DNA of 64,000 nt. Origin: Erythroxylum novogranatense (Eukaryota; Streptophyta; Magnoliopsida; Malpighiales; Erythroxylaceae). The notes under the pieces were generated by a model. That model was not told the origin of the DNA and ran no database searches. It saw only the letters and a program-made list of their open reading frames with translations. Each line of letters starts with the position of its first letter. The first letter of the stretch is position 1. The translations under genes and the position numbers were made by a program. The stretch covers positions 31,513,402 to 31,577,401 of the forward strand of contig CM057230.1 of assembly GCA_029891385.1 (NCBI GenBank), in the 5' to 3' direction. Shown piece by piece: positions 1 through 64,000 of this stretch.

Positions 1-77
1 ATTTGTTTGTTACTAATTTCTTTCCTATTATTTTGTAATCTTTTCATTTTTTTGTTTCTTGTTAAAAAAAAATCGAA

Positions 78-974
78 ATGGATGGAAGTAATTTCTTTTA
101 TGACCCATATTCTCAATCCTATAACAATGTTTGGACTGATCAACCTAACTTTTGTTATGGATGGGATAATCACCATAATTACTTCCATAATAGTTTGCAG
201 GACGCACAACAATTCTCATACAGACTAGAAGCTTCCTATCACGACTCCGGTCCATCTCTGGAAGAGTTGATTTTGCAATTGTAGGAGAATACTCTACAAT
301 TCCAGAAGGATGGAGGGTAATTTCTAAAAAACACATGATCTAATGTCCAAGATTCGGAGAGACAATAGGATTCAGTTGCTTCTTTAAAAGAACTTATTAA
401 TAATACTATTGCTAACAATTTACAATTTCTACAAAATATGTAGCAACAATTGCATGAATTTTGACAGGAGACAAAAGCAAGCCAATAAAGTATGGAACAT
501 CAATTGGGTCAGATGGCAATAAGGCTCAATCGCCTAGAATCGCAAAGCGAAGAGGAGCTGCCTTATCAACCTGAGGTGTATCCAATGGATTTTTGTTCGA
601 AAACTTTACAGAGTGATAAGGAGCTTGAGAATTTTGAGGTCAACCCTCAACGAATTGTTTGTGCCGAAGAAGTTGAGAAGGAGTTCGAAGCCGCAAAGGA
701 CATATCTTTTAGCTCGGAGATAAGTACTGAGTCCATGATTATTCTTGAAACTAACTCTTTACCTTTATATAACATATTGGAGGAGTTAAATGATAAAGAA
801 AAAGGTAAAGAGACTTTCGAAATATTTCTAGACTGTATGAACTCGGTCGGGAATGAGAAGCAAAGGATAGGGAAGACGCTGAAAGAGGATGATGATCAAC
901 TAAGGCCTTATCCGGAACTATCTCGCCTGGAGGAGCCACATATGATACCTGATGATCATAATTTTGTCACGTGA
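78..974 (+). pseudogene. gag-like fragment of the Ty3/gypsy derivative
   Basis: One frame runs from an ATG at 78 to 974 with in-frame stops (first at 282-284, others between 300 and 490). The first part is rich in Asn, Tyr and Trp. The second, from 492, begins MEHQLGQMAIRLNRLESQ and continues into an acidic region. This matches the C-terminal part of plant Ty3/gypsy Gag, where a METQ-(I/L)GQLA segment precedes a proline-rich linker to the protease. No zinc knuckle or protease is seen. A downstream segment (971-1060) resembles the end of such polyproteins, with a RGNLRE remnant before a T-rich tract. It is not a host gene. Confidence 0.6.
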
Positions 975-2590
975 GGAGAACAAGGAATCGAGCCAGCTAC
1001 CCTAAACAAAGGCACTTCTTGCGAGGCAACCTAAGAGAAGTAAATTTCTTTTCTTTTACATTTTCGCGTTACTTTTTATATACATGTGTGTTTTTAAATT
1101 TGTTTGTTTTACTTGTTTTTAAGTTTTCAATCAAAATGAGAGAAAGAATAAAACAAATGAAACAAACATTTTCTCGTTTTCTATTGCTTCTAGGATTATA
1201 TAATCATGATTAGAGTGTGAATTGACTAGAGAATTTTATAGCAACTTTAACATGTACTTTTGCTCTTGTGATTGGTCGATATGCATTATCTTTAGAAAAA
1301 TAGTGACTAATGGTAGATAAAACTGGTGAGATTTTGAGCCTTATTTGACTGACACATTCATATCAGTCTCATTACTTTTTGATAATGTGTAACCTTCATG
1401 ACATGTACATCCCGATTTTGCATTGAATTTCTATTCGAGAGCACATTTTTATCACATGCATTAACATGGATATGACTATGCATTCTTTGTTTTTCATAAA
1501 CTGCATTAGCCAAATAACCTATCCTATTGACATGATTTTTTCCTTAATAAACTCCTTTGAGATTTAGCCTTTCTTTTTGTATAAACCACAGTTTATGCTT
1601 TTAAACTTAACCAAATGTCCTACCCAAGTCATAAGTTAGTGCAACATTTGTGATTGTTCAATTTATGGATATACAAATTCTAAGTGTGGGCGTGTACATA
1701 TGTGAGGGTTGGTTATAATGTTGGGATGTTATTTTATGTCTTATCATTGAAATTCCCATGTTGATGTAGTTTATTTTAATTTTTATAAGGAAAAGAAAAA
1801 AAGGGGAAAAGAAAAGAAAATGAAAAAGAAAGAAAAAAAGAAAAAAGAGAAAAAGAGAAAAAAATTGTTTAAAATAAATGTGTCAAGGAAGAATTGCATA
1901 TGTGTTGAAAAATTGTTTATGATTTATGCATCTTCCTAGAGTTATACTGGATGTGTTATTTGAGTATGTTGAATATGAGGTAGATGTTGGCTTGGAAGGT
2001 TCACTCTTATGATTTCAATATATTGTTGGCATAAATTGTATGAGTGATTCCTTCGGATTGATATATGCTTCATGTAGTTTGTGTATGAGAGCTTAATGAG
2101 GTTGTGAAATATAAATGTTGTGTTCATCATAGCTGACGATAACCAGTTTTTTATTGAGTATTACTTTTTTTTCACTAGTTTTGATAGCTTTCATGCTACT
2201 TAACCTAAATATATCTCACCTTACCTTTGCCCACATTACAAACTTGAAAAGTCCTTTGATTCATGATTTTGCATGTGAACATTAGTGGTAGAGAAATGAA
2301 ATGATATGCAAAGTTGTGGATTGTCATAATCATGAATGGTGTTGAGTGTACCCGTATATATATTTTAGTAAACACATTTTTCGAGTCTATCATTAGATTG
2401 CTCAATTTTTGAAGATGATGAATGTTGATTGATCATGAGTAAATGCTTGGAATGTTGATTTCTTGTTATGATTTTTGAAAGTTATGCATCTTTGTTTATG
2501 ATTATATATTCTTAGAAAATATGAGAATTGAGTCAATGTTTCGATCCTTTGAGCTTAATTTAGATGTTTTGTCTAAGGACGAACAAAAGC

Positions 2591-2606
2591 TAAGTGTGGG
2601 GGAAAT
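2591..2606 (+). other. polypurine tract before the 3' LTR
   Basis: The G-rich run TAAGTGTGGGGGAAAT lies immediately before the TGAT that opens the LTR. This is the usual place and composition of the plus-strand primer of Athila/Tat-type elements. Confidence 0.65.
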
Positions 2607-4203
2607 TGATTTGTGTTTAATTGTTGATATATCTAATCATTTATGTTTAGCAATTAATGATATGAAAATGCTTAAGATACTCACTTTAATTTATATATGA
2701 TTTTAGGTACAATTTGGAAGCAAAGGAATTAAAGTGAGTTGAAAGCACAACAAATGGGTCATTTTTCGAATATTTATTTTTACTTATCTTTATGAGGAAA
2801 GAAGAAGACAAAAAATCAAAAATAGGAGAATTAAAAGTGTTTGTTGAAAAAAAAGAAAAAAATGACATTGCAACATCACAAAACGCAATGCAATCTTAAT
2901 GGGAAAGGCCATACGTTCAACGTAACGCATATGTGTTTTGCATTGAACGCATAGAAGCCTGCATTTCAGGGGCGTAAAGGAGGCTGCAAACAAATGTTTT
3001 AAAGGGTTGCAAAGTTTATCTGCCACATCAGAAGGAACATAGACAGTGCGGAGAAGAGAGCGTAGCAACGTGGACGTGGAGGTGTGAACCCGCGGGTTGG
3101 AGCTGCTGTGGCTTGGCTGGGTGGCTCGTTTGTTGGAGAAGGTGCTACAGTTTGTGGTTGAAGCACGCAGGCATGAGAGAGGGCAGTAGCATGGACCATT
3201 AAACTCACCACTTAAATTGTCTCATCAGCTACAGTAGACAGTGAAGAGCAATAGTGATAGCTGCATGGGAGAGGAATTTTGGGAGCAGCAATAAAGGGTT
3301 TTCGGTGGGACATTAGATAGGTGCCAAAGCAATTTTATAGGAAAACCCCATGAAAGGCTAGGCCTCCCGACGCCGATCCGAAGATGACATTGACGCCGAC
3401 GACTCGAGTTAAATATTTTTTATTATTTTGTTGTTTCTTTCTCTCATTAGGAATTGATTATGTTATCCTAATTTAATTGATTTGGGTATTGTGTATGGAT
3501 AATCAAATTTTCACTATTATTCGGTTATTTGTGTATGAACCTGTTGGGTATTGTGAGTTGATGATTTTAATGCATTCATTGAATCGTTAATTGCAAAACC
3601 ATTGCTAGAATTTCGATATAATCCGTAATTGTTATGTTGAAATTCATGTGTAGCGTCTAATGATTCGCAATCATTAGGAATAACATGACTTAGGTTAAAT
3701 GATGCATCGTATGTGGTTGTTGCTTTGATTAATTGATTTCCTAATTCGTAATGCTACTGCCTAATTAAATCTAGAGATCGTACCCTAGGTTGTTCGATAG
3801 TTAGGTTTAATTAACGATCGTATCTTGATTAAACAAAACCTAAGGAAAAACTCGAGTTAATTATTAACCCATAATTAATAGTTGCTATGAGAGATTAAAG
3901 AATAACAAATTAATAAAATATGCTTAGTCAGGGTGTAGGCCGATATTAAATCAAAGAAGTGGGTCCATACCGAATTCTTCATTTTTATCACTTTTCTTGC
4001 ATGTTTTCTTTAATTTATTTTTATTAGTTAATTTTACTTTATTTTCTTCTTTCAAAATCCAACCCCCCTGGGTTTTTCCTAAATATCGGTTAATTTCATT
4101 CCATAAACTTTACACACACTCTCTGTGGGATCGACCTAGACTCGCCACTATTATAGTAGTAATCTAGTTATTTTATTTTGACTAGCGTAACGACGCGCGA
4201 TCA
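2607..4203 (+). repeat. 3' LTR of the Ty3/gypsy derivative (about 1.6 kb)
   Basis: It starts TGAT at 2607 and ends ATCA at 4203, a perfect short inverted terminus. Near the end it has the motif CTCTGTGGGATCGACCTAGACTCG, typical of the R/U5 end of plant Ty3/gypsy LTRs. The polypurine tract abuts its left end. Small ORFs inside it on the minus strand (2686-3211) are not considered genes. The target duplication cannot be checked because the other LTR is outside the window. Confidence 0.7.
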
Positions 4204-4328
4204 TAGGCAATATCATGTCATTGTCTATCTCTAAGTAAATATCACATATTTCGATGATTTTAGCTAAACTACTATTTCTCATTTTAATGAAACCAAAATA
4301 TCCTTATATATATGATGATAAGAGTTCT
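4204..4328. other. short flank without recognised content
   Basis: An AT-rich piece between the end of the gypsy LTR and the first recognisable copia gag residues. It probably belongs to the truncated minus-strand copia copy, but I see no motif. Confidence 0.4.
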
Positions 4329-5215
4329 TTATGTGATGCCACCTATCCAGTTAAACTCACAAGATGCACTATTCACATCATTATCATATGACAATGGTGG
4401 TAGTTGTCGATGCATGTTCAACATCACTGCTATCATCTTTCTTGACATCTTTGCCTTTGTTTTTTCCTTCTTTGACTTTCGACATAACTTTTTGATATGT
4501 CCCTTTTTCTTACAGTGATGGCACTCAACATTTGCATATTTATTTGATCTTCCTCTGCTCATATCTCTGAAATTGAGACCTTTAGATTTGCTCATCCCCC
4601 TAGAACCTTTGACTTAAACTTCTGACTGTGTTGAAGAGGTCAAACTCTAAAATCTCTGTTTCGTCTCTTCGTTCAAACTTCCACTTTTTACAGATTCCGT
4701 GTTAACAACATCATCAACTGTAAAATTGTAGCAAGGAGGTAGGCATGAAAAGGGTAAGCACTTCATTATCGAACTTTATACCCATTCCTAATTATTGATC
4801 CACGATCCTCTAAAATTCATTCAAGTGATTTGCCATAGAGGTACCTTCTCGATATTTTATTTGTACTAATTTTGTCAGTAAATATATATTGTTACCAGTT
4901 TTTTAGGCATACAACTCCTCGAGCTTCTTTCACAACATCCGTGCGTGAGTCTCGTTGCAGATATGATTATACATATTATCTTTAACAAATTGTAGAATAA
5001 AACTACATACTTGCTCATGCTCAAATGCACACTCCTCGTCGAATTTATTTTCAAGTTTTGTTATGGTCAACACCGATAAATGCATTTTTTGATGAATAAA
5101 AGATCTTCCATCTTGTTCTTCCATATGTGGTTGTTGAATCCATTTAGGCTAATCATCTTGCTTATTTTTGTCTCCATTTTCGATGAGAAATGCTTTGACA
5201 CAGAGCAGAACCTAG
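4329..5215 (-). pseudogene. copia gag remnant (copy A)
   Basis: Read on the minus strand, the frame starts near 5200 and gives a copia Gag: a segment ending NETHARMLWKKLEELYA, then KTGNNIYLLTKLVQIKYREG, then a stretch with GTSMANHLNEF and GMGIKFDNEVL. A zinc knuckle follows, CHHCKKKGHIKKLC (CX2CX4HX4C), at about 4480-4520. Several stops and shifts interrupt it. The frame fades out where the protease should begin, so the copy is truncated on its left side. These are standard TNT1-type Gag landmarks. Confidence 0.75.
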
Positions 5216-5226
5216 CTATGATACCA
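5215..5226 (-). other. primer binding site of copia copy A
   Basis: The minus strand reads TGGTATCATAGC, one base off the initiator-methionine tRNA complement TGGTATCAGAGC used by plant LTR elements. It lies two bases from the LTR edge at 5229. Confidence 0.75.
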
Positions 5227-5228
5227 CT

Positions 5229-5722
5229 TGTTAGGAAAAATTACGAATTAAATCCCACAGGTAAAATAAACAACGAAATAAACGCAGAAATTTAACATGG
5301 ATTACCCTCTAATTTGGGCTATATCCACGGGTCACACTCCGAATAAATCTTCTACTAATTAAAATAGCAGGTACAAAGAGTAATAAATGATACAATAAAA
5401 TAGTGGTGCTCTCATACAAGAAGTTTTCAAAATTTACTGTCCCTAAGATAATATGCTCACAATTTCATCACTCGCCCTTTTAAAAAAAACGTTTCCTAAA
5501 AATACCCCAGAAGTAACTCTCTCACACAAAATAAGTCTCTAATCTCTCTTAAAACTCACCACATTTATCATAAATATAATGCAAACGTTGATAATTAAAA
5601 AGGGAGAGAAGGTGATATTTTATAAACCCTCCACCGCCTTAACTATCCACTGCCATAGCTTGCATGCAACGTGTGTACAACTCGCATGTACGTTGTTAAT
5701 AGTTGCATGCACATTGTTCACA
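5229..5722 (-). repeat. LTR of copia copy A (outer end uncertain)
   Basis: On the plus strand the LTR begins TGTTAGGAAAAATT at 5229 next to the primer site. The outer edge is not defined by a partner LTR; about 5722 (ending TTCA) is a guess based on the change of sequence and a T-run starting at 5731. Confidence 0.45.
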
Positions 5723-6067
5723 GCAGCTTGCTTTTTTTTTTGACATAAGTCTAGGACATTAGCAGTACCCATGTAGTTGGTACTGCCTTATAGAATGGTC
5801 CTAGTATACATCAACTAAAGACAAACTTGGCAAACTGTAAACATAACAAAGAAGCAATAGTGAAGAACTATGGTCATCTCAAGGTGTAATGGGACAAATT
5901 GAATAATTATGAAGCAATTCATGTATGTTTTTGCAATAAATGCAAATGTAACTGCACCAACATATTCGAGAAAAAGAGAGAAAAGGAGTGAGTGCATTAA
6001 TTTTTGATGGGCCACGATGATGTAGATTACAAAATTGTGCGCTCCAACATATTTTAGTAGGACCAAG

Positions 6068-6240
6068 AAGGATGCAATCATTTGTGGGCATTGTCAGAAG
6101 CCTGGGCATGAAACTAATGAATGTTTTCACCTGATTGGATATCTCAATTGGTGTTCGACAAGCCTGAAGAAGTTGGGTGCAGTGTGAAAAGAGGATGAGT
6201 GGGCCAGTGAGGTGCACAATCTCTTGGGAGAGGGTGTGGT
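6068..6240 (+). pseudogene. copia B gag end with zinc knuckle
   Basis: The frame reads CGHCQKPGHETNEC (CX2CX4HX4C) followed by FHLIGYLNW, the usual tail of copia Gag. A stop follows about 20 codons later. No intact N-terminal Gag was found upstream. Confidence 0.7.
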
Positions 6241-6427
6241 GTTATTGTTAAGGCAAGTAAGACAATCAGTATTAAACAAATCTAATAGTACATAAACCAC
6301 AACAATTAATGATGATCAAGTAGATTTGAATGAGCTATCAAGAGAACAATGAATTACATTAATGATTTTTTTAAATGCCTAAAAATTAAATTCGAGTGAA
6401 CCACATCTTTCAAGTAATTCAAAATTT

Positions 6428-6830
6428 ATGTCTTGGATTATAGACACTGAGGCATCAAACCATATGACTAGCATAATGGAATGCTTAGAGGATGTGATGG
6501 ATGCAACTCCTTATCTTATGGGGCTGCCAAATGGTGAAGAAACTCAAGCTGTGAAGCAAGAAATGGTGATCTTTAGAGAGAATTTGAAATTAAGACGAGT
6601 TCTATTTGCTCTCATTTAAACTACAATTTGATTTTTGAATCACGGTTCCTTGAGGACTCGAATTACATTACGCAATTCACTAATAAACTTTGTTTTCTAC
6701 AAAACCGTGCTAAGAGGATGTTGATCGGGAACAACAAGAGGGACTTTACTTTCTTTATGTGTATCAACAAAATAGCTAAAATTATTCCTACAAAGTTATA
6801 GCATGGAAGGTTGGGGTATCTATCACCTAA
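6428..6830 (+). pseudogene. copia B protease remnant
   Basis: The frame opens SWIIDTEASNHMT, a copia aspartic protease start. The catalytic D-(S/T)-G-A is changed to D-T-E-A, so the active site is lost. It continues GLPNGEETQAVKQE and KLRRVLFAL, then shifts frame. Further on, HGRLGYLSPKITN marks the pre-integrase domain, where the nested element has inserted. Confidence 0.75.
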
Positions 6831-6839
6831 AATAACAAA

Positions 6840-7092
6840 TGCTGAAGTTATTTTTTTAAAAAAAAGAAGAACATGTATAAGATAAAAGAATACGTAACAC
6901 TGGAGTTGCTTTATTATATATTGAATAATGAACTTGGTTACCTTATATAGGCAAAATACAAAAAAAAACTTAAAAACTATTAAATAGAGATTTTAGCCAA
7001 TAATTATGGCTTATAAGATAAAATTAAAAACAAATTAAAGACCTATTCAAAAGAATTTTTGACAACTCTACAATTTTGAATAATTCCTAACA
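6840..7092 (-). repeat. 3' LTR (in element orientation) of the nested gag-only element
   Basis: It runs from TG at 6840 to CA at 7092 on the plus strand and aligns along its whole length with 8231-8480, by eye roughly 90% identical. Confidence 0.85.
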
Positions 7093-8150
7093 TTCTCCCT
7101 TAATTAAAAATTGAAACAAAAATCACAAGCATGAAGCACAACTCTCCATAATTCTTTTCTTTCGCACACTTCTCTATAATCTTCTCAATGGAGCACTTAT
7201 CTTTGTTCTTCAACAAGAGAACTTCTCTTATCACTTTTCTCCATAAAACACTTCTCTTTATGATGCATCTTAGTGCACTTCTCACCAACTAAAAGAGGTT
7301 GTCTTCTTCAATCACTTACACTGTATTTGCTTGTTCTTCATTGTTAAACTTGCAATCCTTTTTCAAATGTCCAAATTGTTTACACCTAAAGCACTGAGAC
7401 TTCCCTTTATACTAACAATCTTTCTTTTCATGACCAAACTTCTCTCAATGGCCACATTGAGGAATGTTTCAATTCTTCTTTGATGACGAAACCTTTGCTC
7501 AATATGCTCCCTCCACTATCTTTTCACTTTCTTGTTTTCTCATTGCCCTTTTTTGCTTTTAAGCTTCTAAATCATTAATCAATTCTGGCAATGTCATTTG
7601 GTTGATGTCCTTTGAGCCTTCAAAAGATGAAATTTTTGCCTCAAACCTTTTAGGTAAACTTATTAAGACCTTCTTTATGATCCTGCTGTAGAGTAGCTCT
7701 TCTCCCATAAGTTTGATTTTATTTACCACCACCATGAGCTTATTTGAGAACTCTTAAATTGTCTCCTTTTCATTTATTGTAAGAATTTCAAAATCTCTTT
7801 TGAGATTTAAGATTTGCATTTGCCTTGTCACAACATTCTCTTGATATAGCTCCTTCAATACGTCCCATACTTCCTTAGTTATTTTACAAGTCATAATTCT
7901 TATGAAAATTAACTCAAATATAGTAGCATGTATTTAAAATAAAGCTCTTAGGATTTTAACTTCTTCATCTTCGTGAGCTCTAATTTGATTGAGTGCAAGA
8001 TTATTGCCTAGAGGAGGTACATGCCTTTCACCTTTAACCTACTACCAAAAACCGGGACCTCTCAAGTGAGTTTTCATTTTGACAGCCCATACTTGATAAT
8101 TTTCATAATTGACAACCTGGGCTGAAAGAGATAATGTGTTTAAGGAATCC
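7093..8150 (-). pseudogene. gag of the nested copia element
   Basis: Read on the minus strand from about 8150, it begins MDSLNTLSLSAQVVNYENYQ and continues VWAVKMKTHL, ILRALF, VWDVLKELYQEN and QMQILNLKRDFE. A CCHC knuckle CFRCKQFGHLKKDC follows near 7330-7380. These are the parts of a UBN2-type copia Gag in order. Several stops break the frame. Protease, integrase and reverse transcriptase are absent between the two LTRs. Confidence 0.75.
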
Positions 8151-8230
8151 ATGGAAAGATAGGAAGCTTTGGTTAGGTTATCTCTTAATCATTCATAGGT
8201 CCCTCAAGATCACTAAGAGCTCTGATACCA

Positions 8231-8480
8231 TGTAGAAGTTTAAAAAAAAAAAAAGAACATGTATAAGATAAAAGAATATGTAACACTGGAGTTTTTTTTA
8301 TTATATATTAAATAATGAGCTCGATTGCCTTATATAGGCAAAATACAAAAAAAAACTCAATAACTGTTAAATAGAGATTTCAGATAATAAATCTGGCTTA
8401 TAAGATAAAATTATAAACAAACTAAAGACCTATTCAAAAGAAAATTTGACAACTCTACAATTTTGAATTAATTTCCAACA
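8231..8480 (-). repeat. 5' LTR (in element orientation) of the nested gag-only element
   Basis: It runs from TG at 8231 to CA at 8480 on the plus strand, and the primer site abuts its left edge at 8230. Confidence 0.85.
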
Positions 8481-11240
8481 ATAAAATCACTTACTAATTT
8501 TGGTAGTGATGTTAAAGGTAGTGATGTGGAAAAATAATGCTTGTAGTATTTACTTTAGAGTGAAACAAACTAAAGAAGTCTTTTTGCCTAATAATAATTT
8601 AACAAAAGAGGCTTTCAAATTGATATAATGTGATCCTTGCGGTGCTCATAGAACACTCGCTTCTTATAGGGTATCTTTTTTTTGACAATTGTGGATGATA
8701 TATCTCATTGCGTATGGGATTTTTTTTTAAAAGAGAAAAGTGAAGTTTCACACATATTGAAGAATTTCTTTGCCTTAATACAACAACAATTTGATAAAAC
8801 ATTGAAATTGTGTAATTTGATAATGAGACTGAACTTAGATGTGTGAAGGAATATTTTGATGAACACAACAAGTTACACCAATCATCATATATAGGGACAC
8901 CACAATAAAATGGTTGGGTGGAAAGAAAACATCGATATATTCTTAATATGGCAAGAGTTTTGCATTTTCAGGCTAGCTTGCCAATTGAGTTTTAAGGAGA
9001 ATGTGTACTCACAATAGGCTATTTAATTAATAGAACTCCTTTAAATTTGTTAAGGGTAAGACACCTTATGAAATCCTTTTTAGGTATGCACCATCCTATA
9101 AACATATAAGAATCTTTAGGTACTTATGTTTTGCTAGAAATGAGAATCGTGAAAAAGATGGGTTTACCAGTAGGAGTCGCACAAATGTATTTTTGTAGGA
9201 TATCCTTTCAAAAATAAGGGATGGAATTTACATTAAACTAATAATGGAGTTTTCTTTGTCTCACATGACGTAGTGTTTATTGAGAGCAATTTTATTCATA
9301 TTGATGAGAAATGGGGAAAGGTATAGTGCTGTAAGATAAATTTAATGGGGCTTTGTGTGAAGAGGTGTTCATTAATGATGAATTTGAGAAAGTCACATCA
9401 TGTCATGCTGATGTAAATAGGCATTCAACTAAAGGCAAGACTGATGGATTTATGGCCAATGCTAGAAATGCATGACTTTATGGAAACATTAGTAATCAGT
9501 GTGAAAACAATGGTGTTATATATCAAGGAGACATACTAGGTGATATGGCAGAGGAAGAGCAACTAGGACAAGGAAAAAGGGATAAACATTTCTCTGTTTG
9601 ATTGAGAGATTATGTTACCAACACTTCATGTATGTCCTTACAAAAGTTCATCCCTTTAAAAATTGTCTTCAGGTTCACTCTATCTTATAGCTCATTATAT
9701 GAATTTTTCTTACATCACCATCATTTTTGGGTAGCTGTTACTACAAGATATGAGCCAAGTTCTTTTCTAGAAGTAGTAAAGGATAAGAAATAGAGGGAGC
9801 AATGCAAAAAGAGATACAAGCTCTCGAGGATAATGAGACACGGGTTACATAAGACTTTCCCTTCAAAAAGACAACTCCGTGATGCAAAATGTTCTATAAG
9901 ATCAAATATATTACAAATGATACTATTGAATATTATAAGGCTTGTTTATTGATTCTTGGCAACAACTAAGTAGAAAGAATAGACTACAATGAGACATTTG
10001 CCCCAACATCAAAGATGACAACAACCTGAGCCTTCTTAGTTGTTGTCGTCATTAAAGGTTAGGAATTACATCAAATGGATGTTCATAATACATACTTGCA
10101 TGAAAATCTAGAAGAGGAGGTTTACATGAAGCTCCCTCCTAATTTTAAGTCACAAAGCCCCAGGAAGGTATGTTGTTTAAAGAAGTCTCTTTACAGTCTT
10201 GTTCAAGTGCCAAGATGTTGGTTTACAAATTTTGAGTGCTATATTGAAAAATTATGGCTTTTGACAATCTTCTTCAGAATATTCCCAGTTTACATTTTGT
10301 GAATATGACATCCAAATGAATATACTAGTATATGTTGAAGATTTGGTTGTTTCTAGAAATGATGGTGTAGTGTTGCAATAGTTCAAAATTTATTTGAGTC
10401 AATGCTTCCACATGAAAGATTTGGAAAAACTGAAATATTTTTTAATTATTAAAGTGAGACTAAATTCTATTGGTATATTTCTTTACCAACGCAAATATAT
10501 GTTGGATATCATTTTAGAAATAGGTTTGTTGTGTGCCAAGCCCGCTAGTGTACCCATTGAATAAAACCATTATTTATCTTTAATGGAAGGGGACATTTTG
10601 GATTACCCAATTACGTATCGTCGGCTTATTGGGCACCTTACTTTTGCTCAACTAGAATTTTCATATAGTGTGCATGTGTTAGCCTAGTTTATGAATGAAC
10701 CAAAGTACGAAACTGGGAGGTGGCTTTAAGGGCCGTACGATATCTAAAGTCCAACCTCGGATAGGAAATTTTACTGCAAGTTGTCAATGATCTTCGTCTT
10801 TATGCATATTGTGATGCAGATTAAGCTAGTTATCTTTTAATACGTCCTTCATTAATTGCTTTTTTCCCCCTTTTGGTGGTTCTATTATCTCATGGAAGAC
10901 TAAAAAATAACAGATAATGTCTTGTTTTTCAACTACGATTGAGTATTTTTCCATTGCCAAAACTACTTGTGAGTTAAAGTGGCTAAACGGTCTCTTGTTG
11001 GCTCTTAGGATAGATCACTTCGTGCCAATGTAATTATATTGTGATAATCAAACAGGTTTCTATATTGCTAATTTTCCAGTTTTTTGTAATCACACAAAAT
11101 ATACTAAGGTTAATTGTCATTTTGTGTGTGATATGATTCAATCCAATAACATCCTACCTATTTATGTTCTAGGAGACATTCTAACTAAAGCATTGGGGAA
11201 ATGACAATTTGATCATTTTCGTCGCAAGTTGGGAGTTCTT
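8481..11240 (+). pseudogene. copia B integrase, reverse transcriptase and RNase H remnants
   Basis: Shifting frames give integrase pieces (VKQTKEVF, then YFLTIVDDISH-like, then GTPQQNG-like and INRTPLNLL), then reverse transcriptase from about 9800. The best RT block is 10075-10300 (MDVHNTYLHENLEEEVYMKL), followed at about 10325 by LVYVEDLVVSRND. There the catalytic YVDD is changed to YVED. An RNase H part near 10790 reads LRLYAYCDAD. Many stops and frameshifts show it is inactive. Confidence 0.75.
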
Positions 11241-11261
11241 AAGTTACATGCTTGAAGGGGG

Positions 11262-11400
11262 TATTGGAGATTCGTGATGTATATTGTAGATATTATCTTT
11301 TATATTTTTGTCATTCTTTCTTATCTAGTATTTCATCTTGTATTGGGTGAAAGGAATTGTACATATAGATAGACAATGAAAGGGCATACCAAATTTTTTC
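11262..11400 (+). repeat. degenerate 3' LTR start of copia B
   Basis: After the polypurine tract the sequence TATTGGAGATTCGTGATGTA opens what looks like a short copia LTR whose first TG has become TA. The right end is uncertain. 11400-11660 is AT-rich with nothing recognised. Confidence 0.45.
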
Positions 11401-11663
11401 CATAATTAATCGAACTTTACACATTTAATGAAAATTTTATCAAATTATCTTTAAAATTTTCAATATCAAAATTAATTAAAAAATCATATAAATTTTATCA
11501 TGTGTTTAGCAATTAATTATATTGTATAATAATTTGCAATATGTTTAAAAAATAACGTCCCTTATCCTAAAATTCATAACAACTCATGGTATGCGAAGAA
11601 AGAGTACAACACGAGAACTTTTTAGTAATTCTTGCATGTCTGACAAATAAAAAGGTCTAAAGC

Positions 11664-13130
11664 TTTTTTTTTGATAACAAAGGAAAAGAAACTACTACAT
11701 CCAAACTAACGCAAAAGTCGACGGTACAAAGCACCTTGCTGGTCCCAACGAATGAAGTCTAAAATCATCAGTGGGGGCTCCTGTAAGATGTGTAGTCTGG
11801 AACTGGCAAGGGTGGCAAGTGAAGCCAAATGATCCGCATTTTGATTTCCTTCTTGGTAGATGTGTTGAATCTGAACTTCTCAGTTTTGGAGAAGTAAAGC
11901 ACGAACGCTTGTCACAAAAAAAAAATCGTTAGATAAAACAGTAGTGGAGGAAGACAAAAGGTTGATTACCTTGAGGGAATTTACTTCTAGGATGACTCGC
12001 CGGTAGCCCATGGTCCATGCTAGGCGGAGGCCCGTGTCGATGCCGCCTAACTCGGCATGACGGGGGGAGGCACCGGGCATGCGTAGAAGAAACTCGTCAC
12101 ACCACCTGCCCTAACAATCCCGAAGAAGTCCCCCTGTAGAGGAAGTAGTACCACCATGCTTAACAGCGCCATCTGTATTGAGCTTTATCCAGTCCGATGG
12201 CGGTTTTGATCAGCCCACTAACTGGCCCGGGGACAAAACTTGATCCGGGAACACACAGCGTTCGGCTACTCGCGCCCTTTCAATGCCTTCGACGTAGGCG
12301 TAAACTGCTCGAGTCCCTGTAGCCGGCCACGTAAAATCAGGGTCAAAGATGCTTTTGTTACGCCAGTACCGCAGGAACCAACAGGTAACGCCAAACAGGG
12401 TGGCCCAGTCAAAGTTGTGAACCGTGTAGTATGCCGTAAGGTTAGATCGGACCCACCACAACGCATCATGTTGGAAGAAGGTCGGATCTGCGGTCACTGG
12501 GAGAAATTGGCCCCAGGTCGTTTTAGCACGCAGGCAATCACGGAGCGTGTGAAGGGTAGTTTCAGGCTGGCTACAATGGTGGCATTGGCTATCCGTCGCT
12601 AGGTGCCTACGAACCCTCTGATGATTAGTGAGCAACTTGCCTTTTACCGCTGGAGTCCGGCCTACTTCCAGATAGCCGCCCATGTACATCGTTGCTCGTC
12701 AGGGGGGTCCCCTGCAAGCATGGTGTAAGCAGAAGCTAGTGTGAAATGGCCATGTGCCGTGGGACCCTACTGGAAATCATCTGCCATAGTCCGATTAGCA
12801 GACGTGGGGATCGTCGCGATAGCAATACAAACGGAGGACGAGAGAAATTGCTGAAATAAATGTCACTTCCACGTACCATCAACATGCTGGAAGTCAGCAA
12901 CCCTAGCGGAGAGGAGGCTGCTAAGGATGGGGGACGAAGCCACATCAAGAAGAGGGCCCCAATCATTTATCCAGTTGTCCAATCAGAAACGAATCCGACG
13001 GCCATTGCCCAGGCACCAGTGAAAGTCCTGACAGACAATCGGTCACGTGACAACAATACCCCTCTAAGTGCTCGAGACCCCTGCCTAGTGAGGGACGGAG
13101 GAAGATTAACTCAAAAGTAAACATTCCGCG
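11664..13130 (-). mobile_element. 5'-truncated LINE (L1-type non-LTR retrotransposon)
   Basis: The minus strand ends in an A-run (T-run at 11666-11674 on the plus strand). Upstream of it are the 3' domains of a plant LINE: the post-reverse-transcriptase region with GNGRRIRF-type and LDNW motifs near 13000, a zinc-binding RVT segment, and an RNase H-like end. No reverse transcriptase proper or endonuclease remains, as expected for 5' truncation during insertion. The truncated end faces the CRK3-like gene about 0.7 kb away. GC content is higher than in the surroundings. Confidence 0.8.
11880..13120 (-). pseudogene. LINE ORF2 C-terminal remnant: zf-RVT and RNase H
   Basis: At 12210-12689 (minus) the frame reads KGKLLTNHQRVRRHL, then CHHCSQPETTLHTLRDC, the reverse-transcriptase zinc-binding domain. 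At 11880-12080 it reads AELGGIDTGLRLAWTMGYRR and VILEVNS, the RVT_3 RNase H domain. Upstream pieces in another frame (about 12740-13050) include GPLLDVASSPILSS and AHGHFTLASAYTML, usual for the linker before the zinc domain. Frameshifts and stops separate the parts, so it is non-functional. Confidence 0.8.
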
Positions 13131-13833
13131 TGTACTTCCTGAATCCTGCAATAAACTGACATTCCAGCTCATTTATTGTGACAAAATCTTTTTAAACTCT
13201 TGAAAAAGACAATAGAATTGTTACTTACACATCACGCACAGGACAAGCCTCCCCAAGGCCAACTTGCTCCTGTCCTCGCTGATTACCAATAAAGCAGATA
13301 AGGACCAGTGCCTAAAATTGTTATAACAATATTAACGATTTTTTATTATTATTGAGCCCTGTGACTGTGATAATTAACTGAGATAAAATGTTAATGAAAA
13401 TATAAGAGTTGTGATGGAATTAAATAGGATTGAAGGACTTGCTACAATGTGTAACCCAAATCAGCTTACCGTAAATTCTTAATGATAAGAAAACACAATG
13501 TGTCTGTCTCTGTCCAATATTTTAAAGGAAATGCAGACGGGAGTCAACGGTCGCGCCGACAACGGAGTTATTTGGTTCAAAATCCAGATATGAACTTGAG
13601 TCAGCTTCACGATCAAATCTTTAACGCCCCTGTTCCTGTGCAGACTTGTGTTCCCTTTCCGTTTCAGGCTTTTAAACGTACAGCACGGGTCATTCACGCG
13701 TTTATATGTCACTTCGTTGAAATTCATCCTTCGTTGTCATTACCCTCGTTGCCCATCTCTCTGTTTATGGTTTGTTTCTTCTTCTTTTTTTCTGAAAGCC
13801 CTTGGCTTCAATTTTTCTTGTTTGGTTAGCAAA
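13131..13833 (+). promoter_or_regulatory. upstream region of the CRK3-like gene
   Basis: There is no gene between the LINE and the start codon. The last 200 bases are pyrimidine-rich (TCTTCTTC-type), typical of a plant 5' leader. An open frame continuous with the CDS extends upstream to 13648 but gives no signal peptide at its start, so the ATG at 13834 is preferred. No TATA box could be assigned with certainty. Confidence 0.4.
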
Positions 13834-16603
<2,770 letters not shown>

Positions 16604-19600
16604 ATTTTTCGCGGAGAGTTGCATTCTATGTTTAACTTGAGGTCTTGAGCTGCGCTTGACTTGCAAGGAATTCATCTTCTTCTGCTCATACATTTCACTC
16701 AGTTGAAAATCAGCCACTCCGTTGTTGAAGTCATTGAACGAGCAGTTCGTGATGGTCCCTGATGACCGCGTACGAGATGAATAAGGACATTCGGCTTAAC
16801 AATTTGTAGATCTCCTAACGCCACTCACTATTCTTAGCACCTGTCAGGTTTAGTTTAGGTTGTAAATTGCAGGTTAAGCCACTTTATGTGCTTTACTGTA
16901 GAAAACTAAAAATTGGATTATTACTCGAGGAGATAGTTCTTGCTTCCCTCGCTCCGCTGTACTTTTGGTCATTATAATCCTGTAAAGACTCGATACTGAA
17001 TCGATAGCTTGTACTCTTCCTTTACCGGTACAAAAGCTTTTTACCAAGTTGCTAAAATATTTTTCTGGATTTAGTCGTTTGAAATTTGAGGTTAAAATTT
17101 TATCTTTTATAAAAAACTTATCCGAGTCGAGCGAGAATTAGTCTGAAAATGAATGATTTAAAGGTATCTTTTTTTAATTGAAATTTTCCCAACAAAAAAA
17201 AAAAAAAAACGTAAAGAATAGTGGTTAGTTACATATGCAACATCTTTTCAGCAACAACTCACTTTTAAAACAATTAAATGACATCCAGAAACTAACTGGT
17301 AATGACTACTCATCAACAAATCCTTAAATGTCAAAGCATGATTTTATAAGCCAGTTCGATCCAGAGCGTACATGCATACTTTTGCTCCAAAGTCAAAAAT
17401 GTCAGGTTGGCTTTTTGTATCCATCTCTGGGTATCTGAAAATAAAATCAGTCTTCTAGAACACCGTAACATCACATTAATCAATATCCTCATTTTATGGC
17501 CTTAAAATTACCATTCATGTCGGTATTAATGTTTGTTTATGTCCTTAAGAAAAGGATTAGCTGACCCTGCAAATAAGAAAAGCCAACTTGGAGTGTCATC
17601 ATTGGTGATTATGCGATTTAAGTCAATAAGATTGCTATATTTCTATAAAATCATACTATTATAATATATTGGGACAGAGCAGTCGTCTTATAAATAAAAA
17701 CGTCGTTGGTAGGTACATAAATTACATGTTAATATGAGTGCCAGTCTATGTGATCTTACCTGCAGTCAGTCAGTCATGTCTTAGTCCTATTTAAGTATCT
17801 TGTGAAGGTTATGAAATAAATCTACAAACTGGATATTCGTTTAATTCAATCTTTAAGTTATAAATTATTGAGTAGACGAGAAATTCAAATGTGTTAAAAA
17901 TAACAACACTAATTCAGTACAAACTGTTTTTGAAAATACGACGTTAAGAACGATTAAATAATATGTAATTTTACTCTTAATTAACATATATGTTTCGAAC
18001 ATGTTAAAATAAAACGTTTGACATAATGACTGAAATCAAACCGTAATTTATCTCCCTCATATAATATCGAGCTAGAATATAGAGACGCCTAAAATGAGCG
18101 CTCCACATTTTGAGTACATGAGTAAAACGTCTTACACTTTTTCTTTCTTCAAAAGAGGAGGCCATCAGTGCACTATTCAAAGGCTCAAAGTATGATAATT
18201 CAAACTTCAAAGGCTGTCTAGATATAGAGTCAACAGTGTAATTATTGCTCTACTTGTAAATGAAACTGCAATGAATGATTAAATGGAATTAGAAAGGCCA
18301 AGCTGAATTGCTGATAAATAGAACAGCACAAAAAGGTGGAGTACAACTTTTGCAGTTAACTTAGGAGCTGCATTTTTTTGTTTTTTCTGTCCACTGGGAC
18401 TCAGTAGCCAATAAAGAATTGAAATGTGGTCTTGGAATTTGACCTGACTTTGGCTCCTCTGAAGTATTGGTGTTTCTGGTTGAATTTTACAGATAAACCA
18501 AAGCTTCCCACAAGCCTGTCCCCACTTTGACTTCTGTTACATCGCTTACGCGCATTTCACGGTATAACCCTTTCGCCATCCTTAATAATGTACCAGAATG
18601 GAAACACGTAGTTGGTCTTGCATAGACTCAGCTTCAAGAATTTCAGCTGCCCAATGCGGTGAATGAAGGTACGAACTTTGATCTAATCATATACGCTACA
18701 AGTTCTCATCTTTCTTCCCCGTGCTTAATATTTAGGAAATCAAAGATCTTCAAAAGTTTCAGTTTTTGATTCCTTATTTGAACAAGGGTTGCTTGTAGTC
18801 TAAGTGCTAGTCAAGGATTCCTTATAACGAATCGGGAGGGTATTTGTCTATGGTGAAAGAGAACAAAAAGAAAAGAGCATCTCTGTTTGGTCTGGTAAAT
18901 TCCATTTGTTGAAGTTTCCTGTTTTCTGCTTTATCAAGTCTGCTTCAGCTTGAAGAAATAGCCCTTTGATACTGCTAACATGGATACTCAAGAACTGATC
19001 CTGTTCTTCACAATTTGACCTTCGATGTTATTTATGTTAGCTCATGAAAGAACATGCAAATAACTACATATTGACAATTTTTGTTGCACAAACGTTTGTG
19101 TACTGGTACGAGAGGATTCGTACTTTGGTGTGAAATCAACATAATTTCAAGGATTCATACTGTTTAGTTATCTTCGTCGTTATCCCAATTTTGCTGTAAT
19201 GGGATTGATACATGGGTATGACGCCATGAGGACAGCTGGCTATCGGTGGTGGTGACGACGGGACCCATTATCAAGTCGATTACTAAAGGATCGGTTTATG
19301 TGGAAGCATTCAAATGAAAGATAACACTTATCCTGTTCCCGATGGTCCCAAAAACCTTGCCGTTCTTTGTTTTCTGTGTCCGTCCATTTACTGTCTCGTT
19401 TAAATGATGCAGCCCACCCTTTCTATTGGGGTTGACTGAGATAACTCCTTTAGCTGTGCGTCTTTTTCTTCCCTTTTCATGGAGAACTTGTGAACCTGGT
19501 TGCCATATTTGGTACAAATAAGACTAGGGCAAGAGGTTGCGAGGGCTATATTTTCCTGAGACTCATAGTCTAGAAACAATTGGCCTGTAAACTTCGTTAA

Positions 19601-20004
19601 TAAATGTGAAAGCAGGAAACTTCACTAAAACCTACCCCTTTGACTTGAGCTTTAGACAGAGAGCATCTCCATCTACCTGTAAGGTGGTGCAGAAGATGCA
19701 AGTGAACAATTTCCCTTTTAACTTTGTAAATCGGTGCCAAGAAAAGCTTCTTGGCTCGGCCACTACAGGAGCTATGCAATCAACCAAATTGTTTATTTAT
19801 TTGGAATGACTTCGCCTTTTGATTTCTTGCTCGATAATTCCCACTCCTTTCGCTCGTTTCTTTTTTGGTTTACCCTTACTCCTGAAGATCTATTACTTTC
19901 GGCTGCATTCCTTTACTGTTACCAAGCACCATCTTGTTTGACTTGTTTTTCTCTTGAACAGAGGAGCTTTCTTCATAATCAAGCCAATTCAGTTTCGGCC
20001 AAAG
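16604..20004 (+). other. intergenic: CRK3-like 3' flank and CRK2-like upstream region
   Basis: 3.4 kb without a supported gene. It includes an A-run (17194-17210) and AT-rich stretches. From about 19,600 the DNA becomes pyrimidine-rich toward the CRK2-like start. Short ORFs here (18004-18210, 19296-19517, 19606-20078) show no family signature. Confidence 0.5.
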
Positions 20005-22646
20005 ATGAGAAAGCACGTAACTTTAGTGCACTTTCAATGTATCTTATTCTGCCTTGGAGGGTTCCTATTGTTACGTGAAGGAGTGGTGGGAGATCCCAGA
20101 GCCCAAACTGTCAACATTACGTGTGGGCGACAACTTGAGCACAACTCAACTATCTTTGTGCCAAACTTTGTCGCTACAATGGAGAACATCAGTGAACAGA
20201 TGCGTTCTTCAGGTTTTGGAGTAGCTCTTACGGGTTCAGGACCTGACCAAAACTATGGCCTCGCCCAATGTTATGGCGACCTCTCTTTGCTTGACTGTGT
20301 GTTATGCTACGCTGAGGCACGTACTATTCTACCACAGTGCTATCCTTTCAACAGTGGTCGCATCTTTCTTGACGGTTGCTTCATGAGATCAGAAAATTAC
20401 AGCTTCTTTGAGCAGTACAAGGGACCTGAAGACAAGGCTGTTTGTGGAAATGCAACTCAGAAGACCTCAACATTTCAAGAATCAGCTCGTCAGGCTGTGT
20501 CGCTAGCAGTCGCAAGTGCTCCAAATAATAAAGGCTATGCCCGAGCTCAGGTGCCAGTTTCAGGGACTAATGAGTCAGCTAATGTTCTAGCTCAATGCTG
20601 GAGAACGCTGAATGCAAGTTCTTGCACAGCATGCTTAGAGAACGCATCTTCATCTATACTGGGGTGTTTACCGTGGTCAGAGGGCAGAGCACTTAATACT
20701 GGGTGCTTTATGAGGTACTCGGATAGAGATTTTCTCAACAAAGAACAAAGCAGTGGAAGTTCAAGAGGTGATTAATTGTTCTTTCTAAGATTGCAGTATC
20801 AGCTGATTGTTGATTCAGTTTCAGGCCATTGATCTCTTATCAAGCATGAACTGAGTGTGGGTTTTGATTAATAAATGCAGGTACTGTGATTGTAATAGTT
20901 GTTTCAGTTGTCAGCTCTCTAGTGGTTATAGCAGTCGGTTCAGCTATAGGAGTTTATGTATGGAAACACAGATATATTCAGAAGAAAAGGAAAGGTAAAT
21001 GCATTTCAATTTACATCCATTGCTGGCTTCTGCAAATCTCCAACCTAGCCCAGGCACATGTGAAATCAGTATGCAGGCAATATGTGTTCTATTAGAATCT
21101 TGGGATTACTTATATTATTGATCTTTCAGGTTCAAATGACGCAGAAAAGTTGGTGAAGATCCTGTATGACAGTAGCTTGAATTTCAAGTACTCAACTCTT
21201 GAGAAAGCTACAGGATCATTTGACGATGCCAACAAGCTTGGACAAGGAGGCTTTGGATCAGTGTACAAGGTAGTTCTATTTTTTCCCCCCTTTTCACTGT
21301 TTATCGTCAAAATTAATATCCTTTCTTTCTTCTTTGTCTCAATCTCAGGGTGTTTTACCTGATGGAAGAGAGATAGCTGTGAAGAGGCTTTTCTTTAACA
21401 ACAGACACAGAGCAGCAGATTTCTACAATGAAGTTAACATGATTAGTAGCGTGGAACACAAAAACCTGGTCAGGTTATTAGGGTGCAGTTGTTCGGGGCC
21501 TGAAAGCCTTCTCGTCTATGAATTCCTGCCTAACAAGAGTCTTGACCGTTACATCTTTGGTACTAACACATTAATCCTTAGGTTTGAGTTTTACAATATT
21601 TGTTGTCTACAGTTTTCAGAACAGGCCGCACTGCCTCTGATAAATCAAATTAGCTGTGGAAAAGCTCTGACACGAGCTTAAATGTTACAGACCAGATCAA
21701 AGGCAAAGCATTAACATGGGACAGGAGATTTGAGATTATTGTTGGAACAGCAGAGGGTTTAGCATACCTTCACGAGAACTCCAAAATCAGGATCATTCAT
21801 AGAGATATAAAGGCCAGTAATATCTTGTTGGATTCAAGGCTTCGTTCTAAAATTGCCGATTTTGGTTTAGCCAGGTCTTTCCAGGAAGATAAGAGTCATA
21901 TCAGCACGGCCATAGCAGGAACTTTGTAAGTTACTATCATTAACATCATCATAACCGAACAAGCACTGGACAATTTTAAGTTCAATAACTATTAACCAAT
22001 GTACTTATAATAGATCTCATTTTGGTAAATCTACAGAGGGTATATGGCTCCAGAGTACCTAGCTCATGGGCAATTAACAGAAAAAGCAGATGTCTACAGC
22101 TTTGGCGTTCTTATATTAGAGATTGTTACAGGAAGGCAGAACAATAAGAGCAAAAGTTCAGATTACACCGACAGCTTAGTCATTTTGGTAAGTTATGGAT
22201 CTCGTGTTCCCTGACAAATCCTGATCTTATTCAAGGTAATTACTTTAATGAAAAGTAATAAGATATATAACGAAACCTCATTGGTATCTCCTTCCTCTTG
22301 AAATCAGACCTGGAAGAAATTTCAAGCTAGGACAATCGAAGAGCTCTTTGACCCAAATCTAATGTTGCATGACCATCATAACAGCAATGTAAAGAGTGAT
22401 ATTTTGAGAGTACTGCATGTAGGGCTTCTATGCACCCAGGAGAGTCCATCCCTACGACCAACAATGTCAAAGGCGCTACAGATGCTAGTGACAGAGGAAC
22501 TGCTCCCTGCACCTGCGAATCCCCCTTTCATGGATGAATCAACCTTGGAACTCGGTGACACCTGCGAGGATGTCTCATATCCACTCAATGTTGGTCCTCC
22601 ATCATCTGTTGCAACGGTCAGCTATAGTTCCTTCCGCCCCAGGTGA
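20005..22646 (+). CDS. CRK2: cysteine-rich receptor-like kinase, CRK2-like (DUF26)
   Basis: Seven exons: 20005-20767, 20881-20994, 21130-21269, 21349-21559, 21691-21925, 22037-22187, 22308-22646; 650 residues. Exons 2-5 have exactly the lengths of those in the upstream paralogue (114, 140, 211, 235), showing tandem duplication. A hydrophobic signal peptide precedes GDPRAQTVN. The two DUF26 repeats have C89/C98/C101 and C198/C207/C210, and a membrane helix spans about residues 256-281. The kinase shows [33 protein letters not shown] and [20 protein letters not shown]. The last two motifs and the [10 protein letters not shown] insert mark the CRK2 clade. ATG 20005 is preferred over the upstream ATG at 19954 because the signal peptide then starts at once. 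It is probably a plasma-membrane kinase in stress and ROS signalling. Its 3' end converges on MENG. Confidence 0.93.
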
Positions 22647-23243
22647 CCTTCAAATGGGAAGATATTCTTTGGAGGCAAACTATACTCAAAATTAACATAT
22701 GGCGAGGAAGGCCAGTAATCTCAGATTATAAATTATAATATAGCCTCGCTATAGCTTGCACTTCCATGCATTTGCAGGTATAACATGGGCGTGTAAGCAG
22801 TTGTGAATGGTGTACGATCTCTGGTAATTGGCATCGGTATGACATTTTGTAGATAAGAAAGTAAGGCAAATTTCTGACTATTAAGATGGCATTACAGTAA
22901 AGATACATGATAAAATTTTGGTTTGATTGATCAAGAACCCTGTAAAAATCAAGGATTCTGATTATGCAAGTGTTTACAAACTCCAAATACTCGGAGAGAA
23001 TTCTTTTATGATAATAAAAACTAAACTTTTTGATTAATAAGCAAACTTTGCATTTTGTCCTATTTTCGGAGAATTATATAGAACAGGCTTGGCTATCAAA
23101 TATGCAACGGAACAATCAGCTAACAATACCACAACATTTCTGATATCTAGCATCTGAGCTAGCAATCAACTCCCAAACATTAAATATTTAACGTCGCAAG
23201 AAACCTATTCAAAGATCGCGTGAAATGGGAGTACAAATTCTCA
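22647..23243. other. convergent 3' flanks of CRK2-like and MENG
   Basis: About 600 bp between two facing stop codons, AT-rich and presumably 3' untranslated sequence of both. No ORF or repeat of note was seen. Confidence 0.5.
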
Positions 23244-25546
23244 CTACCGTGTGGCTACTAGGTTGCCCATCAGGCCTCCACTGACATCATAGTGCTTTGC
23301 AGTAGAAAATCCTTCATCCAGTGCAAGTTGCTCTAACTGCTTGCCTGAACCAAGTGTGCATCCAACTGTCACTAGATTAGAAAATGGGGCACCATCCAGT
23401 ACTAAATTTCGTGCAATCCCGGAATTACTTATGAGGCTCTATCCTCCAATCTTATAATAAGCATCAACTATCAGATTTCTAGAAACATTAGAGACGCTTG
23501 CACGATATGAAAGCATTGAAAGGTTAGCGCGTGAAATTTGACACATAACAATCCATCAATAACAGACATGGCTTCTAAGGAACCTAAACAGAAAGAATCT
23601 ATAAATCTATCACAAATTAGCAGATATAGGCACCCATGTTAAGAAGATTCTGATAAGTACCTCTTAATGCATCAAATACAGATATACATGTATCTTTTAG
23701 GAGGCAGAGCTTTCATTGGATCAAATTCTTATTTTATACGGCTACACAATTAAGATCCACCATATAATGTGTGGTCCCAGAAGTTATAAAGGAAAGCAAA
23801 CCTGTCAAAAATTCTCTAATTGAGCTTTTCAAATATTCATACTCCTTTGCAAGGCCATAGCCAGTGGCCACGGGGACAACAACATGGTCTATCATCCATT
23901 CCTAATACCAAGTAACATGGCAAAGATTTGATTTTTGATTAGCAAACAGGTACATAGGGTTGACCTCTATCATTACTAAGATGAACTTTTGCAATTCATG
24001 AGATTACATCATGAAAATCTGTATTGTAAGCCAAAGTAAACATTTAACGCCAAACGAAGCTTAGAAGCTGTTCATTTCTTTGAGTACCTGAAATGAAGCA
24101 ACAAAAGGCGTAGTACTCTTATTGAAGTCGAGAATGGATAGTTTTGCCCCTGCAAATAGCAGGAATGAGAATTTCTGGTTAGAATACATTTTTTCCAGCA
24201 ACTGAAGCAAAGAAGAGGAGATTGGACCTGGTTTCAGAACTCGAAACATCTCCTCCATGGCTTTACGCTTATCCAGCACATTTCGTAGCCCATAACCCAT
24301 GGTAATGGCATCAAAGTAACAATCAGAAAATGGCAACTCAGTTGCATCACCCTCAACCCACCTGTGATCATGCAAGAGAAGACTGGCTTTGTAAAGCAGG
24401 TTAAGCATATTGCTATCACCACATGAAGATTAATTAAATGATTCTTCATAAACAAAACTAATCTAAACCAACATGCTTTTACATGGACAACTTATCTAAA
24501 CCAACATTTATCTGTAAACTTAAATCTTTAGCGTTTGCTCTTTCAGTCGTCATCCAAAATGAATAAGAACAAAAGACCGTTGCTTATATTCCCAACTGCT
24601 GCCATACAGCAATGCTCACTCGATGTTCTTGTAGCATGCATTCCATCTCAAGCTCTGCCGGGAAGAAGCAATAGACAGTTGCTCCCTTGAAAAATCCAAG
24701 CCAGTCACCTAGAAATCAGTAGAAAATATCATATCAACACTACTTTAAGCTCGTAAAAAATTACATAAACATATAAAAGAAGTGGTTTTTTTTTTTCCAT
24801 TTATAGAAAGTATAAACCTTTGAAATCAACAATCACAAATTAGCAAATACATCAGCCACAATCACTATTAGCAACATACAAGTACCAGCGATTGAGTTAC
24901 TAATTGGGTATCAGTATAGCTAATATCGCATACGGCATACTTCAATTCACAGTACTAATACACACTAACCAACGTCTCTTTTGAACAGAAAATGGAAGAG
25001 AGACAGAGAAAATAAAAAGGAAAAGAAACCTTGCCGTTGGAGCCAACTTTCTCGGACAATAGAAATGCTATGTCCCCACTGCCACAACACACATCCAACA
25101 CGCAATCCCCCATTTTCGCTCTGTGCAAACATTCAACTTCTTAATCAGTGAAGAAAATCTAAAAAAAATCAAAAGAAAAAGAGCAGAAATTGAAACAAAC
25201 AAGAGAACATGATAATGTAAAAAGTTAAAAGAACGCATTACCCAGACCAAGACACAGCCATGCGTTTCCATATCCGATGCTGACCCAAGCTAAATAAATC
25301 ATTCAACTGCACTTTTTATTCGCGAAAATAAAAGGAAGTCAACAAGAAAGGGTCAGAAAGTAAAAAAGCTTTTACATTTGGTGAGGAAAATGAGAAATAA
25401 ATTATTAAATGAGTACGCACGTCATCGTAGACAGGAGCAATGCGGTTAAAGAGCGCCTGACGTTGGGCGGAGCACCGAGGCGGCGGGTTAGGAAACCGCG
25501 AAATCGGAGGGCGTAGAGAAGGAAGGCAGAGCTGAAGGGAAGCCAT
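23244..25546 (-). CDS. MENG: UbiE/COQ5-family methyltransferase, chloroplast MENG (phylloquinone synthesis)
   Basis: Eight exons on the minus strand: 25421-25546, 25242-25306, 25030-25120, 24620-24708, 24228-24361, 24088-24149, 23802-23901, 23244-23344; 255 residues, all phases consistent. The N-terminus ([20 protein letters not shown]) looks like a short plastid transit peptide. It is followed by [20 protein letters not shown], the family opening. S-adenosylmethionine motif I is [10 protein letters not shown] (about 71-80); [10 protein letters not shown] and [10 protein letters not shown] follow, then [14 protein letters not shown]. UbiE/MenG enzymes methylate demethylphylloquinone to vitamin K1, the photosystem I quinone. 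Mitochondrial COQ5 is the alternative, but the length, the transit-like start and the (I/V)[14 protein letters not shown] segment favour the plastid enzyme. The gene lies tail to tail with CRK2-like. Confidence 0.92.
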
Positions 25547-26351
25547 TACTGTTAGTGTGATATGAAAGTTGGGGCAATTGAGCCGAGGACATATGGACCT
25601 GTTTCAGTTATCCACAGCTGCGGTTTTTTATTTTCTTTTCCAGCCTTTTACGTGTTCTTTAGCGACACCCACACGCTGCTCCTACTCTCGTCTAGTGTTT
25701 TGTTTTCTTAAAATACTGTCTATATTTTATTTTTTTAATTTAAATTATATAATCTGTTTAGATTTTTTATTATGAAAATGGATCAATAATTGCGTGATCT
25801 GTATTTCTTTCTTGTTAATCTAGGTTATGTTTAGAGTAAATAAAAAAGGAAAATTAGAAATTGCTTGTTGGCATTGAAAAGAATACAGGCGTGAATGCAT
25901 AGTTTTAATAGCTTTTAACTGCAAACTTGCGAGAGAGAATTAAAAAGTGGCTGTTGATGAAATCAAGCATTCTATTACATACATCTCTTCAAGAACAACC
26001 GTAGTCCATAGCCTAAGACCTGGTTTATTCTAGTGAATCCCCACCACCCTTAGCTTTGTTCTGTTAGCTTCCATTGACATTATTAAAACTCACAAGCACA
26101 AATCGTTTACTCGTGAAACAAGAGCACCGTATCCAACTAGTAAGATTAGGTTATTTGTCCAAACTACGTAGGCATTTCATTGTTTGTTGAAGAATTGGGA
26201 ATATACAAGAAGATTGCATATTACACTTAAACTTTCCCCTTGCTTGACTATCTTGCAGTTTTCAATGCCAGTATAGTTTCTAGCAGAAAATACACTTCAA
26301 CCCTCCAAGGCAATTATCTATGAGACATATTGGAGAATGTACATGATACTC
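25547..26351. other. intergenic: MENG upstream and KNOX 3' flank
   Basis: About 0.8 kb with the MENG promoter at its left and the KNOX 3' region at its right, both genes being on the minus strand. It is pyrimidine/AT-rich. No clear motif was assigned. Confidence 0.45.
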
Positions 26352-29300
26352 TCATACATCTGTAAAGAATTGCCCAGAGAGGCTACCCATCACCGCAAAT
26401 TGCATGTCCTCCGAGGGTTTCCAGTGGCGCTTCCTTTGATTTATGAACCAATTGTTGATTTGCTTCTGATCCAATCCCGTTGACTCCGCCAATGCTATCT
26501 TATCAGCTTCCTGGAAGATAAGAAGACAGGAAAAAGAAACAACTTTGTCCTCACTTAGTATAAGTATGGTGTCAAATCTGATGCCGTTTCAGCATTCAAA
26601 GTAGAATCTGTAGATAAAGGGCATCATAGTTTGAGATGGAATGTAAGTAATCCCAGTTCTGTCTTAAAATGTACCCCAAAATGGATCTGTGAATCCCGTG
26701 ACAAGGAAACAGTTTCACGATTAGGTTCCTAATGCACCGGTAGATTCAATGAATATACAGATTGTTACAGAAAGTCTGACCAAGAAACATGCTTCGCCTA
26801 ACCCAAGCCCCAACCCTCCCCATCAAATAACATATTATATATGGTGACATCTTATGTAGGCGACTAATTAAGAAATGTGAGTCGACAGGAAACCAAGTAA
26901 TCCTAACAGTTAAAGAGTAGTGGTGAAGCTAGATTCAGTGCCTGGTCCCTAGGCATAAAATGTAGAAAGAAAGGGAGGTACGTACAGTTGGATATGGCCA
27001 TTTATAGTGAACATTCCACCATTCGAGAAGGGTTTGCCTAGCATCCTTTGGTAGCTTTCCCTTCTTCTTTTTCTTTGAGAACTCTAGTTTCAGCTTACTA
27101 ATATGACTTCCAAACTTCTGCAGAAGCTTATCTTTGAGATCTCGGTCTTCTGCATTTTGTTGACCTTCACGTGCTTCAACTTCACCCCCACTCACTTCTT
27201 CGTCCGATGACATCGCACCTTCATCTGGTGACATGACATCAAACAAGTAATTAGACTGTTTCTTGAACTTTATGTCGTACTACAAACATTAGCAAACATG
27301 CAGAACATTAAAGTCTAAAGCTGTATCAGAAAAAAGTAACATCTGGCTATATGAGGAAAAAACAACAAAAGATTGAACCTCTATTGCCGTATCAGAAAAA
27401 AAGAAAATATGGTAGCTAAAGAAAAAACATGTTTTTCAGTTATACTAAATGTGTTTTTGGATTAGTACCAGCACCTGTGGATAAAGCTAGGATCAACAGC
27501 AGCTTGACTTGGAATTCATTTACATCTTTGCGACATCAGAAAACTTTAAAATTTTCGCAGCATAATTGATCATTACAATGAAAACCGACGCTATCTTATA
27601 AACCTATGTTTCAAGATCACTTTAAAATCACTTCTTAAATCAAAATCACCCATAATCGGCACTAAATAACTATGTTATTTTAGAGAAAACACATTATCAC
27701 TTCAATTGCCACAGGCAATCTCAAGATTATAACATGCCATTTCAGCCAAAGAGACCATCTCCGCAAATACTACGTATGGTATATTGAAAGGATCAAAGCA
27801 TTGATATTGGAGCAACGAAGCCATACAAATGATGTGACTCGCTTTTAATCTGTAACCATTTGCTTCAAGCCTTCAACTATCCGCCAACAACAGAGCTTAG
27901 GATCTTCTTTAACCCAAATACTACCTACAACTTCCGCATCGAGTAACCCGGTTGCCAACCCAATAATTCAAAAAAGTGATGCCAGAATCCACAATAGTAA
28001 CACGGCAGTTGAGTTCGGATGATCACATGAGATGCAGCTGAATATTAAAGCCGCCACTCCTATCCGTTAAACAAGAACTCCAAATGAAGTTTAATCGACG
28101 CCTGAATTCAGTAATTATGCTTAAGTAAATCCATCACGGAACAAACAAAGGAGAAAAGCCCGGGTTAAAACCAAGAGAGAGGAACCCACTAACAGTCTCT
28201 GACAAACAATTAGACCGAGGCCTGACCGACATAGAAAAGGAGTGCACACTTCACTGACAATGGCTGTGTTTGGTTATGTCGTTTGACAGACAAAAGTACC
28301 TCAGTGGAAAAGATGGCGTGCATGTACAGAAAGAGAGATAGAGTTGCATGAAAAAGATTTAAATGAAAATGTTAAATAAATGATTAAGATTAGAATTTAG
28401 AACGTCATAGAAGGCCACTCGCCATCCTGTAGACGACAGCCCACAGTCCCCACCAAATCTATTAACTCATCTCCTTAACACGAGATAACTTATTTTAAGT
28501 CCACTGTGGCAGGTAGGCCATGATATACTCACTTTGTACTACTCCACTCCGATACTGGTCTCAAGCAGCTCGAATTGACAGAAATAACCCCCATACAGAT
28601 GCCCAATTTTCTGTCATTCAGGAATACAAAAATCTATCCATCGTTGTCTAGAACATCTCAGCTCTCTCCTCCCCACGCAATACAAGTTAACGGAACAAAG
28701 AGTTCGAGGACATCGATTCAAGAATATTTTCACAAAGAACATTAATTTCCGATGGCAACCGACCAAAGTGGAGACAAGAACTGAACAATGGAAGATGAGA
28801 AATTTTCGACGGAACGAAATCGATGAGCTTTTACGAGAAGTGGGTCAAAGAAAGAAGATAATGTCCACCATAGATTAACAGGACCCGCAGCAACTCCAAG
28901 TCGGATTTAAGGGACTCAAGACACGTGTGATGCACTATCAAAGAAAAGCACGAAGACCCACCAACTCCACAAAGAAACAAACAAATGCCCTTGGACATGA
29001 CAGCCACTAAGCAGTTAGCAGTATCAGCTGCTGTTCTCAGTATGTAGGGAAAGACTAGCAGAGATGGAATTGAATGATCATCATTCATCAGTGCAAACTC
29101 ACTCACCCATTCTCTCTCTCCCCGCATAAAGCTGGTGGACTCAGCGAAATCTGCGGAAGTCCCATGTGGAACTCCGACCACCCGCTCTACCCGGGCAAAA
29201 AGCGCCATTAAAGTCTCCATTAGACTCGCCCACATTTATCACCAACAACCCCACAATCTATAACCTTTTGTCATGTATTACGCAGAACAAATGCAAGTCT

Positions 29301-32300
29301 CTCTCTCTTCCATTAATAAACCAAAACACCCAACACTCACCAATCAAAGCTGGTATTCATATAAACGAATACAAGCATGAAATTTCCATGTTCAAAGATA
29401 ATAAGATCACGGAGCCCCAAGAAATTTTTCGGTACATTTCACCCATCCAAATGTTTTACTCAGATATATACAATATTGCAGCCAACTTAGAACAGCACAT
29501 ACACCTTGTCAATGGGTCAAAAACATGAGAAAAATAACACGTCGTCAGACGTACTAATCATTGCCTTCCTAAGCACTCAAGTCTAAAGATTCAATCTTTT
29601 GAGTGCCACTTGAATATTTTCATTGGTTTTGATACGTGCTTTGTTCATAGACCGTTGACTAGAATACTCATATGTTCCGAAAGACGATGCTATGCAACTC
29701 TGGCATGGCTGCTAAGTAAAGTACGTAAAAATGCGAGCTAGGAAGACGAAGGAATTCGGCTTATGTTTCGTTTTATATGGTCAACTGATAAAAGCTGACA
29801 AGAAGAGACTCGTAAAACTACACACCAAAGGCAAGCATGCATGATATCAGATATCATAGTACAAACATACCTTGGTTAAACATGCAGCAAATGTCTAAAT
29901 ATATGCTCAAGCTAAGTAATGACAACAGACGAACTGCCTTCCAAAAGTAGTAAACCAGAAAACCGAAACCAAGAGCATATATGCTATTGGATTACCATGC
30001 TGGCATGTCCAAAGAATCTTGCCTTTTCACCTTTTTTTTTGGCAAGTTATTAAATGACCTAGTTGTATAAAAGAAGATCAAGAAGAATCCTCTCAGCAGA
30101 AGACATAATAAAGAAACACAAGGCTTGTTAGCAAAGACGATAACATCACTCAAACGGTAGTCTGCACTTCCAAAAAAAAAGATAGAACTTGCCAACCAAT
30201 AACAAAGTGATCAAAAACTAACTTTAAAACACACAAATGTTTATGAAGTTGTATTAATGTAGCTACATTATCATTTACAACTATAAGTAACTAGCAAAGA
30301 TTGAGATTCCATTCCTGCAATGTAAATGCCGAAAACACAGTTGTGTTTTCAGTTTAAAGGTATTTAAATTAGATAACGGAAGTGGTATGGGCAATAGCGA
30401 AATGTTTGTTAAGCTCTACTACTTTTTGCCAACACAGAAACGACCACTTTGATTAGGCAGCCTTTAAAGGGATGAGGAAGGCTCAGTAGACTAAATAAGT
30501 GGACTTCCAGGTAATAGTACGGTAGACATGTACTTCATCGAGAACCCTGTAATCCACCTTTTCTAATACTATACTCCTCCAATTGAAGTATCTAACTATG
30601 AACATAAATGCAGATCCCAGTGATACTTTTCTATATCCTCACTTTTAAGAAGATGCAGCCATTACGATTTACAGGCAATAGCACTTCAAAGACAGAAACC
30701 AGTCAGCACTCAGCCAATTCCCAAGGTTCTCCTTTTACATCCCATCATACAGACGCATGGCTCACACGTTATTCGACCATACAATTTACAAAAGCACCAG
30801 AATTAGGCATAATTACCATTCATTACCAACCAGTTAGAACCAAGCAAGCTCTTTTTTTTGGGAAGTAGGTCCCATGCATGCAAATAAGTTGTGTCAATAA
30901 ATGTGTTTATTCTATACTTAATCGATGTCTGAAATTTCAGCAACAAAATGTGATTTAAGCTAAGTATCTATAAAATAAAATTAAGCATTTCAAATGGAGA
31001 TTAAGATTAAAATTAGAACAAGGCTAGGAGGCAGAAATCTGGTCGAAGGATGTAAATCTACATAAGATATTGTTAACCGACACATGTTAGTCAGAAAATT
31101 TTAACACAATAAATATTTCTCTGATATAAGAACAAGAAGTAGAAAAAGTATAACTTGTAACACTGTTTCTCGAACATTATTTTTTAAAGGGATTGAGCCC
31201 GAGCCATTCTGAGGAATATAATCAGAATAAATGAACTTGAAACCAAGGTTTGTTTACAATTATTTCAAATAAGAAAAGGGGGGCGGGGGACTCTAAAATG
31301 CAACATATACACTCCAGACTGTCTATCAACCATGCAACCAACGTACTATTAGTCATATGTCTATAAGGAAATGACAGTAACTCCTATGATTAGAATGGTT
31401 AATTTACTTCAAAGTACAAGTATTATCTTCACTAAAATAAAGCTTTCATAAGTCATCACTTTTTAATGTAACACAACATATAGCTCTAATTGCCGTATGT
31501 TTTCATTCTTTCACAATCGGACAGATTTGCAATGGCAAGCGCAAGTAAGCCTTTAATTTAACAGCAAGTGTACATCTTCAACATCTTATTACAAATAAGC
31601 AGCTCTCACAAATATGAACGATCAATAGCTTCAGTGTAGTTAGTGGTTTGTAGAAGTTTTATTTCAAAATAATCGGACGTGTCGGGAAAAGTAAAATACG
31701 ATTTCAAGTGGTCGTGCAAAGCCAAGAGTGACTTCACATGTTTCCTACGAGTCAGTTTCAATCTACACATTATAACAGTACTTGAAAAGACGAATCAAAA
31801 TGCCAAATAAGGAAAAAGATCGGCATTAATAGCAAAGAGCAAAATATAATTTGATTTCCCTAAAAAGTTGACCTTTGGAAAGTCCACCGGATTTAACTAT
31901 ACACAACTTACCAAACCACAAATTACTAAACCATCTAACTGAACTCTGATGAAACGTCAAATTCAGAATCTTTGGAACAATAAGTTTGGATTTTCAAGCT
32001 CACCCCTTTCTGACGCATACAAAAGGAAAATTCACATCAAAGTAAGTTGAGCAAAACCTTACAAGTAAATGAGTTGATCTTCGATCTTTATCAAAAAATG
32101 AAAAGAAAAAGCTCCATAACCGTGAGAAATGCCATCGCAGCAGATCCCGTGACTTTTTTTGACACACCCGTTCTCTTTCATATATATATATATATATATA
32201 TATACAATGGAGAGATGTACTAGTTCCAAGCAAACATTTACAAACTAAGCAATTTTCAGCTTATTCTCCCAAGGAACCGAAATCAGCGAAATGTAAGACG

Positions 32301-33992
32301 TTGGCGGCACTAAAAAGTAGGTAACAAGAATCTCTTCCCGGGTCTAGGGTTTTATTAGTCAGTTACTTAGTTTGATTATTTTTGCCCTATATCAATCTTT
32401 GGTTGTTATTTGATCATCGTTAACTCTTTCATCAACAAGCAATTTGTTGTAGGAATTAAAAAGAAGGGATCAAAAGCAGTAAATAGCGGGTTAGGACTGG
32501 GAAGGAAACCAAGAAACTTGCGAATAATAGCCTGCCAGTCTTGAGATGATAATGTTTGGGTCATACGGTATTTCTGTTTCCTAACAACCACTAATCATGT
32601 GGCATGCTTAATGCAGTCACAGCGAGGACAAAACCTTATGTATGTGCACAAAAGTCAAGTGATGTCAAAAAAAGAAAAAAGAAACATGATCAGATTTTAA
32701 TAGATCGTTCATGCTAGAGTAAGAGAGAGAAGAGAAAAATACTGACCAGAGAGGGTTCTGATCGAGGCACCTGTGCAAAGATTGCGTAGCTGCATTTCGA
32801 TCTCGTTCAAGAAGGTGGTGGCTTCGCCAAAAGGCCTCTCGAGATCAGATTTGTACTTCACCAACACATCGTAGTAGGTTTTCTGCACGAAAGACAACGG
32901 ATGTTTTTTTGGGATCAGAAGACTACATCGAAGATAAAAATTCCAAATACACGCTCTCCTTTAATTACCATGAACTCGTCGAGCTCTGGATCGGCTCCGA
33001 AGCACGAGGATGCAGCTTCTCGCTTGAACAGGTCATTTCCTTGCCTGATTTCATCCAGCAAACACGATATTTCCGGCGGCGCTCCAACCTTCATGAAAAA
33101 CGAAACGATGAGAGAAAAATCTTCTAGGTTAATAAACAATAACTTAAAAGTCGAATTGGGAAAAAAGAAAAGAAATAACTAACTACGGCTAAGCAACCAA
33201 ATGTGAATTTCAGGAAATTTTTCTCTTCGTAAAAGTATTAACAAGTAATCTAAAGTTATTAGCGAAGCGAAACGTTCCTACACCGCTCTGGCGGTATCGT
33301 CAAAACCAAGACGCAGTTCTTGAAAAACATTTTTCTTTCTGAAGAAAAAACCACGGGATAAGAGAAAATCATGCTGTTGGAAGAAGAAAATTAAGAGCAG
33401 ATAGTTGTGATAGTGTAATATGTTTATGAAGATGCAAGCAAACGATGGTCAATAGCCATTAGCGCGTAGTTCAATTTCGGTTCCGTCCTTTAAGCTTCTG
33501 TTTACTTGACCGCCAAACAGCTGGTACAGTAACACCGAAATAATTATGTCAAGTTTACGAGGTCAAACACAACACACGAGAACCACACAACCCGAAGCTT
33601 TGCTTTCCACTCCTTGCCTTCTTTAGCACAACCGAAGAGAGTCAGAGAGAGATATAGATAATTACATATACAGTGGAGAGGTTTCTTAAGGCAGTTTTCA
33701 CCTTCTGGCAATCGATATAGGCGTCGAGCAAACGTGGATAGCCAGGATGCGAAGCAATTTTAGCTTTGATCAACAAAGAGGACACATCTTCTGGAATCTC
33801 CGGCGGCGCGATATCAGAAGGCTCCCCCGCCTCGGAAATCAAGTCGACGTCGGATCCGAAGATCGGAAACCGATGATCCGACGGCGAGAGGAAGCACTGA
33901 TATTCGGACGGCAGAATCAGGCTCTGAGGCGACATCAAAGGTTTGTCGGAGAAATCTGCCGACGAGTGTAGGCCGCCAAACAGCCCATCCAT
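26352..33992 (-). CDS. KNAT6: class I KNOX homeodomain protein, KNAT2/KNAT6-like
   Basis: Five exons on the minus strand: 33702-33992, 32969-33088, 32747-32882, 26986-27224, 26352-26510; 314 residues. KNOX1 (about 70-115) contains [20 protein letters not shown] and [14 protein letters not shown]2 (about 130-175) contains [20 protein letters not shown] and [10 protein letters not shown]. The ELK region is about 212-232. The TALE homeodomain (about 233-295) carries the PYP loop extension at 259-261 and [15 protein letters not shown]. It is a nuclear transcription factor acting with BELL partners in shoot meristem and boundary identity. The N-terminus ([17 protein letters not shown]) and the ending QFFTDV place it with KNAT2/KNAT6 rather than STM or BP; it could be the single orthologue of both. 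Intron 3 is 5.5 kb, and intron 4 splits the homeodomain at a position usual for the family. Confidence 0.93.
27225..32746 (-). other. large intron 3 of the KNOX gene
   Basis: 5.5 kb between the KNOX2 and ELK exons, with a donor at 32746 and an acceptor ending at 27225. No TE ends or convincing coding potential were found. ORFs at 28831-29235, 29166-29528 and 30608-30868 look random. A (TA)n microsatellite lies at about 32180-32204. Large introns at this position are a known feature of class I KNOX genes and can hold regulatory sequence, which cannot be judged here. Confidence 0.7.
32180..32204. repeat. (TA)n microsatellite in KNOX intron 3
   Basis: An uninterrupted run of about 12 TA units. 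Confidence 0.9.
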
Positions 33993-34332
33993 AAATGGAG
34001 CTTCTCAAACAAATGATTGGTGAGATTATGATTATGATCAGAGAGAAACAAAAACAAAAACAAAACAAAAAAAGGCAGAATAATCTTTTAAGGTTTGATT
34101 TTCCCTTTCTCGCGATTTGCTCTCTTCTTTTTCGTTTTCGTTTTAACAGGAGAGAGTTGGGTTTGAATTTGCTGGAATTGGAGACGACGAGAGGGAGTGC
34201 TAGTGCGAGGGCGAGTGCTCTTGGAGAGTGTGTTTTTTCGGTTTACGAACAAAAGACAGCGAGGAAAAAAGAGTTGCAGTTTTTATTGCCTCTTTTTCAA
34301 TTTAATTAATTATACTACACCTACAGTGATGA

Positions 34333-34366
<34 letters not shown>

Positions 34367-35520
34367 TCCAATTAGAATTGAGATATCCCAAAACTTTGCA
34401 AAATAAGTACATTCGGAATTCAATTCTTAATTATTGCATGACTTATTAGTTATTACTAATGACAGATTCATGCATGAAAACACTAAAATCTTATGCGCTT
34501 GTGGATTTTCGTAATAATTCTAAACCTTTTCTATATATTTATACTTTACCATTTGCTCATTTCCTTATTTTTGTTTTCGTACAACCTAATTTCAAAGCTG
34601 TAATGTAGACAGCATCAAAACACTCAAGTGGCATAAGATTATAGGACCTTGAATATTTGGTGCCACTTTTATACGTAATAGCATCATCATACCTAGAAAC
34701 CTCTTAGTAGATGCTTGAAAGTTGCCTTCCAAGCCCTCCTGGCTTTGTATCTGACTTTATTTAAATCCTTATTGATATATTTTAAAACAAAAATTATATA
34801 AGTATCACGTCTTTAAAATTATCAATTTGTACGAGATAAGATCTAATTCATAGAAAGAAAAATCAAAATTATAACATAACAAAACTAGAATTTAATATTA
34901 AAAGCTTCTTAAATACTCATAAACATGCGTTTTATGAGTATTAGATTTCAAGAATCGACAAAATGTATCAATCAAGAGAAGCATAAAAATTAGCCTCTTA
35001 TAATGAATTCCAGGGGGCAAGAAGCCACTTTTGTTACGATTGATTGTGATGCTCGGAAAAGAGAAACCAGATAATGCAACTTGCAAGAAAATAAAACATC
35101 CTTCACTACTCTTTTTTCTTGCTAAATAAATAAAAAAAGGCAAATTAAACGTTACAGGCTAACTACAATAGACTGCCACTTGCCAAAAAAAGGCATACCC
35201 CAAATTGGTAAGATTAAGTTACTCTTTTTCGTTTTACGAGCCAAAACTTGATTAAACATGTTAATTAAACACCATAATTAACTTGTTTTTTTTTTTTCTT
35301 TTTTCCACGGATGCCTTACAGCCTTAGAGAATAGAGATAGAGAATATAACGGGGACAAAGATACTTTACGCAAATTATTAAATTCTTAAAATTGAGGCAC
35401 ATCATTTTTTTATTGACCCCACATTACCCAGCTAAAAGCTTGTTATTTATGTTTCATTTTAATTCCTCTCCATAAATTAAGAAGACAAAGACACCACTCC
35501 ACAAGCTTGCTTAATTAGTA
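33993..35520 (-). promoter_or_regulatory. upstream region of the KNOX gene
   Basis: About 1.5 kb between the KNOX start and the divergent small ORF. Read on the minus strand it has a pyrimidine-rich leader (34030-34160) and a compound dinucleotide repeat at 34330-34367. No larger ORF is credible. Confidence 0.4.
34330..34367. repeat. compound (CA)n(TA)n microsatellite upstream of KNOX
   Basis: About six CA units run directly into about ten TA units, some 340 bp upstream of the KNOX start codon. Confidence 0.9.
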
Positions 35521-35521
35521 G

Positions 35522-35529
35522 TATATAAG
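35522..35529 (+). promoter_or_regulatory. TATA box of the small gene candidate
   Basis: TATATAAG lies 114 bp before an ATG in strong context, a normal distance for a plant core promoter with a leader of about 90 nt. Confidence 0.55.
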
Positions 35530-35642
35530 ATTTCATTTTTAAACACTCTCAAACAAATTCAATCTTTTAACTATGATCTCTTATTCTTAAAGTTGCAATT
35601 TATTTTTTAAAATAAAAAAATTGAAAAACTTACTTCTGAACC

Positions 35643-35906
35643 ATGGCCGACACGATTCTTTCTCCATATTCATCAATTAATAAGGAAAGTACACTAACCT
35701 ACTCTAACACCCACCGAAACCCGCCGTGTTTACAAGATCTAAAGCATAGATCAGATCTAAGGGCCAAAAAAGAATATTCTCACCTCTCCACCGTTGATCT
35801 TGACATAAAGCACTTGCCTGTGGAGCCACAGGTTGGATTGTGGCAGCCCATGAGCTATCAGAGACTAGCTAGGATTGGTGAACAAGTTCACCTGCGGAGC
35901 TGCTAA
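35643..35906 (+). CDS. small protein candidate, 87 residues, family not recognised
   Basis: A single uninterrupted ORF starts in an excellent context (GAACCATGGCC) and is preceded by a TATATAAG box at 35522. The product begins MADTILSPYSSINKESTLTY, is hydrophilic and slightly basic, has two Cys and no signal peptide or membrane segment, and ends EQVHLRSC. I do not recognise a domain. It lies divergently 1.65 kb from the KNOX start. The promoter and start context favour a real gene or a 5' exon. A GT following TATAG at about 35910 could be a donor, but I found no convincing second exon. It might instead be a chance ORF in a non-coding RNA. Confidence 0.45.
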   Translation: MADTILSPYSSINKESTLTYSNTHRNPPCLQDLKHRSDLRAKKEYSHLSTVDLDIKHLPVEPQVGLWQPMSYQRLARIGEQVHLRSC

Positions 35907-38900
35907 TTATAGGTTGGTTTTTCTGAAAGATGCCATAAGTGGAGGCTCCATTTTAAGGATGGCCCAAGTTGGATGAAGGATGGATCACTTGTTACACGAT
36001 CGATATCTACATAGATAGCTACAACTAATAATAATAACCAAGTCCAAGACACAATTATCACTTATTATATAATAGGTCCATTTTTTAGACATGGGATTAT
36101 ATACAACTCTCAATGAATTGTAGTTTTTAGTTGGTCATCTTAGAATTAAGGAAATATTTTACATATGTGACAATTTAATATCATAATTTTGTTTTTATCT
36201 AAAATATAAATTTAACCTTAAAGTTAATTTTAGTTACAGTTAATCTCTTAATTTTTTATTAAATGAATATTAGTTTTTCAATTAACTTAAACTTTTGAAA
36301 GTCAAATAAAGTCAATAATAAAATCTTGAATTTATTTATAAAAAAAAGAACAGAATGCATATAAAGTGAAGTTCTTCTATGTTGTTTTATCATATGATTC
36401 AACTCATTAATTAATAAATTTCTCAAAATGGACCAAAAGGAGCTAATTGTTTCATTTCATCATAATGGTGCAAGGACTGAGGAAGGGAGGTGCGGGCCAC
36501 GGTGTCCTTATGGTGGCAGAGGGGCGGCTCTTCCTTGCACGCAACTGGTGGAGAAGCAGTGATTGATTTGATTGATTGATTGACCTTTCAAATTTTTTAC
36601 TTTCTCAAAATTATAACAACATATTATGTTGTATGGATCTTATTCTTCTAGCAAACAATCAGTCACCACCCTCCCTGACCCAGCCCCCTCGAGTTGAGTT
36701 TCCCACAACATCCTTGAGTGTTCCCATTTTCTAGGCTTTTGTTGCCTTTTAGTTTTAGTCCGTCGTTCATTGCACTGTCTTCTATAGATGATTCGCCAAG
36801 GATAAGGAGTGATTATAAGTTTCACTAAAAATTATTCATTATCAATTTAGTTACCACAACCCAAGTTTAAAATCATCCTTTTTTTTAATGCTAAGTTAAA
36901 ACAAAATCACATTTGTATGTATAGTTCCCTCCTAGGCTTAGGAAAACAACCCAAAAGATTGGCTTGGAAAATGTAATATTAACTAATAAAAGTGAAACTG
37001 AAAAAGCTGAAAATGGAAAAGACATACCAGCCTTGGAACTTTTCTCATAAAGAGTGAAGGGCACAGCTCCCACTCGTAGCTTTGGATCTTGGTCAAAACG
37101 GGCATTTAGAGCTTCTTAAGCCACATGAGTGTCATTGAATTGGGTGGACATGAAGTGATATAAGTAGGTGGGGTTTGTGCCTAACTCATAAAAATGACAG
37201 AAAGGCAAGTATCTGGGGCTTGGCTAGCTGGTTTCAGGTCGTTTATGGATATTGAAATTCTGTGTAGTTTGTGTACATATAAACATATATATATACACAC
37301 GAGACGAGATTCTCGAGAGAGTATTCTGAGCTTTTTTATAACAGTCCTTAGTCCTTACACTTCATAGATTACTTTTTGAACAATAAATTAAATTAATAAT
37401 ATATCTATTGATAAAAGCGAGTCCCCTCCGCCAACTCCTGAGATTTTGCCAACTGCCAAGAGCATAATCTTTTTGGAGAGAGTAAAGCTCCCATGTGTAT
37501 ATTTTTTTATTACTACTTCCGTCCAACGCAAGGCCCTGTCAAAATGTCAATGCCAAACCTCTGTTCAGGACTATTCCTTTCGTTACCCTGAAAATGCTTT
37601 TACTCCCCACTTCCAGTCACGGTAGAAATCTGGGTCTGTTTCCAGTTACGATATTAATTGAACATACACCACTAAGATCTGTTTGTACATTTAGTTTCTT
37701 TTACAGGATCAACTCACTTTTATATTAATTACAATTTCGCATTATCATCCCATTTTTAAACAATAATAATAATTTAAACTACGATCATCATATTGGGTTG
37801 TAATTTAAAATTTTGAAGGCTCATCTAGAAAAAGGTGGTTAACAATCAATAATATTGTATACGTTTTTATACATTTCATGTTATGCAACTGAAGTGAGAT
37901 AGTTTTCCGTTACCTATGTATTTATTAGGTGGCAGTGGTCGTAGAATCGTGTGTGTGTGTCAAACTAGTAGTAGTTGTACGTATCTCTTGTAACTTTCTC
38001 TGATATTAAAATCTTTGACACTGGCATGGCATCATCCATGCATGCACGTGAAGTTTCCCAAAACGTACCTTTCCCAGAAGTAGTTTTTTTTGGGTGACAG
38101 GTTTTATCGTTAAAGAAGTGGTCCTAAGAATTAGCTAGACATTGGAGATTTGTATTTGTCCTGCATCCTTTGTGTAATGAATATACCAAAAAGGTTGTCT
38201 TTGTGCTTCATGAAAATCAAGGTTTAATCTCTCACGAAGTGGTCCTGACTCCTCCTGGAATCCTGCTTTTCACGACCATCATAAGCATGCAGGTCCCTAT
38301 CCAGCTATCTTTCTCTCAAAGTCTTGGTTTTCTGAAACTTCCTCATTGACAGAATCCAGCACTCACTCACATTACTATATATGTCACCAGTTAAGCTCTG
38401 TGTCGCTTGGTACTTCTACTACAAGGAACATCAATTGGACTAAGCTCGCATCCAGTTCACAGGCACTGGAGCCACCTCTTAACCCCACCTGATCAAAACA
38501 AGTCACTATGACGATTATGTATTCATTCCATGCACTATTCACAAATGGTCTCCAATACGATGCACCTAACAGCAACAACAGTGACCTAATACTATTGGGG
38601 GAACCAGAACATTCAAGTCATGGAAGAAATTATCTTTTTAAAGTTGAGTGGTCAACACATGAAGGGCCAGTTGAAATCATAAATATTCAATGCCGCAGAT
38701 AAAGATCGTACATTCTTTTATAAATTATCACAAATCCAAGTTATTAACTTGTATAAATTATCATCAAGCATTAACCTTGCATTTTCTCAATCACAAGTCA
38801 ACCGTATTTGTGTCATCGATTCCATGCTTTGGAATGCGTGTTCAGGTCTCTATCAAGAGATACCCTTGTGAAGAAGATGACTTAATGGTAGAAGTAGTTG

Positions 38901-41148
38901 ACAAGCTAAATACTTTACTAATTGACTTGCTAAGCGGAGCACATAGCACGATCAAGCTTTAGCCACGTTCAAGAAGATTAAAGACTAGTCCACTCAAAAA
39001 GTGGAAAGAAAAGCTGTGTAATTTACCCGATTGCGCACATTCTATCAGGATTGAGGTTACCTTAAGTTGACAAATGAAAACAATAGCATTTTTTGTATAG
39101 TTGGCGGTCCATAGTGTTAACTTGTTATGCTGTAATTGGCTTCGTACGCCGAAAGAAATTGATTACAATCACATACCACATCAAAATCAAATGACCGTCG
39201 CTTTTACAAGGCATAGCCAGCAAATCCAAGCATACCCTTTTGCTTGATTATGATAAAAGAATTAAGGTGAACTTGTCCAAATAAAGATCAACATCGACAA
39301 ACTAAACGACTAATTAATCATCCGTTGCATTTGAGGCAGTGGTTAATTGGGCGACATGCGTTGACCTTGACCCCGAATAGTCAAAAGGGTTGGAAAGTTG
39401 ATGATACATTTCTCGGATTCTGTGATTTTATGCCTTTTTACAAAAAGTTTGTCATTCTGGCTGGCTTCACTTCCTTTTCTCCTTTGTTTATACGTGGATT
39501 AAATATTGACAGGGACACGATGCATAAGTAGATTAGAGAAAACAAAGTATCGAAATAAATGCCTGTATTTTTTATATTCAGAAACATTTTTGTATTAACT
39601 ATTATTATATATACGAGTTGCTTCACATAATTGGAGTCTTAGAACCGTTAAAAATAAAAAAAAGGAATTTTACAGAGAAACATGAGATTTACTTGAAAAT
39701 GTTATCTTCTATAATGTACAGCCACCCTAGCTCTAGCTGTGGCTCTAGCCTCTAGGTGACTGTTTCTGGTCAAGAAGGACAAAAGATTCTTTAAACCCAT
39801 TTCAAGGGGAAAGTAATATTAATATAAGCTATCTTGGGAGACAAAATATGGGGGGGCAATCAACATGGAGCCTGTTGCTATACTTAGATGTTTATTTAAT
39901 AATCATGCAGGTGATAAAGAACATTCCAACCTAATGAATGATATTGTTAAATACTTGAGTAGAGTATCATCACATACTCTAAGTAGGACATAAAAGACGT
40001 GTGGAAAGGTAAGAAGTAAGACTTAGTTTGTGTCTATTTTAACTTTTAATTTTCTATTTTGTTTTAAATTCAGCAAAAGAATCCGTTTATTTGAGTTATT
40101 GGGTTCTATTTTTAATTTTGATTTTTAAAAAAAAATTATGAAACCATAAAAGTGATTTTGATTTCTATTTTTATTTTTCATAATCTGATTTACTATTAAC
40201 TAAATATATATTATTTAATTATTTAATATATTAATTGTAATAAGAATTATGAATAATTTAACTTAGTTTAATATTATATATTTAATTAATTGAAATTAAT
40301 TATTAATAATAATTATGAATAATTTAATTTAATAATTTTGTTGAATTTTGTAATTAAATTGAATAATTATTAATAAATATGATTGAATTAAAATATCTTC
40401 AAAATGTATATATATCAAATAATATTTAATTTAGTAATTAAAATATATTTAAAAATACTAAATTATTTATTAAGAAATATTATATAAAATTAAAATTAAT
40501 TTATTTTGAGTTTTTTTATATGTAATTGTTATCGATGATAAAATATAATTATATTGATAATAATAACTAAATTGGTGTTTGTTTTTATTTGAGAAATAAA
40601 CTGCTGAAAACAACTCCCCTTAGAAGTAAGAAGATGGGCATTGGAGGAGAAAGTCCACAGTTAATGATAATTATTGCTTTATTCTATATTGTGGTATGAA
40701 GATCTGATTTGCCTCGGTGAATTATCATCAACGTCATAATTGGGTCCGGTGACCAAGCTTGGAAACTTTAAGGCAAATGGAAGACAATTTCTGCCATGAA
40801 ATTGACAGAGGCTTTGAATTCAACCAAAGAACTGTTCTGCCCAAATCGCTTTCAACGCCATGCGCCAACAACTGATGATTATGTGACAGATCAATATATG
40901 GATTTTTGTAGCAAATTATTGTACAAATATATGTATGGGCCCTTTTGATGCTTGAGACCAAAGGTTTCTGCGCAAACCTTGAGTTGGAGCTGAGGCTCAG
41001 GCTGGGCTTTCATTTCTCAAAGAATGGAAAGCATAGACTTTGTAGGCGTCTTGCGTACTCGTAATACCGTCACCTTCAGTCTTTTCAGTTTCTAACATCC
41101 ATTTATTAATCTTAGGACAACCAAAGGGAATGATTGTCCATTCTTTCT
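35907..41148. other. 5.2 kb intergenic region, nothing convincing
   Basis: AT-rich DNA with scattered short ORFs. Those at 38508-38702 and 38690-38962 are the least random-looking but show no family. The 40,100-40,600 part is extremely AT-rich. No transposon ends were recognised. Confidence 0.5.
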
Positions 41149-41150
41149 TA

Positions 41151-41406
41151 TTCTCTCCTATTTAAAATAAGTATCGTTTTAGAGAGATGCATATTTATTA
41201 AAAAAATTAGTGAAATATTTGATATACTCTTATTAATTGCATATTGAATTGTCTTGAAAATATAATTTGTATAATTAAGATGTGAGAGAAATTAAAGGGT
41301 AATTTTGGAAATAAAATTATAAACATGCATGAAAAATCGTAAACAACACTTATTTTGAATAATTAAAATCTCTTTAAAACGACACTTATTTTAAATAGGA
41401 AGGAGT
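41151..41406. mobile_element. Stowaway-like MITE (Tc1/mariner type), 256 bp
   Basis: The left end TTCTCTCCTATTTAAAATAAG and the reverse complement of the right end, CTCCTTCCTATTTAAAATAAG, form long inverted repeats continuing into GT(A/G)TCGTTTTA. Both sides are flanked by TA (41149-41150 and 41407-41408), the target of Stowaway elements, and the termini follow the Stowaway consensus rich in CTCC. No coding capacity. Confidence 0.85.
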
Positions 41407-41408
41407 AT

Positions 41409-43099
41409 CATGTAAACGACTAATACTTTCCCATTCTATGTCACTTAAAACTTTCAATAAATTCTTCACATTATTACATATAATTTTATGACAGAGATAT
41501 ATCAAAACATCATAATATCATTATTTATTTAAAAAATTTAAAAGGAGAAACCCGCAGTTGTTATCTTTTATATTCACACTAAATATACTTCTAGATTGAC
41601 GCAATAACTTACAAATCATGCCAACTATGTATTCTATACTAAACAAGCTCTGTACGACAGACTTGATTGAAAGAGCATAGGTAAAAGGATTCAAACACAA
41701 AACCTTTTGGACCCAAGTCGTTCACTCCACTAATTCGACCACCCTTAGGAGCATCAATTTAAGGATGTTTCTTCAAAATATATCAGTAAATAAAAAGTTA
41801 GTTCTTTATCCTCAATAGAATTGACATAATTTACATACTAAACTTAGGGATATACTAAACTTTTACAATCTTATATTAATTCATACTATACTTTTATTAA
41901 ATATTAAATAAAATTTAAAATTATTTAAATGTAATATATGTTAAATAACTTCAGGATATTTATTAAATGTATCAATTATTAAAATAAACAAAGTTCTTTA
42001 TCTTTACCTTATCCATTTTTTTAAATTTTGAATTTTGTTGTTATCATTTGCTTCTTTCTATCAAATAAGTCTCTTTTTCTTTTAGCCAAACATTCAACTT
42101 TAATTTGATAATTTATTTATTTTAAACATCTTGACAGTTTCTGTATGCTATTTGATTTTAAAATATTTATCCTTCTTTGCGTTTGATAATTTATTTTAAG
42201 ATATTTATATTTCTTTGCATTTGATAATTTTTCTTCTTTTATCTTTCTTCCCTACGTTTTCAAAGTACAGGTCTTTTCTATTTTAATTATAATTTATTTT
42301 TTCTTAATCCATAACCTTAACACTATTTATTCTATCCACTTTTACTTCTTTTATAATTTTCTTTTATTTAAGTTTTTAAATATATATTTTCAATTGGAGA
42401 GGAAGACTATCATTTTTTCATTTTACTTTCTCTATGTACTAAATCAGAATCTTTAATGGGAAAATATTTAGCATGATGATCTTAATTGAAATATTATTCT
42501 CTAGATTATTTTATCAAGGACTTACGATGTTTGACACATTCTTCACAATTTCCTATAACTAATTTCGTGATATTGTTCCACTAATAATAATTTAGCACTT
42601 GTTATATGACAACTAAATAATCTTTTATAGTCCATCCATATTAAATGTGGTTATACACATATTAAATAGAAAGTTGTTAGCTCCTTTTAGTTACTAGAGT
42701 GGTTTGGCTGTAATAATTTTCTTCAATATTGAAATAGGATTTTGTAACCTTAAATCCTAGTATCAAGTTCTTGACATGTATTCATTTGAGTTGGGATCTA
42801 CTTTTCAGAAGGCATTCTTAGGTTGAAAGTTGGAACGATCTTATTCCTTCTAGTTTAAATGATATGCAATGATACAAATTGCTTGTACAGTTTTAAGTGG
42901 CTATTTGATTTGGATATGAAAAAAGGATATGTACCTAGCTTACCACTTAGCCTTGAATGCCAGACACTATTCAACTTTTGGTTTCTTGGAATATTAAGTT
43001 AAAAAAAGATGATATATTTGTAAGTGATAATTTCATTATTATTGGTTCTTGGGTAGCATATGATACTTTCAAGCCTTCCTAGTTCTAGTTCTTATAATC
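41409..43099. other. intergenic, nothing recognised
   Basis: AT-rich. A short partial duplication of about 38 bp (TTTGATAATTTATTTTA-like) is visible around 42150-42230. No gene or TE end was identified. Confidence 0.5.
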
Positions 43100-43102
43100 T
43101 AA

Positions 43103-43117
43103 CCCTGCGTTTGGTTA
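43103..43117. repeat. left TIR of the PIF/Harbinger element
   Basis: CCCTGCGTTTGGTTA, matched exactly in inverse at 50378-50392. Confidence 0.9.
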
Positions 43118-43437
43118 GTGTCTGCAGCAGGTTGGGACAGGATGAGACAAGACAGAGTTGGACGGGACAGGACAAGAACTGAAGACAGTGAGATGTTTGG
43201 TTGCAGTGGACAGGACAACAGATATTGTGCTTGTCCTGAGGACAGAAATGTGTTTGGTTGCAGGGGACAGAACAAGAAACAGTGTTAATGACAAAAATGC
43301 CCTTATAGTATAATAAGAAGAGTTGTTGTAATTCATTTATTATTTTATCATTGTATAATTATTTACATTACAATATTTAATTATGCTATTACCCACTTGT
43401 AGCTGTAATAAAATTTATAATTATTCAAATTTATCAA

Positions 43438-43539
<102 letters not shown>

Positions 43540-43930
43540 CCTATTATGACTTCTATTTGTTAATGTTATTAATTTTAGTATGATATTTGTTAAACAAAGT
43601 TAGTTATGTTATTTTAAGTAATATTATTATTGTGATTAATTATTGTTATTATTAGTGAGATTTATTCTAAATTATGTAATCAAATAACAAGAATAATTAT
43701 TAGTCATTACTAATAATTATAATGCAACGTTATTATTTGTTAGTATTAGTTTATAAAAATTAAACTAATTATTAATAGTTTGTAATTAAACGCAATTACC
43801 TGGATTCTTCTTCTTATTATGATTATAATAATAAACATTAGTTAGGACAAACAAATTACATAAAACATCTGAACATTACATAATAGGTTCAAATAAGTTT
43901 GACAACCAAGAAATTCAAATACATAATAAT

Positions 43931-44353
43931 TTACATAAATTTAGCTAGAATCTCCTTAATGATGAATCCCAAAATGACCCCAACAGCAATTAGTAACAAG
44001 TCACGAGTAGATGCCATTTGTTCCTCCAATGTTGCAATTGCGATTGGTTGTTCGGTTGGGACAACTGCGATTGGAAGTGACGTTGTTGGCAGTGATGGTG
44101 GGAGCAGGTTTGCTGCGGGTGCATTGGCCGGTCCAGTGGGGGTAGGCTGAATTTGGTTGTTTGGACGATTGCGCACATGTTGATCCCTGGTATAAGCAGT
44201 TTCCGCTTCTTCCAAGGTCCGATACCCCTTAAATCTAGCATTTGGGAAGCCCTGAGTTTGCAATCTCACGTCGTCCCAATTAGTGAATATTCCCACTTGT
44301 CGTCCAATGAAGACAACATAATAGCTGTATCTGGCCATAGTGATGTACGCCAA
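43931..44353 (-). CDS. third PIF ORF: RNase H1 N-terminal (viroplasmin-like) domain plus tail anchor
   Basis: 140 residues, uninterrupted, with ATGs at 44353 and 44338. Residues about 8-54 contain RYSYYVVFIGRQVGIFTNWD, then QTQGFPNARFKGYRTLEEAE. This is the pattern of the RNase H1 N-terminal hybrid-binding domain (PF01693, named viroplasmin after caulimoviruses): YYVV..GR..GI...W......GFP.A.FKG(F/Y)...EEA. A Pro/Asn-rich linker of about 50 residues follows. The last 23 residues (DLLLIAVGVILGFIIKEILA then KFM) form a hydrophobic helix ending at the C-terminus, as in tail-anchored proteins. There is no RNase H catalytic domain. It lies 438 bp downstream of the Myb ORF on the same strand. Binding RNA:DNA hybrid or RNA at a membrane is my inference; the role in the transposon is unknown. 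Confidence 0.75.
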   Translation of the reverse strand: MAYITMARYSYYVVFIGRQVGIFTNWDDVRLQTQGFPNARFKGYRTLEEAETAYTRDQHVRNRPNNQIQPTPTGPANAPAANLLPPSLPTTSLPIAVVPTEQPIAIATLEEQMASTRDLLLIAVGVILGFIIKEILAKFM

Positions 44354-44791
44354 TGTAAAATATCACAACCATTTATGAACGTACTGAAACATGTATCCAC
44401 TGGAATAATGTTAAACCCAACCATTGAGCATTGACAGAAATGCTAGCAACCATAGTCACAACTATATCATCTCATCAATAGACATCACCATGTACGAAAA
44501 CAAATAAGTTAAGTTTGACGGATGGTAACCATTATACATGTCCATATAATCGAAACAAATTAACATACAAATATAAGGTCATTTCTCATAAAGTCAGAAT
44601 TGATCACGTAAAAGCCTCCGCACATAGGCCTTCTTTTGTTCTGCTTTTAACCCCCAGAAAAGAGTCCCAGTATGAGCATTTCTCGCGAAGATCATTGTTG
44701 TCGTAACAATGTCTTCAGTGGAGAAACCTAACCGCTCAAGCTCGTCACTAAGCTGGGGAATTTGCGGCTCGGGATTTTGTTGCTGGGGAAT

Positions 44792-45602
44792 TTACTGTTC
44801 GGGATGTTGCATTTTCTGATTCATGGCTTCTGCAATGAGCTCCGCACTCTTTGCACTGGATTCAGCGGCACGAGCAAGTGTTGTAGCAAGGTTTGCCAAC
44901 ATTGTATTGTCCCTCACCTTCCGTTTCTTGGAAGGTGGTTGGGTGCCGTCTGCGTTGGAAGAGGAGGCGACGGATCCACCAACACGGATGGTTGTTGCTG
45001 CCGTGTGAGTGTCTGCTGGTCTTGGTTCACTCAATGGGGAACCATGAAAGGGTGAAGCTGCTGGTTCACCATCTTCATTTTCTTCCGCATCAAACTGAAC
45101 CTCAGCATCTTCCGGATCTTGAGATGTTGCACCAGTGACTCTATCCTTCCCAAATACTGACTCAAGTCTACGGTACAATGGAAACGGCTTCCCAGGGGTA
45201 TAGTGCCTATTAGGGTGGCTCTGCAAAAATTATAAAAATAATGTTAGCATGATAACCAAAAATATCAGCATCATGCGTATACAAACATCTTACCCTCATC
45301 CATTCGTCAAGGACTTGCTTGCTTTCTACATCGACGCATTGTTTGCTTTCGTTCCACCCAAAGCCACTGCATTGCAACATGTCATACGTTGTCTGATATT
45401 TTTCCTTAAGCCTTTTATGCTTATTTTGGATATGTCTCTTCTCGATTCCACACTCAGGAAACTTCTCAACCATCTTTCTAGCAATCGCTTGGAAAGTCCC
45501 AGGCTTAAATTGGCCATTGTCCGCTCTCTGGCCATCAACAACCGCCTCTTCCAACAAGGTAACGAATGTGTCTGTTTCATCGTCTGTCCAAACCCGTGAC
45601 AT
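44792..45602 (-). CDS. PIF/Harbinger Myb/SANT-like accessory protein (ORF1)
   Basis: Two exons on the minus strand, 45294-45602 and 44792-45220; 245 residues. The N-terminal region SRVWTDDETDTFVTLLEEAV, with later KRHIQNKHKRLKEKYQTTYD and GFGWNE, is a Myb_DNA-bind_3-type trihelix/SANT domain. The C-terminal half is acidic then Ser/Pro-rich, and PPSKKRKVRDN is a clear basic nuclear signal. The final part (LATTLARAAESSAKSAELIA) is an Ala-rich helix that may oligomerise. In PIF/Harbinger elements the Myb-like protein binds subterminal DNA and brings the transposase into the nucleus. ATG 45602 is chosen over upstream in-frame ATGs because the domain starts there. It lies 171 bp downstream of the transposase stop. 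Confidence 0.85.
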
Positions 45603-45773
45603 TGTACCTAACCCATACAATGTCATACCCCAAACCATGACAGTAACCAAAGTAAACGAAACATGTAATTTGTGCAGGTTGAAATAAGGCAACATTTAAG
45701 TAAACGAAACATGTAATTAAGAACAAACGCAGTCAACAGCATGAACACAAATGGTAATATAAAGTTCACAGGT

Positions 45774-47157
45774 TTAATGGTTTCTTCTCCATTCAGCAAA
45801 CATGTTGTTCGCTAAATCATCTCTCCATTGAGTCCATTCATTACTTGGTTCAACACGATCGAGAAATTCTGGCAACGCTCTATCTTCCCCAATTGGCATA
45901 TCCTCATCTTCAAGAGCAGTGCTCTCGAGTGGATCAACACTCATATGCAACCTAATAAAATTGTGCAGAAGGCAGCATGCCAGAATGATGTGCACATGAG
46001 TGGCGGGATTATAGAAAGAGGGATTTCTAAGGATTTTCCATCTTTTTTTCAGTACGCCAAATGCACGTTCAATCACATTTCTGGCAGATGAGTGTCTCTT
46101 ATTATAAAGCTCATGAGGATTCCGTGGTGCCCTTCCATCTCTTGCCCACTCTTGAATATGGTATCTTGTGCCTCTATAAGGTGCAAGAAAACCAGGACCA
46201 TTTGTATAACCAGCATCTACTAAGTAGTAATTTCCTATAAGCAATAAACACAATCACTTAATGGTTCTGTAATCAACATGCCAAAAAACACATTGCTAAT
46301 TTCTAACCATTCCATTCTTACATACCCCGTGGAACTTGAAGTCCATGTGGCCTACTCACAGCATCATGGAGAACCCGTGAATCCGCAGCTGAACCCTCCC
46401 AGCCAGCGAGGATATAAACAAAGTTTAAGTCCTTATCACACACTCCTAAAACATTAGTGCATATTCTCCCTTTCCTTCCTCTGTATCTGGGTTTGTCTAC
46501 CTTGGGTACTATTATATCTAAATAAGTCCCATCTAGAGCACCCAGGCAACCCTATGTTTTAAATTGCAAACACCAAAAAGTCTTATTAAATTATTGCATA
46601 AAGTTAAATGACACAATGCATTGTGGCAACATAAATTAACTAACCTTAAACCATTTCCATCTATGGTCTGTGCAGTCCTCTGGGATTGGTATAGGCTTGA
46701 CAAGCAACAGTTGTCGAAGCCTGATTACAGCTCTTAACACACTATGGAAGGCTCTACTTATTGTTTCTCCTGATCTCATAAACCTAACTTGTAATACTCT
46801 ATTAGATTCGTTTTGTGCTAATATTCTTAGGAAGATTAAAACTTTTTCCTCAATTGGCACATGGCCATTATCCCTCAACCTACCATGGCCCTGAAGCATT
46901 TGACATAACAATGTAAATGCATTATTGTCCATCCTTAAATCCCACTGACTATTCCTATCACCCTCATGCAAAATCCGATATATATTGGCTTGTCTGTTAG
47001 GTACTGTTAATGCCCTAGAACCTTGCGCATTTTCACTTCTACGACGCTGTTTAGTGTATACATACAAGCATAACAACATTAACATTCTCATCAAATTCAA
47101 ATGCCCATTCCAAAGCTCAAACAAAGCCAAACACTCAAACATATGATCATGATCCAT
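45774..47157 (-). CDS. PIF/Harbinger DDE transposase (DDE_Tnp_4), apparently intact
   Basis: Three exons on the minus strand: 46645-47157, 46326-46551, 45774-46234; about 399 residues with no stop or shift. Exon 1 holds the N-terminal helical region ([20 protein letters not shown] and [15 protein letters not shown]). The catalytic domain starts [12 protein letters not shown] (first Asp), continues through [20 protein letters not shown] to [16 protein letters not shown] (second Asp), then NYYLVDAGY, and ends with [17 protein letters not shown] (Glu). All three catalytic residues are therefore present. It catalyses cut-and-paste at TWA targets together with the Myb-like partner. The start is the first ATG of the open frame and might lie further downstream. 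The exon-intron plan was read from GT-AG signals and frame continuity. Confidence 0.88.
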
Positions 47158-47971
47158 TCAGCCCAAATTTGTAACAACAACTATCTGCGCAGAGAAATGA
47201 ATATAATGATCATCAACAACATTTTTATGTATGTATACAATACCTACATTTGTAAATATGTAGAGAATAGTAAGAATTGCATGCCATCTTGACAAATTGC
47301 GGAAGGAAAAGGATTAGTAAGAATTGCATATAATAGGTGAACATGGAAGGATAATGAGTAATAAGCATAAAATATGTCATTTTCTTTGTGAAATTGTACT
47401 GCCAATTCTTGTGGAAATAACAGTCAGAAGTAAATTTTTATTGTCTACAAAACCGAAGCATATGTATGTAATCAAAATAACATGGAATTTATCGAAATTG
47501 CTCTTATATTAATGTAAATTCAATGTGCTTCCTTTCTTTTGATAAGGGTTATGAAATGTTTAAAAGTTGAACCACCTTTGTAATGTGTGTGAACTTCATG
47601 CATCAGGATTGAATGTCATAATTGATCTATTAAAATTGCATTATTATTTGCACTTTAACTAGAAAAGTTAGCTGTATGTACAAAAGGTTAGAAACTGATA
47701 TTTGTTTAGGGGAGTTTATGTCATATTGTCTACAATTTCAGCACAAAACACTACAATAATTACAAATGATATAACAATCACACAAACACAATAGATTAAA
47801 TAAAGCAAAACATCGAGCTTACAAACACAAAGAATATTTGAAAATGAAGGTAAGATAAAGAAGGACTTACCACTTTGATAAGAAGTATCCAAAATGCAAG
47901 TATTCGAATGCAAGCAGATTGTTGTACAACTAATGCAAGTTCCACACCCTGAAACAGTCAATTTCAACTAA

Positions 47972-48610
47972 TTGATTAGTTTACTCAAGTTCAAAAATGC
48001 CCAACACCAACTTGAAATAATTCTCCATTTCAGAAATAGCACGCATGTTAACATAAAGCACACCCTCACAGACCTATTTATTCAAAAATCCACCTCTGTT
48101 ATGGATTCTCAAATTAACAGAAGTAACCTGCCCAGAAAGCAAGATAGTAGTGTTCCCAAGGAAACTGACATTCCAATCAATCCTTCTCATGCTGGCGATG
48201 AGTCAATTAAAGAGAGAGGATCAGCAAATGCTGCCACTGATGCACAATATCAAGCTCCATTTCCCAAAAGCATAACTTCAGATGCCAAGTTGGAGCCGAC
48301 TAAACCAGAAAGACAGGAAAAGGTTTCAAGTGGTAAAGTTGTCTCAGTTCCCCGTTAAAAAACCTATGATCCTGAGATGTTCTTTAAAGTTAATGGGAAA
48401 CTGTACCAAAGGCTTGGTAAGATAGGAAGTGGAGGAAGTAGTGAAGTTCACAAAGTCATTTCTTCAGAATGTACAATCTATGCGCTCAAGAAAATCAAGC
48501 TCAAGGGTTGTGATTATGCAACAACTTATGGATTTTGCCAGGAAATTGAGTATCTGAACAAACTGAAGGGAAAAAACAACATTATACAACTAGTAGACTA
48601 CGAGGTACTT
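47972..48610 (+). pseudogene. captured fragment of an MPS1/TTK-type kinase gene
   Basis: The plus strand, opposite to the transposon genes, has a frame with VMDSQINRSNLPRKQD and a Ser/Lys-rich linker. An in-frame TAA (48356-48358) follows, and in the same frame [50 protein letters not shown] and then [10 protein letters not shown]. This is the junction of the N-terminal tail and kinase lobe of plant MPS1 spindle-checkpoint kinase (glycine loop [12 protein letters not shown] lysine). After DYE the sequence passes into GTACTTG, an intron donor, so genomic rather than spliced DNA was taken. The HRD and DFG regions are absent. It is a truncated fragment, not a working kinase. Confidence 0.8.
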
Positions 48611-49440
48611 GTTTGCAACCTAAAGCAATTGGTTTCAAGTAATATCTTGTTCAAGGTTGTGTGGATTTATGGTGATACAAAATATTGAATAGTTGACTAT
48701 GCATTTGAAAATAGAGCAAAGACTTAGACTATATATGATTAACAAAATTCACGAAGTAATGGGATGGTGAACTTTAATTTGTGTTGAATAATTACATGTT
48801 ATTCTGTGAAGGAGGTAGTAAACACGTCCTGTGTTAAGGAACAAAGTATGTGGAACGTGGCACAGTGTAGTTGGCATCTACACTCTTCAAATGAAACATT
48901 AGGAATATTGTTCACAAAAAATTCCTTAACCCTCATCCCATGTTATTCTTGTCAGATGAAACATTAGTTGGCATCTACACTCTTCAGTGGTTTGATTACT
49001 TCTTTAAAAGAAGAAAAGGAAAAATACAAAACCATTTAACAAAAGAAAACCATCAAAAGTAGTAATATCAATATGAAAACCCAACAAGGTAGGGTATAGC
49101 TAGCTTAGGAATCTTTTAAGTTACAAAGGAAAAAAGGCCAACTAAAGACATTTAAAAGACAGAAGCAACATCTTTCGTATGTGCTAATGGGAAAAGAAGT
49201 GAAAGCAATGCTACCTGAAGCTTGTAAAAGCAAGAATAGAAGCATCAGAACACTTGGCAGTGGCAAATATTAACAAACTTTAATTTGCACTGTGCCCAGG
49301 AGACTTTGTGGAGTCATATATAATATCACACTAGTCCATAAGTTGAGCCTTTAATTTGTAATTACAATATAATCCATATAAAAGAGTAGTTAACAGGAAA
49401 AGGGGAAATTTTAAAAGGAAGATTTTGAAACAGTTGTTCT
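48611..49440. other. PIF element interior without recognised genes
   Basis: AT-rich DNA following the kinase fragment. Its first part is probably the captured intron. No further exon was seen. Confidence 0.4.
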
Positions 49441-49460
49441 ACCTCCTGCAATAAATTGAA

Positions 49461-49560
49461 GCCAAGACTACAACCTCAAATCAACCTAATGTCTTTACCC
49501 ACGCGTTTCCAGTCCCCTCTTTACCCAAGACTACAACCTCAAATCAACCTAATGTCTCTA
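49461..49560. repeat. short direct repeat in the PIF element
   Basis: Two copies of CCAAGACTACAACCTCAAAT followed by CAACCTAATGTCT, starting near 49462 and 49525. Confidence 0.8.
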
Positions 49561-49721
49561 GTTTCTGAAACCGCACTTTTGACCACCACATCCATCTTGC
49601 CCTCCATTTCGTCCCACCCGGCCTTGAACCTTCCTCAATCTGCCAGCACTCACACACATCGCTTTGTGTCTTACCCAGAAGCGAGGAAACATTGAAGAAG
49701 ATAATTTCCAAACATAAACCC

Positions 49722-49927
49722 ACATTCTAAATCAACATTGCACAACGTACGTTCATAAACCCAGAAGAAGAAGAAGATAAATTCCACACATAACCCACAT
49801 TCTAAACGGTAGCATGAATGTCGTACCCACATTCTAAATCAACATTGAAGAACGTATGTTCATAAACCCAGAAGAAGAAGAAGATAAATTCCAAACATAA
49901 CCAAAACGGTAGCATGAATGTCTTACC
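49722..49927. repeat. two-copy tandem repeat (about 105 bp) near the right end of the PIF element
   Basis: The unit, starting CACATTCTAAATCAACATTG and containing an (AGA)n-rich core, occurs at about 49722-49828 and again at 49829-49927. It lies upstream of the transposase, so it may fall in its promoter region. Confidence 0.8.
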
Positions 49928-50377
49928 CAGAAGCGAGGAAAGATGGAGGGACGCTGCTTCAACGAAGACGGAGGTTTGTTGGAAACGGAACAAAAATCTG
50001 GGGAAGAACGAGACGCAAACAATGAGCACATGTATGGAGAATAGAGAGAGATTAGTAGAATATGTACACCCATATGCGTACATTGACGGGGGAAGAGAAG
50101 CTTCTGCTACTTACCTTGCCGATCAGTGGAGATGAAGATTTGGACGCAGTTGTTGAAGACGGAGATGGTTTTGTATGTCGTGTTTGCTGGAGGTTATAAT
50201 CGCCTTTTCAAATGGTTGTCTGTCGGTCCTGGTTCAACGTCCGACGTTTTTGAGTTGGACGAATTTTGTTGTCCGTGTCCTTTAAAGTTCAGACGGAAAT
50301 TAGTTAGGACGGTAACCAAACGCACCTTCGGACAGAACTTTTATGTCCTTGTCATCCGTCTTCACGTCCGAAGACGG

Positions 50378-50392
50378 TAACCAAACGCAGGG
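50378..50392. repeat. right TIR of the PIF/Harbinger element
   Basis: TAACCAAACGCAGGG, the exact reverse complement of the left TIR. It is followed by the TAA target duplication. Confidence 0.9.
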
Positions 50393-50395
50393 TAA

Positions 50396-51643
50396 CTACT
50401 AGATTTTGTATTGCACGACGATATATCTCTATCCAAAAACAAGAAGGAAATTTTGCCCAAAATGTGATTGAAGATGAACTTTAAATGGTTGCAAAACCAC
50501 AAAAAATTTCCTATTACCAATTGCAACTAGACGATGACTATCTTGAATAGGTGACAAACTATAGTGGTAGTCATGACTATAGAAGTGAACTTATAGTATA
50601 CTTGATTGTATATCTCTAATATAGGAGCCATTAATTATAAGCCTAAATTATTCTACATTTTCACTCAGTTTACTCAAAGTGGCTCCCACATCAATAATAA
50701 TGATAATTGATTATCATCTCAAGAGACACCAAGTTGCAATATTGCCACTATAATAATAAAAACATCAGGAAATGATAAGCAAGAAAGCTATATTCTTGCC
50801 TAATTTGTTTGTTAACATTAAGTAAAGAGAAAAGGAAGAGCTTGAGTGGATGGTCTAAGTGTTAATATGGGGTGCATTTATAAGAAGGAGATCTCTGCCA
50901 TTTATGTAATCGGTTTAGTAAAGGAAAGTTGACAATAGCTATGAAGAACTAACAAAGTAAGATGAGAGCGACAATAGTAATCTAAATGCAGACAAAGAAG
51001 AAAGAAGTACACTTGTCCACTCATCTTATTGCCATTTATGTAATCAGTTTAATAAAGGAAAGTTAACAATAGTTATGAAGAACTAACAAAGATGAGGAAG
51101 ACAATAGTAATCTAAATGTAGACAAAAAAGAAAGAAGTACATTTTTCCACTTGTAAGCTGGTAGGCCATACGTGTAATAACACATAAAAGAGATAACAAT
51201 ACATATGGTGTCACTCCACATTCTTGGCTAATAGTGGGAGCAATGTAGCAATCCCTTCTAGATTATATAGAGATACTTCTCTCTCCAATCCATTTGTTTG
51301 GTCTAGCTACGACTTGTCTTGGCATGTCATTGTCACTTTCTTAAACCCTATTATTGTTCTGCAGTGTTAGTGTAGTAAGAGTTTTTTTTTTTATAAAAGT
51401 TGTTTAAGCTTGGCTTGGCTGCGAAAGAGTAAGGATTTAGTGGACAAATATGAAGGATTTAGAGATGGAAAAAGTTATACATGAGCACGTCTTAGTGGAT
51501 CCACTAATGTAAAATAAAAGTAAGAAGTCTCAAACAATCAATAATGACAAATAAAATAGTCTAAAGCTTTTAATATTGAGTGCAGTATCCTCCTGCAATT
51601 TATCCAACTCCCATGGATAAATCCTATATGTGTTTTGAAATCC
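50396..51643. other. intergenic between the PIF element and the MITE
   Basis: No gene. It contains the 134 bp tandem duplication listed separately and is otherwise AT-rich. Confidence 0.5.
50896..51150. repeat. 134 bp tandem duplication
   Basis: The segment TGCCATTTATGTAATC... through GAAGTACA..TCCAC occurs at 50896-51020 and again at 51030-51150 with a few substitutions and a small deletion. Confidence 0.9.
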
Positions 51644-51646
51644 TTA

Positions 51647-53037
<1,391 letters not shown>

Positions 53038-53040
53038 TTA

Positions 53041-53437
53041 CTTAGTAAGACCCTTTTATCTTGTTATGAACGACAAACATGTGGAATTGTCTAATCTGAC
53101 AGAAACAAGTTGATGACTTAGCAAGTTCAGTTTTTAAAATGACATATGAAATTGAGTTATAAAGATTATGGCAAGGGCTTACCATATGATAGAAGAAAAT
53201 AAAGGGAAAGATAGTAATCAAATAAAGAATGCATAAATTATTACTATCTTTTCCTACTATGAAAAATTTTAGTAGTGAAACTTTATAAGGAAAAGTATAA
53301 CTATTTAGGATAATAATAGAAAATAAGAGTTCTCTAACCTCTACTTCAGATCACCACTTCTCAGTCATCAACTATTTAAGGCCTATCGCCGTGTTGTTAC
53401 TTCCCCCGCCAACTTTGTTATGACCCCCATTGGGATA
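53041..53437. other. short intergenic stretch, nothing recognised
   Basis: About 400 bp between the MITE and the copia LTR, with no feature. Confidence 0.4.
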
Positions 53438-53916
53438 TGTTAGATGTAAGCCCTAGAACCTGATAACTATACAAATCATTTGCTAAGGAATAGTCTATGG
53501 ATAGGCTTAAAGATTACGAGTCTAAGTTAGTTGTTGTGTTTTTGGCTTAGTAGTTGGTATCATTGTAATTGTTAAATACCTAATATACAACCATCTAATC
53601 GATTGAAGATACTGCCCTACAAATTGCATGCCTTTTTTGCTTTATAGTCTTATCCATTGTAAAAAAATTTTAAATATATAAAATGTTTCACAAGATAAGA
53701 GATCCATCATTTAAACTTATCACTTACTTTAATAAGTTTCCGATTTCCACATGTTAAAAAATCTTCCACTATCTTTGGTTTTCTTTACATTTTGTCTAAA
53801 AGTTATATTACTTTATCTTCACACATTAATCATAATCTTATGCTTTAATAGGTTTTAATGATTTTATGTTGCATTTAAATGTTATATAATAAATCATTAG
53901 GTATGTCTAATAGTCA
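53438..53916 (-). repeat. 3' LTR of copia element C
   Basis: On the plus strand it begins TGTTAGATGTAAGCCC and ends AATAGTCA. The adjoining minus-strand sequence TAAGTGGGAGATCA (53917-53930) fits a copia polypurine tract. The ends are inferred without a partner LTR. Confidence 0.55.
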
Positions 53917-53999
53917 TGATCTCCCACTTACATATGATGGTTTAAATGATCACTATTCTACGATTTCTCATACTTATCCAATAACTAATGTGATCAATA

Positions 54000-56300
54000 T
54001 ACCACGAGAGCTTATAGTCATATGTGGGAGGAATATATGACAACTCGATTAATGGATCAATCCTTAAATAGATTTTGTATGTTATACCCTAGGTCATATC
54101 TCGCATTTCAATCTCCTTTAATCTTATTTAATTTATCATATCATAAATATATTCAATTATCTTAATAAGAGTCGGTGGTGACCTTTGTATATATAATTTT
54201 TCTTATGCGAGTTACTAATTAGACTGACCTTTCTCTACTATAAATTATCTTGAATTAAATTTAATTTGCCTTCTTGGAATTGTTTCATAAGATCGTATCA
54301 AACATAATCTTCTAGTAACATTCTAGCGTAGCAAACTTAAACTTGATTCTTAAAAATTAAACAAGAGTCCTAATGGTATATTATAAGGTTCATTTAACCT
54401 TTAGGGTCTCACAAAACATATGTTGAGATCTTTGGACTTCCATTAATCATTTTTATAATCATTTCAACACACATGGTAAGATTCATGTTGTATGGTATTA
54501 ACTCCTACTAATTTGGAGTGTATTTCTTTCATAAGTGCAATATCATACATATGTTGAATCAAACATACTTAATGTTTAACCCGAGTTCACTTATCTAATC
54601 TTAACTTTATCTTTCCAAACTCTCATCTAGCAACTTAAAGACAAATATGTTCATCATATTATTACAACAAACTAATTTCTTTTTAACTTATTATCTAACT
54701 TGAGATTCACGATTTCCTTACTTTAGCTCTCAATTATCACCTTGATAATAAACTTAAAATATGCCTCATCTCTAGTCATCCTAAATTCCAAAGTCGATTG
54801 CTTTTATGAGAAGGTCAATCTTTTATATGTCTAACATACTCTTTAATTCATATGAAAAATATGTCATACAAGGTAAACATATTTCATAATCAAGTATTAG
54901 GTAATCCTTTTTTACTTAATAAACAATGTCAACTCATATTTGTATTTATACGTGACAATACATTTAATGAACATGCAATGAGAAATGTTAATCAATTACA
55001 TTTCAATATTTATGCAGTCCTGGAGATTTCACTTGCCCAATACATGTATCTTAGAAACAAAAGTTTTATCATTAGGTCTAACTCCATATCTCATGCATAC
55101 TTCATGTTCACTTCTCTTTATGCACTTATATGTTTCACATAATTGTAGTTAGTATCTATATGTTTGGTTTTATAATTGAATTGAGGTCCTTTTATATAAG
55201 TGATTGTTGTTTGACAATCGTATTTAATTTTTACTATACCAATCTCACTTTTAATGACCCTAGATTAACCAAGAAACGTCTAAACCATACGACTTTTTAT
55301 ATTGTTATTGAAACTAATATAAATTCAACTTCTATTTTGGATAAAGCAACATATGATTGTTTTTTTTTATTTTTTCATGATATAGAATCATTGTTAAGTA
55401 AGAAAATAAATCTAGAGGTAAATTTTCTCTCATCTAAATCTCATCCCTAATCTACATTTGTATACCTTTGTAAATGTAGATCATTGCCTTTATAACATAT
55501 ACATAATTAACAATACCATTTAGATACCTCAATATTCTCTTTACTACTTTCCAATGTGCTTATAATGGATTTGATTAATTTCTACTCACCATTTCAACAA
55601 TGTGACAAATATCTGGTTGGGTATACATTATGATATACGTGAGACTTCTAACGGCACCGAAATAGGGAATTTTCTTCATATGTTCCCATTATTGTGACAT
55701 AGATGGGAAAAACTTCTTATTAAGACCTTCACCTTCACCTTTAGCAATAGGATTATCTATTAAATTGTAATCTTGCATACGAAATCATTCCAAAATCTTT
55801 TGAATTTAAGTCACTTGAGAAAGTGATAAAAATCTTTTTGAATAATCTATTGAAATCTTAAATCCAATAATGTGTGTAGCTTCGCCTATATCTTTAATCT
55901 CAAATTCAGATAACAACCAATCTTTGATTTACTTGACAAACTCAGAATAATTATAAGCAATCGAAATATCATCTACAATAAAGACAAAATCATAAATTTA
56001 TCTTTGGATCTCTTAATATATACAAAATAGTCTTGAACAAGCAAATAAAAATCATATACAATTTATAAAAACATATATACCCCTGCCTTAAAGACTGCTT
56101 TAGATCATAAATCGATTTTAATCACTGACACACTTTATGTTATTAACCTATCTCAATAAAAATTATATGTCGATCCAAATTGTTTTTTCTTCTAATTCTC
56201 CATCTAGAAAAGCAATTTGTACATTCATTTGATATAATTTAAGATCCAAACTAATTGTTATTGCCAAGGTTAGACAAATTGAAGCAAATCTTGTTAGAGT
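54000..56300 (-). pseudogene. copia C reverse transcriptase/RNase H remnant
   Basis: The best-kept part (55500-56290, minus, shifting frames) reads MNVQIAFLDGELEE, then KSIYDLKQ, YNYSEFVKQIKDWLLSEFEI-like and KDIGEATHIIGFKI, then QPDICH. These are the copia RT_2 blocks in order, but with many stops. Sequence left of 55500 is too decayed to read. Confidence 0.7.
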
Positions 56301-56554
56301 AGTGCCTTAAAGGCAATCACCTTTAGTGTGTTTCACTACAAGGGAAATGATAAATTGCGACAGCACAATACCGACGGAATGTAAATCGTTGGAAATAGCG
56401 ACCGAAAAAACGTAAACGTCGGAGATATTGGTGGTGCTTGGAACTTTTTCCGACTGAAAACTTTTCGGTCGGTGAATTTGGTCAAATCTTTTTCGACGCG
56501 TAATTTCCGTAGGTGAAGGGTCGGTGAAATACGCGCCCTTCACTTAAGTTTGAC

Positions 56555-56586
56555 GACGTCGTTTTGGTTAAAACCAAAACGACGTC
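56555..56586. repeat. 32 bp palindrome in the CACTA 5' region
   Basis: GACGTCGTTTTGGTT, two bases AA, then the exact inverse AACCAAAACGACGTC. It lies just before the pyrimidine-rich leader. Confidence 0.9.
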
Positions 56587-56880
56587 ATTTTGGTGTTAAT
56601 TTAGGGTTGCGTCTGCGTTCTTCTTCCTCTCCCCCGCAGACGCAGCCTTCCTCTCTCTTCCCTCGCGATTCTTCGATCCGTCTTCTTCCTGGTTCGTGGC
56701 TGCAGCTGCTTGCTCGTCCTTCCTTGATTCTTGGTCGTGGTTCGCTTGCGCCGACATCGCTCCTCCTCCTCCTCTCCGACAGCTTCGTGAGTCATACTCC
56801 CTCTCCTCTTTAATTTCTCCGATGTTCTTGACAGGAATGATGAAGCTTTTTTATTTTTTATATGGAAAGTTTTCCTTTAA

Positions 56881-57168
56881 TTATATGTACATTACTTCTC
56901 TTATATACATCTGTAAATTAAATGTAAATTTTTGTTGTAATTATATGTTAATTATTGGTGTTATATGCATCTATAAATTATACATTGATTGTTGCTGTAA
57001 TTTTATGTAAATTATTGCTTTTATATGCATGTGTAAATAATATGTAAATTATTGCTGTAATTATATGAAAATTTTTGGTCTGCTATGCATCTGTAAAATA
57101 TATGTAAATTATTTCATTATTATTGGTCTTATATGCATCTGTAAATTAAATGTAAATTATTGCTCTTC
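56881..57168. repeat. 60 bp tandem repeat, nearly five copies, in the CACTA element
   Basis: Units of exactly 60 bp share TTATATGCATCTGTAAATTA and TATGTAAATTATTGCTGTAA with substitutions. Units start at 56881, 56941, 57001 and 57061, with a slightly shortened last unit to about 57168. Confidence 0.9.
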
Positions 57169-60060
57169 AAATGCTTTTAAAGAAAATGTAAGATTTGAAT
57201 AAGAAAATTAAGAATTTGTGTACTACATTGCCAAAACTTTCTATAGTTTTGATGATGATGATTTAATTGTTAAAACTAATACTTTTGATTATGTGTATGG
57301 AGTGAGTATTAAAAAGATGAATTATGATGATTCTAATATAAAAAGATATATCAAATATGATTCTTTTATATAAAATATTTGTAAAATGAGTTTAACCATA
57401 AAGGCCCTTTTCAATTAAATTCAAACTATTACTTTCTTATAAAACAAAGTTGTGTGTACTACATCTTATGCATGTTAAATATAATGTTTTGTTAAACATT
57501 TATTTATACAAATGCTTACTATTAACACTTAGTTACAATTGGAAAAAGAACTTTCAATACAATACATGTATATTAAATCATAATCCAAACAAAATTCTTT
57601 CTATTAACAAGTAATATAAAGTTTAGTATTTAATTCAATTTATAAGATTAGAGATGTATTATCATATATAAGTTTTAAAGCCATCTAATAGACTATTAAC
57701 TATTTTGTTAGAATAAATATCAATAAAAATTCATTACATAAAATCTCAAAAGTAATATAATATTCTAGAGTTAAATTATAATCAATAGAAATGCTAATGA
57801 AAATAAAACTAAGTTATTAATATGAGGGAATTATACAAGTCTAAGATAAAATATAATTTTCAGTCACTAAGAATTAAAAGTGAAGATATGATAATGTCCA
57901 TATACTTTCAAGTAATTTACATTAACAAATTTTAATGAAAAACTTTTCACGATTCATTTGTTAAATTTTGTAAAATATTATTGTTTTCTATATTGCTTAT
58001 ATGAAGAGATACTACAAATTTATACCTAGTTGAAAAGAAGAGAAATATATATAATATAAAAACAAAGGAAAGCTAAATTTAGTATAGTTGAGATGTTTAT
58101 CAAGAAAGTCAGGGAATATTTTGCACATGTTATCGTACCAATCCAACCAATAATTCTACTAAAACATCTAAGGGACATATAGCTAGTATAGGCCTATGTA
58201 ATTGGTGGTTAATGATTAAATAAATTGCTTGATTGATAATTACAATTTTAACATTAAAACACAAAATGTGCTTACAATATACCAATCTTTTTTAGGTTTT
58301 AAAAATGGGAATCAAATTAAATGTGAATTCTATAGTTAGAATATTGTTAAATTGTTTTTTAGAATAATATGTGATAAATAAAGATAAGTCCAAATTATGT
58401 TTTTAAAGATTATTCTAATAACTTAAATAATTTTAGAAGCTATTACAATGAGTTAATTTTATTTACATATATATTAGTATTTTTAAAAAATTCTACACAT
58501 TCTAAATAATTATTTATTTTTCTAATAGTTATAATCTAAGACTATAAAAGAGAAGGAATCTAACATCAATATAAATTACATAGGTTTATAATCGAGGAAA
58601 ACATGAAGAGGGGTTTGGATAGTTTGTAAAAGATTCAAGTAAAGTTGAAGAATTGTAGTTATAAAATATAACCGATGTGAAAATCGTAAACAAAACATTG
58701 TTAGTCTTTTGTTATATGCACTAGAGTTCTATATATAAGCAACACAAGACTCGTGTTTGATTCACGCATTGAAAGTTGTAAAACAAAATTAGATTTGATA
58801 TTGGCTAAGACAAGTGACATATATGTACTTTACTTAGTTAGAGTTTTATTATTTTAAAGACATTATATTCTTTTAGGACTAGTATTTGATTAGTTTTAAT
58901 TTTCAAGCTTATGTCTAAATAGGATTTATCATTTTAAAAGTCATTTGTTTCTAATTATAATCTATTAACATTGTCATTTCCTTATAGCAGTCTACTTCAA
59001 GGATTTCCATGTTTTAGGGTTTTATGCCTATATAAGGCTATGTCATTAATGTAATTTATATATTGTCATTATTATTATTTAATAATAACTGTTGGATCTT
59101 GGAGTTCATCCTTATTCACAGAGAAATCCTTAATTTAAGTCCTATGTTAACTATAGATCTGAAGTAGCTTGCTAGTAGCAATCAACCTTAGAATCTTATC
59201 ACTCACAAATCTCATTTTTATATAATATGGCTATTCATATCCTTATTTATGAATTTTGTGTTATATAAGTCCTATTAAAAGGTCATTGCACAATTTAGTA
59301 TCACAACACATGTCTATATTCAGGTTTGTTCTTAGTATGATTGTTTTTTTTTGTTTCTTTGTTGCCAACATTTAATATTCATTACTGTTCTCATCAAAGT
59401 TTTGTTGAGAATACATTATTCTTAAGTTATGTTCCTAAGTTCTTACATTTGAAGTTAATAAAAAGAATTATTTTGGGTTCTTGTTTGATGTTTTCCTAAT
59501 TTTATAAGTTAATAAAAATTCTTCTTTGTGAGTTATCTTGTTTTCCCTATTATTTAATTATTCTTATTTAGTTCAATTTGGTTATATCAAAATCAACTTT
59601 ATGTTTAGCTGTGTTCTCACTCCTAGGCCTCTAGTTGTGTTTTCATTTCTTAATTGTTTTCCCAATTTCCTTATTTGGGAGTTATTTGACAAAGGGAGAA
59701 TATTTAAACTATCTTTCTTAGTTTATATCTTTTAGTTTGCAAATAAACTGTAGTCAAGAGTTTTGGATTAGATTTGAGTGAAACTTTGAGAACAACACGT
59801 GAAGGAGTGGTTTTTCTAGTTAATTGTTGTGTATGTATATGACTCAAACTTGTAGCAAAAACTTGTTGATAATATAAGAAGGTAAGTAAGAAGGAAATAA
59901 TGTGAGTAGAGTAGGAGGCCTTCATGAATGTTAAGGCCAATATTATTAACTTGTGAAAAAGTTCGGTTAAGTTTGAAGTAAATGAGAGAAACATAAAACT
60001 GTTATAGGTAGACTATAAAAATGTTTAATAAAATGTGCATATTATATGGGATAAAAGTAT
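57169..60060. other. AT-rich interior of the CACTA element
   Basis: 2.9 kb with no credible gene or repeat. It probably belongs to a 5' intron or non-coding leader of the transposase gene, or holds an unrecognised old insertion. Confidence 0.4.
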
Positions 60061-60064
60061 TAGT

Positions 60065-61420
60065 ATATCGATTGAGGTGAGTGCGTATGCTTTTGTTATT
60101 AGTGGTCTCTGGCTCCTGATGAATGAGCTTGATTGTGAACTTATCATAATATGTTGCTTTGTGGGTATTATTGATGTCTTGCAATGTGTGAAACTTGACA
60201 GCACACATGTTGTACGGAGATTGAATTTGTGATGTCATTACTGGTTGAGATAAATGTGTGTTCCTTTTGCAGGGTGACCCTTAATGTTTAAGGGGGTGTC
60301 CAAATTATAGGAGAAATGCTGCCAAAATTTCAATAGGATCCTCGTCGTAGATGATGTTTAAACAAAAAGATTAGATCGTTTATTTTATTATTTGAAGCGA
60401 CTTACATTGATGAAAATGATTTAGGCTATTAGTTGATTGTTTAATTTTGTGAGGATGAGAAATGGCATGCGTTGAGTATGACATGTTCCTGACTATGTAT
60501 TGCAACAATTACACGCTGTGATCTGACGATTGCGGTATAACAGTTCGTTCCCGTAATAATGCATACATATATGAACCGTGCTCCATGTTGCTTTCGCACG
60601 GACCTTAATGAATTTGATCCTTAATTTGATGGATGCTTTGTAAAATAGATTTCTCTTAACTTGTAATGTGGACATAATTTAATATGCATATGTGAAATTG
60701 TATATGTACATTGACAAGAAGGTGAGAATAGGTTAATTATTTGAGGCTGATAAATGTCATTCCTTTAGTATAATATCTCATGCCTTGCGTAATAGTTATT
60801 AGAAAATAAGGTATGAACAAATAATTAAGTTGGATTTCATTGCAGCTCAATCATCTTCATCGCCTGTGACATTGTGCATTGGCCGTGTCGTACTTCAGGA
60901 ACATTTCTCGGCAATTGAATTAAGGTCAGTGCCTATGTTTTAGTTAGTAATATTATCGCTTGATTCATGAAATGGCAATAGAACTTCCCATTGCATGTCC
61001 CTAAAAACAGTTATTGATGTCGTGTAATATATGAAAGTTGACAACACACATGTTGGACGGAGACTGGATTTGCGATGTGATTACTGGTTGAGATAGAAGT
61101 GTGTTTCTTTTACAGGGGGACCCTTATTTTTATAAGGGGGTGTCCGAAATATAGGGGACATGCTGCCGAAATTTCAATAGGATCTTCGTCGTGGATGGTG
61201 TTTAAAGTAGAACATGAGAGCGTTAGTTTAATTATTTGAGGATGCAAAATGTTTAGCATTGAGTATGATATGTCATGCCTTGCGTAAAATATTTGCAATG
61301 AAGGTATGACTAATGTCATTGTTGGGTTTCATTGCAGCTCTATCAGCTTCATCGCCCGTGACATTCTTGGTTTGACCGTGAAAACGTGATCCCGGACCTT
61401 TTTAATGCATTTGAATTAAG
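60065..61420 (+). repeat. repeated leader-exon cassettes in the CACTA element
   Basis: Two segments, about 60164-60363 and 61012-61207, are similar over 200 bp (each with CACACATGTTG, ACTGGTTGAGATA and TTTCAATAGGATC). Each is followed by an acceptor TTTCATTGCAG and a short exon-like piece, 60846-60924 and 61338-61420, ending in GAATTAAG before GTCAGTG. A third, degenerate donor end lies at 60077. Confidence 0.75.
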
Positions 61421-61891
61421 GTCAGTGGTTATGCTTTGGTTAGTAATTTTATTGCCTAGTTCATATGGTTGTTCCACTGACGTGAAACAATTTGAGCCAT
61501 ATTTGGATGGATGTTGTGTACAATGAATATCTCTTAACCTGTAATATGGACATAATTTGATATGCTTATGTGTAATTATGTATGAACGAGTTGCTGAGAA
61601 TAGTAATATTTTACAATAACATTCTAGCTTGTATGAATAGTACTTTGGCAATAGTATGAAATTTAATATCCTTTGTATATCACATTGTCGTCAACCATAA
61701 TGTGATTACATATATGTGTACCATCATATATGTTGTGTTCACGGTGTAAATATTCCAGTAGCTTAGCTCCGATATGAAACGTCATAGCCTGATGTTATAA
61801 CACATGTGTTTAATTATTTGGTTTCTGCATATGTAGCAAACATAGATGCCTAACTTTGGATTCGATCTTGTAGAATAATAGTTCTCCAGTT

Positions 61892-63970
61892 ATGAGTTTC
61901 AGCGATAGATCTTGGATGTATAAACGTTTAACCGCCGATGGTTTCATTAATCTTGAATTTGTTGAGGGAGTTCATGCGTTCATTCATTACGCATGTTCGC
62001 AACCTGCATATATGGATGGGTCAAAGATCAGATGTCCATGTAAAAAATGCAAGCACAAATGTTTCCTTTCAATTGATGAAGTTCAGTTGCATTTGTTGAG
62101 AAAAGGGTTTGTTCCGAACTATTTCTAGTGGACCCGACACGGGGAACCCTTGGTTGCTAACACCTCACGGAGAAGTGACGAACATACGTCAATGAACTTA
62201 AATGAGAATGTGGTTGAGGATGGATATGGAAGAAATGTTGGTGATCGGCCGGAAAACCCTTACAGACAAATGGTGCATAATGGACTTGGTCATACATATG
62301 AGTCATCTGGGGAAAATGTTGACGAAGAACCTAACCCGCAGGCAAAACAATTTTTTGACTTACTACAGTCAGCTGACCGCGAATTATGGCCAAATTGTGA
62401 GACAATGACTCAGTTGTCATCAATTGCTCGCATATTGAACATAAAGAGTGAAAGTCATATTTCAGATCGCAGTTTTGATAAAATCCTTGAGTGGTACAAC
62501 GAATCGTTGCCAGTTGATCATACAATGGTTGATAGTTTTTACAACATGAAGAAACTTATTCGTGGTCTTGGTTTGCCTGTGGAAAAAATTGACTGTTGTC
62601 GTCTCGGATGTATGCTGTATTGGGGAGACGATATGAACTTAGACCAATGTAAATTTTGTGGTCAACAAAGGTTTCAGCCTAGAAAATGGTCAACGAAATA
62701 GAAATTAGTTCCATGAAAGTGGATGTATTATTTTCCGCTGACTCCTAGATTGCAGAGGCTTTATGCCTCTGAAGTGACTGCATCCCAGATGAGATGGCAT
62801 GCTGAACACGAACAGGAAGATGGAGTAATGACTCATCCATTAGATGCTTTGGCATGGAAACATTTTAATGACACTCATGTTGATTTTGCAGTTGACAGTC
62901 GAAATGTTCGGTTGGGATTGTCAACAAATGGCTTTCAACCGTTTGGTCAATTTGGTCAACAATATTCCTCATGGCCAATTCTCATAACTCCTTATAATTT
63001 GCCTCCTTGGATGTGTATGAAAGAGGCATATATGTTCTTAACAGTGATTGTCCTTGGGCCCACAAATCCGAAGCAAAAAATTGATGTGTTCTTACAGTCA
63101 TTGATTGGTGAATTGCAACAGCTTTGGGACTATGGTGTTCAAACTTATGATGTATCTAAGCAACAAAATTTTGTGTTACGAGCAGCTTTGATGTGGACTA
63201 TTAGTGACTTCCCAGCCTTTGCCATGTTATCTGGATGGACAACCGCTGGAAAGTTGGCATGTCCTTATTGTGGCGATGATTCTGATGCCTTTTATCTGCC
63301 AAATGGAAGCAAAATGTGTTGGTTTGACAATCACAGGAAATTTCTACCTTCAAATCATCCGTTTAGGCGGAATAAATATAAGTTTAGGAAAAATAGGACG
63401 GTAAACATTCGTCCTCATCCTATCAAATCCGGTGAAGAGATTTTGCAAAAGATTGACGAATTAGGCTTGCTGAAAGTAACAGAATTAGAGGCCAATGAAG
63501 TAAATTCAACCATTAGTCAGAACTTTGGTTGGCGCAAACGAAGTATATTTTGGGTTTTGCCATATTGGAAAACGAATTTGATTCGTCATAATCTAGATGT
63601 GATGCACATTGAGAAGAACATATTTGACAACTTGTTCAATACCATTATGAACATTGAAGGTAAGACAAAAGATAATGCAAAATCTCGAGCTGATTTGCAA
63701 CTTTTTTGTAAACGGAATGAGTTACATAAAGATCTTCGCACTGGTAAATACCCAAAAGCATGTTACACTTTGGACAAGAGACACAAGGAGCTTATATGTG
63801 AATGGTTGAAAAATCTTAAGTTTCCTGATGGATATGTTTCAAACTTGGCAAGGTGTGTGGATCTAAGGAAGTGCAAATTATTTGGGATGAAAAGTCATGA
63901 TTGTCATGTATTCATGCAAAGGCTTATCCCAATTGCATTCCGGGAGTGTTTACCTTCTAAGGTATGGTAA
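61892..63970 (+). pseudogene. CACTA transposase (Transposase_21 type) with in-frame stops
   Basis: A single frame from 61892 to the window end is broken only by stops at 62126-62128 (TAG), 62699-62701 (TAG), 62714-62716 (TGA) and 63968-63970 (TAA). The N-terminus DRSWMYKRLTADGFINLEFV and IRCPCKKCKH is the transposase-associated zinc domain (PF13963). LGCMLYWGDD and CKFCGQQRF precede YFPLTPRLQRLYAS, the start of Transposase_21 (PF02992), with DALAWKHFN, VRLGLSTNGFQPFG, ACPYCGDDSDAF and HNLDVMHIEKNIFDNLF. The product would bind and cut CACTA ends. After the last stop the frame goes on (AITELSLFFK) to the window edge, toward the DUF4218 region. Confidence 0.85.
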
Positions 63971-64000
63971 GCTATAACAGAGTTAAGTTTGTTTTTTAAA

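What the first reader, a model, noticed from the sequence alone, without database searches (positions are those of the whole stretch)
43931..44353. A PIF/Harbinger transposon carrying a membrane-anchored RNA:DNA-hybrid-binding-like protein
Besides the two standard proteins (DDE transposase and Myb-like), this element has a third open frame on the same strand. It joins an RNase H1 N-terminal/viroplasmin-type domain (YYVVFIGRQVGIFTNW, GFPNARFKGYRTLEEAE) to a C-terminal hydrophobic tail, without a nuclease domain. I know of no described role for such a protein in a DNA transposon. Candidate roles are binding hybrids or RNA at the nuclear envelope or ER, shielding transposon transcripts, or suppressing silencing; all are inference.
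Basis: partly seen in the sequence, partly recalled or inferred. Interest (0 to 1): 0.9.

Follow-up and report, generated by a model that had tools for sequence, protein, structure and literature searches.

The report
Harbinger transposon with conserved third gene
A large family of plant jumping genes that should carry two genes also carries a third, well-preserved gene for a small protein that looks built to grip RNA:DNA or double-stranded RNA while anchored in a membrane, perhaps to shield the element from the plant's silencing defences.

Summary
Window 43931-44338 (-) encodes 135 aa: an RNase H1 hybrid-binding domain (PF01693, E 1.8e-16), a disordered linker and a C-terminal hydrophobic helix. 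It lies in a complete PIF/Harbinger element, 43103-50392, behind the DDE transposase and Myb genes. It is not a chance capture. In the same 1.3-Gb plant genome (very likely Erythroxylum novogranatense), 19 of 20 sampled PF01693 loci show transposase, Myb and this ORF in that order on one strand. All 35 transposase/domain pairs within 15 kb in the capped hit lists share strand and order. Eight of 21 loci have matched ends and duplications around all three genes. Domain dN/dS is 0.17, transposase exons 0.22-0.41. Y7, W21 and F36 are invariant in 30 copies. The tail stays more hydrophobic than neutral simulation allows, 0 of 5,000. A distant Harbinger family in the same genome (3 loci) has transposase and Myb but no such domain. 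Function is inferred: most likely membrane-tethered binding of RNA:DNA hybrids or dsRNA that protects the element from silencing. Not tested: expression, binding, location, other plants.

The parts
43100..43102 (.). target site duplication TAA, left
   Evidence: identical TAA at 50393-50395
43103..43117 (.). left terminal inverted repeat CCCTGCGTTTGGTTA
   Evidence: matches the right end; a 17-mer from it with up to 3 mismatches is found twice in the window, 0.08 expected
43931..44338 (-). ORF3, 135 aa: RNase H1 hybrid-binding domain + linker + hydrophobic C-terminal helix
44183..44338 (-). hybrid-binding domain, residues 1-52
   Evidence: PF01693 residues 6-47; dN/dS 0.17-0.19
43937..44029 (-). 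C-terminal helix, residues 104-134, membrane-type
   Evidence: AF2 helix, block pLDDT 88-95 from residue 111; hydrophobicity conserved
44597..45602 (-). ORF1: Myb/SANT-like protein, two exons (about 45602-45305 and 45226-44597, splice sites judged by eye) with an in-frame stop near 44792-44794 in this copy
   Evidence: PF12776 E 1.3e-15; frames; MLLE-related C-terminus below cut-off
45774..47157 (-). DDE transposase, three open exons (about 47157-46641, 46553-46330, 46247-45774; splice sites judged by eye)
   Evidence: PF13359 on exons 2 and 3; frames; 584 homologues of exon 3 at E<=0.001, and in the listed best 120 every row whose name gives an organism is a plant
47972..48688 (+). captured fragment of an MPS1/TTK-like kinase gene inside the element, with an in-frame stop
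   Evidence: PF00069; TTK chains, best E 1.7e-12; no DNA match in the loci L001-L038, of which only the 20 ten-kb loci reach that part
50378..50392 (.). right terminal inverted repeat
50393..50395 (.). target site duplication TAA, right

Best explanation
This is a lineage of PIF/Harbinger transposons with three genes instead of two: DDE transposase, Myb/SANT protein and, last on the same strand, a conserved accessory gene (ORF3). SHOWN: ORF3 is inherited with the element, its hybrid-binding domain is under strong purifying selection, and it has a conserved hydrophobic C-terminal helix (about 0.95). INFERRED: the protein is tail-anchored in the ER or nuclear envelope (or an organelle outer membrane), with the domain facing cytosol or nucleoplasm (about 0.75); it binds A-form-like duplexes, RNA:DNA hybrids or dsRNA (about 0.8); by holding the element's own hybrids or dsRNA at a membrane it keeps them from RDR/DCL processing and RNA-directed methylation, so the element stays expressed (about 0.4).
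For: Gene order transposase-Myb-ORF3 on one strand in 19 of 20 loci that I picked across the 150 listed domain hits (the first-exon Myb query was out of frame, the other Myb pieces there were in frame). All 35 listed transposase/domain pairs within 15 kb have the same strand with transposase upstream, 32 of them at 1-4 kb; for the first 25 pairs random placement gave a mean of 0.54, at most 2. 8 of 21 loci have matching ends and 3-bp duplication enclosing all three genes. Domain dN/dS 0.17 in 26 copies, broken ones included; transposase exons 0.41, 0.22, 0.33; Myb segments 0.28, 0.47, 0.55. ORF3-domain and transposase distances correlate over 23 loci, Mantel r 0.635, 0 of 5000 permutations. 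Aromatics matching human hybrid-contact positions are invariant in 30 copies and K37 is kept in 29 of 30 (the contact positions are recalled). Tail hydrophobicity exceeds neutral simulations, 0 of 5000 with 16 copies (L017 left out) and 0 of 5000 with 7 clade representatives. Foldseek top hits are 3bsu chains, probability 1.00. Analogies from passages or abstracts: caulimovirus P6/TAV shares the domain type, binds duplex RNA and suppresses silencing (PMC3759858 passages, PMC7102451 introduction); VANDAL elements encode the anti-silencing protein VANC (PMC5735166 abstract).
Against: No expression, binding, location or silencing data. The part of P6/TAV that suppresses silencing had not been mapped (passage in PMC3759858), so the analogy does not show that this domain does it. 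The linker is near neutral (0.90), the tail at 0.65 is only weakly constrained at residue level, and the whole ORF is at 0.47. The second lysine of the human domain is G in 30 of 30 copies. The window copy's tail is borderline for insertion (+0.36) and 5 of 17 copies are above zero. L017's tail reads into a different sequence. Foldseek E values are weak (0.014; none <=0.001). L020 has discordant transposase and ORF3 placement. The 13 of 21 loci without matched ends were not resolved. No other plant genome could be searched.
Confidence: 0.5

Rival explanations
1. Transposition cofactor: ORF3 binds R-loops or hybrids at the element and tethers the donor DNA or transposase complex to the nuclear envelope, aiding excision, repair or integration.
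For: It is conserved together with transposase and Myb and its distances track the transposase; the domain is the most constrained of the seven segments measured.
Against: The superfamily is described as needing two element proteins for mobilisation, ORF1 and TPase (PMC2836001, start of abstract seen in the listing). A related Harbinger family in this genome has no such domain.
Confidence: 0.22
2. Translation or mRNA-localisation factor: ORF3 keeps element mRNA on ER membranes and promotes its translation, as P6/TAV does for caulimovirus RNA.
For: Same domain type as TAV; a membrane-type tail.
Against: No Pfam domain other than PF01693 is found; the rest of ORF3 is a linker and the tail.
Confidence: 0.13
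3. The C-terminal helix is an oligomerisation helix rather than a membrane anchor, so ORF3 is a soluble multivalent duplex binder (not exclusive of the roles above).
For: Apparent free energy above zero in the window copy and 4 more of 17; conserved small residues in the helix.
Against: 12 of 17 copies score below zero and 163 of 211 tail differences between clade representatives are hydrophobic-to-hydrophobic.
Confidence: 0.15
4. Hitchhiking capture: a fragment of a host RNase H1 gene carried passively, like the kinase fragment in the same element.
For: The same element carries a captured MPS1-like fragment.
Against: ORF3 is found across the sampled lineage with domain dN/dS 0.17, whereas the kinase fragment was found in no other fetched locus and carries a stop.
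Confidence: 0.03

Closest known systems
PIF/Harbinger superfamily (two-gene DNA transposons)
   Same: TIRs, TAA/TTA duplication, DDE_Tnp_4 transposase, Myb/SANT protein
   Different: A third conserved gene; a survey of 380 PHIS families names only Myb/SANT or YqaJ proteins as additional ORFs (PMC4482050, passages seen)
RNase H1 hybrid-binding domain (human 3bsu, yeast 1qhk)
   Same: Fold and conserved aromatic residues
   Different: No RNase H catalytic domain; linker plus hydrophobic tail instead
Caulimovirus P6/TAV (viroplasmin)
   Same: Carries a domain of the same type (the Pfam family's own name is Cauli_VI) and binds RNA, double-stranded included (PMC7102451 introduction, PMC3759858 passages)
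   Different: TAV is a 520-residue protein with other domains; ORF3 is 135 aa with a hydrophobic tail. No caulimovirus sequence was compared here
VANC of Arabidopsis VANDAL MULEs
   Same: Works like it in the proposed sense: a transposon-encoded accessory protein against silencing (PMC5735166 abstract)
   Different: VANC binds DNA motifs; ORF3 has an RNase H1-type duplex-binding domain and sits in another superfamily; anti-silencing untested here
PF01693 gene capE captured in a Pleurotus Helitron
   Same: PF01693 domain inside a DNA transposon (PMC4289320 passages)
   Different: A captured gene in a fungal Helitron copy, not a conserved gene of a transposon lineage
Small HBD proteins with a C-terminal hydrophobic segment: P0140, P0200, P0202, P0203, P0205, P0210
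   Same: Same two-part layout, 84-125 aa (P0140, P0200, P0202 and P0210 scored below zero)
   Different: From contigs whose organism is not given, no transposon context visible, no proline-rich linker

Membership tests
PIF/Harbinger | DDE transposase of the PF13359/PF04827 type | tested here: met
PIF/Harbinger | second protein with Myb/SANT domain | tested here: met
   PF12776 58.6 bits, cut-off 23.6
PIF/Harbinger | TIRs with 3-bp TWA target duplication | tested here: met
   TAA in the window; TTA or TAA in 7 and TCA in 1 of the 8 loci matched out of 21
PIF/Harbinger | only two element genes | tested here: not met
   third gene in 19 of 20 sampled loci; not a strict criterion of the superfamily
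RNase H1 hybrid-binding domain (PF01693) | profile score over the curated cut-off | tested here: met
   60.6 vs 21 bits
RNase H1 hybrid-binding domain (PF01693) | conserved hybrid-contacting aromatics and lysines (positions recalled) | tested here: inconclusive
   Y7, W21, F36 in 30 of 30, K37 in 29 of 30, but the second lysine is G in 30 of 30
RNase H1 hybrid-binding domain (PF01693) | binding to RNA:DNA hybrid or dsRNA | not testable with these tools
   needs a binding assay
RNase H1 enzyme | RNase H catalytic domain (PF00075) | tested here: not met
   no such hit at E<=1
Tail-anchored membrane proteins | single hydrophobic segment close to the C-terminus | tested here: met
   hydrophobicity conserved; free-energy estimate borderline in the window copy
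Tail-anchored membrane proteins | insertion into a membrane | not testable with these tools
   needs fractionation or imaging
Transposon-encoded anti-silencing proteins (VANC-like in function) | loss of methylation or small RNAs at own element | not testable with these tools
   needs plants or cell assays

The most novel reading that the evidence does not exclude
A branch of PIF/Harbinger encodes a dedicated silencing suppressor that works by a mechanism I know of for no DNA transposon: a membrane-tethered RNA:DNA-hybrid/dsRNA-binding protein that removes the element's own duplexes from RNA silencing. The small HBD-plus-hydrophobic-tail proteins seen in other contigs are members of the same wider class.
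Probability: 0.3. Interest if true: 0.92.

Novelty: new variant of a known kind. Interest (0 to 1): 0.78.

Why it matters
PIF/Harbinger is described as a two-gene superfamily. A third gene whose main domain is more constrained than the transposase exons measured here, in a genome with 1,336 first-look candidates for that domain (150 scored, all over cut-off), means this lineage needs something beyond cutting, pasting and DNA binding. It offers a testable case of how a cut-and-paste transposon may cope with RNA-based silencing, links transposons to the viroplasmin/RNase H1 domain of plant pararetroviruses, and would be a new kind of membrane-localised duplex-binding protein.

Tried and rejected
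Chance capture was rejected. RNase H1 enzyme was rejected: no catalytic domain. A chance long frame was rejected on the domain match. A protein search with ORF3 alone found nothing at E<=0.001 among 39 candidates; this tool needs shared exact words, and the transposase exon search showed that the database does hold plant proteins, so the negative means no close relatives with shared words, not no relatives. Two scans of viral contigs found no relative. A widened search with a bait alignment returned 327 hits at E<=10 among 675 candidates; of the 120 listed, 101 also carry PF00075 (RNase H) and the organism names given are bacterial. I fetched the 19 listed without PF00075 and picked out by eye six with a C-terminal hydrophobic segment; a seventh considered, P0209, scored +2.47.

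All ten paper searches covered open-licence PMC full text only. Judged from listings, plus passages, sections or abstracts of the eight papers opened, none describes this gene in a Harbinger element. Repbase and subscription papers were not searchable, so 'not in print' is not shown. In one search one Myb query was translated in the wrong frame (corrected). The dN/dS set is 17 of 30 unique loci; 13 were dropped as truncated, frameshifted, run-on or N-containing. One search kept broken copies for the domain and gave 0.17. NG86 counts with Jukes-Cantor correction were used, no tree-based codon model. The neutral tail test treats copies as independent and left out L017; the seven-representative rerun only lessens the first problem. 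The three loci of the family without the domain (L029, L032, L035) are 81-93% alike in their Myb gene, so they are one comparison, not three.

Full report
WHAT WAS CHECKED. The ORF is real: 43931-44338 (-), 135 aa. PF01693 matches residues 6-47 at E 1.8e-16, far above the curated cut-off, and no other Pfam family reaches E<=1. The closest solved structure by sequence is the human RNase H1 hybrid-binding domain 3bsu (E 7e-7). A single-sequence AlphaFold2 model shows the domain (residues 6-56; block pLDDT 78-90 up to residue 50), a low-confidence linker and one C-terminal helix 104-134 (88-95 from residue 111). Foldseek puts 3bsu chains first (probability 1.00, E 0.014, none at E<=0.001). The tail has a Kyte-Doolittle mean of up to 2.53.

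THE ELEMENT. The terminal inverted repeats CCCTGCGTTTGGTTA lie at 43103 and 50392, flanked by TAA on both sides, so the element is 7,290 bp. On the minus strand it holds a three-exon DDE transposase (PF13359 on exons 2 and 3), a two-exon Myb/SANT gene (PF12776) with one in-frame stop in this copy, then ORF3. Splice sites were judged by eye. Both ends carry TTTGGTT and GGACA repeats. Between the right end and the transposase lies a plus-strand fragment of an MPS1/TTK-like kinase gene with a stop. No DNA match to it was found in L001-L038, of which only the 20 ten-kb loci reach that part: a capture private to this copy or to a subfamily not sampled.

THE GENOME. The window lies in a 1.30-Gb assembly. 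One of its contigs (C10, 96,963,822 bases) has exactly the length given for the contig of P0001 from Erythroxylum novogranatense, so the host is very likely that species (Malpighiales); this is inference. PF01693 has 1,336 first-look candidates there; 150 were scored, all 150 over cut-off, 4 with an in-frame stop. A DNA pattern for the motif QVGIFT(N/S)W has 169 exact matches and none for the reversed control.

SYNTENY. I fetched 10 kb around 20 of the 150 hits, picked by me across the ranking. In 19 of 20 the transposase and Myb gene lie upstream of ORF3 on the same strand. The exception, L025, has an intact ORF3 but no transposase or Myb match in 10 kb. The listed transposase places (150 typed) and the listed domain places (219 after merging) give 35 pairs within 15 kb: 35 of 35 same strand with transposase upstream, 32 at 1-4 kb. 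For the first comparison, 25 pairs, random placement gave a mean of 0.54 and at most 2. Both lists are capped, so 32 of 150 transposases is a lower bound.

Starting from transposases that I picked, 5 of 10 loci have ORF3 in the fetched stretch. The other five: L029, L032 and L035, transposase exon 3 at 47-52% identity; L031, 55%, with 3,986 N downstream, not assessable; and L037, 78%, with neither Myb nor ORF3 matches in the 5 kb. L032 has a Myb gene (PF12776 E 1.1e-16), and L029 and L035 match it at 81-93% in the same place, so these three are one standard two-gene family. A family HMM found no hybrid-binding domain in L029, L032 and L035 nor in the 5 kb upstream of L029 and L035 (upstream of L032 was not held), while two positive-control loci scored over 110 bits. 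So the gene belongs to one lineage, not to all Harbingers of the genome. Eight of 21 loci (window plus 20) have ends and matching 3-bp duplications (TTA/TAA in 7, TCA in 1) around all three genes; in the other 13 no matched pair was found with that simple search.

SELECTION. For 17 intact ORF3 copies of 30 unique loci (NG86) pooled dN/dS is 0.19 for the domain (126 of 126 pairs below 1), 0.90 for the linker, 0.65 for the tail and 0.47 overall. With 26 copies, broken ones included, the domain gives 0.17 against 0.41, 0.22 and 0.33 for three transposase exons and 0.28, 0.47 and 0.55 for three Myb segments. In 30 copies Y7, W21 and F36 are invariant, K37 is kept in 29, and the position of the second human lysine is G in all (which human residues touch the hybrid is recalled). 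The tail keeps hydrophobic character rather than sequence: mean hydropathy 2.58 against 1.65 in neutral simulation, 0 of 5000, with 16 copies (L017, whose tail is altered, left out), and 2.51 against 1.58 with 7 clade representatives, 0 of 5000. Apparent insertion free energy (constants recalled) is below zero in 12 of 17 copies and +0.36 in the window copy; six other pieces of the element's proteins score 2.2 to 7.0. Pairwise distances of transposase and ORF3 domain correlate (23 loci, r 0.635, 0 of 5000 permutations), with L020 discordant, so ORF3 has mostly travelled with its transposase.

HOW IT MOST LIKELY WORKS. The constrained parts are a duplex-binding fold and a membrane-type tail joined by a free linker. 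That is a tether: the tail fixes the protein to a membrane, the linker lets the domain reach, the domain grips RNA:DNA hybrid or dsRNA. Why an element that never passes through a replicating RNA intermediate would keep this is best answered by defence: plants silence transposons through dsRNA, small RNAs and RNA-directed methylation (general knowledge). Caulimovirus P6/TAV, which has this domain type, binds duplex RNA and suppresses silencing, although the responsible part was not mapped in the review whose passages I saw (PMC3759858; PMC7102451, introduction). Another plant DNA transposon encodes an anti-silencing protein of a different kind (VANC, PMC5735166, abstract). Rivals are a transposition cofactor at the nuclear envelope and an mRNA-localisation factor.

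WHAT IS KNOWN. A survey of 380 PHIS families names only Myb/SANT or YqaJ proteins as additional ORFs (PMC4482050, passages). A Pleurotus Helitron carries a captured PF01693 gene (PMC4289320, passages). Ten searches of open-licence papers listed no report of such a gene in Harbinger elements. I therefore file it as a Harbinger lineage with a new third gene: new variant of a known kind.

LIMITS. One genome; no expression, binding or localisation data; occurrence in other plants untested. Six small proteins of the same two-part layout from contigs without organism names hint at a wider class but have no visible context.

Noticed in passing
window 47972-48688 (+): Fragment of an MPS1/TTK-like kinase gene with an in-frame stop captured inside the element; no DNA match in the other loci held at that time.
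   Followed up: partly
window 44792-44794 (-): In-frame stop in the Myb gene of this copy, cutting off a segment that weakly resembles an MLLE-related domain, below cut-off.
   Followed up: partly
L025 2231-2641 (-): Intact ORF3-like gene with tail but no transposase or Myb match in the 10 kb; copia-type coding pieces nearby (recognised by eye). Orphan copy, deletion derivative or possible domesticated gene.
   Followed up: partly
L020: Transposase groups with the window's clade but ORF3 with another clade: chimera, nested insertion or recombination between families.
   Followed up: no
P0140, P0200, P0202, P0203, P0205, P0210: Small proteins of 84-125 aa with the hybrid-binding domain and a C-terminal hydrophobic segment, from contigs without organism names.
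   Followed up: partly
window 43437-43540: Long (ATT)n microsatellite inside the element, downstream of ORF3.
   Followed up: no
window 62129-63970 (+): Long frames that look like a CACTA-type transposase (recognised by eye, not tested).
   Followed up: no
window 13600-22646 (+): Frames that look like cysteine-rich receptor-like kinase genes (recognised by eye, not tested).
   Followed up: no
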